DNA from: Symbiodinium sp. CCMP2592
Lineage: Eukaryota; Sar; Dinophyceae; Suessiales; Symbiodiniaceae
NCBI GenBank assembly: GCA_905221615.1
Contig: CAJNDT010006189.1
Coordinates: forward strand, 171,001 to 235,000
Direction of reading: 5' to 3'
Length of the DNA stretch: 64,000 bases
The position numbers and the translations under genes were made by a program. This document shows, piece by piece, positions 1 to 64,000 of the stretch. Numbering within the stretch: position 1 is the stretch's first letter; each line of letters opens with the position of its first letter. The notes under the pieces are model-generated. The model searched no databases. It was not told the DNA's origin and saw nothing but the letters and a program-made list of their open reading frames with translations.

Positions 1-94
1 CAAAACATGTTTAAATAAGTATACATGAAATAGAAATATATGTATATGTATGCGTACATGAACTTCACAAAACAATACATGTGTATGTTTGTAT

Positions 95-185
95 ATGTAC
101 TATGTATACATATATATATATATGTGTGTATATATATATATATATATACACACACGTGTATGTGTATTTATATATACATATGTGT
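95..185. repeat. AT/CA dinucleotide-rich tract
   Basis: Alternating TA and CA/TG dinucleotides form a low-complexity tract. Short open frames over it are repeat translations rich in Tyr, Ile, His and Met and are not genes. Confidence 0.85.
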
Positions 186-2100
186 GCACATGGAATACTT
201 CTGGATGTTGCAGGTATTGTTCTTCCCCTTCCGGCGTGTACTCAAGCGTGTGGAGCAGCTGCGGTCCGGTTGCTGTCAGTAGCTTGCCAAAGCAGTTCGT
301 CAAAGCGCGCTTCGATCGCCTTAGTTACCATCACTGCAGATCAGAGCAATTTCAGGCGTGGCATCTGCCAATATATGGACGGACATATGCATGAATGCGA
401 CTCCCACTCATGTGCTCAAAGTTCCGTGCTCTTGTTCTTGAGCGAGCAACACTCCAGAGTCGTGATTCACACGTATGAACTTAGGGGAGGGACAATCTTT
501 GGTTTAAAGTGTGTACAGAGGAAGAACAATGGACCTTTCCTGCACTAGCACGTAGAGCAGCTGGCTTGCTCACACTTGTGAGATGTGCAAGCCTCTTACG
601 GTCGGATAAATGTGCCCGAGTTTCGAAGGTATGAAACAAGTAGCTTGTTAGGTGACCTTTTCGGAGCATGGCTTGTATGTAGTATGGACGAAAGGCACTG
701 GTCGAACAGCGAATGCAGATTTAATTTGTCTACATGGAGCAGTCATGTCGGCTTTTATGAATACTCGTGCTGCGCGAGGCAATAAACTAGGTTTGACATA
801 AGATTGCTAGATTTCAGCTTAAAGCTGCAGCCACCACTCGCTGCAGGTTGGCACGTCGCAGGACATCATGAACCGCATGCATAGTAAGTGACCCAGTTCG
901 CAGGGCTTCGCAGGGTCTTAGGGCTTAGAGTTTTGGAGTTTCAGGCTCAGGGTTTAGAGTTTAAGGCTGAGGGTTTAAGGTTTCAGGAACCGTTTAAACA
1001 TGTTGCATCAGAGGGGTCGAGATGAAACCGCGCCTCTAAACCTTTTTGTTTACGTATACAGTGTCATGTCTACGCAGACGATTTGCCCAAATCTTATGTT
1101 GTATGCATGCGTTTAAATGTCGGTTGGTGCTTGTATCTGTGTGTTCATGCATGCTTGCGTACTACAGTTATATATATATATATATATATCTACACACACA
1201 CACATGTACACATAAGCATGACATGCACGGCTATCACGCACATGTACTAGTGGCATACGACAACCAGTATGCGTATACCAAAGATAAACATACACATACA
1301 TACACATATACGTCGGGTCTAGCGGGTCCGAAGAACAACGGGCCTTGGGTGTTAGGGCTAGGGCTGAAGGCTTCTCTTTCGAGGGAGTTGGGAAACAGGT
1401 TCAATACCGGAAGCCTGATCCTTCAAGTGGCGCGGTTCTTGATGCAGGTTTCTTGCACCCAAACCCCTACCCCTCAGACACGAACTCAAGCTCAAAACTC
1501 CTGGTTCCGAGTGGCGCGTAGAAGAGACCTGGCACTGACCCCTGCTACAGCGTGCGCCACCAACAGGGCCGACGCCACCGCAGGAGAAATCTCTCCCTGG
1601 AGAGAGGGGGGTTTGGGGTGTATCGGAACCCGCGAGGTGTGGGGTGGCAACTAGGCTCTTTCGTTTAGAGGTTTGGGGCTTTAGCGGTTACGGGGGTTTT
1701 GGGGGTTTGGGGTTTAGGTCTCATTTTAAGGAGGCTTGTTCAGATGCAGGATTTCCGTGGTCATGCCTGGACCCTTTGATACTTGGAATCCCGTCTCTTC
1801 CTCGGGCTGCTCATGCCATGGCAGGGCCCTCAACACGAAGGAGCCACTGGGAAAAAACTGAGTCTCTCTGCAACCTACCGTAGAAGTATGGGGGATACTT
1901 TACAAAAATCATAATAGCAATAATGCAGTCATTCCTACGAGTACTATAGACTGTACAACGCCTCCGGCCTCGCAGTGCTCTGCCAGCCGCATTGCTGAAA
2001 TGGATGCTGGCGGCAATGCTGCAGCAGCAAACGCCACGGCGCAGTTTGCCTCTGTGGCACTGAGTACTGAGGATCACGGACAACATCTGCGGAGGCTACA
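186..2100. other. No supportable gene; low-complexity and TTTAGGG-like DNA
   Basis: I see no protein family in this stretch on either strand. It holds a TA/CA tract near 1166-1310 and degenerate GGGTTTAG-type tracts near 900-990 and 1655-1725. The open frames present are short and compositionally biased. Confidence 0.5.
897..992 (+). repeat. Degenerate TTTAGGG-like interstitial tract
   Basis: Repeated variants of GGGTTTAG (GGGCTTAGAG, GGGTTTAGAG, GGGTTTAAGG) occur with a spacing of about 7-20 bases. TTTAGGG is the plant-type telomere unit, also reported in dinoflagellates. The copies are too diverged to be an active telomere and look like an old interstitial relic. Confidence 0.5.
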
Positions 2101-3457
2101 GGTGATGCTTGTGATTACTCGGCATAGACACCGCGTGCCTACACAGGGTTTTTCAGAACCTTCAACACGATGGCCTGAAACCAAGGGGGCTGACGCCACA
2201 AACGCTTGAACGAAACAACCTCCACCTGAGCTTGAGAAGCCACCAGAAGGCCCGGACCTACCCTGAGACGAAACACGGCTGCACTCTGGGCACTGCATCA
2301 CCGGGCGTCAGCTGTGCTGTTCGATCCGCTGCTGCACCCGACAAAGCAGACCAGAAAGCCGCCTGCGTCGCTGCTTTGAGGATTCTTCCAAGGCTTAACT
2401 GCCCTCGAGGACTCCGGGCCCAGAATAAGCTACGAGGATTGGGGTCTTCACGAAGCTGGGTCCAGCTTTCGACAAACAGACAGGCAGACAAGCAGAGGCA
2501 ACACTGAAGCAGGAAGCCAGCTAGAGCAGCGGTGAATGAAACTTGAAGCAAAGCAGCGGCAGCTACAGAGCTGACCATGTCGCCACTGGTTTGGCCACAT
2601 CCACAACCACTAGCAATCACTGGCGTCACCATCACCCACAATCAGGAGAACGCGCCACAGGCCGTTGCATTGCCATCGATCAACCTGATCTGCTGTGCCG
2701 ACTCCCAAGCCGCTGCTCGCATCGACCCGCCTGGCCCTCTGTCTCGCTGCCGGCATTCTTGGGCCAGAGCTCTGCAAATGCCACGGCCAACATCCCAAGC
2801 CTCAGGTCTGTCGCTTCCGCATCGAGAGCTGCAGGCCCCCCCCCCCTCTCTGATTCGAGTGGCAGCCTCCTGCACACACCTTTAGCTTTCCAGCATCTGC
2901 AAAATTCAACCGAACTACGAAAACTGTTGCTGCTGCTTTGTCTGTATCGGGCTTCAAAGGCCGCCTGTCCTGGCTCTCACTGTCTTCAGCTTTTTGTTGC
3001 TCCTGTTCTTTCGTCTTCTGCCGTATGACGACAGAAGTCTGATCCCCTTGTCACTGCCTTGAAGAGACTGCGGCTCTCGTTTCCGAGCATAGCCTTGCAA
3101 CGTGACCCCTGCCTGGACATTCCGCTCAAACTGAAGCTTTTGCTGCCCGTCTGCGGTGGTTCCAGCATCCTGGCTCGAGGGCCTCGAGCCCTGAGCTTCC
3201 CCGCAACATTGAAGCCCCAAACAAACTTCTGAAGCGGTCGGAGAGTAACCCCCTCGACTTCTAGGGTCGAGCGGCTGCAGCTCCTCTGCGGGTAGCTCGG
3301 CCACAGCGGCTGCCAGTGCTGCAGGCAGCGCCGGCCGCCGCCGGTGCTGGCCTCAAGATGAAAGCTGCTCAGGTTTGCAGTTGCCACTCAACAGTTGCCC
3401 CGCATTGAGGTCATTTGGGGACACGTCTTCATTGAAAGCCGGCGTCATCTTGTTATC

Positions 3458-5228
3458 TTAAGAACACGCCTTACATAGCATAATGCGATGCTGTGAGGAC
3501 GGCAATGATGCTCCCACTAAGCCTGACTGCACCCTCGCCTGCCCGGGCCACGGCGTGGCATAGCAGCACCGTGCTGTGTGCGCTGGGCGTGTCGGCCAGG
3601 AGCCTTCCCGGTCCCAGAGAGCGAAGTGCCTACCACTCGGTGCTTTTACCTCCCCCTGCTGTAGCACCCAGGGCACGAGGAACCTCGGCAGCTCTTCGGC
3701 GACAGCGTCAAAGACCACGTCTGTCGCGGGCACGGATCCCTCGACTCGGCTCCTTTCCGCCTGCAGGGCACTGCAACAACCCTGGAGCTCGCCCCCCCAA
3801 GGCTACAAAGGTTCTGAGTCTGAGCACTCCAGGACTTGAGCGGGTGTCGGCTCACGAACTCAAAGCTCACAAGCATCGAAGCGAAGTGTGCTGCCGTTTG
3901 ATGCTTTTGCTGCCGTTTGATGCTTTCTTTTTTGTCATCTGCTGGCCTGGCTTCGCAGCTGCGACACTCTGGAAACTGTCACAGAAGCCCCTTCCCAAAA
4001 CCAATCTGACACATGACAGCTCCAAGCAACAGAGGCCCAAGCCCCGCTTGCACCTGGTTCGCGGCATCCTGTGGCACTGCAGGGCTCGTGAAGCCGAACT
4101 TGGCGAAGGCGTGGGCTAGATTTGCCGCCGCCTGCGAGATGAAACTCTTGGACTGAACTGGTGGCTGTGACTCTGGACGGATGCAGCTCATCTCGCAGAA
4201 CGATGCCGGTCAAATGCTGATTCGAGGGCGAATGGCTTCGCATGTTTCCAGACACCCCACCAAACATCCTCTTTTCTGAGATGCCTCCCCATTCCCGCTG
4301 CTCCCCAAAGCCTGAAACGTACAGGTTCGCGCGCAGCTGCGCAAGCGCCAGGCCAGGGTCTGGATCCGAGAGAACAGAGTGGCCGGGGACAAAAGACACT
4401 TTTCAATGGCCCCTATGATTGTATGAGACAACGGTTATAGCGTCAGATGTAATCGTGGGCTGCTACATCTTGCATTTTGCACGGTTACCTCACTAGTCTA
4501 CAAAAATATGTCCTCTTCATTGCTGGTTTTTTTCAAACATCAGGCTGCAGCTGCTTCAGTATTCACGATTACTCACAAGCTCCATCGAGTCGTCGTCTGT
4601 TCAAACTCGTCTGTACTTACTGTACTTTGTTCCTTTCATATTCTTTCATATTATACTGTCATGCACTGCCGTGCGTTGGTTCCCATGCAAGCGATGAAAA
4701 GACGCAAAGCGCAGCTCGAACATGCTTGCAATAGCCATGCCATCGAATGCACCGTCCAGCAGCTGGATGAAGGCACAAAATCTCAAAGAGACCGGGGCCT
4801 GGAAGAGAGGCTCGTCAACAATCAGCAGCTTTGCATGTGCTGCTGCGACGACGCTCATCGCCTTCGATGTACGATAGCAACGAAAGTCGTTCAACAAGAA
4901 GTGCAGGGGAATACTCGCACTACAAACAAATGAGCAATGCCCCAGCGAAGATCAGATGTGATCACTGTCACGTCCCCAAACATAGTGAAGGCAGGAACTA
5001 GAGCGAGAAAAACTGAAGTGAACTCGAACATAATTGAACAATGACAATTGCAGGAGTCATTGTACCAACGATAGTGGTAGAGGCGGTGGCAGTGCTACTT
5101 GTGGTGGTACTGCTCGTCGTCGTCATTGTCGTAGAAGTAGCCGAGGCGGCAGCAGTAGCAGTGGCAGTCCAGAAGTAGAAGCAGTCGCTGTGGCGGTGGC
5201 AGTAGCAAGGGCAATTGCGTTGATGGTG

Positions 5229-5292
<64 letters not shown>

Positions 5293-5293
5293 A

Positions 5294-5357
<64 letters not shown>

Positions 5358-5506
5358 CATCGTCGTGGTCGTAGCAGCAGCAGCAGCAGCAGGAGTACTA
5401 TACTGATCGTAGTAGTACTGGTAGTACTCGTAGTAGTCCTCGTCGTCGTGGTCGTGGCAGCGGGGGCAGTACTAGTAGTAGTGGTAGTACCAGTAGTAGA
5501 GTGGTA

Positions 5507-5537
<31 letters not shown>

Positions 5538-5586
5538 CAGCAGTAGTAGTAGTCGTAGTCGTAGAAGTCGCAGCAGCAGCAGGAGC

Positions 5587-5634
<48 letters not shown>

Positions 5635-6360
5635 CGTAGCAGCAGCAGGAGCAGCAGCAGCACCAGCAGCCGTCGCAGTCGTAGTCCTAGTCGGAACAGG
5701 GATGGGTCCCGCAAACTTGGATAACAAGCCTCACAACAAGCCGTAAGTGCTCGTCTTCGCACCTTCGTCTCCAACGACCTGCCTAGCTGCCTACTCGCGG
5801 CCTCAGAAGACCCAGGCGGCCTGGCAATCCATGTGCTTGGCCTGTTCACGGCAGCGCTGGGCCAGTGCCTCCTGGACCAGAAAGCCATGCTTCCATTAGG
5901 TTCAAGGGCATGCTGGGACAACGGGTGCTCAGGCTGACTTACCGCAAGGCCAATTTTTTATTATTTTCCATGCAGCTCACTGCTTGTTTGAAAAGGCCGT
6001 CCGCTGCAGAAACACCCGCCCGCTAGAGATTCGACATTGCAGCTTAGCAGCGAACACGGCGGTGCTTCGCAGCTGAGCCTATGCTTGAGACGCATGGAGG
6101 ATTTGGACATGGGCCCCGGTAGCACTTCTTGCCATTCCCTCCGCCCCAGAACACTGAAATTACAATTAGCCCCCGGAGAGCTGCGGTCGATGTGGCCGAG
6201 CCACCTTGGCGTAGGCATTGAGCACCAAAGACAGGTCCTGGCGCAGCGACTGAAGCTTCTCCACTTGCCTCCATCCCTGTGCAATCCTTACAAGGACCCG
6301 TAAATTCCCACAGCCCCAAAAGGCTAAATCTAAACTTTGACCTGAAGCACGGTGTTCCAC
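3458..6360 (-). CDS. Candidate multi-exon gene with OPR/FASTK-like helical repeat segments
   Basis: Several minus-strand segments read like protein. The best are 6166-6290 (…LSLVLNAYAKVARPHRPQL), 4050-4180 (…SQAAANLAHAFAKFGF), 3935-4399 (N-terminal MSFVPGHSVLSDPDPGLALA) and 3458-3770 (…FDAVAEELPRFLVPWVLQQ). The pattern 'NaxAxAxxG' flanked by amphipathic helices resembles OPR or FAST-kinase-like RNA-binding proteins, which act on organelle transcripts and are numerous in dinoflagellates and green algae. The segments lie in different frames with AG-ended acceptors, as expected of short exons. The (AGT)n tract at 5.2-5.7 kb lies inside the span and would be intronic, so this could equally be two genes. 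No complete repeat array can be drawn. The family call is an inference from two short motifs. Confidence 0.33.
4646..4897 (-). CDS. Possible exon, unrecognised
   Basis: A minus-strand open stretch with balanced composition and helix-like segments (…LLIVDEPLFQAPVSLRF, then LLDGAFDGMAIASMFELRF). It sits upstream of the OPR-like candidate on the same strand and may be one of its exons. I do not recognise the family, and no start or splice site is convincing. Confidence 0.25.
   Translation of the reverse strand: MLNDFRCYRTSKAMSVVAAAHAKLLIVDEPLFQAPVSLRFCAFIQLLDGAFDGMAIASMFELRFASFHRLHGNQRTAVHDSII
5226..5690 (+). repeat. (AGT)n trinucleotide array with AGC and CGT variants
   Basis: Nearly pure (AGT)n runs from about 5226 to 5357, then degenerates into AGT/CGT/AGC mixtures to about 5690, with another purer AGT block near 5590-5635. 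It translates as poly-Ser, poly-Val or poly-Thr depending on frame and strand, and none of these frames is a credible gene. Confidence 0.93.
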
Positions 6361-7329
6361 ACTTTCAGCAAAAACCCTAAACCCTCGTGCCTTGACACGG
6401 AAGCGCGACCCGTGGGCCGCGGCGTAGGCAGGAAGGAGCTGGCCAAAGAGCGTCCTTTGCTTTGCAAGGCGATGAAAAATGATTATAGCAATGCTTCTTA
6501 GGGTTTAGAGTGTTCTCGCGTCTCTTCCTTACGCCCGTTGCCTCTTGGTCAGAAAGCCATGTTGCCCGAGGGTAGGCTTTGGGGCTCAGGGATATTATGT
6601 TGTGAGTGAACTGCTTGAAACTATGGTGTTGCAAGCTTAACTTCAAGTGAAAAGCGAGAAAACTCGTAACAAGCTCTAGCAAAGCTCCGCTCCACCACCA
6701 TGAGGCGGACGTAGGAGTTCGCAATCAAGGAAGCCTGGAAGCTGTTGCACTTCCTTGCTTGCAGGCTCCAGGAAGGCTTAGCTAGTTTAGGGCTAGGGCC
6801 TAGGCTAGGGCTTAGGGCCGAAGAATTCAGAAGTGTAGGGATTTAAGGGCTTTCCAGTCATGCAGGAAACTACGGAAGCAAGACTACCACATTACAGTAT
6901 TAAGCTAACCCCATTGGTGGCAAGCCTTACCAGCACTGCTTCCCCACAACAGAAGCGGCCATGTTGCTCTCGCAAATCCCATACACGACGCCTGTGCACG
7001 CCTAGACTCAACCCTCACATGTCTGACCAGTTTCCTCCTTGAACACTGCCTACGACTGCAACCCCTGACAGTCGCGACTCAGCTGTGCAGATCAAGGGGC
7101 GGAAATTTCAGGCGGAGCTCGCGCGAGAGTTTCCTCGGCCAAAACAAGAGTGAATAGCACATCACTGACAACAGTGAATGGAAGAATAGCGGAGCTTCCT
7201 TATCGTCGGTCGCAAGTACTTACCATCATTCAACATTGCACTGGTAGCAATCTCGCTGCCCACGTCGAAGTTTTAATGGCGAATGGTTCCAAACCTGCCA
7301 CTGTTACTGCTGTTGATGCTGTTGCTGCT

Positions 7330-7535
7330 GCTCACAGTTTGAGTAGTAGCAGAAGTAATAATAGTCGTCGTCGTACAAGTAGTACTAGTCGTAGACGTAG
7401 CCGTACCCGGAGCCGTAGTCGAAGTCAAGGTCGACGTTGACGGCGACGTCGAAGTCGAAGTAGAAGCAGAAGCAGAAGGGGGAGCAGGAGCAGAAGCAGT
7501 AGCAGTAGAAGTAGCAAGTACATAATAGCAGCAGC

Positions 7536-7599
<64 letters not shown>

Positions 7600-7636
7600 A
7601 TAGTAGTAGTAATAGTAGTAGTAGTAGTAGTAGTAC
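7330..7636 (+). repeat. (AGT)n array with degenerate 5' flank
   Basis: A degenerate AGT/CGT/AGC region (7330-7520) grades into a nearly pure (AGT)n tract (about 7527-7634). Translations are Ser/Arg- or Tyr/Thr-rich and are not genes. The same unit recurs at 5.2, 45.1 and 47.7 kb. Confidence 0.92.
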
Positions 7637-7729
7637 TCGTGAACCATTCCAATTTTCACCTTATCTTGCTTCGTGTTCCTGCTTTTGCTTGTTTATCACC
7701 TCATCCATTGCCTTTTCACACAATCTTAC

Positions 7730-8155
7730 TCAGTCGTCGTCAAAATAGGTGCAGAAATTCTCGAAAAAGGTGCAGAAAACAGCCAGGTTGCAAGTCTGCT
7801 TTTGAACCTCAAAATAAGTGCAGATATTCTCGAATGAAGTGCACAAAGCAACCACGACAAGCTCAAGCTGGGCAACCTTCTTCTCTTTGGTAGAGTCGGA
7901 ATTTGCTGCTTGGGCTGTAAAAGGAATTTCTTGTTGGAAAGCTGCAAAATCTCCGGTCTGGGAGCTGTAAAATCTTCTCGCTGGGAGCTGCAAAATCTCC
8001 TGTCTCAGATGCGAGACTTCTTCAAATAAGGTGATAATGTCAAACGATAAAGTGCAAATGGGCCATAATAAGATGCAAAAAGTCTTGAGGTAAGGCGAAA
8101 ATTTGCGCTGATACGGTGCAAATGTTGTTAATGAGGTGGAGCCTGGGACCTGCAA
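7730..8155 (-). other. Repetitive open stretch of unknown nature
   Basis: An open minus-strand frame built from loosely repeated 20-24 bp blocks. CTxFENxCTYF appears twice near its C-terminal end, and a 23-bp tandem block lies at 7938-8007. The frame stays open because the units are similar, so coding function is not supported. It precedes the OTU-like gene region. Confidence 0.35.
7938..8007 (+). repeat. 23-bp tandem repeat, three copies
   Basis: Three adjacent units begin at 7938, 7961 and 7984, with consensus GAGCTGCAAAATCTCCTGTC plus a few bases. They differ at a handful of positions. Confidence 0.8.
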
Positions 8156-8436
8156 ATAATCCTGTCTGGGACCCGCCGAATCGCCTCTGTAGTCTCCTCT
8201 CTCAATCTGCTGTTAATCTCTCTCCTCTCTGGCTTCTGTTCTGTTGGACGCTCAATGATTATGAATATTATGAATCAGGCATAATGGGCAGAGCTGTTTC
8301 CACACCACCCGGGAGGTAGGCCCATGACGCTTTACCTATTCATATACTGCGGGTTCCCCAGCAGCCCAATCGCGGTCGCTCTTTTTTATGGCTCTCCGGC
8401 TTCCTGCTTTTCTCATTGAGGTGTCGGGGGCTGTGC

Positions 8437-10045
8437 TCAACGAAGCTCTGAAGCGAGCGGACCTGCAAACGATAACTGAAGTGGAAAACCCTTAGAAATG
8501 CTCACTGTACCTAGGCCTATTTCTTGTAGCGAGGTCCAAAACCCTATCCTGGTGGGGGGGAGCGGTGCGGTCTCCGGGTCATTGATGAAGCGTGCTTCTG
8601 CTGCGGACCGTACGAGCACCCTTCTTGAGTTTCCAGTCAGTTTAGCAATGCCTTTGCAGAAGTCGTTGTAGGATATGGCTAGGAAAGGCGGCCGCTCCTG
8701 AAGGCTTGCCCTTGCAGGCGGATCAAGTGCTGGACCCTCCGCAGTATTGCCAGTTGCCACCTGCACGTTGGCAAAGTTAGTCATCTGCATGTAGCGGCGG
8801 TTCTCCGAAGGGGTGTCCTCCGGAAGCTTCATGATCTTCTTGTTGAGCCGGGACATCTTGTTCTCAAACTCCCTGATGGTGGTGCTGCCGATTTGCTCGG
8901 CAGTGAGCCAACAGGTTCTGAAACTGCCCCGGATCCGTTGGCAACGGGAGTCCGAGGCCCAGAATGGCCGGTTTCTCTGCAGCTGTTTTGCCCAAAGAGC
9001 GGAGGTACTCCAGGTGCCGATTGAGCTTTGCCTTCTGGCGTTTCCGGCTGCCTGTGTAGTGTGCTGAAGGAACAACGACAAAGATAAGGTTAAGGAGGGA
9101 AATTGCGAGGATAAGGTTAAGACTGGGAAGTCTTGGAACCAGCAGCTGGCAACACCACGAAAGAGCGCGTGGTCAGCTCTGTGGACCCGACTGTGTACGG
9201 GGTCTTCCGGATGGTTGCCCCTGTTTCCAAATGCTCATAATCGGCATTCAGCATATCTGTGCTGACGAGCGCAGGCTCTGGCTGGATGGCGGCTTCCCCT
9301 TCTGGCACGTCAGTGCCCATTTCTCACGAGCCACCCAAGGTGCCTCGCTGTAGAATCAGGTCGACAATGAACCCAGGCCAACAAGTCAGGTCAATAAAAG
9401 GACGAGACTAAAACCTTAAGATCAACTTTTGCAACCGGATTGCATCTTCAGAGTCTGCAAGTGGATACCGGCGGTCTTGGCGGAGCAGACTTTTTTGCGA
9501 GGCGAGCCTCCAGCACTCGTGGCCACGTCGTAGAATCTGTCCTTTGCACTTGGCGCCATTCTGCCCTCGTCCAGGGCGTATTTCGTTTTTGCAAAGTGGT
9601 CCGGCGCAGGCTTTCTGCCGGGGACTTTCTGGCGATGCTCCCGGCAGGACAGCATCGTAGTGCCAGCCCTTGCTGAACCCCAGTACGAAACTTATCCTAC
9701 CTTAAAAATAGCTTCACAATGCAACCATTTTCAATCTTATCCTAGACGATAAGGCAAAAACCCCGCCTTATCTGCAAAATGAGCCTGAGGGCTTGGATAT
9801 TGCACACCTCGAGCACCTTGTCCGGCGTCTCGTTGTTCCATGGGACAGCCACTTGCTGGTCCAAGCAGAAGTCTTTGTGTTCTGAATCTACGTAAACGGC
9901 GAAAACGCGGATTCCGACCTGCAGGTGGTCGCACAAAGCCTGAAGGGTAATGTGATCCCCCCAGGTGCGATCCACAAGCACGCCGGCAACGTAACTGTCC
10001 CAATCCCTGTCGGCTTCGGTGAGGCAGGCCTTGAGCGGCTTCTAA
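8437..10045 (-). CDS. Multi-exon gene with an OTU-protease-like segment (candidate)
   Basis: Four protein-like minus-strand blocks lie in transcription order. (1) 10045-9742 contains DSYVAGVLVDRTWGDHITLQ followed by an amphipathic stretch ending near …VYVDSEHKDF. The W-G-D-H-x-T-L-Q-A-L core followed by an Ile/Val-rich strand resembles the central strand-helix of OTU cysteine proteases. (2) 9655-9422 is basic and soluble (…FAKTKYALDEGRMAPSAKDR). (3) 9320-9117 is …YEHLETGATIRKTPYTVGST. (4) 9070-8437 has two overlapping coding-looking frames: KAKLNRHLEYLRSLGKTAAE at about 8990-9045, then …FENKMSRLNKKIMKLPEDTP downstream in another frame with no room for an intron, so a frameshift is likely near 8930. 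The catalytic Cys box and final His of an OTU were not found, so this may be a non-catalytic relative or a chance match. Confidence 0.42.
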
Positions 10046-10816
10046 TTTGAACTGTAAACCTTAGAGCCCCGTACCCAAACCCCGATTAACCCTTAGGTGA
10101 TTACGAATGGTGCATTCCCAACCTTATCTCTCACTTTGACTGCTCCTAACCCTCGCTTTCGCTGCAAAGAGACTGCAACGACGAGGAGGAAATCATGGTA
10201 TATTTACAACCTGATTTCTCGCTCTCACTGAAACAAACCTTTAATGATAAGGTCAAAACACATGGTGCATGTCTTTCATTTCAACCAGGCTACAACGAAT
10301 AGGTGGGCACATGGTGCATTTCCACCTTATGTCTCTCTATCGCTCTCACTTCGACCTAAATGCAACGAGCGCGTGGATTACAGGGACAAGACAGAAGGAG
10401 GTTATTACAAAGGGGGGACGCTTTCATAAAATTTCCGGTGCGCCTCTCTCTCCATTCTCACCACTCACCATTTAAACACGACCACCGGAAAATTTTGCAA
10501 AAAAATCACCCTCCCCCCAGCAAAGAAAAGGCAAGTAGATGACCGCAGGTTGCTCTGCAATACAGTGTCACCGGAATTTGTTCAGGGCTTCGGAGGCGAA
10601 GTCTGTACAGCAAAAGAATTGTAAAAAAAATTGCGGATGCAGTAAACAGTGCAAATCGACCTGCTCGAATGGTCCCCGAAAGTGCTCGATATGAAAATCG
10701 AGTCCTTGTTGGCCTAGGCTATATCCGGTCCTTGCGTTTGCCTGGCTCAAAAGCTCAGCATTTTACACCTCATCAGAGGAGCTTTGCACCTTACTTTGCG
10801 GGCGATTAATTTGACC

Positions 10817-10935
10817 GATTTCGGCTTTGATCGGCCACCGGGCGGCTTTGATCGGCCGCCGGACGGTTAACTTTAACAGATTTCGGCTTTGATCGGCCGC
10901 CGGACGGTTAACTTTAACAGATTTCGGCGTTTAAA
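10817..10935 (+). repeat. 41-bp tandem repeat, GC-rich
   Basis: A unit containing GATTTCGGCTTTGATCGGCC and CGGACGGTTAACTTTAACA occurs with period 41 (starts at 10879 and 10920). The first copy, from 10817, carries an extra internal duplication of CGGCTTTGATCGGCC. The third copy is truncated. Confidence 0.85.
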
Positions 10936-10948
10936 CGGCTCGGGCCGG

Positions 10949-11062
10949 TGGAAACTCAAACTGTTTGTTATCACCCTTCTCGGTGCCGGGGGAGGCAACA
11001 AGATAAGGTTGAAACTCAAACAGTTTGTTATCACATTTTCGGTCCCGGTGGGTCAATATGAT
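10949..11062 (+). repeat. Imperfect duplicate block, GAAACTCAAACnGTTTGTTATCAC
   Basis: Two copies about 58 bp apart start near 10953 and 11011. Each is followed by a Y-rich CTTCTCGGTGCCGG or TTTTCGGTCCCGG segment and ends in CAA. The block directly follows the 41-bp repeat. Confidence 0.8.
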
Positions 11063-12196
11063 TAAAAACTGAATTTTTTCGCAGGGAGGCCCTAAAAGAA
11101 AAAGGTTAAAACAGTAAGCCAACTACCACTTACTAGTTTTTGGGGACGGCGTGAGACGCTTCTTAGGCAAGTCGAAACACCCCTGAAGGAATCGACACAA
11201 CATGGACGGGAGCCAAAGTTGCTGAAAGTACGATGCTGGCTTCAGCTTAGCTTCGAGATGAAATCTTCATCACGGAGAAGCATCCTCCGGTGCAACGCGT
11301 GGCAAGATTTGCCTTCGCTAGAGGAGACTCTCCAATGCAAAAGATCGTGCTGGACGAGGCACCTTCTCCGAACCGACGCACACCCACAGAAAGCAGAGGT
11401 CACTTTAACGACGACCCCAGAGATTAATACCGAAAGGAATAAAACAAAACATGGGTTGCAGTGCTCTTTTGAAAGCTCCTCGCCATGGCGTTCACCACCG
11501 TGGCCATATGCCGCGTGTTGCCTTGGAGCCCAAATAGAAGTGAGCAACCAAGGAATGTCGGATTCCTGGACCGAAACGACACAATACAAAAAGACGTAAA
11601 CGTACCTCTGGGCCGAAACACATAGAGCAGCCGAGCTTACACATTATCCCATTGCCATTTCCGCCCGATGTCTTGTAATACATGGGCGAGACTCCATGAG
11701 CTTTGTTTGTCATTAGCATCAGCAGACACTTGAAAACTTTCGAAGAGACCCTAACCCCTAGCTTCCAAGTTTGGTCCCTGCCACTTTGTGGAAGCAGCTT
11801 GGTTGCGCGTTCCACATAGAGTCGCGCCACCTCCGATGCAAGAGCTGAGCCACAAAACAGGGAGAGGTTTAGAGCAAGTGCCACAAGCCACGACAAGATT
11901 GCGAAAGCCGAATGGGAGAAGCATGTGCCTCCACCGCGGTCTCATCTGGGAGAGGCGACCTTTGCAAACCAACGCGTCTGGCTGCATAGCTGTGAGGAGC
12001 TAGGTGGTTAAGTTTGTTGAACCCAAAACGTCGTGCGCTCAGGACTTACTCCTATCCAGCATGCCGCAAGACCGGGGGAATGCGAGCCTCGAGCACGCAT
12101 TCAGCACGCGTGCTGCGCCTTCGGCATCCGCGTGGCGAACCTGAGACTCTTATCTTTACGACACAGAGCAACCTTCACCATCCTTGCTCTCTCCGA

Positions 12197-13800
12197 TTAT
12201 GAAGTCCACCGTTGCGTGCAAGAGGCTACACTCTTGGCTCGCTCGAGGTGCGCGCGCCAGGCACCGAAATTCCTTGCAACTGCAAGAATCTCGATCCAGG
12301 AGTTTGACAGCCTGCGACATGCTTGCCTGAAAACTACCTTGGATAGGCTAGCTGCTAGCTGTCGGCTAGCCCTGAATCCCGTAAGAATCTGCTCCGACTG
12401 CATAAGCTTCCCCCGTAGTTTCGTCTGGTCTCGGGCTGCGTCGTCGAGCGAGGGCCTTGCGAAGCTCTCGTCAGGTTTCTCATGTTCCACGATGGACCAC
12501 GATTGACCCATGCAAGGCTTGCACGGCCTGCAGGCTCCTGGCAGCCAGCGATGGGTCCCCGACAGCAGCCCGGTCGCTGCAGCTCCGAAGCTGCGCCTTT
12601 GACTGTGGACGCTCGCGAAGCTCAAGGCCGACAAGACCGAAGTCTATGTCAGTTGCAACTTCCAGAGTCTGAGTGCTCATGTGAAAATCCCTGAGTATTA
12701 CAACTTGAAGGGTCGGGGGACACAGAAAGCGGTTAAGCAGTAGGGTCATGAGTAGGATAGCCCCAATTAGGATCTATGACTCTGCGTACTGCCTACTGCT
12801 CCAGTTTTCTGCAAGCCACGGACAGGGGCAGCCGGAGCGACACCGGCACCGGGCGCATCGGCCTCCAATGCAGCCAGGACTGTGGAAAACTCTGAACAAA
12901 GTTCTGCGTGTGGCCAGAGAAGCTTGACCCGCAGGCTTTGGGAAAGGCACCTGGCTTGATGGAGTTCTGCTTCAGAGAGTAAGCAATTGAACATCCTCGG
13001 GTTCGAGGTCGTGCAATTTCAGATTCGCGGGAAAGGAAGACATGCTCGATTGCCATACGACCGCACCTGGAAGCTCCCAGCGTGGAGCATAGCTGCCCGA
13101 GTTGTTCGAAAGGCTTTAATGGAAGGCTGTGTCCGTGGAAGCGATGTCTGACTTTCCAGGCTTCTTTGAGGCAACCTGCAAGGTTTGCGCGAGAGGCTTT
13201 GAGCCAATGGGCCGGCCGCAGTCGAAGGCACGCGACCCAAACACCTCCGAGCACCGCGGAAGACTCCGAAGTGCTTTCAGAGCTGACAAACCTCTCTGTC
13301 ACTTCCCTGGGCCTCGCGAAGCTTGGACTCCGCATCGCCGTGGCGGGTCTTCATCTCCTCCAAGCGCACAACTCCATTGCCGCTGCAACTCTCCCTGAAG
13401 CGTGTTTGGCCCGTGTCGGGGAGTGAAATCCTGAAATACTTCGGTGTTTGCACCCGCTACTTCCACTTTCTGCGTCAGCCCTTCAGCCTGATGTTTCGCC
13501 CGCTGCGTGGCCAAGGCCACCTTGACAAGGCAAAGCAGCGCCAGCACTGCGGGCCTGAACCCAAGGCCTCTGCCTTGCGCATATACCTATTGCGCTTGAA
13601 AGCGCATAAGATGCCCGACCTTCAACCCCCAGAGCTGGAAGCATCAAGAAGCTCTGTCAGCAAAGCAGCTGTTGTTCTTCACCCCAACTCTCTTTGAGAG
13701 AATCCTGGAGAGGCGGAGAGAGGGCTCGGCCTGGGCGCTTCTCAGCGCGCTGTCGGTGCGCTCCAGCTGCGCCGTGATCTTCTCCAACTGGCTTTCCTAA
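12197..13800 (-). CDS. Multi-exon coiled-coil protein gene, unrecognised
   Basis: Short minus-strand exons encode Glu/Arg/Gln/Leu-rich helices with heptad character. At 13791-13715, after a TTTAG acceptor, ESQLEKITAQLERTDSALRS. At 13550-13440, …LATQRAKHQAEGLTQKVEV. At 13375-13290, after CTTCAG, …VRLEEMKTRHGDAESKLREA. At 12994-12800, …LSEAELHQARCLSQSLRVKL. At 12450-12200, …RGKLMQSEQILTGFRASRQ. The low hydrophobicity and K/E/R/Q pattern suggest a structural or motor-associated coiled coil, but no family can be named. Exon boundaries are only partly visible, and an exon-like helix at 15431-15590 may belong to the same gene. Confidence 0.5.
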
Positions 13801-15430
13801 ACGGCCGCTTGTTTGTTTTTTGTTGCGGGCCCTTTTCCACCGTGCAACAGTTCAAATACCTGGTAAGCAGAGCCTGGCATGAGGACTGACAGGCCAACGT
13901 TCGGACCAATCTGGGATGAAAATAGGGCCCTCAGTCCTCAATCTAGATCACTCACCGGGCTTCACCTCAGACAGGCTTACCGAAGCACGCGCAAGTACGT
14001 AGTACCTAGACCCACCCAGCCCCAAACCCTGCAAACCGAGACAGAGGCAACTGAACGAAAAACAAACAAAACGTTCCCGTGCGCACACAGAGTCCACTGT
14101 CTGCACTCCTAACTTAAACCTTGAGTGCAGCCCCTTTCGGGTCTAGGGTTTTGAGTTTACAAGGCAACGAAGGGTCGACGAGTTTGGTGTTTTGGAAGTG
14201 CGGCCAGGCATCCCTGACATCCAGCTCATCTCGCCAGATGCACCTGGGAAGCAAAGCTTTGCGAGCATGTTGCTGGAAGCTATGCCTGAACTGGGTGCTT
14301 TTGCCGTGGCAGACTTCAATCGAAAGCACTCGCACCGCCTGTCTATGCCACGTATGAAAGCTCCCCGTAATCCGAGCACCAACCACACTGCTCTCCCCTC
14401 TTTGCCATGTCTTGGGAGGTGGCCGATGGGACCTGGCGAAAGCTTGTCAAACCCGATTGTTCGGGCCGGGGCTGCTCAACAGGGAGAGGGGCTTCAAACG
14501 CGGCATGTCGCAAGGGAATATGCTAAGAGGGCTAGCAACGAAGGAGGATCTGGGAGCTTCGCAGAACTCCCCGCCCCATGCCAGCATGCAGAAGCCTACG
14601 AGCGACTCGAGGCGGGCTGCCAAGCCAAGATTCAGGGTTATCCGTCATGAAGCTGGCACTTCATATCACTTCTGAGGTACCCTTCTAAACAGGCCCAATC
14701 GGAGGCCGGAGGCCCCAAAGCTGCTCCCCATTCCCAGCAAAACTTGGCTGGCGCACTTCGGTGCTTCTACGAGCTCCTGGAAACGGGAGAATGCTGCATT
14801 CTCGCAGGTACGAATGCACCCGCCAGCCGGAAGTACACATCCTTCCCACAGCGATAAGTCTCTGCAAGGAACAGGCCCCCAAACCTAGAGACATGGCACC
14901 AAGCTTTTCTCATCGGCTCTCGTAGCTTGCCACCTGTGCTGCACGCGACTGTACAGTGGGCAATGAAAGAGCGAAACCTGCCTCAGGTTGCAGCAAACTC
15001 TGCTACTTCGGCTCAACCAGCTTTCGGGCTGGATTTGGTTCAAAAATGATGTTGTCGTAGAATTTGCCATGGTCCAGGCAATGGCGTATGCGGAGGGGCA
15101 CAGGGGCACCCCACAGCTGCAACCGAAAGCGGGAAGAGCACCATGGCTCCGAGGCTCCATGTGAATTCTAGAGCCCCACGGTCTCTCGTTCTCGTGGCCT
15201 TTGGCTTGAAACGTCTTGGCCTCAGATTGTCCGGGCTCACTTTGCGGTTCCTCACCGGGACAGCCGTGGCCGCTTGGCAGGCGGTTCACGTGCCTGGAAT
15301 GCGAGCGTAAAGAACCGAACAGTGGCACCGCTAGTACTGTAAGGTCTGTAGGTAGGGTAGAAACAACCTTCGACAAAGTACCAGTACCTCTCAGAACAAA
15401 GGGAGAGTGACTGAGAGCGGAGAGCACCTA

Positions 15431-15661
15431 TCAAATCCAGGCGTGCTCCATCGGACCGCCGGCCTGGAAAAGACCCAACTGCCTCATGGCGGCGCGCTGC
15501 GCTGGCACTTCCTCTCGCGAAGCTTCTTCGATTGCCCAACTCTCCGCTCGCGTTTTTCCATGCAGGGGCGCATGGCAGGCGAGACACTTGAAACCTCCAA
15601 ACAAAGTCGTCAGTCCTGCAGGGCACACAGCGCGAATGCAGCCTGCCATGGCACGGCTCAT
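15431..15661 (-). CDS. Possible exon with a CxxC-like pair and a charged helix
   Basis: The minus-strand open segment contains FKCLACHAPLHGKTRAESWA followed by a charged helix with IEEASREEVPAQRAAMRQ. It lies upstream of the coiled-coil gene on the same strand and has similar composition. It could be an earlier exon of that gene. The family is not recognised. Confidence 0.3.
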   Translation of the reverse strand: MSRAMAGCIRAVCPAGLTTLFGGFKCLACHAPLHGKTRAESWAIEEASREEVPAQRAAMRQLGLFQAGGPMEHAWI

Positions 15662-16509
15662 TGTTTAGGGTTTAGAGTTTGGGGTGTAGGGCCGTGTAGG
15701 GTTTAGGGACACCTGTAACAGGGTACACTCAGGAAACCGGTCACATATTGTTTGGGGGGTGTCCATACATATTTGCCGAAACGAAGCTATGCAGGGGCAT
15801 GTCGCAGTCCACGTTGCCGAAGCACATAAAATCAAGCCGGCACACCAAGGACTTCCGCAGAGACTCCTAAAACCACATACTGGAGAGAAGAATACTACAG
15901 ACGATTGCAAAACTCTTAGTCGAAATCACGAACTCAAAATGAGCCACTGATGGCCTCGGCTAAACGACACTGCCGAGGGCGGCCAGTCTCCAGCAGAGCT
16001 TGGAACTTCGCCTCAGCTTGAGAATAAATGCACGATTCAGATGGCGAGAGACAGTAGGCGATACTAGTGACGTGAAGAGAATAAGAACAATGCTATCAGA
16101 GCGGTTCTGACGTCGTTTACTGACTGTTAAACAACATGCTTTTCGAGTGATCACGCTAAAACAGAGATCGGCAATGCCGCCGAAAGATGTGGTGACAGAA
16201 ATTAGCAGGTGCTCGAATGTGCTCCACGGGCCACAAGCAACAAGGAATTCGAGCCGAAGGTTCGCAGTTTCGAGGCATCTTCACGTTGGAGCTGGGCGCT
16301 GTCGGTGTCTTGGGCCCAGTACTAGCAAGAACAAGCGAAGTTCAATCTAGGAAGATCTAGACAGCCCTGGATGCAGCCGAAGTGACGAAGGGAACGAACC
16401 TGGGCCGACATCAATGCATGTGCCAAGTCAGTGCTTCTTCAGTTCAGGCTCAGGAGACAAATCGCATTAGCCTTCCTTCTCGTCTCTGATTGACTCTGTG
16501 TGTCTACTG

Positions 16510-17009
16510 CGTCGAGGCACTGGAAATTGTCGAACTGCCTGCTGGGGAGGGCATCGTCGAACTCCTGTGCACGTGCGGCAACACTTCCAAGCTTAGGAAG
16601 ATGTTTCAATGGACCACTCCATAGGCCACAGACAGGAGCAGAACACTTCATGTGGCTGCAGGCCGTCCTTCATGACGTCCCAAGGGCCATCACCCACGCC
16701 GATCATGACCTGCCGTTGAGGCCCTGACCCTGAGCCCCAAGGCTCTGAGCCGCCCAGGCACTGAGGCACCCACGATGGAGAGTGGATAGTCGCTGGCCAA
16801 CACAAGCGCTTGTCGTGTCGCTTCACAGCAGGCATCGTCAGTGACTGCCTGGCGTTGCGGAGTCGCCGAAATCTTAGGTAAAAGCCCATATCTCGAGTCT
16901 CCTGGAGTCTCTTGGCCGAGAGGCGCCATCGGCGAGGATCAAGAGGATGTGCTGCTCGTTGCCATTCTGGCTTACCACTTCGATAGCCTCCAAGGGGCCG
17001 CTCCCATCT
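16510..17009 (-). CDS. Copine-like protein, C-terminal vWA exons
   Basis: Four consecutive exons match the C-terminal half of the copine/RGLG vWA domain. Exon 17009-16925 ends …NGNEQHILLILADG. Exon 16848-16774 is 25 codons, AVTDDACCEATRQALVLASD then YPLSI. Exon 16709-16668 is VMIGVGDGPWDVMK. Exon 16564 to about 16510 is EFDDALPSRQFDNFQ. Joined, they give the ADG-xVTD-YPLSIVxxGVGDGPWD-LPxRxFDNFQ order of copines, calcium-dependent phospholipid-binding or E3-type proteins. The introns appear to be 16924-16849 (GC...AG), 16773-16710 (GT...AG) and 16667-16565 (GA...AG). The N-terminal half of the same domain lies 7.7 kb upstream on the same strand, beyond a PPR gene. No C-terminal stop was fixed. 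Confidence 0.8.
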
Positions 17010-17059
17010 TTGGTTTATCGCAGTGTTGATTGGTTCCGATGCGATCAGGGCCGGGGATT

Positions 17060-17118
17060 AGGGAAATCAGTTTAGGGTTTAGGGGTTTAACGTTTAGGGT
17101 TTAGGCTTTAGGGTTGAG
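17060..17118 (+). repeat. TTTAGGG interstitial tract
   Basis: The stretch reads GGGTTTAGGGG, TTTAGGGTTTAGG and similar, a short set of near-perfect TTTAGGG units. It lies between the copine C-terminal exons and the PPR gene. Confidence 0.75.
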
Positions 17119-17692
17119 GACCTTTTGGCGGCAGCGTGAGCCAGTCTGGTCGGGTTACGGCATTGCGCAAGGTGAAACCAGCAAGCAGAAAGGATCTGCG
17201 AGGCTTCTGCTGCAATTGGACCTCAACCTCCGGCGTACATGGTTGAGATGGCTTGAGCTGAAGGCTTGCTTAAGCAGCAAATCTATCTTCGACGACCCAG
17301 GACCCCCTGCAGCAGACAATCGAATTCAGCTCCCTTGTGCTGCTTTTTTCCCCTTCTCCACGGACCATTCGCCACGAAAGCTTTGGCGCAGGGCGACAGT
17401 GGCAAAAGCAAGCATGAGGTCCATCAAGCACCGCACCTCGGATCATCCGAATCTTTAGCCGAAATCTAACTCCTCCATGAACTCGACTATGCACGGTGGC
17501 AGACTTCTCCAGAAGAGGTGCCCAGGGCATCTACATAGATACCGCGCATGGACCCGCTGGTTGGAAGTACAATCCGTAAGTCGTTCATCCCCGCTTGGCC
17601 TCATCACCTCGCCTCGTGTCCTCTTAGCATGCCTGAGACCTCTCTGCTGCTGCGTCACGGGTCGGGCTCTGTCTGCAGCAGCACAGGCCCTC

Positions 17693-20600
17693 TCAACCGC
17701 AGCAAAAGCCGCGTTGTTGGGACGCAGATTGCCTTGCGGCTCGAATCATGAGACCGAAGGGCATATCAGATATCAAACATGAAGACACAACGGAAAGGAC
17801 GGTGTTGCCCCGTGACCGCGGGCCTTGCTCGATCTCCCGAAGGACACAGAGAGCCCGCTGCCACTGCGAAGCATCGGCCAGAGCATCCAAGGCCTCGAAA
17901 ACAAGCTGAGAAGTGTCGCATTCCCAGCCTAGGGGCCACACTTGGGTCGCGACGGAGGTGTAGGCGACCAGATCTGGTTCCAGGCCTTCCAGCTGCATCT
18001 GACCTCTGTCAGCGCTCTAAGAAGTGAGATGTACCCTGGGGAACAGAATCACGAAAAAGTAGACTCCTTCACTGCAAGGGCTCCCCGTTCAGAGTCCACA
18101 TGGGCGATTTTCTACTTTTGCACGCTGGCGAGATTCCAAAAGTCCGATTTTATCTGAAGACCCGGTACAGATCCCAAGTTTCAAGCGCTTTCCCACATGG
18201 GAGTCTCCCAACACACAGGACCCAAATATGGGAACCTCGTTATCATGATCACACGGTCCAACCAAACATCCATTGAAATCTAAGCGGGAGGTTGCAGAAC
18301 CCTTGGATTTCAATAGCCTCAAGATGGTGCCTAAGTGGTAAGGGTCCTCAGTATACGGACCGGACCACCGCATATCCCAGGTGGCCCTTTGTCAGGTCCC
18401 TGGCCGAGAAGAGATAGCACAGGTTGCCACGAGCGATCAGCAGCACCTTGGCTGCAACGACGAGGCCTTTGCTAACAAACAAAAGCACCGTGAAATAGAT
18501 AGGTACATGGATGCCTAGGTAGATGCGCAGGTAGGTGGGCAGGTATAGATCGATTAGACACGTAGATGTAGACAGGTCGAGAGAGATAGATATGGATAGA
18601 TAGATAGATAGACAGATGGACAGATACACAAATGGACAGATGCATGAACAGACAGACAGGCAGGCAGGCAGACAGGTAGACAAATAGAGAGATAGATAGA
18701 TAGATAGATAGACAGATGGAGAGATCGAAAGATGGAAAGAAAGAGCGAGAGAGAGAGAGAGGCAGAGAGATTAGGACGGATATAAACATAGATAGATAGA
18801 TAGGCCAGATGGGCAAATAAGTAGTTGGATGAATGGACAATCAAATAATAGCCATCTTTGTGTAGATGCTACTGATCTACCTATCTTATTTTGAAGTACT
18901 GAACCAACTCTACGATGGACTATCTGCACATGTGTCGAAAATGTGTACATAACTTGCACATATTTATATATATATATATATATATATTTAGTAGTAGAGA
19001 TATCTACGGCCGTGCTGGGGGTGCAAGCCACACAGCGTTCTAATATGATATTGTTGGTCTATAACTGAGCCTGCCACTGCAGAACTGCGGAACGTCAGTC
19101 GCTCCAGATTTACTTCACCTCTTCCCCAGGAGCATTCGAGGTGCATGCGCAGAGGGCGCAGCTGTAACTCACCGCATCTCGCCGGACCTCCGGGACGGCT
19201 GCCATGGTCCAAAAGAAACGACTGCCGAGGTATGCTGTCTTTCGCGATGCAAGTAGCCACGAGCGTAGGTGAAGCAGAAAACACCTCACTCCACCGTCTC
19301 TGCCTGCAGCACAGCCATCTCGGCGAGCAACATCAGAGCGCCTTCCACAGGCTCGCAGGGAGATCGAAACTGCGCCAAACAAGAACATGAGCTGGAGTGC
19401 TCCCGACTTTCTGCTTTGCAAGAGTCCCTCCGCGGCGAACCAGTCTTGAAGTCCTCAACCCCTAGGCCCCACCGGGGCACCACTGGGGCCCTCCCGACCC
19501 CTTTCGTCCGTCTCTTAAAGGGCCTCGCCACTCTGCGCCGAGAGCCGCGGCGGCGAGCGCCGAGTTGGCTACGACGAGGTCCGGGCGAAGGCTCCGGGCC
19601 TCGGAGTCGTTTTCTTTTTGTTGAAATCTGCTTCTTGCTCATCTGCTGTGGTGGGCAGGGGGGGAAAGCTGTTTGCAAAGATTTGTCTTCACTTGCGACG
19701 GGGATTGCTTGATCTTAGGACGGCTGTTGTCTACCTGTTAAATACGCAGAAAGCCCTGTTTGCCGAGCCTCTAAAACGGTGAGAAAGTAGGGCTTCACGT
19801 TAAGGTTTAGAGCTTCGTCTTGCTTGGGGCTCGGGTCTCTGCTCCAGATACCATTGCCCCGCTTTTACCTCAACATCAAAAAGTGGGGCTTGGTATGGCT
19901 TGGTGCTGCCGGCGTCCTTGCCTCCCTCCTTCCTTCCTTCCTTCCATTTGCAAGGAACACTCCGAGTCCGCCTGGCGTGCCGACAGGCTTGACGTGGCTA
20001 CATAGGGCAGCAATATGGTGGTGACACTACTCCTACGATGTCGCCGACGACCACAACAACCGGGTTCGTTCCTCCAGATCCTGTTTGGGGGTCTCAAGTT
20101 TCGAGCCCGGAACCTGTCCTGGTCCAATTTCGAGTTCGGGTCGCGTGGGGCGCAAGCGACGTGAGTGACTTGGTGAAGTCATAGGCTTCCCTATTCGAAG
20201 CAGTTTTTGGAATTGAAACTGCACAGTAACTTCGCATTCGCAGTTGAAGAATGTGGTTAGCTCTGAGAGAGCTGGATCCAGGTGCCGAGGACCGGGCAGG
20301 CAGCGTTCGCAGCAGCTGCAGCGAATGACTCCAGTGAGAACCCTGCAAACAGGCCATCATCGCCGCGCTGAACCTCAGAAGGCAAGTGTGGAATCGAGCA
20401 CTTGGGCGACTTGCGCCTTATAGCAAGCTTCCGTGCCGAAGGTCCGTTGCCCATCCGCTGTCTAGGCTGATCTCAAAGTTCAAAAACCGTGGTCCAGGTG
20501 AGGCGGATGCAAAAACTGTGCGGAGCTGCAGCAGCCATCAGTTCCGAGGGGCGTCACGACTGTTCCCCGTGCACGGACCAGCGCAACTGCAGAGCTCCAG

Positions 20601-23069
20601 CGACAGCTCCTTCACGAGTCTTCTTCGCCCCATTCAGCTCATGGAATTTCAGAATTATAAGCCCCATCGATTCGATCATGATACACCCGTCGCTCAAGAT
20701 TTGGGATGCACTGCCCGTGCTGACATTGCCACCGAAACCGCTACCCTCCTGGCGGCTCCTCTCACAGGCTTCGATGACACTGTTCAAGGTCGCGATGTTG
20801 CGTGCGACCCTGCAGACCTCAACGATAAGATCGCTGTTCGCAAGCTCGTGGGAACAGGACACTGATCGTCCTACAGTGCAATCAATGAGGTAGCAAAAGT
20901 AAAGGCACCACCAAGAGCGGCGATGAGAAAATGAAGTACTGACATGGACGAAGCTGCCTCCATCTGTCGCAATGCCAGCACTGTCTGCTGCCAGTGCCCC
21001 GCATCGCCGCAAGCCGTGATGACCTGAAGTTGGAGTAAGCAGAAGGCGTTGCGCGGGAAGTTTGTGTTAGATGTTTCCTGGCTTCCGGCTTGACAGTAAC
21101 AGGTGTAGCGGCCTTCAAACCAGGTTTCATCTGAAGGGTCAGTTGAATTTATATCACGTATCCACACATACACGCCCAAGCCCAAAGACCTTCAGCTTCC
21201 TATCGGAAGTGCCAAAGACAAAGCGAGTCGCAGCAGTGTAGCTGATGACATCTGGCACGCGGATCTCATAGATTCGGCCACACAAGACCTGAAGCTCATA
21301 AGCAGTACCGAGGCGCGATCTAACACCTGAGACGGAAAGCCTTTGAGGGCAGAATGCTTTGGGACTGGGGTGTCCCTCCATGGACATATGCCCACCTGAG
21401 CCGCTGCCCAAGCCGAACCGGTTCCACAGGCTGTGATGGCACTGTTGACACCTTATAGATCCGAGAAGTGACGCAAAAGAAAATGACAGCAGTCGTAGGA
21501 ACACCACATCAGCATGTTCTAGAAGCATGCAGTCTCTAGGCTTGGTTCGGTTCCCCATTCTTGCATAGGGTAGGCAAAAGCCGAAGAGCCAGAGCAGAAT
21601 GGAGGCTAGGGCTGCTAGCTGCCACCAAAGCACTGAACTCGTTCGGACTTGAGGAGGCACCCTTCCAGAGCTGCCTGTCTCCCAAGAACTCTTCATGTAC
21701 TTCTTCTACTTCTAAACTTACCACTTACCACCTTCATCCATGCAGAAACCATTGAAGCTCCAAATCTCTATAAGACTTTAGCACTTCAGGCTTCACCTCA
21801 GCAGCGCCACGGCTGAAGACCAAGGCCCGAAGGCTGCAGCACTGATGGCCGCACCTGGGCTGCCGAGACTCTCACAGCACTCGATCCGACTCCGTTGGGA
21901 AAGGACGGAAGGACGGAGAAGGGGCCAAAAGGTCACCGCGGGCCCGCTTCCTTGGTCGTGCTGATTCTTTTCATGTCGCGAAAACGTCGGCAAGCCAACT
22001 AAAGCCGCACATCCGGTCGTTGCCGCAATTTGTCTGAGGCTTCGGGGCGTCCCAATCTTCTTCTCAACTAGCCTGCTCCAATTATTGATGATTCTTTGCT
22101 CCTGCGGGCGGCTGAAACCAACGACGTCGGCTGCGCGGGCTTGCACAGCGGATCGCAGCAGGGTGTGCGCCTCGCTGGACCGCCGAAGTAGGCGGCAGTG
22201 AAAGGCCCAATCTTTTCCAATCTCTCGCCGCACGCAGCAAAAGCCCAACTTGTGAAACCAGCCGATACTTCAAGGCTTGAGAGTTCCGTCCGAGTAGCCA
22301 GCCGCCATTGCCCTCCTCGCTCCGCACCCGAGATGGCCTCACTGATACGTTCTGGACATCAAGACAGGATGATCCACACGAGGACGACGCGACAGGGATT
22401 TTGGCCGAGCGTCGCAGTTGTAGATGATAGTATTCGTAGGGAGCCTTTGCAGGTGGCCGACGTGTTTCGTTCACTCTTGAGACTTGAAAATCTTCAGCCA
22501 GGTCAAAATCCATGCAAAATGTGGCCAAACAGATGCATGGGGGCTTCAGTCTGCAGGGGTGGCACCTACAGGAAAGAATGAAATGTCGACACCTTCCTGC
22601 TCATCCTCATGGCCTTGATGTCGCGGAATCCGAAAACCGCTTCCAAGTGGCTTTACAGCCGGCATCAAGCCCAAGAGCACCTCAGCATCCCAAAGACTTC
22701 GGCATCGAGATAAACTCCATGTACAGAGCGGTGTAGGCATGCTTGGGAGTTCATTAAGCTGCACGAACATTTCCACTAACTGACACTCGGAAGTCTCGAC
22801 AGTCGTCGACAGGTGTGTTCAATCGCTTGACTTCTGCTCTTGCAAGCTGAATACAATTCCAAGTGCTCTGAGCCGCCCACGTGGGCGGCTGGCCAGTGCG
22901 CAGCACGGACGCAAGCATTCATTGTAGCACCGTAGCAGATCACATCCGGTTTCAGAGACAGTTGAAGCTGGATCAGCTGCAGAGCAGCTTGCCACTGGTG
23001 CTTCTGGACGTTGGCATGAATCGCCCGAACGATTGCGGTTGGGCTTTGCTCCAACTCAATAACAGACAT
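17693..23069 (-). CDS. Pentatricopeptide-repeat (PPR) protein gene, multi-exon
   Basis: At least eight short minus-strand exons each hold about one PPR motif, a 35-residue helical hairpin that binds organelle RNA. At 23069-22880: HQWQAALQLIQLQLSLKPDV then ICYGATMNACVRA. At 21845-21795: AISAAAFGPWSSAVALL. At 21035-20940, after CTTCAG: VITACGDAGHWQQTVLALRQ. At 20870-20775: RNIATLNSVIEACERSRQEG. At 20380-20285: AAMMACLQGSHWSHSLQLL. At 19370-19285: ALMLLAEMAVLQAETVE. At 19205-19135: PEVRRDAVSYSCALCACTS. At 17997-17845: MQLEGLEPDLVAYTSVATQ and ADASQWQRALCVLREIEQ. 'GLxPDxxxYT' and 'xxWxxAlxLL' are the classic second- and first-helix signatures. Neither the start nor an organelle-targeting peptide was identified. 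A GATA/GACA simple repeat at 18.6 kb would be intronic. Two tandem PPR genes are also possible. Confidence 0.72.
18574..18800 (+). repeat. (GATA)/(GACA) tetranucleotide tract
   Basis: Runs of GATA, GACA and GGCA tetranucleotides with AGAG interruptions. The minus-strand reading gives Ser/Ile/Tyr/Leu-rich false ORFs. It lies inside the span of the PPR gene. Confidence 0.9.
18964..18990. repeat. (TA)n tract
   Basis: A short alternating TA run next to a TAGTAG sequence. Confidence 0.85.
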
Positions 23070-23079
23070 GCACAGCTGG

Positions 23080-24680
23080 CATTTGTAAATTTGATAAGGT
23101 GTTCAAACAGGAACTACACATGAATCACACAAATGGTCATGGGTGATTCCAGAAAAGCAGGAGATGTGCTTTCGAATGTGCGTCGCTTTACAAACGCCAT
23201 GAGCATGCCGCTTGCAACGTCATGATCAGCATCCCGGAGCTTGCCCAAAAGGAGCCTCGGCAAGTCACCATTATGAGTTCAGGGTCTTCAAGGCTGTCAA
23301 ACTCTTGCCGCTCCAATGCAGTCAGACTGCAGTGCACAGTATTGTGCTCATGAGGCATATGAGGCCAGTGTCTGCATGTCACCATGGCGAGGCTAACCCC
23401 AGCCCAAGCACCTTCAAAGCGCTCTCTCTGCGCAGGGAGCCAGAGGCAGCGACGTTCAAAAGATGAAGTATCGCACATTTTGGCATAGGCCCGCTGGCGT
23501 CAAGTCCGTGCTGTTACGGGTCGCTAAGGAAATCCCAAATACTAGAACCACGTTGCAAGCCACACGGAAAGGTGTGAAAGGATCCATGAACATACACCGA
23601 CCATCACCGACCTGTCATATCATGCCCTCCAAGACCTTACCAATCAGCATGTCTTCCTCAACCTTTGTCCGGCGCACCTTGTAAATCAAGGGAGCAAAGG
23701 AAGTGGGCCCGGAAAGGCCATAGCCACCCGCTCCAAGCTGCTCGACTGCCTCCGCAGGACCAGTTCCCGAAAGATCTATGGTTTTGTGCTTGTAAGGGCT
23801 CTATAAGAGTCTTATCAGAGCTTTACAAGCTTTCTACATGTTTGTACGAGATTAAGGTTTCAAGGTAGAGGGCATTGTCTATTGCAGCAAAACGTAGCAT
23901 TCACAACCGATGCGAGGCCACACAGCAGGAGTTGCACATAGCCTGTCTTGTTCATGCTACGTGATCCTGCAGCACACTACCTTGCACTGTATACTACTTT
24001 GTGATAGCAATTCACATACATACCTTGTTCACCTCCAGTACAGATCAAGTGCTAGCATTGGCCACTGATCTGGCGAGTCGTCGATGCTTTGGTTACATTA
24101 CCTTACATTGCACGACATTGCACATCATCACATTATGAACGACAGCAGCGCATCTCGCTGCTGTACATGGCGGCAAATTACTGTACATGACATTCCAAAA
24201 AACCATGTGGCACAACAGTACATGCTTCGCCAACTGCTACTTCACGCCGGCTAGCTGTGGTATGCACTAGACTACGTACTTGAACCGGCTCAGTTTCTGA
24301 TGACATTTTATATTGCAGATGTTGCTGTGGCGGTCGGGAATGTTCATAGAGGTTCTGTTAGGCTCTGGCCTTGTTGTAGGCGGGCAGGATCTCGTCGACG
24401 AGTATGCTGTCATGGCCTGACAGGCTTGTGGAGAGTCGGAACACAGAAACTTCCTGGGACTGTTGAAACCAAGCCGAGAGCTCGGGGGTTCGCACCCAAA
24501 AGATTCACTGCTGCTGCTCAACATCCATGAAGTCATGAAGCGGGACCTGATACAAGAGGTCGGACAGCACGGTCTTTGGTCGACACCTGGAACAGTGGCC
24601 GCATGCAGGCATGCGGAAAACATATTGCAATGCTTGATTTTCAACCCTAATCCCATACCTGCGTACTACCCCATGCTTCC
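23080..24680. other. Mostly unassigned DNA between PPR and copine exons
   Basis: No gene could be assigned. Around 23.9-24.25 kb short TGCA, CATG and TACAT-type motifs recur without a clear unit. The minus strand at 24.3-24.65 kb has open segments (…ILVDEILPAYNKARA) that could be copine exons, but they do not align convincingly. Confidence 0.4.
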
Positions 24681-24684
24681 ACTT

Positions 24685-25190
24685 CGCTCTCACCGAACAC
24701 TGTCACATCCTTGGTGCGCGCACATCTCCGAAGATAAAGGCGGGAACAAGGCCGTCTTCGTCGAACATCGGTGCGAGCGTCTGCGCAAGGCAGTGAGTTT
24801 GGTGTAGAGGTTTTCTCGTGGTACAAATAAGGCTGGGCCCGGGCCCCGCGCCTTCATCACGATGTCCTTGCTCCAGGTCAGCGAGCACGTACACTCGATG
24901 CTATATCGCAAGGCCGCTGCGCCATGTGCCATTCTTGCAGACCAGGAACGATGCTGCGCTGGTACGGATTGGGACCGTGTGGCGATCTGAGAGCATGCAA
25001 GCTGAGGTTGTGGAAGGTCTCCTTGCCCTGGGTCAGGTTGGACCTGGGTTTCCCAGGCAGCCGCCCGGCGGCCCGGCGGCCCGGCCCCATCAGCACAGCC
25101 GAGCTGCCGGGTGAAGTCGATGCCCAGAATCAAGTTGCAAGTCTCCATACCCTCCTCGGACCAGAGAGCAATCTCATAGCCCTCCAGACA
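24685..25190 (-). CDS. Copine-like protein, N-terminal vWA exons, with a probable frameshift
   Basis: Three exons match the start of the copine/RGLG vWA domain. Exon 25190-25110 has SEEGMETCNLILGIDFT, the metal-site strand D-F-T. Exon 25025-24950 has GKETFHNLSLHALRSPHGPN then PYQRSI, matching the usual K-S-F-x-x-x-S-L-H...NPYxxAI. Exon 24795 to about 24685 has LAQTLAPMFDEDGLVPAFIF then GDVR, matching 'LxPfDEDgliPxfgFGD'. After GDVR the frame breaks at the GC dinucleotide run near 24715-24721. Skipping two bases restores TKDVTVFGESEV, the expected continuation. The remaining vWA exons are at 16.5-17.0 kb, downstream of an intervening PPR gene. No C2 domains were found upstream, as in RGLG-type copines, although 25.2-26.3 kb could hide diverged exons. 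Confidence 0.77.
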
Positions 25191-25199
25191 AAGACGGGA

Positions 25200-26290
25200 T
25201 GAGTCTAATCATCTGCCACTGTCCTTCTTCAGGGCATCCATCAGCTGGTTCTCGTAGAAAGCCTGTGATACATTATGCTCTCCGTGCATGAGGGAAGAAT
25301 GCAGCTCATGCAACCGGTGACGTGAAGCACCTCATCTGCATTGGAGATCTCAGACGGCTGGACGATGGTGGAGTGCTCTCTCAGCACCTGCTGTCTGGTT
25401 TCGTGCGGCTCTGGGCCTTCTACTGCTGTTCAAAAGTTGACCAATGAGATAACAAGCTTCCACAGCCATTCGCGCAGATAGCTTGGCCTCAAAAGCTGGG
25501 ACACCGGGATTGCAAAACAGCCGAGACTACCGGCTCGTCTGCCTCCTTTACCACGGCTGCGACGCTCGCTTCGAAGCGGCCAGACAGGTATCCCCCCATG
25601 GCTAGGGCGACTCAAAGCTTCAATCTCTGTGAGAACGACCGAGTAATCGAGAAGCACTGAGTATAACAATCTCGCTACCGATGCGCTCAGTACAGGCTCC
25701 ATGACGGCTCCATGGCAGCCGACACTTCTCATAACAGCCTAGACCACTGGCAGCCAATGCTAACGCGATGCAAAGGGGTCGTCTCTGCCTTTCGCCTCTC
25801 GCATAGCTCAGTCTCAAAAATCAGACGACACGTCCTTCCACCGTTGCACGCGTGGCTCCGCCACATCGGCGGCAGTCTCCTTTGAAGCTCAAGGCCCAGA
25901 CACCGAAACCGTACACCAGATTCAGCCGGGCCTCACAAACTGCACCCGAACACCCGAAGCAAGAGTCTGCAGGCGCCCCAGAAGTGCCATAACCATTAGG
26001 CACAAGGAATATCACAGTTTGTGTGCGTTGGAAGGATTCGAAGTCCCGTCCTCAGGACCAGGACTTTGCTGGCATCCTTCACCGAGATTGACCTGCAGAC
26101 ACTCAGACAGTTAACACTCCTGCAGAAACAACCCGGAGTCAATCCCAAAACAACCTCCCTTTGCATGGTTGCGTATCCCTCTCCCCACCCCTGCCCCGCA
26201 CCCGAAAGCCCGGCCCTGCCCTCCTGTGGTTTGTCCTCCCGCACTATTCATCAGCACCAGGAAGAACACCAATAAAGAAAAGCGAGTCTG
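25200..26290. other. No recognised gene
   Basis: Open frames on both strands are short and unrecognised. A minus-strand hydrophobic stretch at 25640-25690 (…ARLLYSVLLDYSVVL) might be an exon. Nothing else supports a call. Confidence 0.35.
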
Positions 26291-26382
26291 AAATGCCATG
26301 CATGAGTACGTAAAGGGAGAGGGGGAAAGACACCAGGGAGACAGCGGGAGAGATAGAGGCGGATGGATTTGGATGGAAGGAT

Positions 26383-26600
26383 TTGGATGGATGGATGGAT
26401 GGATGGATGCATGGATGCATGGATGCATGGATGCATGGATGCATGGATGCATGGATGCATGGATGCATGGATGGATGGATGGATGGATGGATGGATGGAA
26501 AGATGGATGGAAAGATGGATGGATGGATGGATGGATGGATGGACGGACGGACGGACGGACGCATGCAGGCATGGAGGGATGGAGGGATGGATGGGTACAG
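26383..26600 (+). repeat. (GGAT)/(GCAT) tetranucleotide array
   Basis: ATGGATGG and ATGGATGC units in long runs, ending in a GGAC run (26541-26560). All six frames remain open or nearly so, which produces false Met/Asp/Gly/Trp or His/Pro/Ser ORFs. Confidence 0.95.
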
Positions 26601-26622
26601 ATGCATCTATGTACGTACATGC

Positions 26623-26626
<4 letters not shown>

Positions 26627-26699
<73 letters not shown>

Positions 26700-26712
26700 A
26701 TATATATAGATG
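26627..26712. repeat. (TA)n tract
   Basis: A long alternating TA run with minor interruptions directly follows the GGAT array. Confidence 0.95.
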
Positions 26713-26759
26713 GGCATATATATGTATATATAAAAATATGTGTGTGTGCATGTAGCTAC

Positions 26760-28800
26760 ATGATAACAACTGATAACATACAAATTATGTGTGCGTAGAT
26801 ATCCGACTAGTTATGGTACCTCTTCGCGAAGACTTGCCTTAATGCTTGCAAATCATATTTCACAGAGCACACATCGTGAAACTTTCATTTCTTGCACGCA
26901 AACGAAATTGTTATATGTTGTTTCTATGTTCGTGGACAATTGTCGAATATGTGTTCATACGTCCATATGCGTTTGGAATCGTTCAGTTCCATGCCCTCCT
27001 CCTCCACAGAAACTCAGGACGGGAACATCGTGAAACCGTTAGCAATATCAATATCATGCAGTATTTGCACATATTCACACGATGCTGGCCACAGGACAGG
27101 CAGGCTCACAAGCCTCCCATCCCGAAAAGTGCCAGCGACGACAGCGATAGCGTGCATTGAACAGCCTACTGCAGGACACCTGCACCTTGCTGGCCAAGAG
27201 AGAACCCACGTCATTGAGCTACAGTTCTCAGGCTCTAGAATGACATGTGTACGTGTGCACATGCATGCTTGCATACATCTCTTGAAAGAATCCGTGTTAC
27301 TTTCCCATGTATAGGGACAAGAGCCAAATACGCATGTTCTGCTGGAATAGTTGTAGATAAGCAACATCCACATCCATGCCAAGCCTCTAAGCAATGCCCT
27401 GGCTGCCAGGACATCAACTTTCTGAACTCCGACACCCATGGTCCAAAAGTCTGAAGTCCCAGGGCCTACCATGCAAGGCCCACGCTGCTCCGAAGTGTTT
27501 ACCGCAACCCCTAGCCTCTGTTAGCCTCTTCAGCCTCTTATCCCGAAAGTGAGTCTGCAGACCCCTCTTCCTGCGTCCTTCGGCGGTGCCTCGGCGAGGC
27601 GCAGCGCCTCCGTGAGGTGAGCTTCCTGGATTGGCCCGTGGCGTTTCGGAGCTTCCCAGGAGGGCCGACAGCAGAGACGTCCCAGGAAGCCCCAGATGTG
27701 AGACAGAGGTCCACCACGGCCTTAAGCTGGCCCCCAAACCATCCCAAAACAGGAGGCTTCACCTCAGCATTCGCCTGTTGGAGACGCGACTCCAGCCTGC
27801 GTGCGTGATGTGATCTTGCTGTTCTACCCAGCTGTCCACTACAAAACTTCGAGCGAATCAGGGCATGCTGAAGAGCACGACTCCGCCCACAAGTTTCAGA
27901 CCACCAGATTTTAGATGGAACGAAATCCTGTAGCCACTTTAGCCAGCCTCGAGGTTTCTGCTGTCAGGCTGCGCTGGGTCTGCAGGAGGTGTCGATGACG
28001 GTCCTTGCAACGCGTTTCAACAGCCTCTTCAAAGAGGGTCGGTCGGGTCTCTGACTCTCTGTGAGCTCTCCTCCAGGCAGTAGTGCTCGTGGGACAGGCT
28101 TGCCTCGAGGCAGAAGCTGAAATCTGCTCTTACAGATAGGATGCCACAGCGTGCACGGGCTTGGGATGCACCTTGATGCCGTCGCAGCACGTGCAGTTTA
28201 TGGAAAGGTGGCCTCTGTTTGTCTTTGGACACCCAGCTGCTGCCAGTCAATCGTGTACCTCAGCTTGCAAGTCACAGAATCTTAACCTCGACGAAGCAAT
28301 GAAAACATGATTTGGAGGTTCAGCCTAGGACCGTAGAACAGCAGAATTTTCAATTTGTCGTCTCTGTCAAGACTCTCAGACAACCGTTGAAGCAAAAACC
28401 GAAGCCAGGTTTCTTGCCCTCTTTCGGGGCCGTGAGCCGCAGTCCGAACCAAGGCGCTCTGTCAGTTGAAGATTCAGGTATCGGATCCTTTCGTCCTGCG
28501 ATGATAATCTGCGCATGCGGGATTACGTGGTATCATCAGATAAGAAAGAGACGGCCCCTGAACTTCACAGCCGATCATGCGAGACGGTCCTTCATCTGGC
28601 ACTGCTGCTTCCAGTGGCTCGCCATCATCCTCCTCTGCTCCTGGTGGAAGCGCACCAGATCCTGCGTGGACCGGCTTCACTCACGACTTCGCATTAGTAT
28701 CCGGCTGTCCGTTAACTTACTCAATGGCTCACTCTCAGTCTGACTGTCCTCCGCCCTTTCTCACCATACAAAACAAGGTGCACGTGCATGGGCTGCATAT
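26760..28800. other. No supportable gene
   Basis: Unique-looking sequence with short open frames on both strands. Minus-strand pieces at 28029-28250 (…FCLEASLSHEHYCLEESS) and 28474-28680 (…PPGAEEDDGEPLEAAVPDE) have coding-like composition but no recognisable domain or clear splice sites. Confidence 0.3.
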
Positions 28801-28807
28801 GTGAACA

Positions 28808-28912
28808 GATCTATCTATCTCAACCTATCTGTCTACCTATTTATCTATCTGTCTGTCTATCTGGATTTCTATCGATCTATCTGTCTGCCTATCCGAATAT
28901 CTATCTATGCGT
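28808..28912 (+). repeat. (CTAT)/(CTGT) tetranucleotide tract
   Basis: Imperfect CTAT, CTGT and CTAC tetramers, the complement type of the 18.6 kb tract. Confidence 0.88.
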
Positions 28913-29450
28913 CATCATCTGCACGGTGCCCGTCTGCTTTCTACAAGATTCCACATCGAGTAATATGGGTTATGCACTGCGGCATATTAGAGAGCTGACA
29001 GCAACACAAACCGTGGACCAGAACATGGACGGTGCCTCGGCACAGACCACGCGCCGGTCCGCCTGCTCGGCATCCTTCTGCTGCTCCTGAGACCAGGAAG
29101 CACAGGCGACGGACATGGTCTACCCGTGTCCCGTGAGACTGCCTCCAAAGCCAGCCGAAGCGAATCTAGGCGTTCGTTGTGCTGTTCCTTCGAGACTTGA
29201 CTCTGCGAGCTCTGAGAGCTAAAAGAGCTACAGCTGTGACACCGGGATCCGCAGTGCCTTCATGGCCTTGAACTCCGCTTGCAAGCCCAAGAAATCCTGC
29301 GAGATGCCCCAAAACTGACATTGCTTGCTTGCTACAGGTCCCCAGGCTGGCCCAGCTAACGTTTCATCAGCTAGAGGAGTCTGAAACATGGTCAAAGTTC
29401 CACAGGGATCAGAAACAAGGCCTCAAGCCTAAGTTATCTGATCACGAATT

Positions 29451-29680
29451 TTAGTAGAGCTCCTCCTGAGCCCGCATCACGCGATCTTCCAGGACCTCCC
29501 AAACAGGCCAGTTCGACTTCGAAGCCTTTGGTGCTTCGAGCTGAGAAGCTGCAGCTCCGATCCCACCTCGTTCTCTGCACGCAGTGCGCCTGCCTGCAGC
29601 TTGGCCTCCAGCCTCAGAGGAAAGCAGGGGGGATGGGCTGGATGGGCTTCCTGACACACGCTTGTTCCTCCGAGCACCTT
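29451..29680 (-). CDS. Possible coiled-coil exon, unrecognised
   Basis: The minus strand reads RLEAKLQAGALRAENEVGSE followed by LQLLSSKHQRLR, a charged heptad-like helix. A second frame at the same place continues as …VWEVLEDRVMRAQEELY, so a frame change may lie near 29530. It could belong to a diverged gene. No family recognised. Confidence 0.38.
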
Positions 29681-30806
29681 GAAGAACAGTTCTGTCAAAT
29701 CACTGCAGGCTAAAGCCTCTCGAATCTCAAAGCATCACGGGTCCCTCGTTCACTCCTGAAGTGAAAGGGCCCTTGAGCACATACCAAGCCCATCAGATCC
29801 AGACTCTGCACGCTTCGTTCGAAGTGACCTCGCGTGCAGTTGCTGCACGATCCATTTAGTTTGCACATGCTGACATGTGTTGGTGCGTTTTTGAGTTATG
29901 TGACCCACATGGTGAACCCAAGCGTATCGTGCACTCCAGTCACTGGAAACCCCTGGCAGTAGCAGCTTGAAAACTCTTGTGCGAACACCGACAACCATGA
30001 GCAGCTCTCCTTCCTTGCCTCAGCCTGCTCTCGCGATCTTCAGTCTCCTCAGCGGCGGCACCTTGCAACTTGAAGCAACAAGATCTTCTGCGTTGACGCT
30101 TCGACAGTTGAATCAAGCTCCCAGTATCTGCGACTGCACTGGATGGCGCCAGACCTCCTGGGTGTGTGAAGCTCCCACATACCACGTCAAGCCTGCTTCA
30201 GCGCTTTCGCCACGAGGTAGCTGAATTTCCTGCGGCTCGGACGACGGACAGGAGCCCTGCATCGACGTAGCATGCCCGGTTTCAGAGAGAGTTCGATACA
30301 ATCTGAAAAGGCACAAGGCTTCTGCCACCTCGACGCCTGGCGACTCCACGGGCTGCCGTGGCGGTGTTGTTGGCGACTTGGCTGGTCGCATCTTCTTCAT
30401 GTGGGGCTTAAGGTTTGGGGCTTAGCAGCCAAAGTGGACGATTCCAAGATGTACCCACGGGCTGCTTGTGCAATGCTGCTCGCAGACCATGTGAAGAACC
30501 AGACAGCGAACTTAGAATAACAGTCGAGTGGCCACAACCTGGCCAAGTAAGTTCCAGGTGGAGCTTGTTTCCTGAGCCACCAGATCCGCAGCAAAGCATC
30601 GTGACATCGCGGGTTCCAGATTCTGCAAGCATCTACAGAGAGGTGCGACTTACATCTCGTCCAGTTCGCAGCGGCTTGACACGACGGAAACGGCTTGGAC
30701 CACGCCACATGAAAGACTAGGATAAACAATGCAACGTCTCGATTCAAGAAACACTGTGACCGACTAACATCACCACAAGCAAACATATGCAGGCATGTGG
30801 GCAGCT

Positions 30807-31620
30807 TTAGTGTCCAGCCTCTTCTGCGAACAAGCCCTGCTGGTAGTAAAACAAGTGCATCTGGCCAATCGAAAGAAAGACATCGCATGCCAACCAGAAA
30901 CGCCGAGATTTTCCGGGATCATCGGCTAGCCAACTGAGCACCCACCCTTGTCCGTAAAGCATTTCCTTCCCACGTGCTACATGCAGGGTGAGAATAGCTC
31001 TCGATGCAGACATAAGCGAGCCAACCAACCAGGGCAGCAGGAAAATTGCTGCGGCCGCCCTCCATGACCTGAGCAACATACTCAATGATTGTGTGAAAAC
31101 TAATTACTTGGAACAGAAGCACAGAAAGTCTGACACCACAAACCTGCGTTTACGGTTGACACAGCTCAGGTCGCCAGTTGCACGCAGCTGCTGTCTTGAT
31201 TCTGTCAATATTACCGACTGCCTGAAGCCTGGACTCCTGGACCCAGGGCTCCGACTGCAGCAAACCATGATGCCACTGGCCGATGCGTCAAGAAGCCATG
31301 GAAATCAAACAAATGTCTTGCGGCGTTGTCTGGCTGAGGAGTATGGCACGTTGCAGATTGCAGTTTTCTTGATTGCCATCATCGAGGCCGAGTGCTAACA
31401 CGACTGTGTATATGCATAGACTCATACTTCGGTGAACAATCAGCAAAATGCTGAAGTTCGGACCCACAGCCCACAGCATCACGCGCATGATCGCGGTGTA
31501 AATGTGTTTCTCCAGCCGGCTGCGGAGACATGCAAGTCCATGCCTCACCTCGACAATAATATGACACCGATAGGGCAAACATGCCGCGCAGTTGAACCTG
31601 CCGACATCCACGAAGTGCAC
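30807..31620 (-). CDS. Possible exons of a multi-pass membrane protein
   Basis: The minus-strand segment 31085-30807 contains hydrophobic runs: AAAAIFLLPWLVGSLMSASR and, after a charged loop, FWLACDVFLSIGQMHLFYYQ. The segment 31490-31380 contains LWAVGPNFSILLIVHRSMSL followed by CIYTVVLALGL. A further hydrophobic piece lies at 31930-31860 (EVMMIIVVGKIGLSSFTV), faintly like a transporter GK-x-G helix. The repeated hydrophobic exons on one strand suggest a membrane protein, but the transporter family cannot be named and splice joins were not resolved. Confidence 0.33.
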
Positions 31621-32408
31621 AGGTCCTCTGTTCAGATGTTCAGGTGTCTTTCAAGGACACTTACGGGAAGGAATGTGGTTGCTAATGTACTTCTTCGTAG
31701 TTTTATGTTCCAGACCGTGATCAACTTTTCCAGGTGGTCTTCGTTCCAGCATCAACAGCTCGAAAAAACAATTGCTCAAGTGCAAACATTCATTTTAGGA
31801 ATCGGCTTCAAAAGGTTGCTACAGTACGCATCAAATCTCACACGTGTAAAGCCCTCTTGGAAAGCTCAAAGAGGTCGACTGTGAAAGATGACAAGCCTAT
31901 CTTACCAACCACGATGATCATCACCTCAGTGATTTCGTTGGCAATGCTTCATTGCTTTTGCTGCCGCTGCCACGACATGCCAAGATCATGTTTCCGACAG
32001 CTACTTACAACACCATGACTGTTGCTACTGCCACTGTCCCTCCGCAATCATGTACTCCTGACTTTTTCCAGATTGCAACACGCTAACTTGCACGGTGTGC
32101 GTCATCGCAGTAGGTGTTGCAAGTTTAAAGCGAATGATACTGAACATAGAAAGACCCAAAGGCAAACTGTTCTTTTGCATCTGCGTTTTTGCGTGGTATT
32201 TGGTTTGGAAATTTTTGTTGGTTCTGGAGAAAATCGTCGAATGACGTTCAAGCTGTTTTAGGGCGGCCCATTTTCGGGCGCGTTTCTCAAAGGTCCAAGA
32301 ACCAAACATCCAAGACCCAACGGCTTGGCACCGGCCAAATTCAGACTTGTAACCATTCTCAATCGTCGATCCGGCAGTGAGCTGGCTCGCAGGTTGGCAT
32401 GAAGCGTC

Positions 32409-32627
32409 ATGGTTTTCGTCGAATCTCAACGCAGCTGGCAGCTGGTGGCTCTGGGATTGGACACCAGTTTCTCCAAATTCAGCCAGCCGGCTGCTGCCCT
32501 TCCTTGGGCGACGTCGACGGACTCAGAACTTCCGGAAGAGTCTTTTTGGCTGCGTGGACCCATTGCTCAAATTCGAGATTTAGTGGTGACAGAAGTTTTG
32601 GACAAGAATTTCCAGACATCCTCGTGA
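32409..32627 (+). CDS. Small ORF, 72 residues, unrecognised
   Basis: ATG-started plus-strand frame with balanced composition (…PEESFWLRGPIAQIRDLVVT). It opposes the surrounding minus-strand coding trend. No family, promoter or splice evidence, so it may be spurious. Confidence 0.2.
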   Translation: MVFVESQRSWQLVALGLDTSFSKFSQPAAALPWATSTDSELPEESFWLRGPIAQIRDLVVTEVLDKNFQTSS

Positions 32628-33085
32628 TGCTACAACCAAAAATACTAAAATTTGTGCCGCGTCCAAGACACTGGAGTTCAATGTTGGCGCGCGGGTTTTT
32701 CGGAACGAGTTTCCTTTTTCTCTATTTCTAGCTGAGAATGCTTCATCAACGACTCTCCGATCGAAGCTGGAGAAGTTTCCCAAAAAGCGGTCTGCCACCA
32801 CTTTGTGTGCTTGCTGGTCCAGAGTCAATGCTGTTTCTAGGTGGAATTGAGGCATTGCTCAAGACTCGGTCAAACTGAAGAGACCAAGCCGAAGAACAGA
32901 GTCGAAACAACAATCGAGCGATTTCAGCCCACGCAACATGTTTGCTTGCAAGAGTTGCAAGCAGGCACTTCACCGGTTTTAATCTTTTCTGAAAGAGCCT
33001 ACCACTTTTTCAGTGAAGGGGAACTTGAAGGTTCCCTCCAAGCTCTTGAAAACTTCTGTTAAACTTCACGTCCCTGAAAGAGGGT

Positions 33086-33170
33086 CTGAAGGGAGACTTA
33101 AAGGGTCAGACTCTTCAAGGGGGAGACTTCAAAAAGGGACTCCTCGAAGGGAGACTTAAAGGAGATTGAA
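33086..33170 (+). repeat. Short GGGAGACTT repeat, three copies
   Basis: GGGAGACTT(A/C)AA occurs at 33091, 33121 and 33149, giving a period of about 28-30 bp with GA-rich spacers. Confidence 0.65.
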
Positions 33171-33654
33171 GAAGATCAAGGTTTGAACTGTGCCGTCATC
33201 TTCCAAAGCTTCATGAAACTGAGTCCGACAGATTGGTCTTGCAGGGCATTGGGCCTTGCCCGCTTAGTCCATCGATTCTGCACCACAGATGTCTTTCACA
33301 GCCACAAAGGGGTGGCAGCTCTGCATATGTAGCCCATTGCGCGACCCAAGATTGCGGGAAGCAAGGCCAGTGAGCGCAATTAGATCCGATTGCACATTAA
33401 TTAATGGTGAACGACTTTGCCCGCGAAGTCTGTATGTAGCAGCCTCCTTGTTTCACTCTGTACAGGTGTTAGTTGCCTCTTATTCTTGCTTCTTGTTTCT
33501 TCTAAGGTGCATGGATTCCCAATTAATAAATCCAGAGCAGACATTGGACCAGAAGTCACACCCATACCGCACAACGAGATCTTCATGGAAGCTGCATGGC
33601 CGGATGGCCAGAACACGCGATCAATGAGGCTGGTCCCCTCCCCCCCCGGGGTTT

Positions 33655-34290
33655 AACCCAGGTTAGAACCTGGGTTTGAACCTGGGTTCCCTCCCCCCGG
33701 GGGGGGGGAACAACAACAACAACCCAGGGAACCCAGGTTTGAAACCTGGGTTTAACCTGGGTTTGAACCTGGGTTTGAACCTGGGTTAAACCTGGGTTCG
33801 AACCTGGGTTCAACCCCGGGTTAAACCCAGGTTTAAACCCAGGTTATAACCCAGGTTTGAACCCAGGTTTGAAACCCAGGTTCTACCCCAGGTTTGGAAC
33901 CCGGGTTTAATGAACCCAGGTTTAACCCAGGTTAAAACCCAGGTTAAACCCAGGTTCCAACCCCAGGTTTGAAACCCAGGTTCTAACCCAGATGGGTTGA
34001 ACCCAGGTTCGAACCCTGGTTTAACCCAGGTTTGAACCCAGGTTTGAAACCCAGGTTCTAACCCAGGTTTGGAACCCGGGTTCAATGAACCCAGGTTTAA
34101 CCCAGGTTAAAACCCAGGTTAAACCCAGGTTCCAAACCCAGGTTTGAAACCCAGGTTCTCACCCCGATTTGGAACCGGGGTTTAAAAACCCAGGTTTACA
34201 CCCAGGTTATAACCCAGGTTTGAACCCAGGTTTGAAACCCAGGTTCTAACCCAGGTTTGGAACCCAAGTTTAAAGCAGCCAGGTTTAACC
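33655..34290. repeat. AACCCAGGTT-type palindromic repeat block
   Basis: Dozens of copies of AACCCAGGTT or its complement AACCTGGGTT are spaced by 1-6 bases (GGTTTGAACCCAGG and variants). Orientation is mostly CCTGGGTT before about 33,815 and mostly AACCCAGG afterwards, with a CCCCGGG centre near 33,817, which makes a large inverted repeat. Tandem reuse keeps frames open, but no protein is implied. Confidence 0.93.
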
Positions 34291-34329
34291 CCAGGGTTGG
34301 TTTGAAGCAAGGCTTAAAGAAGGCTGAGG

Positions 34330-34870
34330 AAGCCTTCTTCGACACGAAGGAGACGCCCACACGAAATCGCTTAAAGGGGGTTAAAGGCGAATAAAACAAG
34401 CAGAAACATGAAAATTCAGAGACACACTGAGGCCTCCGCGGAGAAAAGCTCAATGGGGGGCTGCGACCCCCCCAACCTCCCCGCTATTTTGCAAATTGCA
34501 AACTCAAACTCCCCGCGCCTTGAAGCCGCCTAAACCGAAAACCTTCAACTCCAACCCAAATTGTTCAAAAAAAAATACAAAAAGAACAGAGTTCAAAAAA
34601 GCAAGAAAATAAATGCCACGAAATCGCTTCGGGGGGCTTAAACGCAAACGAAAAGAATACCTGAAAATGGAAGAGCGTCCCTCTAATCCCCTTCCTTTTT
34701 GCAAAAAACTACTGTGAACCTACTCTAAATCCAAACCAACAAAGCGAAAGTTAACAAAAGGAACATGAACAGACGCCTTCTTCAACACAAAAGCAGATGC
34801 CACGCGAAATCGCTTGAGGGGGCAAAAATGAACAAAATGGAAGAAGAAACATGAAAATTCAGAGACAGCG
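34330..34870 (+). repeat. CGAAATCGCTT module, three dispersed copies
   Basis: CCACACGAAATCGCTTAAAGG (34347), CCACGAAATCGCTTCGGGG (34616) and CCACGCGAAATCGCTTGAGG (34800) recur. Two are followed by the shared phrase ACATGAAAATTCAGAGACA (34407 and 34849). They are diverged copies of an interspersed sequence a few hundred bases long. Confidence 0.75.
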
Positions 34871-34959
34871 TCTGTTCTTCAAAAACTCAAATAAAGGTTG
34901 CAAACCAGATTTTGCACACACACTTTGGATTTGAAAACCGCCAATGCAGTTCAAACGCA

Positions 34960-35150
34960 GTTTAACCCAGGTTCCAAATCCAGGTTTCAACTCAGGTTCA
35001 ACCCAGGTTCCAACCCAGATTCCAACCCAGGTTTAAACACAGGTTCCGAACCCAGGTTGGAACCCAGGTTGAATCTGACGTTCAACCCAGGTTCAAACCT
35101 GGGTTTGAACCTGAACCCAGGTTCAACCCAGGTTTCCAAGCCTGCCCTTA
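34960..35150 (+). repeat. AACCCAGGTT-type repeat block, left of element A
   Basis: The same palindromic family continues (AACCCAGGTTCCAA, GGTTCAAACCTGGG) up to the target-site duplication of element A. The family resumes on the far side at 42,881. Confidence 0.9.
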
Positions 35151-35152
35151 AA

Positions 35153-35166
35153 GAAATAGTTTGGAA
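35153..35166. repeat. Target-site duplication of element A, left copy
   Basis: GAAATAGTTTGGAA, identical in all 14 bases to 42870-42883. It abuts the T8 run that is the element's A tail on the minus strand. Confidence 0.9.
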
Positions 35167-35295
35167 TTTTTTTTCTTCCTCGGACTTTTCCCATAGGGCG
35201 AATCTAGCGCTAGCTGTTTAACAGCTCTCACAAGAAACAAACTACAGGCCGTCGCTTACTTGACAGTGCAGCGTTTGTCCTTACGGCGCGAGCAC

Positions 35296-36180
35296 TTAAC
35301 ACGAAGCTTGGCGGTGACTTGACAGCTGGTTAGCGAGAATTGCCCTCCGCATTGTGAGCATTTCCACACAATGCGTTGCGTGAACGCCGTCAAACGTCGC
35401 TGGTCCATCTGCGCCACAGGGTGTCGCAGCTCTGGCTTCCAAGACTTTACGGTTCTTGCTATGCAACAGCTTAAGACTGCATCGCTCACAGGACAAGTCA
35501 AGCCCTTGCCATCTCCAAGAATGCCCGCTCGCATCCTGTGCTCTATGGACTAAAGTCAAGAACCATTCTGCCTGCGATTGTGTATGGCCGTGGCCCACAT
35601 TGGCCCCAATGCGCTTCCTACAGAGTCTGGGCTTGCCGCCTATGTCAACCTGGGAAGCTTGCTTTTTGGCAGCCTTAGCGGCCTCAAAACTTTTGACGCA
35701 AGGGTGAGCTTCATCACCTTGACTGGTTAAGACCTTGGCGGCACGGCCACTGAGCAACTCAAGAGTCGCTTCAAAAACCGCATCTTCTGCATGCAGAGTC
35801 CTGGCACCTTGATGGTTTGCGAGTTTGTGAGCTAGGTCATTGCAGAGCTTATCGGCCACAGCATTTGTGTCACGACGCCACAACTGGTCGGCTCCGAACT
35901 TCTCGACAAACTCACGCTCGCCAAGGTGAGAGTTAATCCATACAGTTTTGAGCCGCTGTGGGTCTTGCTGCCTCACTTGCTCCCAAAGGTCAGCATGAAA
36001 CTTACCTTGACACGTACCACGTAGCCGCTTATGGACTCCAAGGCAATCCATAGTGCAATCAATAGGCCCCTCAACATGTTGGAGTGAGAGCAAGACCGCA
36101 AAGAGCTCTCCGCGGAAAACGGTTTGCTGGCCAGGAAGCGTTGCGCAAAGGGTTGCATCACAGGCTGATTGTCTACCCAC
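35296..36180 (-). pseudogene. Element A: RNase HI core and C-terminal tail
   Basis: The frame carries the second half of RNase HI: R-G-E-L-F-A-V with the catalytic Glu, T-M-D-C with the catalytic Asp, then …VWINSHLGEREF and RRDTNAVADKLCNDLA, the last Asp motif. The first catalytic Asp (STDASGG) lies in the preceding frame, which joins by a frame change near 36165-36180. A Cys-rich C-terminal tail (SCERC and later Cys/His) follows. RNase H removes the RNA strand during target-primed reverse transcription. Confidence 0.85.
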
Positions 36181-36800
36181 TTGAAGGCCGCAACACTAAC
36201 CGCAACCACCCGAAGTCTAGCATCTCGAGTGAAAGGCCCTCCGCTGGCATCGGTACTGAAAGTGAGACCCCGACCATCAATGGTGTGTGCATCCTGCCAT
36301 AAACCGGTGCTTTCGCAGAGTTCCGGAATCGCAAACCTGGTGGCAACACGCAGGCCCCGAGTCCACGGCAGCTTAGATGCAACGGTTGACTCATGGTTAT
36401 ACCAATGAGGAGTGTCGAAACCTTTGTCCAGCCACCAATCACAGTCAAGAAGGACATGACGCCAACTAGCTGCAACATTGCACTTTGGGCACGTCTTTAC
36501 GGGACTATTGCCGTCATGGACAAGGCTGCCCTGCCACAAAGCCTTCAACCCTTGGTACCTAAGGGCATCACCTTTGGCCATAAATCTGGAAAGCAGCTTT
36601 CGCCCAACCGACCAATCAATCCCTTTCACCAGCTCTGGGCAATTAACCTTCCGTGCAATGCGTCTGCAGCCCTCAGCTTTCACGTCGTCAATCAAAGCCT
36701 GCAGAACAAGCGGTCTATGCTGGGCATCCAAAATGTTGTAACTCTGCACTTGGCCCCTTGGCCCGGCCGCTTCCAAACGAAGGCCTCCTGCACGTTCCAT
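35973..36800 (-). pseudogene. Element A: CCHC-like finger and start of RNase HI
   Basis: Within 275 codons, residues 104-120 form C-x2-C-x7-H-x4-C (CPKCNVAASWRHVLLDC), a zinc knuckle typical of the region between RT and RNase H in LINEs. Residues 181-187 (FSTDASG) begin RNase HI with its first catalytic Asp. The real frame enters from the RT ORF near 36750 and leaves near 36170. Residues beyond that point are out of frame. Confidence 0.82.
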
Positions 36801-37843
36801 TGGATACCTGTCATGTGCCCCACTGTGGCCGCCAAAGGCCCCTTAACATGATGCCAATTCTGTCGGTTGTCGCTGAAAGATGCCGCAGTCTGCTCCCAAA
36901 CGCGTGCAATCGGCGCCTTGTCTCGTCCCCATCTGTCGAGGGCCTTGAACCAGGACTGCACTTGCTGTGTAAGCACATCAGCCCATGGGTCACGTACTCT
37001 GTGGCTCTGAGCTGCTAGCGCTACCTCCAGGCACCCCATCTTGTGTAAACCCATTTGTTGACCAACAGCTCGCCTAAGCCACGTCACTCTACTAGGGGGG
37101 AAACCTTGCGCCTGGTGGCCCCACATCAGCGAGGAGCATACACCGCCGCAGAACAGGCGGATGCGGAATGATTGATCTGGCACCCTGAGTCTATCCAGCT
37201 TCTGCTTCCGTCCCCTACCCTTTTGCCAGCGCTTCCGTTGCACTTTGACTCTCCTTACCCTGCCCAAACCACAATCAACCCCTAAATCCCTCATACTTTG
37301 AAAGATTTTCGGATCGCTAGTGGTCAAAACCTCTTGCAAAGCTTTGCGCGCCTCTTTGGTGCTAGCCAGAAAGCCAGTCTTCTCCTCGGAAAGTTTGAGG
37401 CCGCTGTCTGCAAGGAGAGTTGCCAACTTGCGGTAACCGGCAAATGCCTGCTTCGCCACTTGAAGCGGAGAGTGAGCTTCAAAATCAGCACCTATATCAT
37501 CGACCCATGTATCTAAACCCTTGAGTCCTTCACAAGAGCTGACATCTTGCAGGATTGGCTTGAGGTACACACGAGCCATGGCTGTTGCGAAACGGCAACC
37601 TGCCAAGATCCCTTTCTCTGGGTGTATGCATGCACTCAAGATGTCTTCACTAACAATATGTCGTGTGCCACGATAGGCTTGCAGTGTTAGGGCAGCCACC
37701 TTGGGGGGGAAATTTGCATCAACCAATCTTTGCTCCAAAACCTGCAAGTCCACAAGATCATAGAAGGTTTCAAGATCAAGGAGATTTCCCCTTGCCTGCT
37801 GACTTCTCCCTTGAGAAGGCGATGGATGGCCACCTGCAAACAT
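36692..37843 (-). pseudogene. Element A: reverse transcriptase catalytic domain
   Basis: Palm motifs occur in order. Motif A is LLDLETFYDLVD at residues 21-32. Motif B is KGILAGCRFATA at 77-88. Motif C is TWVDDIG at 112-118, with WVDD replacing the more usual YADD or FADD. A thumb/linker region follows. The first ~17 residues belong to the upstream frame's sequence; the true join from the fingers ORF is near 37795. At the C-terminal end the sense sequence changes frame near 36750. Confidence 0.88.
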
Positions 37844-38283
37844 GTGTTGCCCGGTGTGGCTCTATCCCAAGGCGTGCTTGCTTGAGTTTCCCTCATCCAC
37901 TGCTGCACCGCAGGTCGTCGGCAAAAGCACCACACTCTGTAGGAGACTGATGTTAATGTGATGGGTCGCTCAATGTTGGGTTTTTTGGGAATCATACTGA
38001 CTTGATTCTGTGTCCAGTGAATCGGGGCCTGCAGCTCAGCCTCGGCTGCGTTGAGCACCGTAGCCAGCTCTTCATAAGCCTGCTTCAGTAGCCCCCTCAT
38101 GCCAGCATAAGTGAGGCCATCTAAACCTCCTGCTTTGTCAGCGGCTTTGTGAACAATCACGGAAATCTCATCTCCTGTGATGGAAGGCAAAGTGCTTTCC
38201 TGTGCTTTGGTGACAAGCTCCTGGCTAAGGACCAACTCGCGACGGGCCTCTCCCCAGATACCTACCCACTGTTGTCGGCGCAA
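37687..38283 (-). pseudogene. Element A: reverse transcriptase fingers region
   Basis: The frame contains KAAGGLDGLTYAGMRGL-like finger sequence (here KAGGLDGLTYAGMRGLLKQA) and …IPKKPNIERPITLTSVSYRV, RT motifs 0-2 with the conserved 'RPI-L' strand. Upstream, the frame can be extended to ERPFLDKPVAERSRLRRQQW, which joins the preceding ORF after removal of one T at about 38326. Downstream it passes into the palm ORF near 37795. Confidence 0.87.
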
Positions 38284-38323
38284 CCTCGAGCGTTCGGCTA
38301 CCGGCTTGTCAAGGAAAGGCCGT

Positions 38324-38734
38324 TCAAGTGCCCATTTTCATCCACTGCTTGAAGTCTTGCAAGCTCTGACTCTGCCTGCTTTGTGCAACTTGCGCCTCTG
38401 ACTCCGACACCTGGGCCTCTTCCAAGAGCCTCTGCAGTCCTTCGGCACGTTGGCCGTGGAAGGCATCACAAACCTTGACACAAAAGGCGGTGGCCTCGTC
38501 TGGCCAATTTGCAGCCTCCAACCAAACATCCGCCTGTTGTGCATTTCCGCGGGTCTGCTTCCACAGGTTTCCTCTCAAACCCGCCTGCAGCCCAGCTATG
38601 CATTTACGCATCCGCCCCCACCAACCGGTCAAAGTTAGCTTACTGTGGGCCAAAACTCTGGTTTGAGCTAGAGTGCTAGAGTTCCCCAGACTGCCCGCAC
38701 GGACTGGCCCCTGCCTTGGATAGAACCTTTGCAA
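38324..38734 (-). pseudogene. Element A: linker between endonuclease and RT
   Basis: A charged helical linker (…LEEAQVSESEAQVAQSRQSQ) that follows the endonuclease after a frame change near 38690 and passes into the RT fingers at about 38326. No domain of its own is recognised. Length and position fit an APE-class LINE polyprotein. Confidence 0.75.
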
Positions 38735-39423
38735 ACCTCCATGGCCTTAGCCCAACAAGCAAGTCCAACAGAGACCGGGTCATCACCGACAGCACACATG
38801 ATTTCCGGGTTAGTCGCGGAAACTCGCGGCCACTCGTCCTCGGCGAGGTCAAGCGCAAGCTTGCTGAACTGTTGCACTCTCCACTGCGGGTCTGCTGCTC
38901 CTGCACCCTTTATGCTTACGATCAGGGCACAGTGAGGCTTCCACGGCACAGCCCAATCGATCCTGATCGTGGTCAGGGCTTCTAGGGTGCGGCTAACGAT
39001 GACGAAATCTAGCTCGGACCCTTGCCCTTGCGTACACGTCATTTCGTGAACCGCCAAAAGCCTTCCACATAGAACCTGGACAAAACTATGCTCCATAAGT
39101 TCCTCCGGCGTGCAGTTGAAATCGTCACCTATCACCCAAGGCTCCGGCAAGGCACGGACATATGCCGCCAAATTGGCAAGGATATCCCCATTTCTCGGAC
39201 CAGCTGGCCCCTCAGAGTCTTTGAGATATATCACCCTGAGCGTATAGTCCAGACCCCCTGCTCGGAGCCCAACCGCTTCGAAGCCCGCTCCTTCCACACA
39301 GTACCTGTGCTTTTGCCAAAACCCACGATGCTTCCTGGTAACCCACGCCAAACCCCCTATCCTGTGCCCGCTGTCTCCTAAGTGGGCAGGCTCACCAAAA
39401 GTGTTCCAACGCAAGGCTTGCAA
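38668..39423 (-). pseudogene. Element A: APE-type endonuclease, main part
   Basis: The domain nicks target DNA. Visible motifs are VIGDDFNCTPEEL (residues 98-109; the G-D-F-N metal motif with an extra Asp), SELDFVIVS (136-144) and KPHCALIVSI (162-171), which includes the final catalytic His. The frame continues upstream past the nominal start as LSPAQLHDRRGTLQALRWN, which joins GVQETH of the preceding ORF by removal of one C near 39455. GVQETH is the metal-binding Q-E-T motif. Confidence 0.88.
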
Positions 39424-39436
39424 GGTGCCTCGCCTG

Positions 39437-41638
39437 TCATGCAGTTGCGCAGGACTGAGGGTGAGTCTCTTGGACTCCTATCGCAGCGCATCCGCAGGTA
39501 TTGACCCAGGCCAAAGCTGATGCATTGAATGATGTGACATTAGCGAAACCGACCTCGAGATCCGCTGGAGCGACCTGAGAAACACTGCACACATGATCAC
39601 CTGCACCTACGGGGCACCAGCTATCCTCAACTAGATGCGAAGAAACTTTCTTTATCACATGCTTGGGACCTGGCCTGACTGATGCATGGAAAGGCCCTCG
39701 CTGGGCCGTCTGGCTACACGCAGGGGTTAAGATAGGGCATCCTCGAAAGGAGTCCGGAGAGTGCTGCGGGGCCGCAGGCGAGAAAATGTTGCAATCCACC
39801 GGCTTGTCAGACATGCTTGGATATTGAAGCAGAAACTCGCTAAGGATTGCGGCTTCTTTCCAAGCCTGCTCCTCACCTTCTAGGCCAGACATGATGCGCC
39901 AGCCCACGCTATATGCACAAGAACCCTCTGGGAAAGCAGCCTCAATCGCCGTAACAACATCAATCAACTGTTTAGCGTGGTCCGGGGCAAGGTGGGAAAC
40001 CGGAGCAAGGGCACGAATGCTTTCCCAGACCCCTCCCCACTCGCCATTCCGCGGCTTTGCCACTTGAAAAGTGCCTGATTTGCATTGCACCGCAGACTGC
40101 TTTGGATCCCCAGCCTTAGGATTTGGAAAATGGCTCTGGCCTAGCCCCTCTGAGACTGCGGTGCCATGGGACGTGGTGCAAGATGAAGCCTGAACTAACC
40201 TACCACCCTCAATACCCACCGAACCGCGCCTAACAGGGTCCCTGTACTGCGTGCTAAAACTGGCTACGTGCAGACCTGGATCATCCTGCTGGTCATCCAA
40301 CGGCGTACTCCTGGCAGCTAAAACATCATTTTTATTCGCAAAGGAAACGCTATCGTCTTTTGCAGTCTTTCCACAAACTCGGCTAACATCGACATCACCA
40401 CAAGGAGAGGGCACAGTGGGAGACGAAAACGGCCCGGGCAAACCTACCGGATGATCATTGCAGTTAGCCTCACCTCCATTTGCAGCGTACGCCTGAAGGG
40501 AGCCTTTAGGTTTGAGCACACACTCAGCATCATCGAAAGATGCACTCCCACCAGCACCATCAACAACGCAATCACCCACCGATCTACACCTGGAAAGGAC
40601 CTGCTCTCCCGGTGACACACAACGTTGTCCCAGCGCAGCCAAACTACGGGGTTGGAGCTCGGAAACGCTTGGAGACCCATCCTTTGGCAAAAACTGATTT
40701 TTTACACAACTTGGTTCTACAAGACCAACAGCACAACGGACAGCTGCTTTCACAGGGCTTTGGCAGGTCGCAGACGCTGACACGCTCTCCTGCTCAGCAT
40801 TGTCGTCGCGGTACTCAAATGTCCTGCGGAAGTACTTTGGTCCTGACCAGTCTGCACACGACGCGCCTGATGTAAAGGGCCTGGCAGGTCTCTTCGGAAA
40901 CTGCCAGCCCAACCCTGATGCGTTAGAAACGATCGCCTGTGGCACTCTTGCAATTGCATCTGCGCAACCTTGGCCCCTGCACCACTCGGCACGATCTACT
41001 GTTGCATCACCCCCTAAAACAACAAAGCTGCAATCTGGGAACGCTGCAGCCTGGACCCTATCAGCGCCCCTCGCATCCTGGGTCAATGTAGCCAAGCCCG
41101 GCTCCCCACCAAGCAAACTACGAAGGGAACTTTCTCGGAACACCTCCAAACGCTGCTCCATTGTTCGGTCACAACCCTGGCACATGGACTGCAAGACTCC
41201 AGTGACATCAAGGACAAGAATCTTTAGAGCAACACTGGCTGCATCACAAGGGCGCTCACGATCAAGGCACCCCACCTTGAGAGCACTTTCGGAGTCTCCT
41301 TGAAAAGAACTCAAAATCTCGGCATCAAACCCCTTGGACAAGACACAGGCCGCATTTCCCCTTGCTTCCGGAAGTCTGCTGCCCTGGCAGGGCTTGTCGC
41401 CAGTATGACAAAACTGCGTGATCGCACGGAAGACCTGCAAACGCTGCTCCATGACTTGGTCAACACCCTGACACAAGGCAAGCAAGACACCTGTGACCCC
41501 GTGAACCAAGAGGAGCAAAGCAAAACTGAAGTCTACATGCTGGGACTGTGCCTTACCGAAATTCTGACGTGGCCACACGGAGCCCGGCCCTGCTGCAAGT
41601 GAGAACGCACCGGTCACACAACTGTTGCTCACTCCCAT
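39437..41638 (-). pseudogene. Element A: long linker ORF ending in the first endonuclease motifs
   Basis: 733 uninterrupted codons, mostly of unknown fold, with many Ser, Cys and Ala. Residues near 47-72 and 143-168 hold a duplicated segment, VTGVLLALCQGVDQVMEQRL and VTGVLQSMCQGCDRTMEQRL. The last ~40 residues start the endonuclease (…FANVTSFNASALAWVN, then GVQETH), after which a single-base frameshift and stop break it. It is in the same frame as the N-terminal ORF at 41876-42652, separated from it by two TAG codons. Confidence 0.8.
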
Positions 41639-41665
41639 GGGCCTGCAACCCCGCTGACCATAGCC

Positions 41666-42652
41666 CTATCCCTGATTCACACCCTCCTTGGTACGCGGGG
41701 ATCTGCTGCGATCCTTCTTTCCTGCCTGGCCTACTGGCAAGGCCCCGGCCTCGCCTGTTCCTAGCATTTCATGATCGCGATCCGTCGGACCTGGATTTTG
41801 CTCGGGCACACGTGACTGCACTGGAACACCAATCTTGGCTGGGGCAGGCACGGCTGCCAACTGGGCACGGACACGCTACTCAGCTTCTGCGTCAAGCTGC
41901 ACACCCGCTCTAGACATAGCTTCAAAAAACGCCTCGAAGTGTTTTAAGTCTTCCACTGGAGGCTCCACCTTGCTGTCAAATTCGCCCAGCTTGGCTTGCA
42001 GCTGCTTTTGCAGATCCTCCACTTCGGCTTGCTTAGCACTCAACTGCTCTGTGAGGGTCTGCATGCCACGCAAGAGCTCCTCGTACGTCTGCTTTGCTTT
42101 ATCAATGCGGGCCTGCAGCGACACTGATTGCTGCACAAGGTCCCTCAAGGAGTTGGTCTCAGCCTTGAAGCGCCGGTTTAGGTCTGACACCGCCTGCCCG
42201 TACGTAGGCTCTTGCTTGGGCTCTTGCAAGAGCTTTTGGATGCTCTCTGGCAACGATGACAGGTGCTGCCTGCAGGCTTCTTTCAGATCAGGCTCACTTG
42301 TCGTCACTGGGCTGCAGTGGATGCCATGCGATTTCAGAGTGGCCTGCAACTTGCTATCAAAAGAACCCCAATGCACCTTCAAAGCTTCAAGGACGTCTGC
42401 TGGCCACAATGCGCTTGTATCCAAGCCTGGCGGCGGCTGGACTTTTGACTTCCTAACCTTTGGCGCCTTCCAGCGTGCGCTTTCCCACCTGGGCCACTGA
42501 CCCTCCAGTGGGCCAGTTTGCCCAGACGCTGCTAACGACTTAGCCCACAAGGTGTTGCACTGACTGCAGTGAGTGTGTTTGCTGCAGCGATCAGTCCAAA
42601 GCCAGCTGTTGCACGCTTTGTTGCAGCAGACAACGTACGATCTCTGAGGCAT
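41666..42652 (-). pseudogene. Element A: N-terminal zinc-ribbon and coiled-coil region
   Basis: The frame starts with ATG at 42652. Residues 9-32 hold CCNKAC and HCSQC, a Cys4-type zinc ribbon with spacing C-x3/4-C-x14-C-x2-C. Residues about 170-240 form a coiled coil (…TLTEQLSAKQAEVEDLQKQL). This arrangement suits an RNA-binding, oligomerising ORF1-like part. TAG at 41876-41878 interrupts it; the frame then continues with plausible protein (…VPAPAKIGVPVQSR) to a second TAG at 41666-41668 and on into the 733-codon ORF. The whole protein may originally have been one polyprotein. Confidence 0.8.
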
Positions 42653-42848
42653 GGTTCAGTGCTGAAGCCAAGGTTCCAAGAAAATCAGTTTAGATCCAAG
42701 CAAATCACAAGAAATCAAGGAAAATCAAGCACTGATTCAAGGAAACTATGGCTCGCTACTGGGTAACTACGCAAGCAGCACCTCAGGGTACTGCTCTTCC
42801 ACTGTGTGGTGGGGATTGCAAGCTACCAGGAAGTCGCTGCTGACTGAA
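42653..42848 (-). other. Element A: 5' untranslated region
   Basis: About 200 bases lie between the spliced-leader relics and the first ATG. They include AAATCA/CAAGG-rich phrases. No internal promoter motif is recognised. Confidence 0.6.
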
Positions 42849-42869
42849 CTGAGCCAAAAACTTGAGCCA
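42849..42869 (-). other. Spliced-leader relics at the 5' end of element A
   Basis: Reading inward from the target-site duplication on the minus strand, the element begins TGGCTCAAG and continues TTTTTGGCTCAG. The 3' end of the dinoflagellate spliced leader is CCATTTTGGCTCAAG. The first block matches its last nine bases exactly. The second matches TTTTGGCTCAAG with one base missing. Tandem leader relics are known in dinoflagellate retrogenes, where a trans-spliced mRNA is copied back into the genome and trans-spliced again. Here the leader sits precisely at the insertion border. Confidence 0.72.
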
Positions 42870-42883
42870 GAAATAGTTTGGAA
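42870..42883. repeat. Target-site duplication of element A, right copy
   Basis: GAAATAGTTTGGAA, identical to 35153-35166. It runs directly into ACCCAGGTTTAACCTGGG repeat sequence, showing the insertion target was the AACCCAGGTT family. Confidence 0.9.
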
Positions 42884-43200
42884 CCCAGGTTTAACCTGGG
42901 TTCCAACCCCCCCCTCTGAAACCAGTCCGCGATCAGTGAAATAAACAAGTGCCGAGAGAAGAACATGTTAAGCGTTGGTGTTCGTTCCGCCCGGCTCCTC
43001 CAAAGATAGAAAGCGGAACCATAAATCAGCGTCGTCAAAGCTATCATCGCACAGAGGACGGCAAATTCCAACGAAACGGAGCACGAGCATAGGTTTTTGG
43101 AGTGTTCCGGAACCCAGGGTTCAAACTCCCGGGGGGCCCGGGGGGGGGGGAGAACATATAATATAACTCCGGAACTCAGGGTTGAACCCTGGGTTCGAAC
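42881..43200. repeat. AACCCAGGTT-type repeats, right of element A
   Basis: GAACCCAGGTTTAACCTGGGTTCC at 42881-42904 and related phrases at 43110-43130 and 43170-43220. Unique-looking DNA lies between them. Confidence 0.8.
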
Positions 43201-43221
43201 TTCTCGAACCCAGGTTGAACC

Positions 43222-43450
43222 TGGAGTTTGAACTCTATGTTCAAACCCTGGGTTCGGGAACTCTATGTTCGAACCCAGGGTTCGGGAACTCTATGTTCGA
43301 ACCCTGGATTCGGGAACTCTATGTTCGAACCCGAGGTTTAGGGTACTCCATGTTCGAACCCCGGGTTCGGGAACTCCTCCCCCTTTCCCAGAGAGTCCAA
43401 ACCGGGGTTTGGGGAACTCTATGTTGGAACCTCGGGTTCTGGAAGTCGTC
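43222..43450 (+). repeat. 28-29 bp tandem repeat (AACTCTATGTTCGAACCC unit)
   Basis: AACTCTATGTTCGAACCC plus GGGTTCGGG occurs at 43231, 43259, 43287 and 43315, with diverged copies near 43344 and 43410. The spacing is 28, 28, 28 and 29. It appears to have expanded from the AACCCAGGTT family. Two further isolated copies lie at 44460-44530. Confidence 0.88.
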
Positions 43451-43559
43451 CCCCCTTCGGAGCGTTCGAACCCTGGGAGGGGCTGCGCCCCCCCCAATCC
43501 CCCCGCTGTGCTTGCCGAAAACAAAGAAAAAGGCTGGCAATGACCAGTCCCTGCCACAA

Positions 43560-44430
43560 AAGAAGCAGAAGCCACACGAAACCGCTTTATGTGGCTTTTT
43601 GCGAAGAAATCAAAGAAAGACAAAACAAAGAAAAAGATTGTCAATGAGGAGTCTTTCTTCTCAAGGGGGCTTCAGAAGCATGAAGTCTCCTACGAGAATG
43701 CTAAAGCCGCGAACAAATGAACCCAAGGGTTCAAGACTCCCCCCAGAGTTCGAACGGGATTCGAACACCGATAATCACCAAACAAAAGGAGAGTGAGTGA
43801 GTGAGTGAGTGAGTGAGTGTCGACCTGGAGTGCTCTCCGGCCTACGGAAACGGTCCCTCTCGCCTTCTTTGCCCCTCCGCATACGTCATTGGGGCTCCGG
43901 TGCAGAGTTCAACGCTCCGGGCCCCTCGATCCGAGCCGGGGATTTAGAGGAGGGATGTGAACCTCCATGGGCCCGCCCCCCAAGCCGGGCGGCTTGGGTT
44001 GGAATTGGACACGTGGCAAGACAGCCCACATCGCAGGAACAAAGCTCTTCCCTGGATGATCTCACCGAAGTACTAAGCTGGGGACACTGGCTTAGAGAGG
44101 CGGGGTATTGGGGGGTGGGGTGGTCGACCAAACACGCACACACGCACAGCACCGGCAGCGAGACTAAGGGCAAAAGCACATTCAGCTAATGTCCTTGTGG
44201 CTGCAAATACTCGAACAGTATCCTCTTGGCGTGTGGGACAATGCCTGATGCTAAGGGCATTACCTCCGACCAGAAGGGTGCAAACAAAAGAAGAAGAAGC
44301 CACACAGAATCGCTTTGTGGGGGGTTTGCGAAGAAAAGTAACCGAGAGCGACAGAAACCACAAACTTAAACGCAAGCACAAACAAAAGAAAGAAGCTACA
44401 CGAAATCGCTTAATGGGGTTTTTGCGAAAT
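43560..44430 (+). repeat. CGAAATCGCTT module copies right of element A
   Basis: CCACACGAAACCGCTTTATG (43572), CCACACAGAATCGCTTTGTG (44301) and CTACACGAAATCGCTTAATG (44396), each followed by a G-rich then TTTGCGAA stretch. They match the three copies at 34.3-34.8 kb, so the module flanks element A on both sides. Confidence 0.75.
43793..43820 (+). repeat. (GAGT)n tract
   Basis: Seven GAGT units in a row. Confidence 0.92.
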
Positions 44431-45065
44431 GAGAGAACAAGAATCAATATACAAGAGTTCGAACTCTGGGTTTGGAAACTCCATGTTCGAACTTCGGGTT
44501 TGGAAACTCTATGTTCGAAACCTGGGTTTCAACTTTTTTTGGCTTGACTGAGCCTCGTAGACTTCGGCTGTAGCACTCGGTCCCAACAAACAAGCGAACA
44601 CAAACTACAAACAAACAAAGCGGTGAGACAGCAAAGCGAAGCTCTACAAAGGGCTGCGGCGCACAGATTTTGCCGGTGTTAGCCGTTCAGCACCAAACTA
44701 CGGAGCCTTAGCGACCGGTCAGGAGCAACGAAAAGCTGTCGCTCAGAGCTGCCCAAAACAATAGGTGGAGGCTCCAGTTGCCGTTCTAGTCTTGCCAGAC
44801 AACGGACAACCCCCTGTGTTTTGTTCCGTTACGATTGTGCACACCAAAATCCAAAAGTCTAGGCCCATTGCATGCGTGGGCGGCTTCCTGATAAGCGAAG
44901 CCACTAAGGAGAGTGGCTGTGCATTCCACTTGTTCCGGCACAAGGATGGTTCTTACGGCCTTCTGTCTCCAGCATGAATCCGTGTGCCAGCTCATGGCTG
45001 AGGAGGAGGCAACAGATGTAAGACCCAGATTAACGAGTAGACTGAGAGGAATTAGAGCTGCAATA

Positions 45066-45116
45066 GTAGTGGCAGTAGTCGTAGTAGTAGTAGCAGAAGT
45101 AGTAGTAGCAGTAGTG

Positions 45117-45168
<52 letters not shown>

Positions 45169-45300
45169 ATGTAGAAGTGGTAGTAGTAGATGTGGAAGTG
45201 GTAGTAGTAGTAGTAGTAGTCGTAGTTGTAATTGTAGTTGTAGTAGTAGTAGTAGTAGTCGTAGTTGTAATTGTAGTTGTAGCAGTAGTAGTAGTAGTAT
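45066..45300 (+). repeat. (AGT)n array
   Basis: AGT runs with GTAGTTGTAATTGTAGTTGTAGC interruptions. On the minus strand the array directly follows an A-rich end of the RNase H remnant (AAAAATACTACTAC). Confidence 0.92.
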
Positions 45301-45329
45301 TTTTCCTAAGCCAAGCTGTAAACGAACCG

Positions 45330-46379
45330 TCTCACCTGCTCAACGCAAGACTCGCCTCCTCCCTTGCCTAGATCGGCATGGCAGGCGAAAGTGTTCAAAG
45401 ATTGCCGCAGTTCGGGTGCGCTTACTGCAAAAGACACACTTCCAAATCAAACCCTCCTGTCTCAATAAGTGGCTGGGGTGACCAACAGGGACAGCAGCAC
45501 TGCCCGCTCCTATGCACTGCTGTGCGGCACACTGTTTCAAGCGTGCCGGACATGTTACTGCGAAGAAGCAACCGACAATTTGCGCAGCAAGCCTTCCCTG
45601 GTTTCACTTGCCAAACATGCTGTGGGTAAGTGACGGTGAGGTGCTCGAGAAACTGCCGTTTCGTGGGCCCTCTAGGGCCATGCACTTTACCTAAGGCTGC
45701 GCAAGGGTCAGTCTTCTGCATCCACAGCAAAGCAGCAGTGACAAGGTGCTCCGCAACTTCAACCGCACGGCGGTCAACCCACAACGACAGCAGCTCTGTC
45801 CCAAATCCGTATGCTTGTTAGCGTGGGTTTGGACCGGCGAATCAGCCTCACAATTTCCAATCCAAGACCAGACTGGCTCGTCAGGAAACAGGTCGGGAAA
45901 CTCCGCCTGTGAAAGATGAGCCTTCACCTTATGCACTGAAACTTCTTCCCACGCTCTTGGCCCTAATTTCCGTCCACAGATCGGGATTGGTGCAATCAAG
46001 GCCTCTAGATCTGGAAAGCTTTTTGAAGCGGCGATGAACATAATCAGCATCCGTGGCCAACTCAAGATCTCTTACAGTCAACTGCAGGGCCTCAAGCACT
46101 GCCATGGTTTCTGCTCTTGGAACCGTCTGTTCAGAGCCAATAAGAGAAGCAGTGTACCTACCGACACAGATCTATCCGACAAGCTGCAACGCCGCGCGGA
46201 CTGGTGAACGGTCCCTCAGGCAATGTTTCGAGAATGCCGTGGGACAGGCGACTGCAGCTGAGACAACATCCATGGGCACTCCCATAATTGGTGATGTTCA
46301 ACGCTCGCACCATGCGGACATTGAGGCACATAGAACAGTTTCTCAAGCAAAAGACGTGTGAGTTCAGCCGGTTGGGCAC
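45330..46379 (-). mobile_element. 5'-truncated non-LTR retrotransposon remnant (RNase H and tail)
   Basis: Three frames carry one RNase HI. At 46190-46000: SEQTVPRAETMAVLEALQLT with the catalytic Glu, then ELATDADYVHRRF with an Asp. At 45940-45830, in another frame: SVHKVKAHLSQAEF and WIGNCEAD, the last Asp motif. At 45785-45422: WVDRRAVEVAEHL and a Cys-rich tail (KACCANCRLL). At least two frameshifts break it. No RT was found upstream, so this is a 5'-truncated insertion related to but diverged from element A. It ends in an A-rich sequence leading into (TAC)n. Confidence 0.78.
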
Positions 46380-46399
46380 GATTCATCTGTTTTCAGATG

Positions 46400-47570
46400 A
46401 CTAGAAACAAGTTTACACAGTGCTGCAGGCTACTAGTTCGCGATAGTCAATCTTGACTATGATACCGTCAGACGTATTCCAATCCAACTGTCAATAACGC
46501 AATTACAGCGGACATGGAGCTTTAGCCAGCTGCTACGGGTACTCAACAGTCCGCAGATTGTCTGAGACAACGCTTCCAAGCTCTTTGGAGAGCGAACTCA
46601 AGTTTTGGCAGCTCTTTCTGAACTAACCGGCACCAATTCTGCAATAATTGTTTTCTAGCAAGATACCAAGTCTTGTTGCTCTTTCAAAAGCGACTTCAAC
46701 GCTACCAGTTGACTTGACCATACGCGTTGTCTCAAGCACCTGAGATCGTAGCTATCTCAACTCTGCAAGGAATGCCATGCTACTGAGACGCTTTTGTGCC
46801 CTCTTAATCGATTGTCGATCGCAGCAGCCTTGCTCGATCCATACTGCTGCAGACTTTAAAACTCTGTAGCAGTTCCTGTGCTGCACCACTTCCATGCAGG
46901 ATGTGTCTGCTTTGAGACACAAAAGACTTCAGACTTCGCTTTTAGATATGAGGGAAAAGGTTGATTTTTTTTGGGGTTTTTTGTGGTTTGAGGTGTGGGA
47001 CAGGTCCGAGAAGCAAAATCAAGCCATCCACCGGAAATCCAGGGACCAGCCACCATAAAGCCTGAGTTTAGCTCCACACGGTAAATGGCAGCCTTTATCT
47101 GTTGATAACAGCCATTCGCTCCAGTCAAATTTTCTGCTCCCACAAGCTCTTTCCGTGCCCGGTCACCATTAGGGAGCTGGCAGCGGACACGCCCGCAAGG
47201 TGCGCAGTGGATTTTACCGAAGTTGGTTTTTGGAACCCAGGTTCAACCTGGATTCCAATCTTCTTGGATGTGCTTGAACTCAGATCTTGCCCAGAATCGG
47301 ATGCCAGCTCGACGCCCTGCAGTGAACAGTAAAGAGGTTTGCGTCTCCTCTCCCTTTTCTCGCAGGATTAGGCTTCTGTGTAACCAGTGCACTTTGGCAA
47401 AGCTGGTGGAAAAGCACAAAATGAACAAACACAGCTGCTGGATCACCAACTCCAAAGGAGCAGTTCGAGGTAGCGCATCCAATGGGTCTCCTCAAGCAAG
47501 TACTTCGCAGTTACGATCTCCGACAGCCACTTCGAGTTGCAGCCGGCTTCGCCGGAGTACGATCTAATTA
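46400..47570. other. No supportable gene
   Basis: Unique-looking sequence with short open frames on both strands. An isolated AACCCAGGTTCAACCTGGAT palindrome lies at 47236-47255. The strand preference of coding-like pieces changes from minus to plus across this region. Confidence 0.4.
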
Positions 47571-47727
47571 CTCGGACAGGTGCACAGGACGCGTCTGTTC
47601 ACAACAAGGTGGCGGAAGACTGAGCAGTTTGAGAGGAATATGAGCGATGAATGCTCGCAGATAATCAGTTTCACGAGTGCACGGACCAAAGGCGCCCGCA
47701 AAGCGCAGAGCACGCTTGTTCAATTGA

Positions 47728-47920
47728 ATAGTAGTAGTAGCAGTAGTAGTAGTAGCAGCAGTAGTAGTAGTAGTAGTAGTAGTGGTTGTAGTAGTAGTAG
47801 TAGTAGTAGTATGTAGTAGTAGTAGTAGTAGTAGTCGTAGTCGTAGTAGTAGCAGTAGTAGTGGTAGTAGTAGTGGTAGTAGTACTAGTGGAAGAAGTAG
47901 TAATAGTCGTAGTCGTCGTA
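47728..47920 (+). repeat. (AGT)n array
   Basis: AGT/AGC runs, then AGT/CGT mixtures to about 47,920, like the arrays at 5.2, 7.5 and 45.1 kb. Confidence 0.92.
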
Positions 47921-47945
47921 GTTCAAATTGCCTGACACTTGAAAA

Positions 47946-48218
47946 TTGACTGGAGAAGAGTGCTTAGCACCCGACTGTTGCTGCTGGCTCCTTCAAGTAC
48001 GGAGACTGGTCTTTTGTCAGCAAGGGCATGACTTGAAGTTGGTTCCACCTGCAAAAGATGAACCCAAGAATGAAAAGATACGTCAGAAAAAAAAGAGACG
48101 TGCTACGAGTCTGACAGATAGTAGGTTGTTTTTTGAAGCTCCGAGGGCGTCGGAATGCAGTTCTGGTGTTGTCCTTGATGGGTGTTCTGAATCGTCGTTC
48201 AATAGTGCAGTTTGGTGA
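47946..48218 (+). CDS. Possible exon or small ORF with a basic stretch
   Basis: The plus-strand frame is lysine/arginine-rich in the middle (EPKNEKIRQKKKRRATSLTD), a possible nuclear-localisation-like patch, and acidic/Ser-rich afterwards, ending with a stop at 48218. It has natural composition and follows the AGT array. Start and family are unknown. Confidence 0.35.
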   Translation: MTGEECLAPDCCCWLLQVRRLVFCQQGHDLKLVPPAKDEPKNEKIRQKKKRRATSLTDSRLFFEAPRASECSSGVVLDGCSESSFNSAVW

Positions 48219-48639
48219 TGTGTTCTAACTTGAGTGACTTAGAAGGCAAATAACTTGTGTTTCCAAGATTTGACGTTAGCCTTGCAGGAGCTAGACCACG
48301 GTTGAAACTTTTGTTCCGAACCGGTCGACTTTTTGTTTAGTTTTGCAAGCCCTCAAGCTTGACCAATTTGAGCTGGCATCGAAGTCATGTGGTATGTTTT
48401 TGTTTGATCTTTTTCTCCGTAGGTCGGTCAGACGTGTGAGTTTGCTTTCGCCAGGGCCAGAGCTTCTGTCTGTGCAGTTCCCGGGCTTGAGTCGGAATGC
48501 TGAAAAACGTGATCGACATTCCTGCCACACACAGAGTGCAGTGTCTGTTAGACTTAGAGGAAGACCAAGAGAGTTTGAACCCGTCCGTGACGTGCAGATT
48601 CGGCTAGAACACACCCAACCGTGCAAAGGAAAAAGTGCT

Positions 48640-48850
48640 AGCCATCCTGGGCGAATCCTCGCCTGCCCCACTCATCCTGTGCGAACCCTGCACTCATCCT
48701 GCACTAATCGTGTGCCTATCCTCTCCTCCTACCTATCCCACGCTAACCCCGCGCTTGCACTCATCCTGGCTACTCCTCGCCTATTCCTATGCGAATCCTG
48801 TGCTGATCTTGCACCATTAATCCTGCATTAATCCCAGGCTAATCCTCGAA
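48640..48850 (+). repeat. Degenerate (ATCCTGCACTA)n-type repeat
   Basis: ATCCTG or a close variant recurs about every 10-14 bases (CATCCTGTGCGA, CATCCTGCACTA, AATCCTGTGCTG, AATCCTGCATTA). A clear but diverged short-period array. Confidence 0.75.
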
Positions 48851-48859
48851 TGCCCTCGT

Positions 48860-49100
48860 TTCGGCGGTTTCCTGGAGGCTGTTTCCTACCGATGGCTGTT
48901 GTTTACAACAGGCCGTTTCATGCGGCACGTCGTTTCCTACGCCTGGCGCACCCCCCATCGGACGGAAACAATGAGCATGCGGGGGCGAATCGGATGTTGA
49001 GCATGGGTTGCGAAGCCACAACAAGAAGGAGTGGGGCACGCCGAGCTGTGACTGCACGGGCTGAACAGTTTCCTGCCAGATGCCGTTTCTCACTCGTTAT
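48860..49100. repeat. Loose GTTTCCT/AGGAAAC repeats
   Basis: GTTTCCTGGAGG, TGTTTCCTACCG, CGTTTCATGCGG, CGTTTCCTACGC and AGTTTCCTGCC recur at 15-45 bp spacing. The minus-strand translation gives repeated NSLQETA- and NDVPHETA-like phrases, a repeat effect more than evidence of a protein. Confidence 0.45.
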
Positions 49101-49279
49101 CCTGCGCCGATCACTCCCAAGCTTATCCAGACTAAGCCTCACGCGCCCAGATGATCTTAACACCATCCGAGCGCTGGTCGATTCCCGCAGCGATTGGTGG
49201 CAAATGCGAAGTCTGCACGTGGATGCAGGCGTTGTTTGCTTTTTCAACATACAGTACAATTTCAGCCCATGTGGTTTCG

Positions 49280-49450
49280 TGCTGGTTTCCGCTGCCAGTG
49301 CTTGTTGCTCACGATGTTGCGGACAAAAGTTGAAAACATCAAGACCCTGCTTCCAAAAGAGTGTGTGTACCCACCCGGAAACTTCGACATAATTGGGGGA
49401 TCCGAAGCCCAGAGGCAGGTGGACAACAAGGCTGTGGCGAAACGTGACGT
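49280..49450 (+). CDS. Single strong exon, unrecognised protein
   Basis: After a CTGCCAG acceptor near 49300, the plus strand reads LRTKVENIKTLLPKECVYPP then GNFDIIGGSEAQRQVDNKAV. Composition is clearly protein-like, with a short helix and an ordered loop. It lies upstream of the methyltransferase gene on the same strand and could be part of another gene in a tandem same-strand series. No domain is recognised. Confidence 0.45.
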
Positions 49451-50671
49451 TTTTTGCCACTTCATCACACCATGATCAAAGCGATACCTCCCCCCGACGT
49501 CCTGCAGTGGGCAAATGCGACTCCTTTCCGGAGCATGCTTTGGCGACACATTTGGTTTTTCGTTCATGCTGCAGGTGTGGGCTTTCACCACGCAGACAAG
49601 AAGCAGACAGACAACTGTCGTTTCCCGATAGCACCCACGAGCTGTAGCCCCTTCAAAAAAACAGCGAGGTTGCCCAGGTAAGAAACAGTTCTTGCACTGT
49701 TCTTGCAGTGCAACATAATCATTGACGAACATTTGGTTGGTCGGAGCCTGTAGGATCCTTGAGCAACATGCGACGCTCCCACCGTTCTGCGCCGCGCAGT
49801 GCATCAACCTTCCTAGCAAGGCCAGCAGGTAGATATGCCGACATGCACAGATGCTTCGCATACATGCGCCAGGTGTATTTCTTGTGTTTTTTTGGCCAGC
49901 TTGCCGGAGCCCATGCTCTCTGGCAGTTTTGTGTTGCAGACTGATCTTATGCACGTGAGCAAGGTGCCATGACTCCTTTGTCAACTTGTCAGAGGTATCC
50001 CAAGGTTCGCTGCCGATGGCTTGCTCCATGTGTGCTTGTGGCAGAATGCCAGGCTCGAAGACTGGCATCACGTCCAGATCCTTGCGTTGAAGTTGTCTTC
50101 GGCCGAACCTTTGTCCATCTGTGCAATGCTTGCTTGCCAAGGCCAGTGCGAGCACTTCCAGCAGAGCAAAAATTCAGCAATGACAAATTGCGCGCAGCGC
50201 GCCCGGGTTACACTTGCTCTACTTGCGTGGATTTAGTGAAGCTCTAGTCACAGTCTGCTTGGCGAGGCAGAGACAGAGGATCCTTTTGCCAAGGCATGGA
50301 TCGCTGGTATGTGAGTTCTTCCAAGTGTCCACCTGGCAGGTCAAAGTTGCCTTGTTTGGATTCCTGGCAGTTTGACTCTCAGACTGTCTTTTGTAATTCA
50401 CCTTAGCGGGTCTGAAAGCTCTTGTTTGCAGCCTCTGTCTTGAGCTCTCCCAGTGCAGCATGTTCGCGGAGTGAAATCCAGAAGGATTGCCCATACCTGT
50501 ACTCCTGTATGGACGATTGTCGATAAGGGTGCAGTGCAAGAAGAGTAGCCTGACAACGCCCGGCTTCAAGCAGAAGGATACATGGCATGCGCTCATTGAG
50601 GTGATCAGCGACAGAGCCACTCGCAGCCCATGATTGTTAAGAGCAGCTGTTTACAGCGCCTGCGTGATGCC

Positions 50672-52445
50672 ATGGCTGAGCCGTCTGCACTGGACGCTGT
50701 TTCTCTTTGGCCATGGACACGACGACTATCCGGCTGCAGCTCGACACTGAATTGCAACGGTGGCTCCTCTTCTAAACGGTCTTGTTTGATGCAGGCAGAC
50801 CAGCCGGACTACTGGAACCAAGTCTACAAAGTGCAAAGCCTGCACGGGCGCTCCCTGTACGAGTGGTACGGTCTTGGCCAGCAGCTCAGCTTGTATTGTT
50901 TGTCGGCGTGCAGGGCGAAGGACATCTCTTTGATGTGTTTCGATGTTGAGTCCCCTCGTGCAGGCTACCAGCAACTGCACAGTTCTTTGATGGAGCTGCT
51001 GGAACCGCTGCCTGCTCACTCGGCCAGCACAGCGAGGCCGAGGATTCGTCTGCTTACATCTTCGGAGGTATCTTGAGTGGAGGTCCTCCAAAACAGGCCT
51101 CAGAAGTTTCGGGAGTGTAAGAAAGCACATGGACCGCATGAAGCTGCCTTTGTTTGTAGAGTTCTGAAAGGCTGCTCGTGCTTGGAAGCGGCGACTCCGC
51201 CCTGAGCGCCGAGCTGGCTTCAGACAAGGCAGGTCCCGGCACGATTGTTTCCGCGCTTTGTTACAGCTTCGGGCAGGTTCTCGAGAAGCAGAACTTCGAG
51301 GTTCGGACCCGTGGTGTGCGCTGAGAACCGCCAAAGCCTCAGCAGTTCGAGGTCATCAGCATCGACTTCTCCGCTGAGGTGACAGATGCTCGCTGCAATC
51401 AACCGATCATTCGTTGCCAGCATGCAGAGCTTGGAGCATTTGCGGCCCATCTTGCCAGTGTCGTCTTCAGGAACGGATGAGGCGGAGATTCCCAGATTTA
51501 ACTTTCCTCACCATGGATGCCAGGCGCCAACCTATCTTTTCAAGATATCGTTGCAGATGTGTCAGGTGGAGGACATTATTGTGTGTAAGAATCCGCGCTG
51601 ACTGTCTTCAGGAACATGTCAGATTTCGGTGGTGGCTCTTTTGTGGCTGCCGTCGACAAAGGCCCAGAATGTTGGATGTGTGGTTTTGTCGACTTGGGTC
51701 TTCGGGTGCATTTCCCAAAGAGGCTTGTCTGACTGCCTCGGCACAGTTGCGTCCCGGAGACAGTACTTCCAGGACATTGGCAGTTCTGTAGCCGTGTGTG
51801 ACATGCTTTCACCGAGCACCGCAGGAGGTGCGACGGGTGCTTGTTTCAACCGGGCGTCTGCTGGGAGCTTGGGACCGTGCACAAGTTGATCCGTGCAAGT
51901 GTAGAAGCAGATGGCTCCGAAATTTTAGGCTTGTGGTGTCGCAGCGAAGGCTGTGGGCAGGTCAAGTTGCTCGGATGCACGTAGAAACAGCACATCGCTA
52001 AACTGCATTGATTTGTTAGCAGGATTTGCTGTCAGATGACGACGAGGTCTTGCGGTATGGCCCCGTGAGCAGTCGCGAACCATTCGCTTCCTGCAAGTTG
52101 TGCGGAGGATGAGCTAGATACCTTCCGTGAGCGACACTCAGAGGCCGACCTGCGACAGCCGCTAGCCGCTAGCCTGCCATTTTTGACTACACCACGCTTC
52201 CTCCTACCCCGCCAGGCTCATGACCTGGGACCCGGCTGGTCCTGCAAGGAGCAGGTAGGGTGATCGGTTTTTCAGCTTTCAACTCAAGATGATGTCTTTC
52301 TTCGGTTTAAAGGAGATGTATGGGCCGCTGTTTATGGAGAGCGACGAGAAGCAGCCTCCCTTTCCACAGCCAGGAACGGAAGGCACCATCCCATATTTCC
52401 TGTGTCTTGGAAGCATGCAAGCGTCGAGTGAGGAGCCCAGGTCAA
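50672..52445 (+). CDS. METTL13/EEF1AKMT4-like methyltransferase, multi-exon
   Basis: This is a SAM-dependent methyltransferase of the eEF1A-lysine type. Exons: 50672 to about 50699 (MAEPSALDA, possible start); 50795-50870 (…PDYWNQVYKVQSLHG…YEWYG); 50964-51067 (GYQQLHSSLMELLEPLP); 51160 to about 51230 (RLLVLGSGDSALSAELASDK, the SAM-binding motif I); 51346-51378 (FEVISIDFSAE, motif II acidic Asp); 51471-51523 (ERMRRRFPDLTFLTMDA); 51612-51661 (NMSDFGGGSFVAAVDKG, motif IV); about 51723-51745 (GLSDCLGT); 51825 to about 51863 (EVRRVLVSTGRLL, post-motif). The order YWxxxY-EWYG-LGxGxSxLS-SIDFS-MDA-FxxxxDKG-EVxRVL is diagnostic. Introns are about 80-95 bp with GT or GC donors. The piece at 52289-52440 (MMSFFGLKEMYGPLF, …TIPYFLCLG) may be the last exon. 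Motif IV reads SFVAAVDKG instead of SFDVVxDKG, losing the usual Asp. Confidence 0.83.
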
Positions 52446-52526
52446 TCCAGGTCATATCATACGTTCAGAATACGTATGTATATCTTATGTACGTATAAAC
52501 TATAATATATTTTAAAGATACCATAC

Positions 52527-52660
<134 letters not shown>

Positions 52661-52827
52661 ATATGACATTTTGGACAAGCTGTGCTGGCTGCACCCGCTG
52701 TGCAAAACGCAGTTTTCAGGTTGGCTTGCCGCGTTTCTGCGACCGACGGCGGCAGCTGAGATGTCAAAAAGCCATGCGCTGCACAGGATCTTTTTTTTCC
52801 GCTGCGATCTCGTTCAAGTTGAATCTG

Positions 52828-52992
52828 TCTATCTACCTGTCTATCTGAGTATCTGTCCATCTGTTTTTGTCGGTCGGTCTGTCTGCCTGTCTGTCGATTG
52901 GCTCTTCAATTCTGTCTGTGTATCTGCGTACCGATTATTCTCATCTATCTGTCAATCTACCTATTCATCCATCTATCTATCTATCTGTCCAT
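52828..52992 (+). repeat. (CTAT)/(CTGT) tetranucleotide tract
   Basis: Imperfect CTAT, CTGT and CTAC units with unique insertions. Confidence 0.85.
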
Positions 52993-53639
52993 GTTATGCA
53001 AAGCAGTCGCTCGCGTTTCATTGGCACGTGATCCAGTGCTTGGATGGTCTTGCGAGGGCGGTGCCGGCATTGGGCTGCTGTTCATTTTGCCGAGGCACAG
53101 CGAGGGAGGATGGAAGGGCCGGGAACATTCTGGGTTCTTGTTAGAGGATTTCATTCAAGTTGCCATAATCAGGAAACCCCGTTATTCACCATATTTCACT
53201 ATAGATCCATATCATGGTAACTTAAAGTAAATTCCTCAACAAGAACCCGACATTGGTTCGCAGATGCTGTGTGTCCCATGGAGAACGGCTAGTAGCGACC
53301 ACCAGTGCTCTTATCTCAGCGGCACTTGTATGACCTTATCATGATCGACAGCGGACGTGCTTGCGCGTGACCAGAAACGGTTTGGAATGTTTTGGACTTC
53401 AGAAAGCTGCTGATGATCTCTATTGCCTTGAAGTCCCATTAGACGCAATGTAAAGGGAATTTGTTAAACCCTTCTCTGCGGATTAGCACCTTCCTTTCCT
53501 TTCCGTGGGGTGCAATGCATATGTAGACAAAGCTCGCTGCAGGCTGATAGCGGCGGGAAACTCGGTTGCGTGCTGATGTGCATCCTTCAGAACCCTGCCA
53601 GACTATTCCGAGAGATAGCAGTTGGTTCTGTCAAAGATT

Positions 53640-53768
53640 CCGTCGGTCCGTCGGTCCATCTCCGTCGGTGCGACGGTCTGTCAGTGGCGGGTTTGTCTGC
53701 CTGTCTCTGTCTGTCTGTCCGTCCGTCTGTCCGTCCGTCTGTCGGTCTGTCTGTAATCCATCGGTTTT
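53640..53768 (+). repeat. (GTCC)/(GTCT)-type tetranucleotide tract
   Basis: CCGTCGGTCCGTCGGTCC and CTGTCTGTCCGTCCGTC phrases. The rest of 52.99-54.05 kb shows no convincing gene. Confidence 0.85.
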
Positions 53769-54061
53769 TCAGTCTCTTTCCTGTCCACCAACGCCGCCGC
53801 CACCCGACGAGCACTGCCGCTGAGTCGTTGCTCGGAGCTCCCCGGGCCGCCCCTTTGCCGCCAAGAGCCCAGAGCCACCGGAGCAGCAGAGCAAGGCTGC
53901 AAGTGACTGCAAGTGTTGCCACATCGCGGCTTTCTGTGAGGAGCGTCTTGCAAGACGTTGCTGTGAACTTTGGGGCCATGGTTTTCTGTGGCTTCTTGAC
54001 TTACCAGGCTCCGGCTAGATGTTTCCAAATGGCTGAGTGACTGGGCCTTGTCAGAGCCAGC

Positions 54062-55545
54062 CTCCTTGAAGGAGTGGAATCAAGACTCCGTGCGGTCCCA
54101 AGCCAAGGAGGCGTGCACGATACTTTTGGCAGGGTTTTCGGCGTCCTTGCTGAAATATCGCTTATTGCAGGAGGGGGCGTTGATCGCGCGGCTTCCAGTT
54201 CAAGTCCCCACGGATGGAGAGGTGCCAATGAATCTGGCAGCCGGCGTGGTACTAGAGGATGAGAGAAGAGAACGTTTGTTACTGCTTTAGGTTCGTATTG
54301 CTGAGATGATTGTGGCTTCCCAGACTCCGCAGGTTGTTGATGTCCAGTTGAGTGACCTCCGAGTGGGGCGACGGATGAATTCGCGGCGGCCGGTGGCGTG
54401 CTCGGCGGTTCCGGTTTCCATGTTCAAGCTCCGCTTGACACATTGGGAGGTCCTTTGCCTCGGGAATCTCAAGTTCTGTGTAAAGCTCAGCACAATTTAG
54501 CAGTAGAACATCTCCAAGACAGTAAACATGTCCCGGATTCCTGCCAGCACAGGTCAGGACTGCATCGATGCCTCCATGGAGGTTCAGGAGGCGTCCTTTC
54601 CTGGCGCCACAGTGTGGGGGATGTCTGGGGGTGCAAGAGAGTCTGGGCTGAAGGCCATGGTCCGTACGGACTTCCTGCTTGTGCCCGTGCTCTGCAATCC
54701 TTCTGACGATGATGTGTTGGCATCCCAGAATCCAGGAGCTTTCATAGCCATAGGGCCATAGTTGTCTTGTTTGCTAAGTTTTAAGGCCTGCCCTGGCCGC
54801 AGCGGTGAAAGACCTGAGCTTCGTGGCACTGCCTGGGAAGGTGCCTCTAAGGTTTTTGGGCCCTCAGCTGCTCTGCTCCGCACTTCACCACTCTCAGGAT
54901 CCAAAAGGAGATTGGGCACTGCTCTCCGAGATTCAACTCGCACAGGCCGGGGTGTCTGCTGGCTCTCGCGATCCGGCTCTCGCCCCTTTTTTACGTGTCA
55001 ATTTTGAGGTTCGCAGTCAGGGCTTGGACGAGGCTGCCGAACTTGTCGCATCGAGCTTTTCACGATGCCTTCTCCGCCCCACGTGCCGTGGAGGACGTTG
55101 GCCAGGCCATCATCATCAAAAAGAATGGGCGTGTTGGCACTCGATTCCTCGGAGTCTGGGTCTTGTTCCTTTGGTGGCTCACGCAGTAGTGAATTTTGCA
55201 GTGTACCTTGCTTGCGAGGTGCCGGACTGGAAATCTTTAACTGCCGAGGCTCTGCTTTGTCCGTTGGTCTTGGAGTTAGCTTCGAGAGTTGTCTCGTGAC
55301 AGGTGGACGCTCGTGTGAAACTGGGATTGGACACGCGAAACGTGTGATGCTGCCTGACTTCTTCAATGGACCTTACTCTCGATTTTCGCCTTCACTGATG
55401 AAGGCCTTCCGATACGCTTTTCCATGGCCTCGCACTGTTAGCATGCTCACCCTGAGGGTTGAGCCGTGCAAGTTTGTGTCACACACCAGGCCAACAGTGT
55501 TCTCGGCATCTAGTTTTCACAGCACGGAAAAGGCTTCTGCGGGGT
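54062..55545 (+). CDS. Exon-rich segment, unrecognised gene(s)
   Basis: Several plus-strand blocks read as protein. At 54170-54290, after ATTGCAG: ALIARLPVQVPTDGEVPMNL. At 54306-54400: MIVASQTPQVVDVQLSDLRV. At 54590-54761: SFPGATVWGMSGGARESGLK and AMVRTDFLLVPVLCNPSDDD. At 54805-54950: KDLSFVALPGKVPLRFLGPQ. At 55010-55080: GLDEAAELVASSFSRCL. At 55190-55300: FAVYLACEVPDWKSLTAEAL. They lie between the methyltransferase and the aldolase-like gene, all on the same strand. I do not recognise the family, nor whether this is one gene, or the N-terminal part of the aldolase-like gene. Confidence 0.42.
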
Positions 55546-56034
55546 AGCCTTCTTGCAGTCTGGGCTTCTAGAAAGGTTAGTCGCGGCTAGTCCTAGAAAC
55601 AATGCTCCCGGTATGGGGATACATGGAGTTATATAGTGTATCACGACAACCGCCAGATCCGCCCTTTCGTGATTGAAGCGATCACCTGTACTGCCAGTAC
55701 ATTCCAAAACGACGAGCGGCGGTTCGGCTGGCATGCTGAAGTCTAAGTGATCATTTGGCTCTGAGCTGGTGACGGCAAGGGACTCGGACAGCATGCGCCG
55801 CATACAGCAGCTGTCGCAGCATGTTTTGCCGAGCAGTGCAGCCGCGCCGTCTGCGCCCGCGGACTTGCCGGAAGTCAAATCTCTCGCACGTCGTGACCGC
55901 ACCCGGCGGGACACTACCTCAAGACAGAGATCACAGTTCAGTCCTCTCGAGTGACCTTGTCTTGGAAACCCAAAGTTCTTTCCTGCATAAGCCAGTAGGA
56001 AGCGTGTGCCCTTGCCCTGTTGTTCGGAAACGGA

Positions 56035-56853
56035 GGTGGGAGGCTCGTTGTAAGCTGGCCATCGCGTACCGACTCTCTGCCCACTATGGCTGGGACGAGC
56101 TTGTGTTCAACCACATCACGTTGAAGGTGCCGGAAAGTGATCGCTTGCCCGGCGGACCGCACTTTCTGATCAACCCCTTCGGCTTGCGCTTTGATGAGAT
56201 CACAGCTCCTTACCACGTAGCGAGGGAAAGGAGCGGAGCCCAACTAGAAAGCTGCCGGGTTTAGCTTGCAGCTGAGGCTAGCTCTTTGTTGAAGGTGGAC
56301 CTGGACGGAAATATAGTGGACAAAGGCACGAACCAAGGGCCACTCTTCAAGCAGGGATTCGTAGTCCGCACCTCAGTTTCGAGCAGATTTCGATGTTGTG
56401 TCGTGCTAGTGTCGTCCTCCCAGATGTCAGCCGCAAGTGTCAAGCATGTTTTCAGGTCCACTCAGCTGTGCACGCTGCCCGTCCGGACATCACCTGCGTC
56501 TGGCACTGCCATCATTCCGACACAGTTGCAGTATTGACCACTAAAGCCGGTTTCCTGCCCTTGACGCAAGAAGCTATATCTCAGTGGGGGGAATTCTCCT
56601 ACCACCCATTCGAGGGGAATGCGGTCGACTTGGACGAGCGGGAGAGTGCCTGGTGCTGAAGAAGCAATGGCTTGTCTTTTTCAGGGAGCTTGACATGTTT
56701 CATTCGAAACATAACATCATCCGGATGTAACCGAATCAATGTGATGGTTGGCAGGAATGGCGCATAACCTCGGGCCAAAGAACAAGGTCTTGCTCCTTGA
56801 GAATCATGGCCCGCTGACGGCAGGTGGTTCAGTGGAGGAGGCTTTTTTCAGAA
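56035..56853 (+). CDS. Class II aldolase/adducin-like protein, multi-exon, C-terminus not found
   Basis: The class II aldolase/adducin head domain is spread over four exons. Exon 1 (about 56035-56204): LAIAYRLSAHYGWDELVFNH, then FLINPFGLRFDEIT. Exon 2 (56277-56363): ASSLLKVDLDGNIVDKGTNQ…GFV. Exon 3 (56456-56645): VHSAVHAARPDITCVWHCHH, then GFLPLTQEAISQWGEFSYHP and DLDER. Exon 4 (56755 to about 56853): RMAHNLGPKNKVLLLENHGP, then GGSVEEAFFRM. Exact joins give DEIT|ASSLL across a GC...AG intron (56205-56276), GFV|VHSA across GT...AG (56364-56455) and DERE-R-MAHN across GT...AG (56646-56754). The HCHH and ENHG histidines match the zinc-binding positions of the aldolase branch (HxH and NHG). Adducins usually lack catalysis, so enzymatic activity is open. 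The next expected piece (…LERACE) was not found before the repeats at 57.05 kb. Confidence 0.87.
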
Positions 56854-57039
56854 TGCTCCTCGGCAGCCTGCTCCAGCTTCCCGTGAAGCTTGTAAGGGAT
56901 CGAGGCATTTCGGTAGACGAGACGAGAGCCTCCTTGGGAATGGCCTGTGCTTCATGGGTTTTACACGGGCGGTGCCTGGCCAGACAATCCGCAGTCATAC
57001 TGCATGTGACTGCGATCCGACAGTGAATCCCAGCCCAAC

Positions 57040-57400
57040 TTCTGATGATGATGCTGGTGACGATGGCGATTGCGATGGTGATTGTCGCAGTGGTGACGGT
57101 CTCCAGCTTGGGAATCATGGTGGTGGTGATGGTGCTGATGATGTGCAGGTTGATAGTAACATGTAGGAACCAGGCTAGGAACCAGGCCATGCATCTTCTT
57201 GGTCTTGCTGTTGGTATTCTCATCGTGGCTGTCTGCCAGTCTTACGATTGTGAGCCCCATCACTCTGCCACTAACAGCATCACCATCACTATCACCGTCA
57301 CCGTCATCACCATGATTGCCATTGTCACAGCTGTCGTCGTCATCGATTGTGTCACCTTTCCCATGATGATCATCAGCTTTGGCATTCTCTACTGATCATT
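57040..57400 (+). repeat. GAT/CAT-type trinucleotide-rich region
   Basis: GATGATGCTGGTGACGATGG and CATCACCATCACTATCACCG phrases give Asp/Gly, His or Val/Ile-rich translations. It is degenerate trinucleotide repeat, not a gene. Confidence 0.75.
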
Positions 57401-57452
57401 ACTTCTAGTCATGACTGTAACTGCTATGTTCACCATCACACCATGAATCACT

Positions 57453-57694
57453 ACACCACCACCACCACCACCACCACCACCACCACCACCACCACCACCA
57501 CCACCACCACCACCACCACCACCACCACCACCACCACCACCACCACCACCACCACCACCACCACCACCACCACCACCACCACCACCACCACCACCACCAC
57601 CACCACCACCACCACCACCACCACCACCACCACCACCACCACCACCACCACCACCACCACCACCACCACCACCACCACCACCACCACCACCACC
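57453..57694 (+). repeat. Perfect (ACC)n array, about 80 units
   Basis: About 242 bases of uninterrupted ACC/CCA. Depending on strand and frame it encodes poly-Thr, poly-Pro, poly-His, poly-Val or poly-Gly, all spurious. Confidence 0.97.
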
Positions 57695-57699
57695 GTCCC

Positions 57700-57910
57700 C
57701 CTCGTCGTCGTCATCATCATCAGGATTAGCATCAGCATCAGCATCAGCAGCATCATCAGCAGCGGCAGCAGCAGCTGCAGCTGCATTGGCATATGTATCT
57801 GCAGGTCATCATCATCACCACCAGCATCATCGTCATCATCATCATCATCAGCATCAGTATCTTCGTCATCACGACCGTCGTCATCATGATCATCACCACC
57901 ACCACTCTCT
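57700..57910 (+). repeat. CAT/CAG/CGT trinucleotide-rich tract
   Basis: ATCAGCATCAGCATCAGC and CATCATCATCATCATCAGC runs follow the ACC array. Confidence 0.85.
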
Positions 57911-58153
57911 CTCTCGATTCGCAGCGTTCGTCCATGAAACGCCATGCGAGGCTCGATCGGACAGGCCTTTGATAGGGCCCGGCGCCTCGTGGGCGCTGTG
58001 CTTTCGCACATCCAAGCTGAATGAACAAAGGTGACCGCACCGCAGTGCTGCGTCACCAGATCACGACCCGGAGGTCAGCTAACAAACACACACAAGTGAA
58101 ATAAATAAAAAGTGCACGACTGTCCCCTATGCGCCAAAGAACTGTACAAATCA

Positions 58154-59062
58154 TCACATGTAAGGGTCTTCAGTAACATGTCCTGTCCAAATCGGGAATC
58201 CCATGGCTCGCAACCGGTGTAGGCAGTCATCCGAGAGTCTCCAGCCATCGCGAATGTGATAGGCGATGAGAACACATCGGTTGCCCACCCAAGGCATTGT
58301 ACAATGCGCACGGTGCGCATTGAAAAGCACATAGGGCGGAGTCACATCCAGAGTCCTACCACGCATGCCCTCATGCATGATGTTACCTGAGTCGTCCTCA
58401 ATCCATAGGGCGCCTCCAAACTCCCAGCGAGTAATCGGGATGACAATGTTGGAGAGCATCGGATGGTTGTGCGAATCTTTGTGTAATCCCGTCTGTAAGT
58501 TGGAAGAGAGCGTCACAGTGGAAAAGGGCAGCCCGGAGCACCTGGCATTAACTGTAGCCGCGAGCAAGCGTGTGAGGAGAGGATAGGTGCCCACATTGGT
58601 CATGGCACCTGCCTCACCACCAAAAGCATACGCACCTGTCTGGAAGGCAAACGATGTCACTCCCATGTTGATGCGCTCTCTGGTGCGTTTGGTCTGCGGT
58701 AACACCTGAGCAAGCATGTTGAGCAAGATACCAAAGTCTGCGTATGTAACGACTTGTCGCCGAAGGCAATCAAAGGCAAACTGCTCGATGGGATTCGTAG
58801 GCTGCTCAACCGTATCAATCGACATGGGAGCACTCAAAAGAAACGTTTCATGATCCTCGGCCGCCACCTCTCGGCTAGCTGCGTATCTGGGCTCCGCCCC
58901 ATGCACATACTCAGTCCAGTTTGAAATAACATCAGCTGAAGACGGTACCTCCGGTGTAGATGCTCCATACATTCGGTCCCCGATCGGATCAGCATCAGTA
59001 GGTGTGGACATGGCGAGCGGCCGGTGTACAGTAAAGGCAGCTGGGTGGCAGGGTAGTGGCAT
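58154..59062 (-). CDS. Fe(II)/2-oxoglutarate-dependent dioxygenase-like ORF
   Basis: A 302-codon intact ORF. The C-terminal half has the double-stranded beta-helix signature of Fe(II)/2-oxoglutarate oxygenases. TGLHKDSHNHP supplies H-x-D at residues 194-196. GGALWIEDDSG follows at 216-226, the usual G-rich strand. FNAHRAHCTMPWVGNRCVLI supplies the distal His (H253) and, nine residues later, the 2-oxoglutarate-binding Arg (R262). The H-x-D plus His plus Arg spacing is complete, so the domain looks catalytically competent. Members oxidise proteins, nucleic acids or small molecules; the substrate cannot be read from sequence. An H-x-D-x-x-N core also occurs in TET/JBP-type DNA-base oxidases, an interesting but unproven comparison. 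The ATG at 59062 is first; a second Met (residue 18) is also possible. Confidence 0.72.
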   Translation of the reverse strand: MPLPCHPAAFTVHRPLAMSTPTDADPIGDRMYGASTPEVPSSADVISNWTEYVHGAEPRYAASREVAAEDHETFLLSAPMSIDTVEQPTNPIEQFAFDCLRRQVVTYADFGILLNMLAQVLPQTKRTRERINMGVTSFAFQTGAYAFGGEAGAMTNVGTYPLLTRLLAATVNARCSGLPFSTVTLSSNLQTGLHKDSHNHPMLSNIVIPITRWEFGGALWIEDDSGNIMHEGMRGRTLDVTPPYVLFNAHRAHCTMPWVGNRCVLIAYHIRDGWRLSDDCLHRLRAMGFPIWTGHVTEDPYM

Positions 59063-59406
59063 GAGGATTAGGGCAGGGGAAACCGAGGCGGGTTCGTGGT
59101 TTTGGCGCTGGCATGCGAATTGCTCCTGCCCCTATATAGGCGCTTAGCTTAAGCACCTACATTGGTACGGGAGCACTAAAAAAACCGGGACAAAGTCGTG
59201 CTGTCCTGCAGCCAAGGGCTGTGTACATTAACATGTCAAAGTGAAGAATCGTAACATAAGCAATGGATCGGGCAGGCAGCTGATGCAAGCGCGCCACAAA
59301 ATTTGGGCACACTCATCGGCGTGATCCACATGACCCCGTGCTCAAGGGCCCTAGTTGACCCGGTGACAAGGGCATCCCGCGACGAATCGCAGCGGATGCC
59401 CAGGAA
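59063..59406 (-). promoter_or_regulatory. Spacer between the USP-like and dioxygenase ORFs, with T tract and TATA-like site
   Basis: On the minus strand the spacer contains CCCGGTTTTTTTAGTGCTCC (about 59190-59170) and CCTATATAGGGGCAGGAGC (about 59142-59124), 60-130 bases before the dioxygenase ATG. Dinoflagellate promoters have been associated with a TTTT box in place of TATA. A promoter or a trans-splice acceptor for a separate message is an inference. Confidence 0.28.
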
Positions 59407-59877
59407 CTAGACATCAGGAACGAGGCGGAGCAACCCCAACAGGTAACAGTTACCATATAACCAAGGCTGCCTATTCTTGGGTAATTTACCTGGGGTCACC
59501 CCATCATCTGACAAAAAGATTTGCCGCTCAGCGCACATGGCGCACTGGTAGTGGCCTGCCCGGGGGCTGGCACCCGTGTGTACAACGGCAAATGCGACTC
59601 TGTAGTTACACCACTGGACACTGAGGGAGCGTCCACTCTGAAAGATCGGCAGCCGGCATATGGCACCTTCGCGAATGGGCATAGGGTGCTGAGTTTTGTG
59701 AGCACGTCCGCCCTCAAAGCTAAAACACCTAAGCTGAACGACAACAAGGGTGGTGCAAGCTGTGAGCGCATGTACCGGGGTTTGGGCGTGCCAGGCATGG
59801 ACAATGTCTTGAAAGGTTCGGCCAACAACCGTCATCGCAATGGGCTGCCACAAGTACGCTTGGTCGTGCACCTCCAC
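59407..59877 (-). pseudogene. Element B: USP-like protease, C-terminal half with His box
   Basis: YRVAFAVVHTGASPRAGHYQ followed by FLSDDGVTPGKL is the His box of ubiquitin-specific proteases (G-H-Y with the catalytic His at residue 109, and a D-D-x-x-V strand after it). It lies 140 codons beyond the QNDASEF block of the preceding ORF in another frame, with the frame change near 59870 (…VEVHDQAYLW here against …WRCTTKRT there). The stop follows at 59407. Confidence 0.78.
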
Positions 59878-61643
59878 CCCTGACTCGCTGGCTCTACCAG
59901 CACGTCAGGCTCAGCGCGATGCATTAGGTAGGACCAGAACTCGGACGCATCATTCTGCCTATACAGCTCAGCCCAAGCCCGGAGATGCGGCATCCACGGC
60001 AGCAGACCTGGTACACAGAGGGGTTTTCGGGGGGTGCTGGCGTGAAGGGCAATGCAGGCCGAGGTGAGTGCCCCAAAGACGGCACGCTGGTCTGGAAGGA
60101 CCTGCGCAATCCAGTGCCATGCCACTAAACAAGCATTAAGGTAACACAGGTTATTAGGGTTGGCAAGGCAGAGGTTTAGGGGTCTCCTAGGCCAGTGCGC
60201 CTCTACAAGTCCGCCATATCTGCTCGTGTCGAGTCTGGGTCCGAGCTCTTGCCCGCTTCCTTCGGCTTCAGGTCGGCGGCGGCATTCATCTGCGGATTGG
60301 TGTGATCCAGAAGATTGGAGGCTGCTTGCGAGAGTAGGCGCAAGCGGCTGCCGCTTCATCCTTTCCTGGCGCAAGCGTGCGCCCACCAGGCGAAGGCAGG
60401 AGTTGTCGCAGATCTGGATCAGGGACTGATGCAGGCTTTGGGCTTCGGAGCCTCGATTGGATACCATGATGAGGAAGGGCAGGACCGGCGAGCGGTACTC
60501 GCTTGCCATCTTCCGCGTCGCGTGGAACTTGTGCAGGAGCCCGTCTTGGCCTGCCAGCTCGTTGATCTTGGTGAGGGCGTTCAAGGCTTCCGAGTGCGGC
60601 AATGGCGGGCGGCTGTTGTCCACTTCCTGGCGCTCCGTTGTGGGGTTCCAGCGTAGGTAGGCCCAGGACGGAGGGTCCACCGCTGTGATCCATCCGTGCT
60701 TGACAAGTGTCGGCCTCATCTCCGGGGTAAGCGCTTGCTCCATCTTCTGTCGCATTGTTACCATGATCGACACGAGGAGGGTAGTCCTGAGGCTTTGCTT
60801 GACTTGCGGCGGCACCGCTTCTTTCTTCTCCTTCCATTCTTGGGAGATTTTGAACAGCTGCGCCGTCATCCCCATGCCCTGTGTGTCCATGTACAGGAGG
60901 AACGAGCAGTCCGTTCTCAGGGCTGCCTCTGTGTCCTCGTGGCGCAAGGCCAGTCGCGTCAGAAGCGCAACCACTTCCCTCAGTTCGTCCCCCGAGACTG
61001 CTTGGCTCAAGGAGTTCTGGGAGTGCTCATGCCCCACGAGTCCCACTCCTGCTGTGTCCACTTCTGCTCCTTGCCTTGGCGTCCTCCGCGCCCATCGCCA
61101 AAGCCCTTGTGTGACGGGCGCTGCCACTTGGGCGGTCTGTCGGAGTCCAGCGCTTCGCGAGTCTCTCGCGCTTGATTCGGCAGTCCCAGCAGCTGTCCGT
61201 ACACCTCGGAGATCTCCTTCTCGGCTGAGTCCGTCATGAAGGGTCACCTCGGGGTTTCGAAGAGGGAACATCATGCAAGCCTGGAAGTAGGCAGGACAAT
61301 TGGGTGCATGCAGGGCACTGCTGGCAGGAGTGAACGCGCAAGCTTTGCAGGGCCCCCGGTAGCGGAGGCGATGATGCTTCTTGAGCCGCCTGAGGACGGC
61401 GTCGCGAAGGGCCCAGCGTTCAGCATGCATACGACGCATGTGCGTCTTGACACCTCCTCTATCATAGCTGCACCATTGTGTGCAGAAAATGCAGTAGTGG
61501 CGCAAACGCTCGCCGCATTTTTCGGCACACGCAACCCAGTCGGCATCAATGTTCCTCTGACTTTCTGGGTCCTGAAAGAATGGGCAGAGTGTATTAGTTT
61601 CGGTCTCATCAGTAGGAGCGCTGCGCCCCGCAGCGGACTGCAC
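59832..61643 (-). CDS. Element B: zinc finger, helical region and USP Cys box
   Basis: 603 codons. Residues 51-73 form a C2H2 finger (C51-x2-C54-x13-H68-x4-H73). Residues 230-425 form an unrecognised helical domain (…LFKISQEWKEKKEAV, …PFLIMVSNRGSEAQSLHQSL). Residues 493-506 (LANPNNLCYLNACL) match the USP Cys box G-L-x-N-x-G-N-T-C-Y-L-N, with C500 the likely nucleophile. Residues 562-570 (RQNDASEFW) match the Q-Q-D-A-x-E-F block. The protease could release or process the polyprotein, or cut host ubiquitin conjugates. The frame is entered from the RT ORF near 61,810 through a CRHCRARFRKWRGFQNHI finger that lies upstream of the nominal start. Confidence 0.8.
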   Translation of the reverse strand: MQSAAGRSAPTDETETNTLCPFFQDPESQRNIDADWVACAEKCGERLRHYCIFCTQWCSYDRGGVKTHMRRMHAERWALRDAVLRRLKKHHRLRYRGPCKACAFTPASSALHAPNCPAYFQACMMFPLRNPEVTLHDGLSREGDLRGVRTAAGTAESSARDSRSAGLRQTAQVAAPVTQGLWRWARRTPRQGAEVDTAGVGLVGHEHSQNSLSQAVSGDELREVVALLTRLALRHEDTEAALRTDCSFLLYMDTQGMGMTAQLFKISQEWKEKKEAVPPQVKQSLRTTLLVSIMVTMRQKMEQALTPEMRPTLVKHGWITAVDPPSWAYLRWNPTTERQEVDNSRPPLPHSEALNALTKINELAGQDGLLHKFHATRKMASEYRSPVLPFLIMVSNRGSEAQSLHQSLIQICDNSCLRLVGARLRQERMKRQPLAPTLASSLQSSGSHQSADECRRRPEAEGSGQELGPRLDTSRYGGLVEAHWPRRPLNLCLANPNNLCYLNACLVAWHWIAQVLPDQRAVFGALTSACIALHASTPRKPLCVPGLLPWMPHLRAWAELYRQNDASEFWSYLMHRAEPDVLVEPASQGWRCTTKRTCGSPLR

Positions 61644-63973
61644 AGCGGGCGCAGCGACCGACTGATTGGTAGGGGGAACCTGGTCATGAGCCGTATTTGG
61701 GGAGTGTAAGACGGGGCAAACACTGAGGATATGATTCTGAAACCCACGCCATTTGCGGAATCTAGCACGGCAGTGTCTACAGACCGGAATGCATCCACGC
61801 TGTGTGAAGCGACATCAATGGCTGCTCTAGCCTCCGGTCGGCGTAGGTCAGCGCTGACAAGACTGATGTGATGGCTTTTGGCGCAGTGTATGCGCATTAT
61901 GCGCTGATCAGAGTAGTAGACCCCGCAAACCGGACACGGTACCCCTGCACTATCGCACTGCGTGAGTGTGCTGTACATGCGGGCCTGCAAGGTTTCCTGA
62001 TATGCCTCATAGAGAAGTCTGGACCTCTGCTCGAGTACACGATCCCCCGGGAAGGGAAAGTGCAGTGTAGCAGCCTGTTGTTGGCACGAGTGGTACATGC
62101 GACCTAGGGCATCAGCAATCGGCTCATACTGGAGCCGCTTTTGCAGGTCCGCACTACGCTCACGGAAAAGGTGGCTCGGTGAACACGCAATGGCCCGGAT
62201 GTGCTTAATCTCGAATTTTTCAAGTGTCCGTAGTCCGGCAGCAGTGATGCCAGTGGACAGTACCCCATGGAGCAATGTACTGCGTACACAGGTGCGATAC
62301 ATCTGCAATGATTGCTGTATCGTCAGGCCCTTGCGTGAGAAGAGGAGACCTCGAAGCCGCGCTACTGTGGTGCGTGCCGCCTTGAGGCGGAGCTGGACTG
62401 TCTGATCCTCGTAAAGCCCGAAACTCATGACAGTTCCAAGATACTCAATGCGATCAACTATGGGGATGAGGATGGGTTGGAAGGGGGTACCCAGGTTAAG
62501 GTGCCTACGATTCTTAACATAGGTTTCATGCTTCTTCAACCATTGCTGAAATGCAACCCCAGTGGCACGCAAGAGTAAGTGCGACTTGTCAGCGTTGACT
62601 TGCATGCCCGCCTCTGCTAGCGCCTGAAAAAGTGACTGAACGCGTTTTGTCATGACCCGGGCATCTTCGACCGTACTGAGATCAAAGGCGCTGGCAAAGT
62701 CGTCAGCATATGCAGTGACGTCGTCAGCTATCCAGGCGTTGGCCGATTGGAGCTCGGCGCGATGCAGCATGTATGCGGTTACACATGCCCATAACAGAGG
62801 TGATAACACGCATCCCTGTCTTATGCCATTTCTGAGGGCAATGGTGCCCTCATGCTGTTTATGGCGCACATGATACTCTGCGCGGTGCAACGCAAGGATA
62901 ATGGCTATGGTATCCTCGTCGATACCCACGAATCGGAGCGCGGATGCCATGTACTGATGATCTACCTGGTCGAAAGCCTTCGACATGTCGATGGAAAGTA
63001 TGGCGGCTCCCGCGACTATGGGCTTGGGCGCGCCGGCGCGCCGATCGTGCACCTCTCGCCTGGAGTTCTGCAGTGTGCGTCTGGCTGTGTCACACCTCTG
63101 AGCGACTCTGGCAATCGCAGTTTGGGTGGAACGACCCGGCAAGTATGCGAACTGCGGGACAGCCTCTAGCTTCGGAAGCACAACATCCAGGACTCTATTC
63201 TTAATGATGCGGGCAAGGCATTTGCCAGTGGGGCACTGCAACGCAAGGGGTCTTAGACTAGAGGGGATTTTAGTAGGCTTGTTGGGTTTTGGCATGAGGC
63301 ACAGCCAGCCGTCACGCCAATGCATTGGAAAACAGAGCACGCCAGGTTGCAGATGCTGTGAGTACAGGCTGCGCAGGCTGGGGAGCAAGAGCTCTCGAAA
63401 AGCTTTCCAGACCTCCGGTGGGACGCATCCCGGCGGGACTGCCTTGCCGGATTTCTGTTTACTAAGGCTGTCAAGGATCTCATCGTCGGTGACATTATAG
63501 GGCTTCATTATGGTGAGTGTGCTACCATCAACATCGGGGCCCTGTGAGAATATCCGACCAAAGTACTCAACAATAGCCTCGTACTCACCTTGACTGCTAA
63601 GTATTTCATTGTCCGGACCACGTATTTGGATACGCTCTTTAGGGGATTTAGGCGCAAGCCGTTTTACACATTGGTAGAGGCGGAACATGTCACCTTTGCG
63701 CGCAGCCTGCTCAGCTTCCTGCAAAACTGCATCCACCAAGGCTCTCCTGCGCTCGCGGCCCCGCCGCTTTAGTAACATTTGGCTCTGCTGGAAACGCTGA
63801 TGCAATCTAAAGGCCTCAAAGACATGACGGAGCTGAAGCATGCGACTAGTACGAACCCGGTTTCGTGCAAGGATACCGTGCTGCTTCATGGTCCGGTAGT
63901 GTCTCCACATATCCTTGACTTCTAGGCTTGTAGCAGGATCTTGCCAAGGTCTTAGCGGGCGCACTGCTCCCAT
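61271..63973 (-). CDS. Element B: reverse transcriptase polyprotein, 5' end outside window
   Basis: 900 open codons, of which roughly the first 720 are in the true frame. RT motifs: RPLALQCPTGKCLARIIKNR (residues 241-260); motif A AILSIDMSKAFDQVDH (324-339); motif B RNGIRQGCVLSPLLW (381-395); motif C TAYADDFASAF (420-430) with the YADD catalytic pair; and ADKSHLLLRA. C-terminal thumb and linker follow, then a C2H2 finger at residues 680-701 (CPVCGVYYSDQRIMRIHCAK). The arrangement of RT followed by a CCHC/C2H2 finger occurs in APE-class and R2-like LINEs. Past residue 720 the sequence is out of frame. The ORF is open at its upstream end, so the true start lies beyond the window. Confidence 0.85.
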   Translation of the reverse strand: MGAVRPLRPWQDPATSLEVKDMWRHYRTMKQHGILARNRVRTSRMLQLRHVFEAFRLHQRFQQSQMLLKRRGRERRRALVDAVLQEAEQAARKGDMFRLYQCVKRLAPKSPKERIQIRGPDNEILSSQGEYEAIVEYFGRIFSQGPDVDGSTLTIMKPYNVTDDEILDSLSKQKSGKAVPPGCVPPEVWKAFRELLLPSLRSLYSQHLQPGVLCFPMHWRDGWLCLMPKPNKPTKIPSSLRPLALQCPTGKCLARIIKNRVLDVVLPKLEAVPQFAYLPGRSTQTAIARVAQRCDTARRTLQNSRREVHDRRAGAPKPIVAGAAILSIDMSKAFDQVDHQYMASALRFVGIDEDTIAIILALHRAEYHVRHKQHEGTIALRNGIRQGCVLSPLLWACVTAYMLHRAELQSANAWIADDVTAYADDFASAFDLSTVEDARVMTKRVQSLFQALAEAGMQVNADKSHLLLRATGVAFQQWLKKHETYVKNRRHLNLGTPFQPILIPIVDRIEYLGTVMSFGLYEDQTVQLRLKAARTTVARLRGLLFSRKGLTIQQSLQMYRTCVRSTLLHGVLSTGITAAGLRTLEKFEIKHIRAIACSPSHLFRERSADLQKRLQYEPIADALGRMYHSCQQQAATLHFPFPGDRVLEQRSRLLYEAYQETLQARMYSTLTQCDSAGVPCPVCGVYYSDQRIMRIHCAKSHHISLVSADLRRPEARAAIDVASHSVDAFRSVDTAVLDSANGVGFRIISSVFAPSYTPQIRLMTRFPLPISRSLRPLCSPLRGAALLLMRPKLIHSAHSFRTQKVRGTLMPTGLRVPKNAASVCATTAFSAHNGAAMIEEVSRRTCVVCMLNAGPFATPSSGGSRSIIASATGGPAKLARSLLPAVPCMHPIVLPTSRLA

Positions 63974-64000
63974 AGCCGGAAAGAGTTCTACGCAGCAGTC

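Follow-up and report, generated by a model that had tools for sequence, protein, structure and literature searches.

Symbiodinium hosts trans-splice the dinoflagellate spliced leader (PMC6050394, PMC7245778), which is described as the 22-nt sequence DCCGTAGCCATTTTGGCTCAAG (PMC7245778, PMC12014239). In leader relics, the outer leader was reported to be better kept and the inner one worn (PMC3229502), and truncated outer leaders (CTCAAG) placed before a canonical relic have been reported in transcripts (PMC12014239). The reverse transcriptase behind the many leader-tagged retrogenes of dinoflagellates was described as unknown in one account, which favoured LTR elements (PMC6050394), and the LINEs of Symbiodiniaceae were described as likely remnants of an ancient expansion (PMC8045281). 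Leaders have also been connected with mobile DNA in two other settings. In Schistosoma mansoni, six genome-encoded leaders merged with transposable elements were reported, possibly trans-spliced and then retro-transcribed (PMC5832876). In Symbiodinium, the dinoSL was found within 500 bp of 6 of the 26 inserted RdRp ORFs of endogenous dinoRNAV, and LINE activity was proposed as the cause of these insertions with dinoSL (PMC10235124). The portions of the literature searched describe no LINE of a dinoflagellate that carries the leader at its border, and an earlier description is possible. Here, we describe such a candidate, designated element A, in a window of 64 kb, which is the whole stretch of DNA that was analysed.

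Borders and coding capacity of element A

Element A is a LINE-type insertion of 7,702 bp that runs on the minus strand from 42868 to 35167, and all of its features given below are on the same strand. The whole element (35167..42868) was delimited by a scan for duplications and A-tails and by comparison with homologues. It is flanked by an exact 15-bp target-site duplication, AGAAATAGTTTGGAA on the plus strand, with one copy at the 5' end of the element (42869..42883) and an identical copy at the 3' end (35152..35166), and these are the only two occurrences of this sequence in the window. The 3' A-tail consists of A8 on the sense strand (35167..35174). The structure scan considered exact repeats of at least 11 bp lying 150–12,000 bp apart, with at least seven A in the eight bases before the 3' copy, and left out low-complexity words and words with more than six copies. 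Exactly one structure of this kind was found on both strands of the 64 kb, namely element A. Self-comparison revealed no long repeat joining the two ends, that is, no long terminal repeats, and the combination seen in LINEs of a duplication and a 3' A-tail without long terminal repeats is present. Units of about 12 bp with a near-palindromic form (AACCCAGGTT / AACCTGGGTT and their kin) occur at 33650-34260, 34940-35145, 42883-42907 and 43110-43480 of the window, those of the AACCCAGGTT type near both flanks of the element, and element A landed inside or beside an array of such units. Long trinucleotide runs of the GTA/TAG type were also observed at 45060-45300 and 47725-47915, on either side of a stretch of about 2.4 kb.

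The first coding region, ORF1 (41669..42652), starts at 42652 (element position 217) and has an open frame of 258 aa that ends with a stop at 41876, and the homology runs past this stop to 41669 according to tblastn with P0002 and P0004. By eye, its N-terminus is zinc-knuckle-like and its middle part coiled-coil-like. ORF1 matched 12 proteins, the window's own included, one of which is named as Symbiodinium sp. CCMP2592. A search with the ORF1 alignment, which scored no more than the 8,000 candidates with the most words in common, gave at least 17 proteins in all, with one further named as Symbiodinium sp. KB8. In ORF2, the endonuclease domain (approximate limits 38890..39559, with a frame change inside) matched PF03372 (Exo_endo_phos) when it was read through across one frame change (E 5.6e-5; 23.4 bits against a cut-off of 24.5), and the unjoined endonuclease piece gave no Pfam match. 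The reverse transcriptase core (37358..37780), with a WVDD box recognized by eye, matched PF00078 below the curated cut-off (E 3.2e-4; 20.9 bits against 29.6), and a precomputed column lists PF00078 for 11 of the 18 proteins related to this piece. Five of these 18 relatives carry organism names, each of them Symbiodinium, and among the named ones the highest identity was that of a protein from CCMP2592 (78% over 39% of the query). The reverse transcriptase and the apurinic-type endonuclease that characterize such LINEs are both found, each with a match below its curated cut-off. The C-terminal region of ORF2 (35359..36740) has 46-47% identity to P0035 in two frames and is RNase H-like by eye only, and Pfam gave no RNase H match for the window pieces or for P0035. 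No match was obtained in PDB sequence searches, those for the endonuclease included, and the structure models of the reverse transcriptase and endonuclease pieces (mean pLDDT 41 and 35, respectively) were too poor to use.

By comparison with the homologues, the frame of ORF2 changes at least six times (2-1-2-1-3-2-3). Given these changes and the stop in ORF1, this copy is dead, unless indels in the assembly are to blame, and the term autonomous, which the initial annotation applied to the LINE, does not hold for it. We read element A as the decayed remnant of a Symbiodiniaceae-like LINE with an ORF1 and an endonuclease-reverse transcriptase ORF2. The named relatives of ORF1 and of the reverse transcriptase are all Symbiodinium and point to such a host, which would trans-splice this leader. 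Two other ORFs of the window, both on the minus strand, gave weak matches. The ORF at 58154-59131 resembles the Tet_JBP family of 2OG-Fe oxygenases (E 0.0041, below the cut-off), a match of interest in view of the modified thymine known from dinoflagellate DNA. In the 660-aa ORF at 59832-61814, a C2H2 finger was weakly matched (E 0.053), and a part close to the C-terminus resembles a ubiquitin protease by eye.

Leader blocks at the 5' border

Across the 5' border, the sense (minus) strand reads ...TTCCAAACTATTTCT up to the end of the duplication and continues within the element as GGCTCAAG TTTTTGGCTCAG TTCAGTCAGC... Leader block 1, GGCTCAAG (42861..42868), matches the final 8 nt of the dinoflagellate leader and lies at the exact insertion border. 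An exact match of nine leader bases had been claimed there. Eight of them (42868-42861) belong unambiguously to element A, but the ninth, the T at 42869, is shared with the duplication, of which it is the last base. Leader block 2, TTTTTGGCTCAG (42849..42860), follows with no further bases in between, and edit-distance comparison places it two edits from the leader end. Its 12 bases comprise ten exact leader bases, TTTTGGCTCA, preceded by a T in place of A and followed by the loss of one A, and the near match proposed for this block was confirmed. GGCTCA is common to both blocks. Each block ends in AG, with 13 pyrimidines among the 20 bases before it, and the pyrimidine tracts before both AG sites are ordinary, not strong. 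The two blocks form the first 20 nt of a 5' untranslated region of 216 nt (42653..42868), after which the ATG of ORF1 stands at element position 217. A third, older relic deeper in this region was also considered and rejected, the best score in the next 60 nt being 3, which is common in random stretches. A motif scan for a leader-like peptide, such as gene models extending upstream of ORF1 might encode, found none in the first 60 residues of 35 proteins, and this says little because P0010 alone extended ORF1 upstream by much. Like the SL-tagged retrocopies of dinoflagellates, element A has the leader end at its 5' terminus. The canonical form of the tandem relic, which starts with CCATTTTGGCTCAAG, is not seen, and block 2 lacks the CCA start.

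Origin of the blocks and rival explanations

We hypothesize, with a probability of roughly three in four, that element A arose by target-primed reverse transcription, the template being a polyadenylated LINE mRNA to which the 22-nt leader of the host had been trans-spliced. A leader at the 5' border together with an exact duplication and an A-tail is what would be expected of a trans-spliced mRNA template. The LINE transcript, probably read through from upstream, would be trans-spliced near its 5' end and then polyadenylated. Reverse transcription from a nick at the new site would start in the A-tail, proceed through the whole of element A and end within the leader, of which the last 8-9 bases would remain, and the second end would be joined via one base of microhomology. 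The inner block would most likely be the worn leader of an earlier round, and the AG of the relic may serve as a portable splice acceptor, by which a read-through transcript could get a fresh leader cap without an internal promoter. The order of an exact outer block and a worn inner block matches that of the described relics (PMC3229502). On the other side, relics in genomes are reported to be longer and to contain CCGTAG (PMC6616646), whereas element A has only 8-9 of the 22 leader bases, and its inner block is without the canonical CCA start; both points count against the trans-spliced template, as do the single copy, the ordinary pyrimidine tracts and the domain matches below their cut-offs. 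The CTCAAG leaders mentioned above mean that truncation of the outer leader has a precedent (PMC12014239).

The leader end is not enriched across the window, which also counts against the trans-spliced template. TTGGCTCAAG at no more than one mismatch has 4 matches in the window versus 7.8 in shuffles, and the 15-mer CCATTTTGGCTCAAG, allowed up to three mismatches and no gaps, is absent from the window, where shuffles give 2.7. It might be proposed that the blocks are due to chance, or that the family has a native 5' UTR which happens to look like the leader, GGCTCA having been duplicated on the spot. The sharing of GGCTCA by both blocks agrees with this, as does the frequency of GGCTCAAG alone, for which about 4 occurrences would be predicted on the two strands of 64 kb (4.1 in shuffles) and 3 were found. 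The other two occurrences, at 61004-61011 (plus) and 61380-61387 (minus), have no second block, and the structure scan shows no border there. The case for a leader rests on the border position and the tandem. Chance is unlikely because the border is set by the duplication, independently of the leader. A leader suffix of at least 8 starts at 6 of 127,920 positions, which make up three separate sites including the border of element A, and 12 of 60,000 sampled positions come as near as two edits to the leader end. The tandem reached a score of 17, whereas the best of 8,000 sampled positions scored 12, under a setting that the null was also allowed to try, and it appeared in 0 of 200 dinucleotide shuffles. 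The rarities of the two blocks are not fully independent, since they share GGCTCA, and should not simply be multiplied. Taken with the border position, these values make a fortuitous or native resemblance very improbable.

The remaining explanations accept a real leader and differ in how and when it was acquired. Both blocks could have been added at once, in one round only, if the LINE mRNA was trans-spliced to a tandem-SL RNA. Tandem-SL genes are reported in Fugacium, and the authors of that report propose this origin for tandem leaders (PMC6616646), but the tandem-SL units described there are AGCCATTTTGGCTCAAG, and block 2 has no CCA. Block 2 has two edits and block 1 none, which also speaks against a common donor, although with 20 bases in all this is weak evidence. 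We consider a single round unlikely and two rounds of leader-tagged retrotransposition likely. A single round would be compatible with the trans-spliced template, and its probability is not additive with the others; it disputes only the statement that the LINE used such a template at least twice, which went beyond the evidence, as one tandem-SL donor could give both blocks and the second is without the CCA start. Another explanation dates the leader to an ancestral copy made from a trans-spliced mRNA, after which the blocks would have been transcribed from DNA as ordinary family 5' UTR, with no fresh leader at this insertion. The worn state of block 2, its integration in the 5' UTR and the single copy seen are consistent with such a fossil leader. 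However, block 1 shows no change from the leader and sits directly at the border. Without a fixed family start there, a transcript beginning by chance at just that base would be coincidental, and we regard this history as improbable. A jump of the reverse transcriptase from LINE RNA to SL RNA during insertion would have a precedent in human L1, whose reverse transcriptase is known to jump to small RNAs. It is the least credible origin and would be very surprising here, as the junction falls at the end of the leader exon and no further bases stand between the two blocks.

The trans-spliced mRNA template of the LINE, as put forward in the initial annotation, is therefore likely at this locus on account of the duplication, the A-tail and the leader border, but as a rule for the family it goes beyond the evidence, which comes from one locus and one copy. 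Scans of viral contigs with the reverse transcriptase piece, the ORF1 alignment and the reverse transcriptase alignment, and of bacterial and archaeal contigs with the ORF1 and reverse transcriptase alignments, gave no confirmed relative among records that may omit those near the window's own genome. A pattern scan of the viral contigs with the 15-nt relic returned 37 stretches, most of which are plausibly chance matches. An AT-rich contig among those catalogued as viral, L001 (IMGVR_UViG_3300045993_001077), carries the leader twice on the minus strand (2746-2764 and 2893-2911), each time as CCGTAGCCATTTTGGCTCAAG and with a spacing of 147 bp, also matches the 19-mer, and shows a GC-richer 254-aa ORF (1936-2700) after the second leader copy. 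L001 may have arisen when a virus of dinoflagellates captured a host mRNA. More tentatively, and at somewhat less than even odds, we propose that a whole lineage of dinoflagellate LINEs replicates via host trans-spliced mRNAs. The leader would then provide the cap and the 5' end in each round, the relic would be a portable acceptor, an internal promoter would be unneeded, and the same machinery would make the leader-tagged retrogenes. Element A predicts leader ends at the borders of other copies. If a LINE bears the leader at a border that is defined by a duplication, LINE machinery would be shown to accept trans-spliced templates, and leader use could explain the mobility of a promoterless LINE in a genome with read-through transcription.

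Element A among known leader-associated elements

The L1Tc/ingi LINEs of trypanosomes are, like element A, LINEs in a trans-splicing host, and their hallmark is the 5' Pr77 promoter/ribozyme. As these LINEs have a 5' promoter/ribozyme module of their own, leader use by a LINE in such a host is not automatic (PMC4035085). With regard to an HDV-like ribozyme, an Rfam scan of the window gave no family at the gathering score. The dinoRNAV fragments of Symbiodinium are unlike element A in that their cargo is viral and the leader is only nearby and not at the border (PMC10235124). The SL-containing retrotransposons of Schistosoma mansoni are closest to element A, in another host and with another leader. 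In that account, the authors left assembly chimaeras open and the part available to us does not describe a duplication at the border (PMC5832876). The retrogenes of dinoflagellates share with element A the leader end at the 5' end of an mRNA-derived DNA copy, sometimes in tandem and with the outer copy better kept, and their relics, as described, start with CCA, unlike block 2 of element A (PMC6050394, PMC12014239, PMC3229502). Element A differs from these retrogenes further in that the copied mRNA would be the LINE's own, and in that its border is fixed by the duplication and the A-tail.
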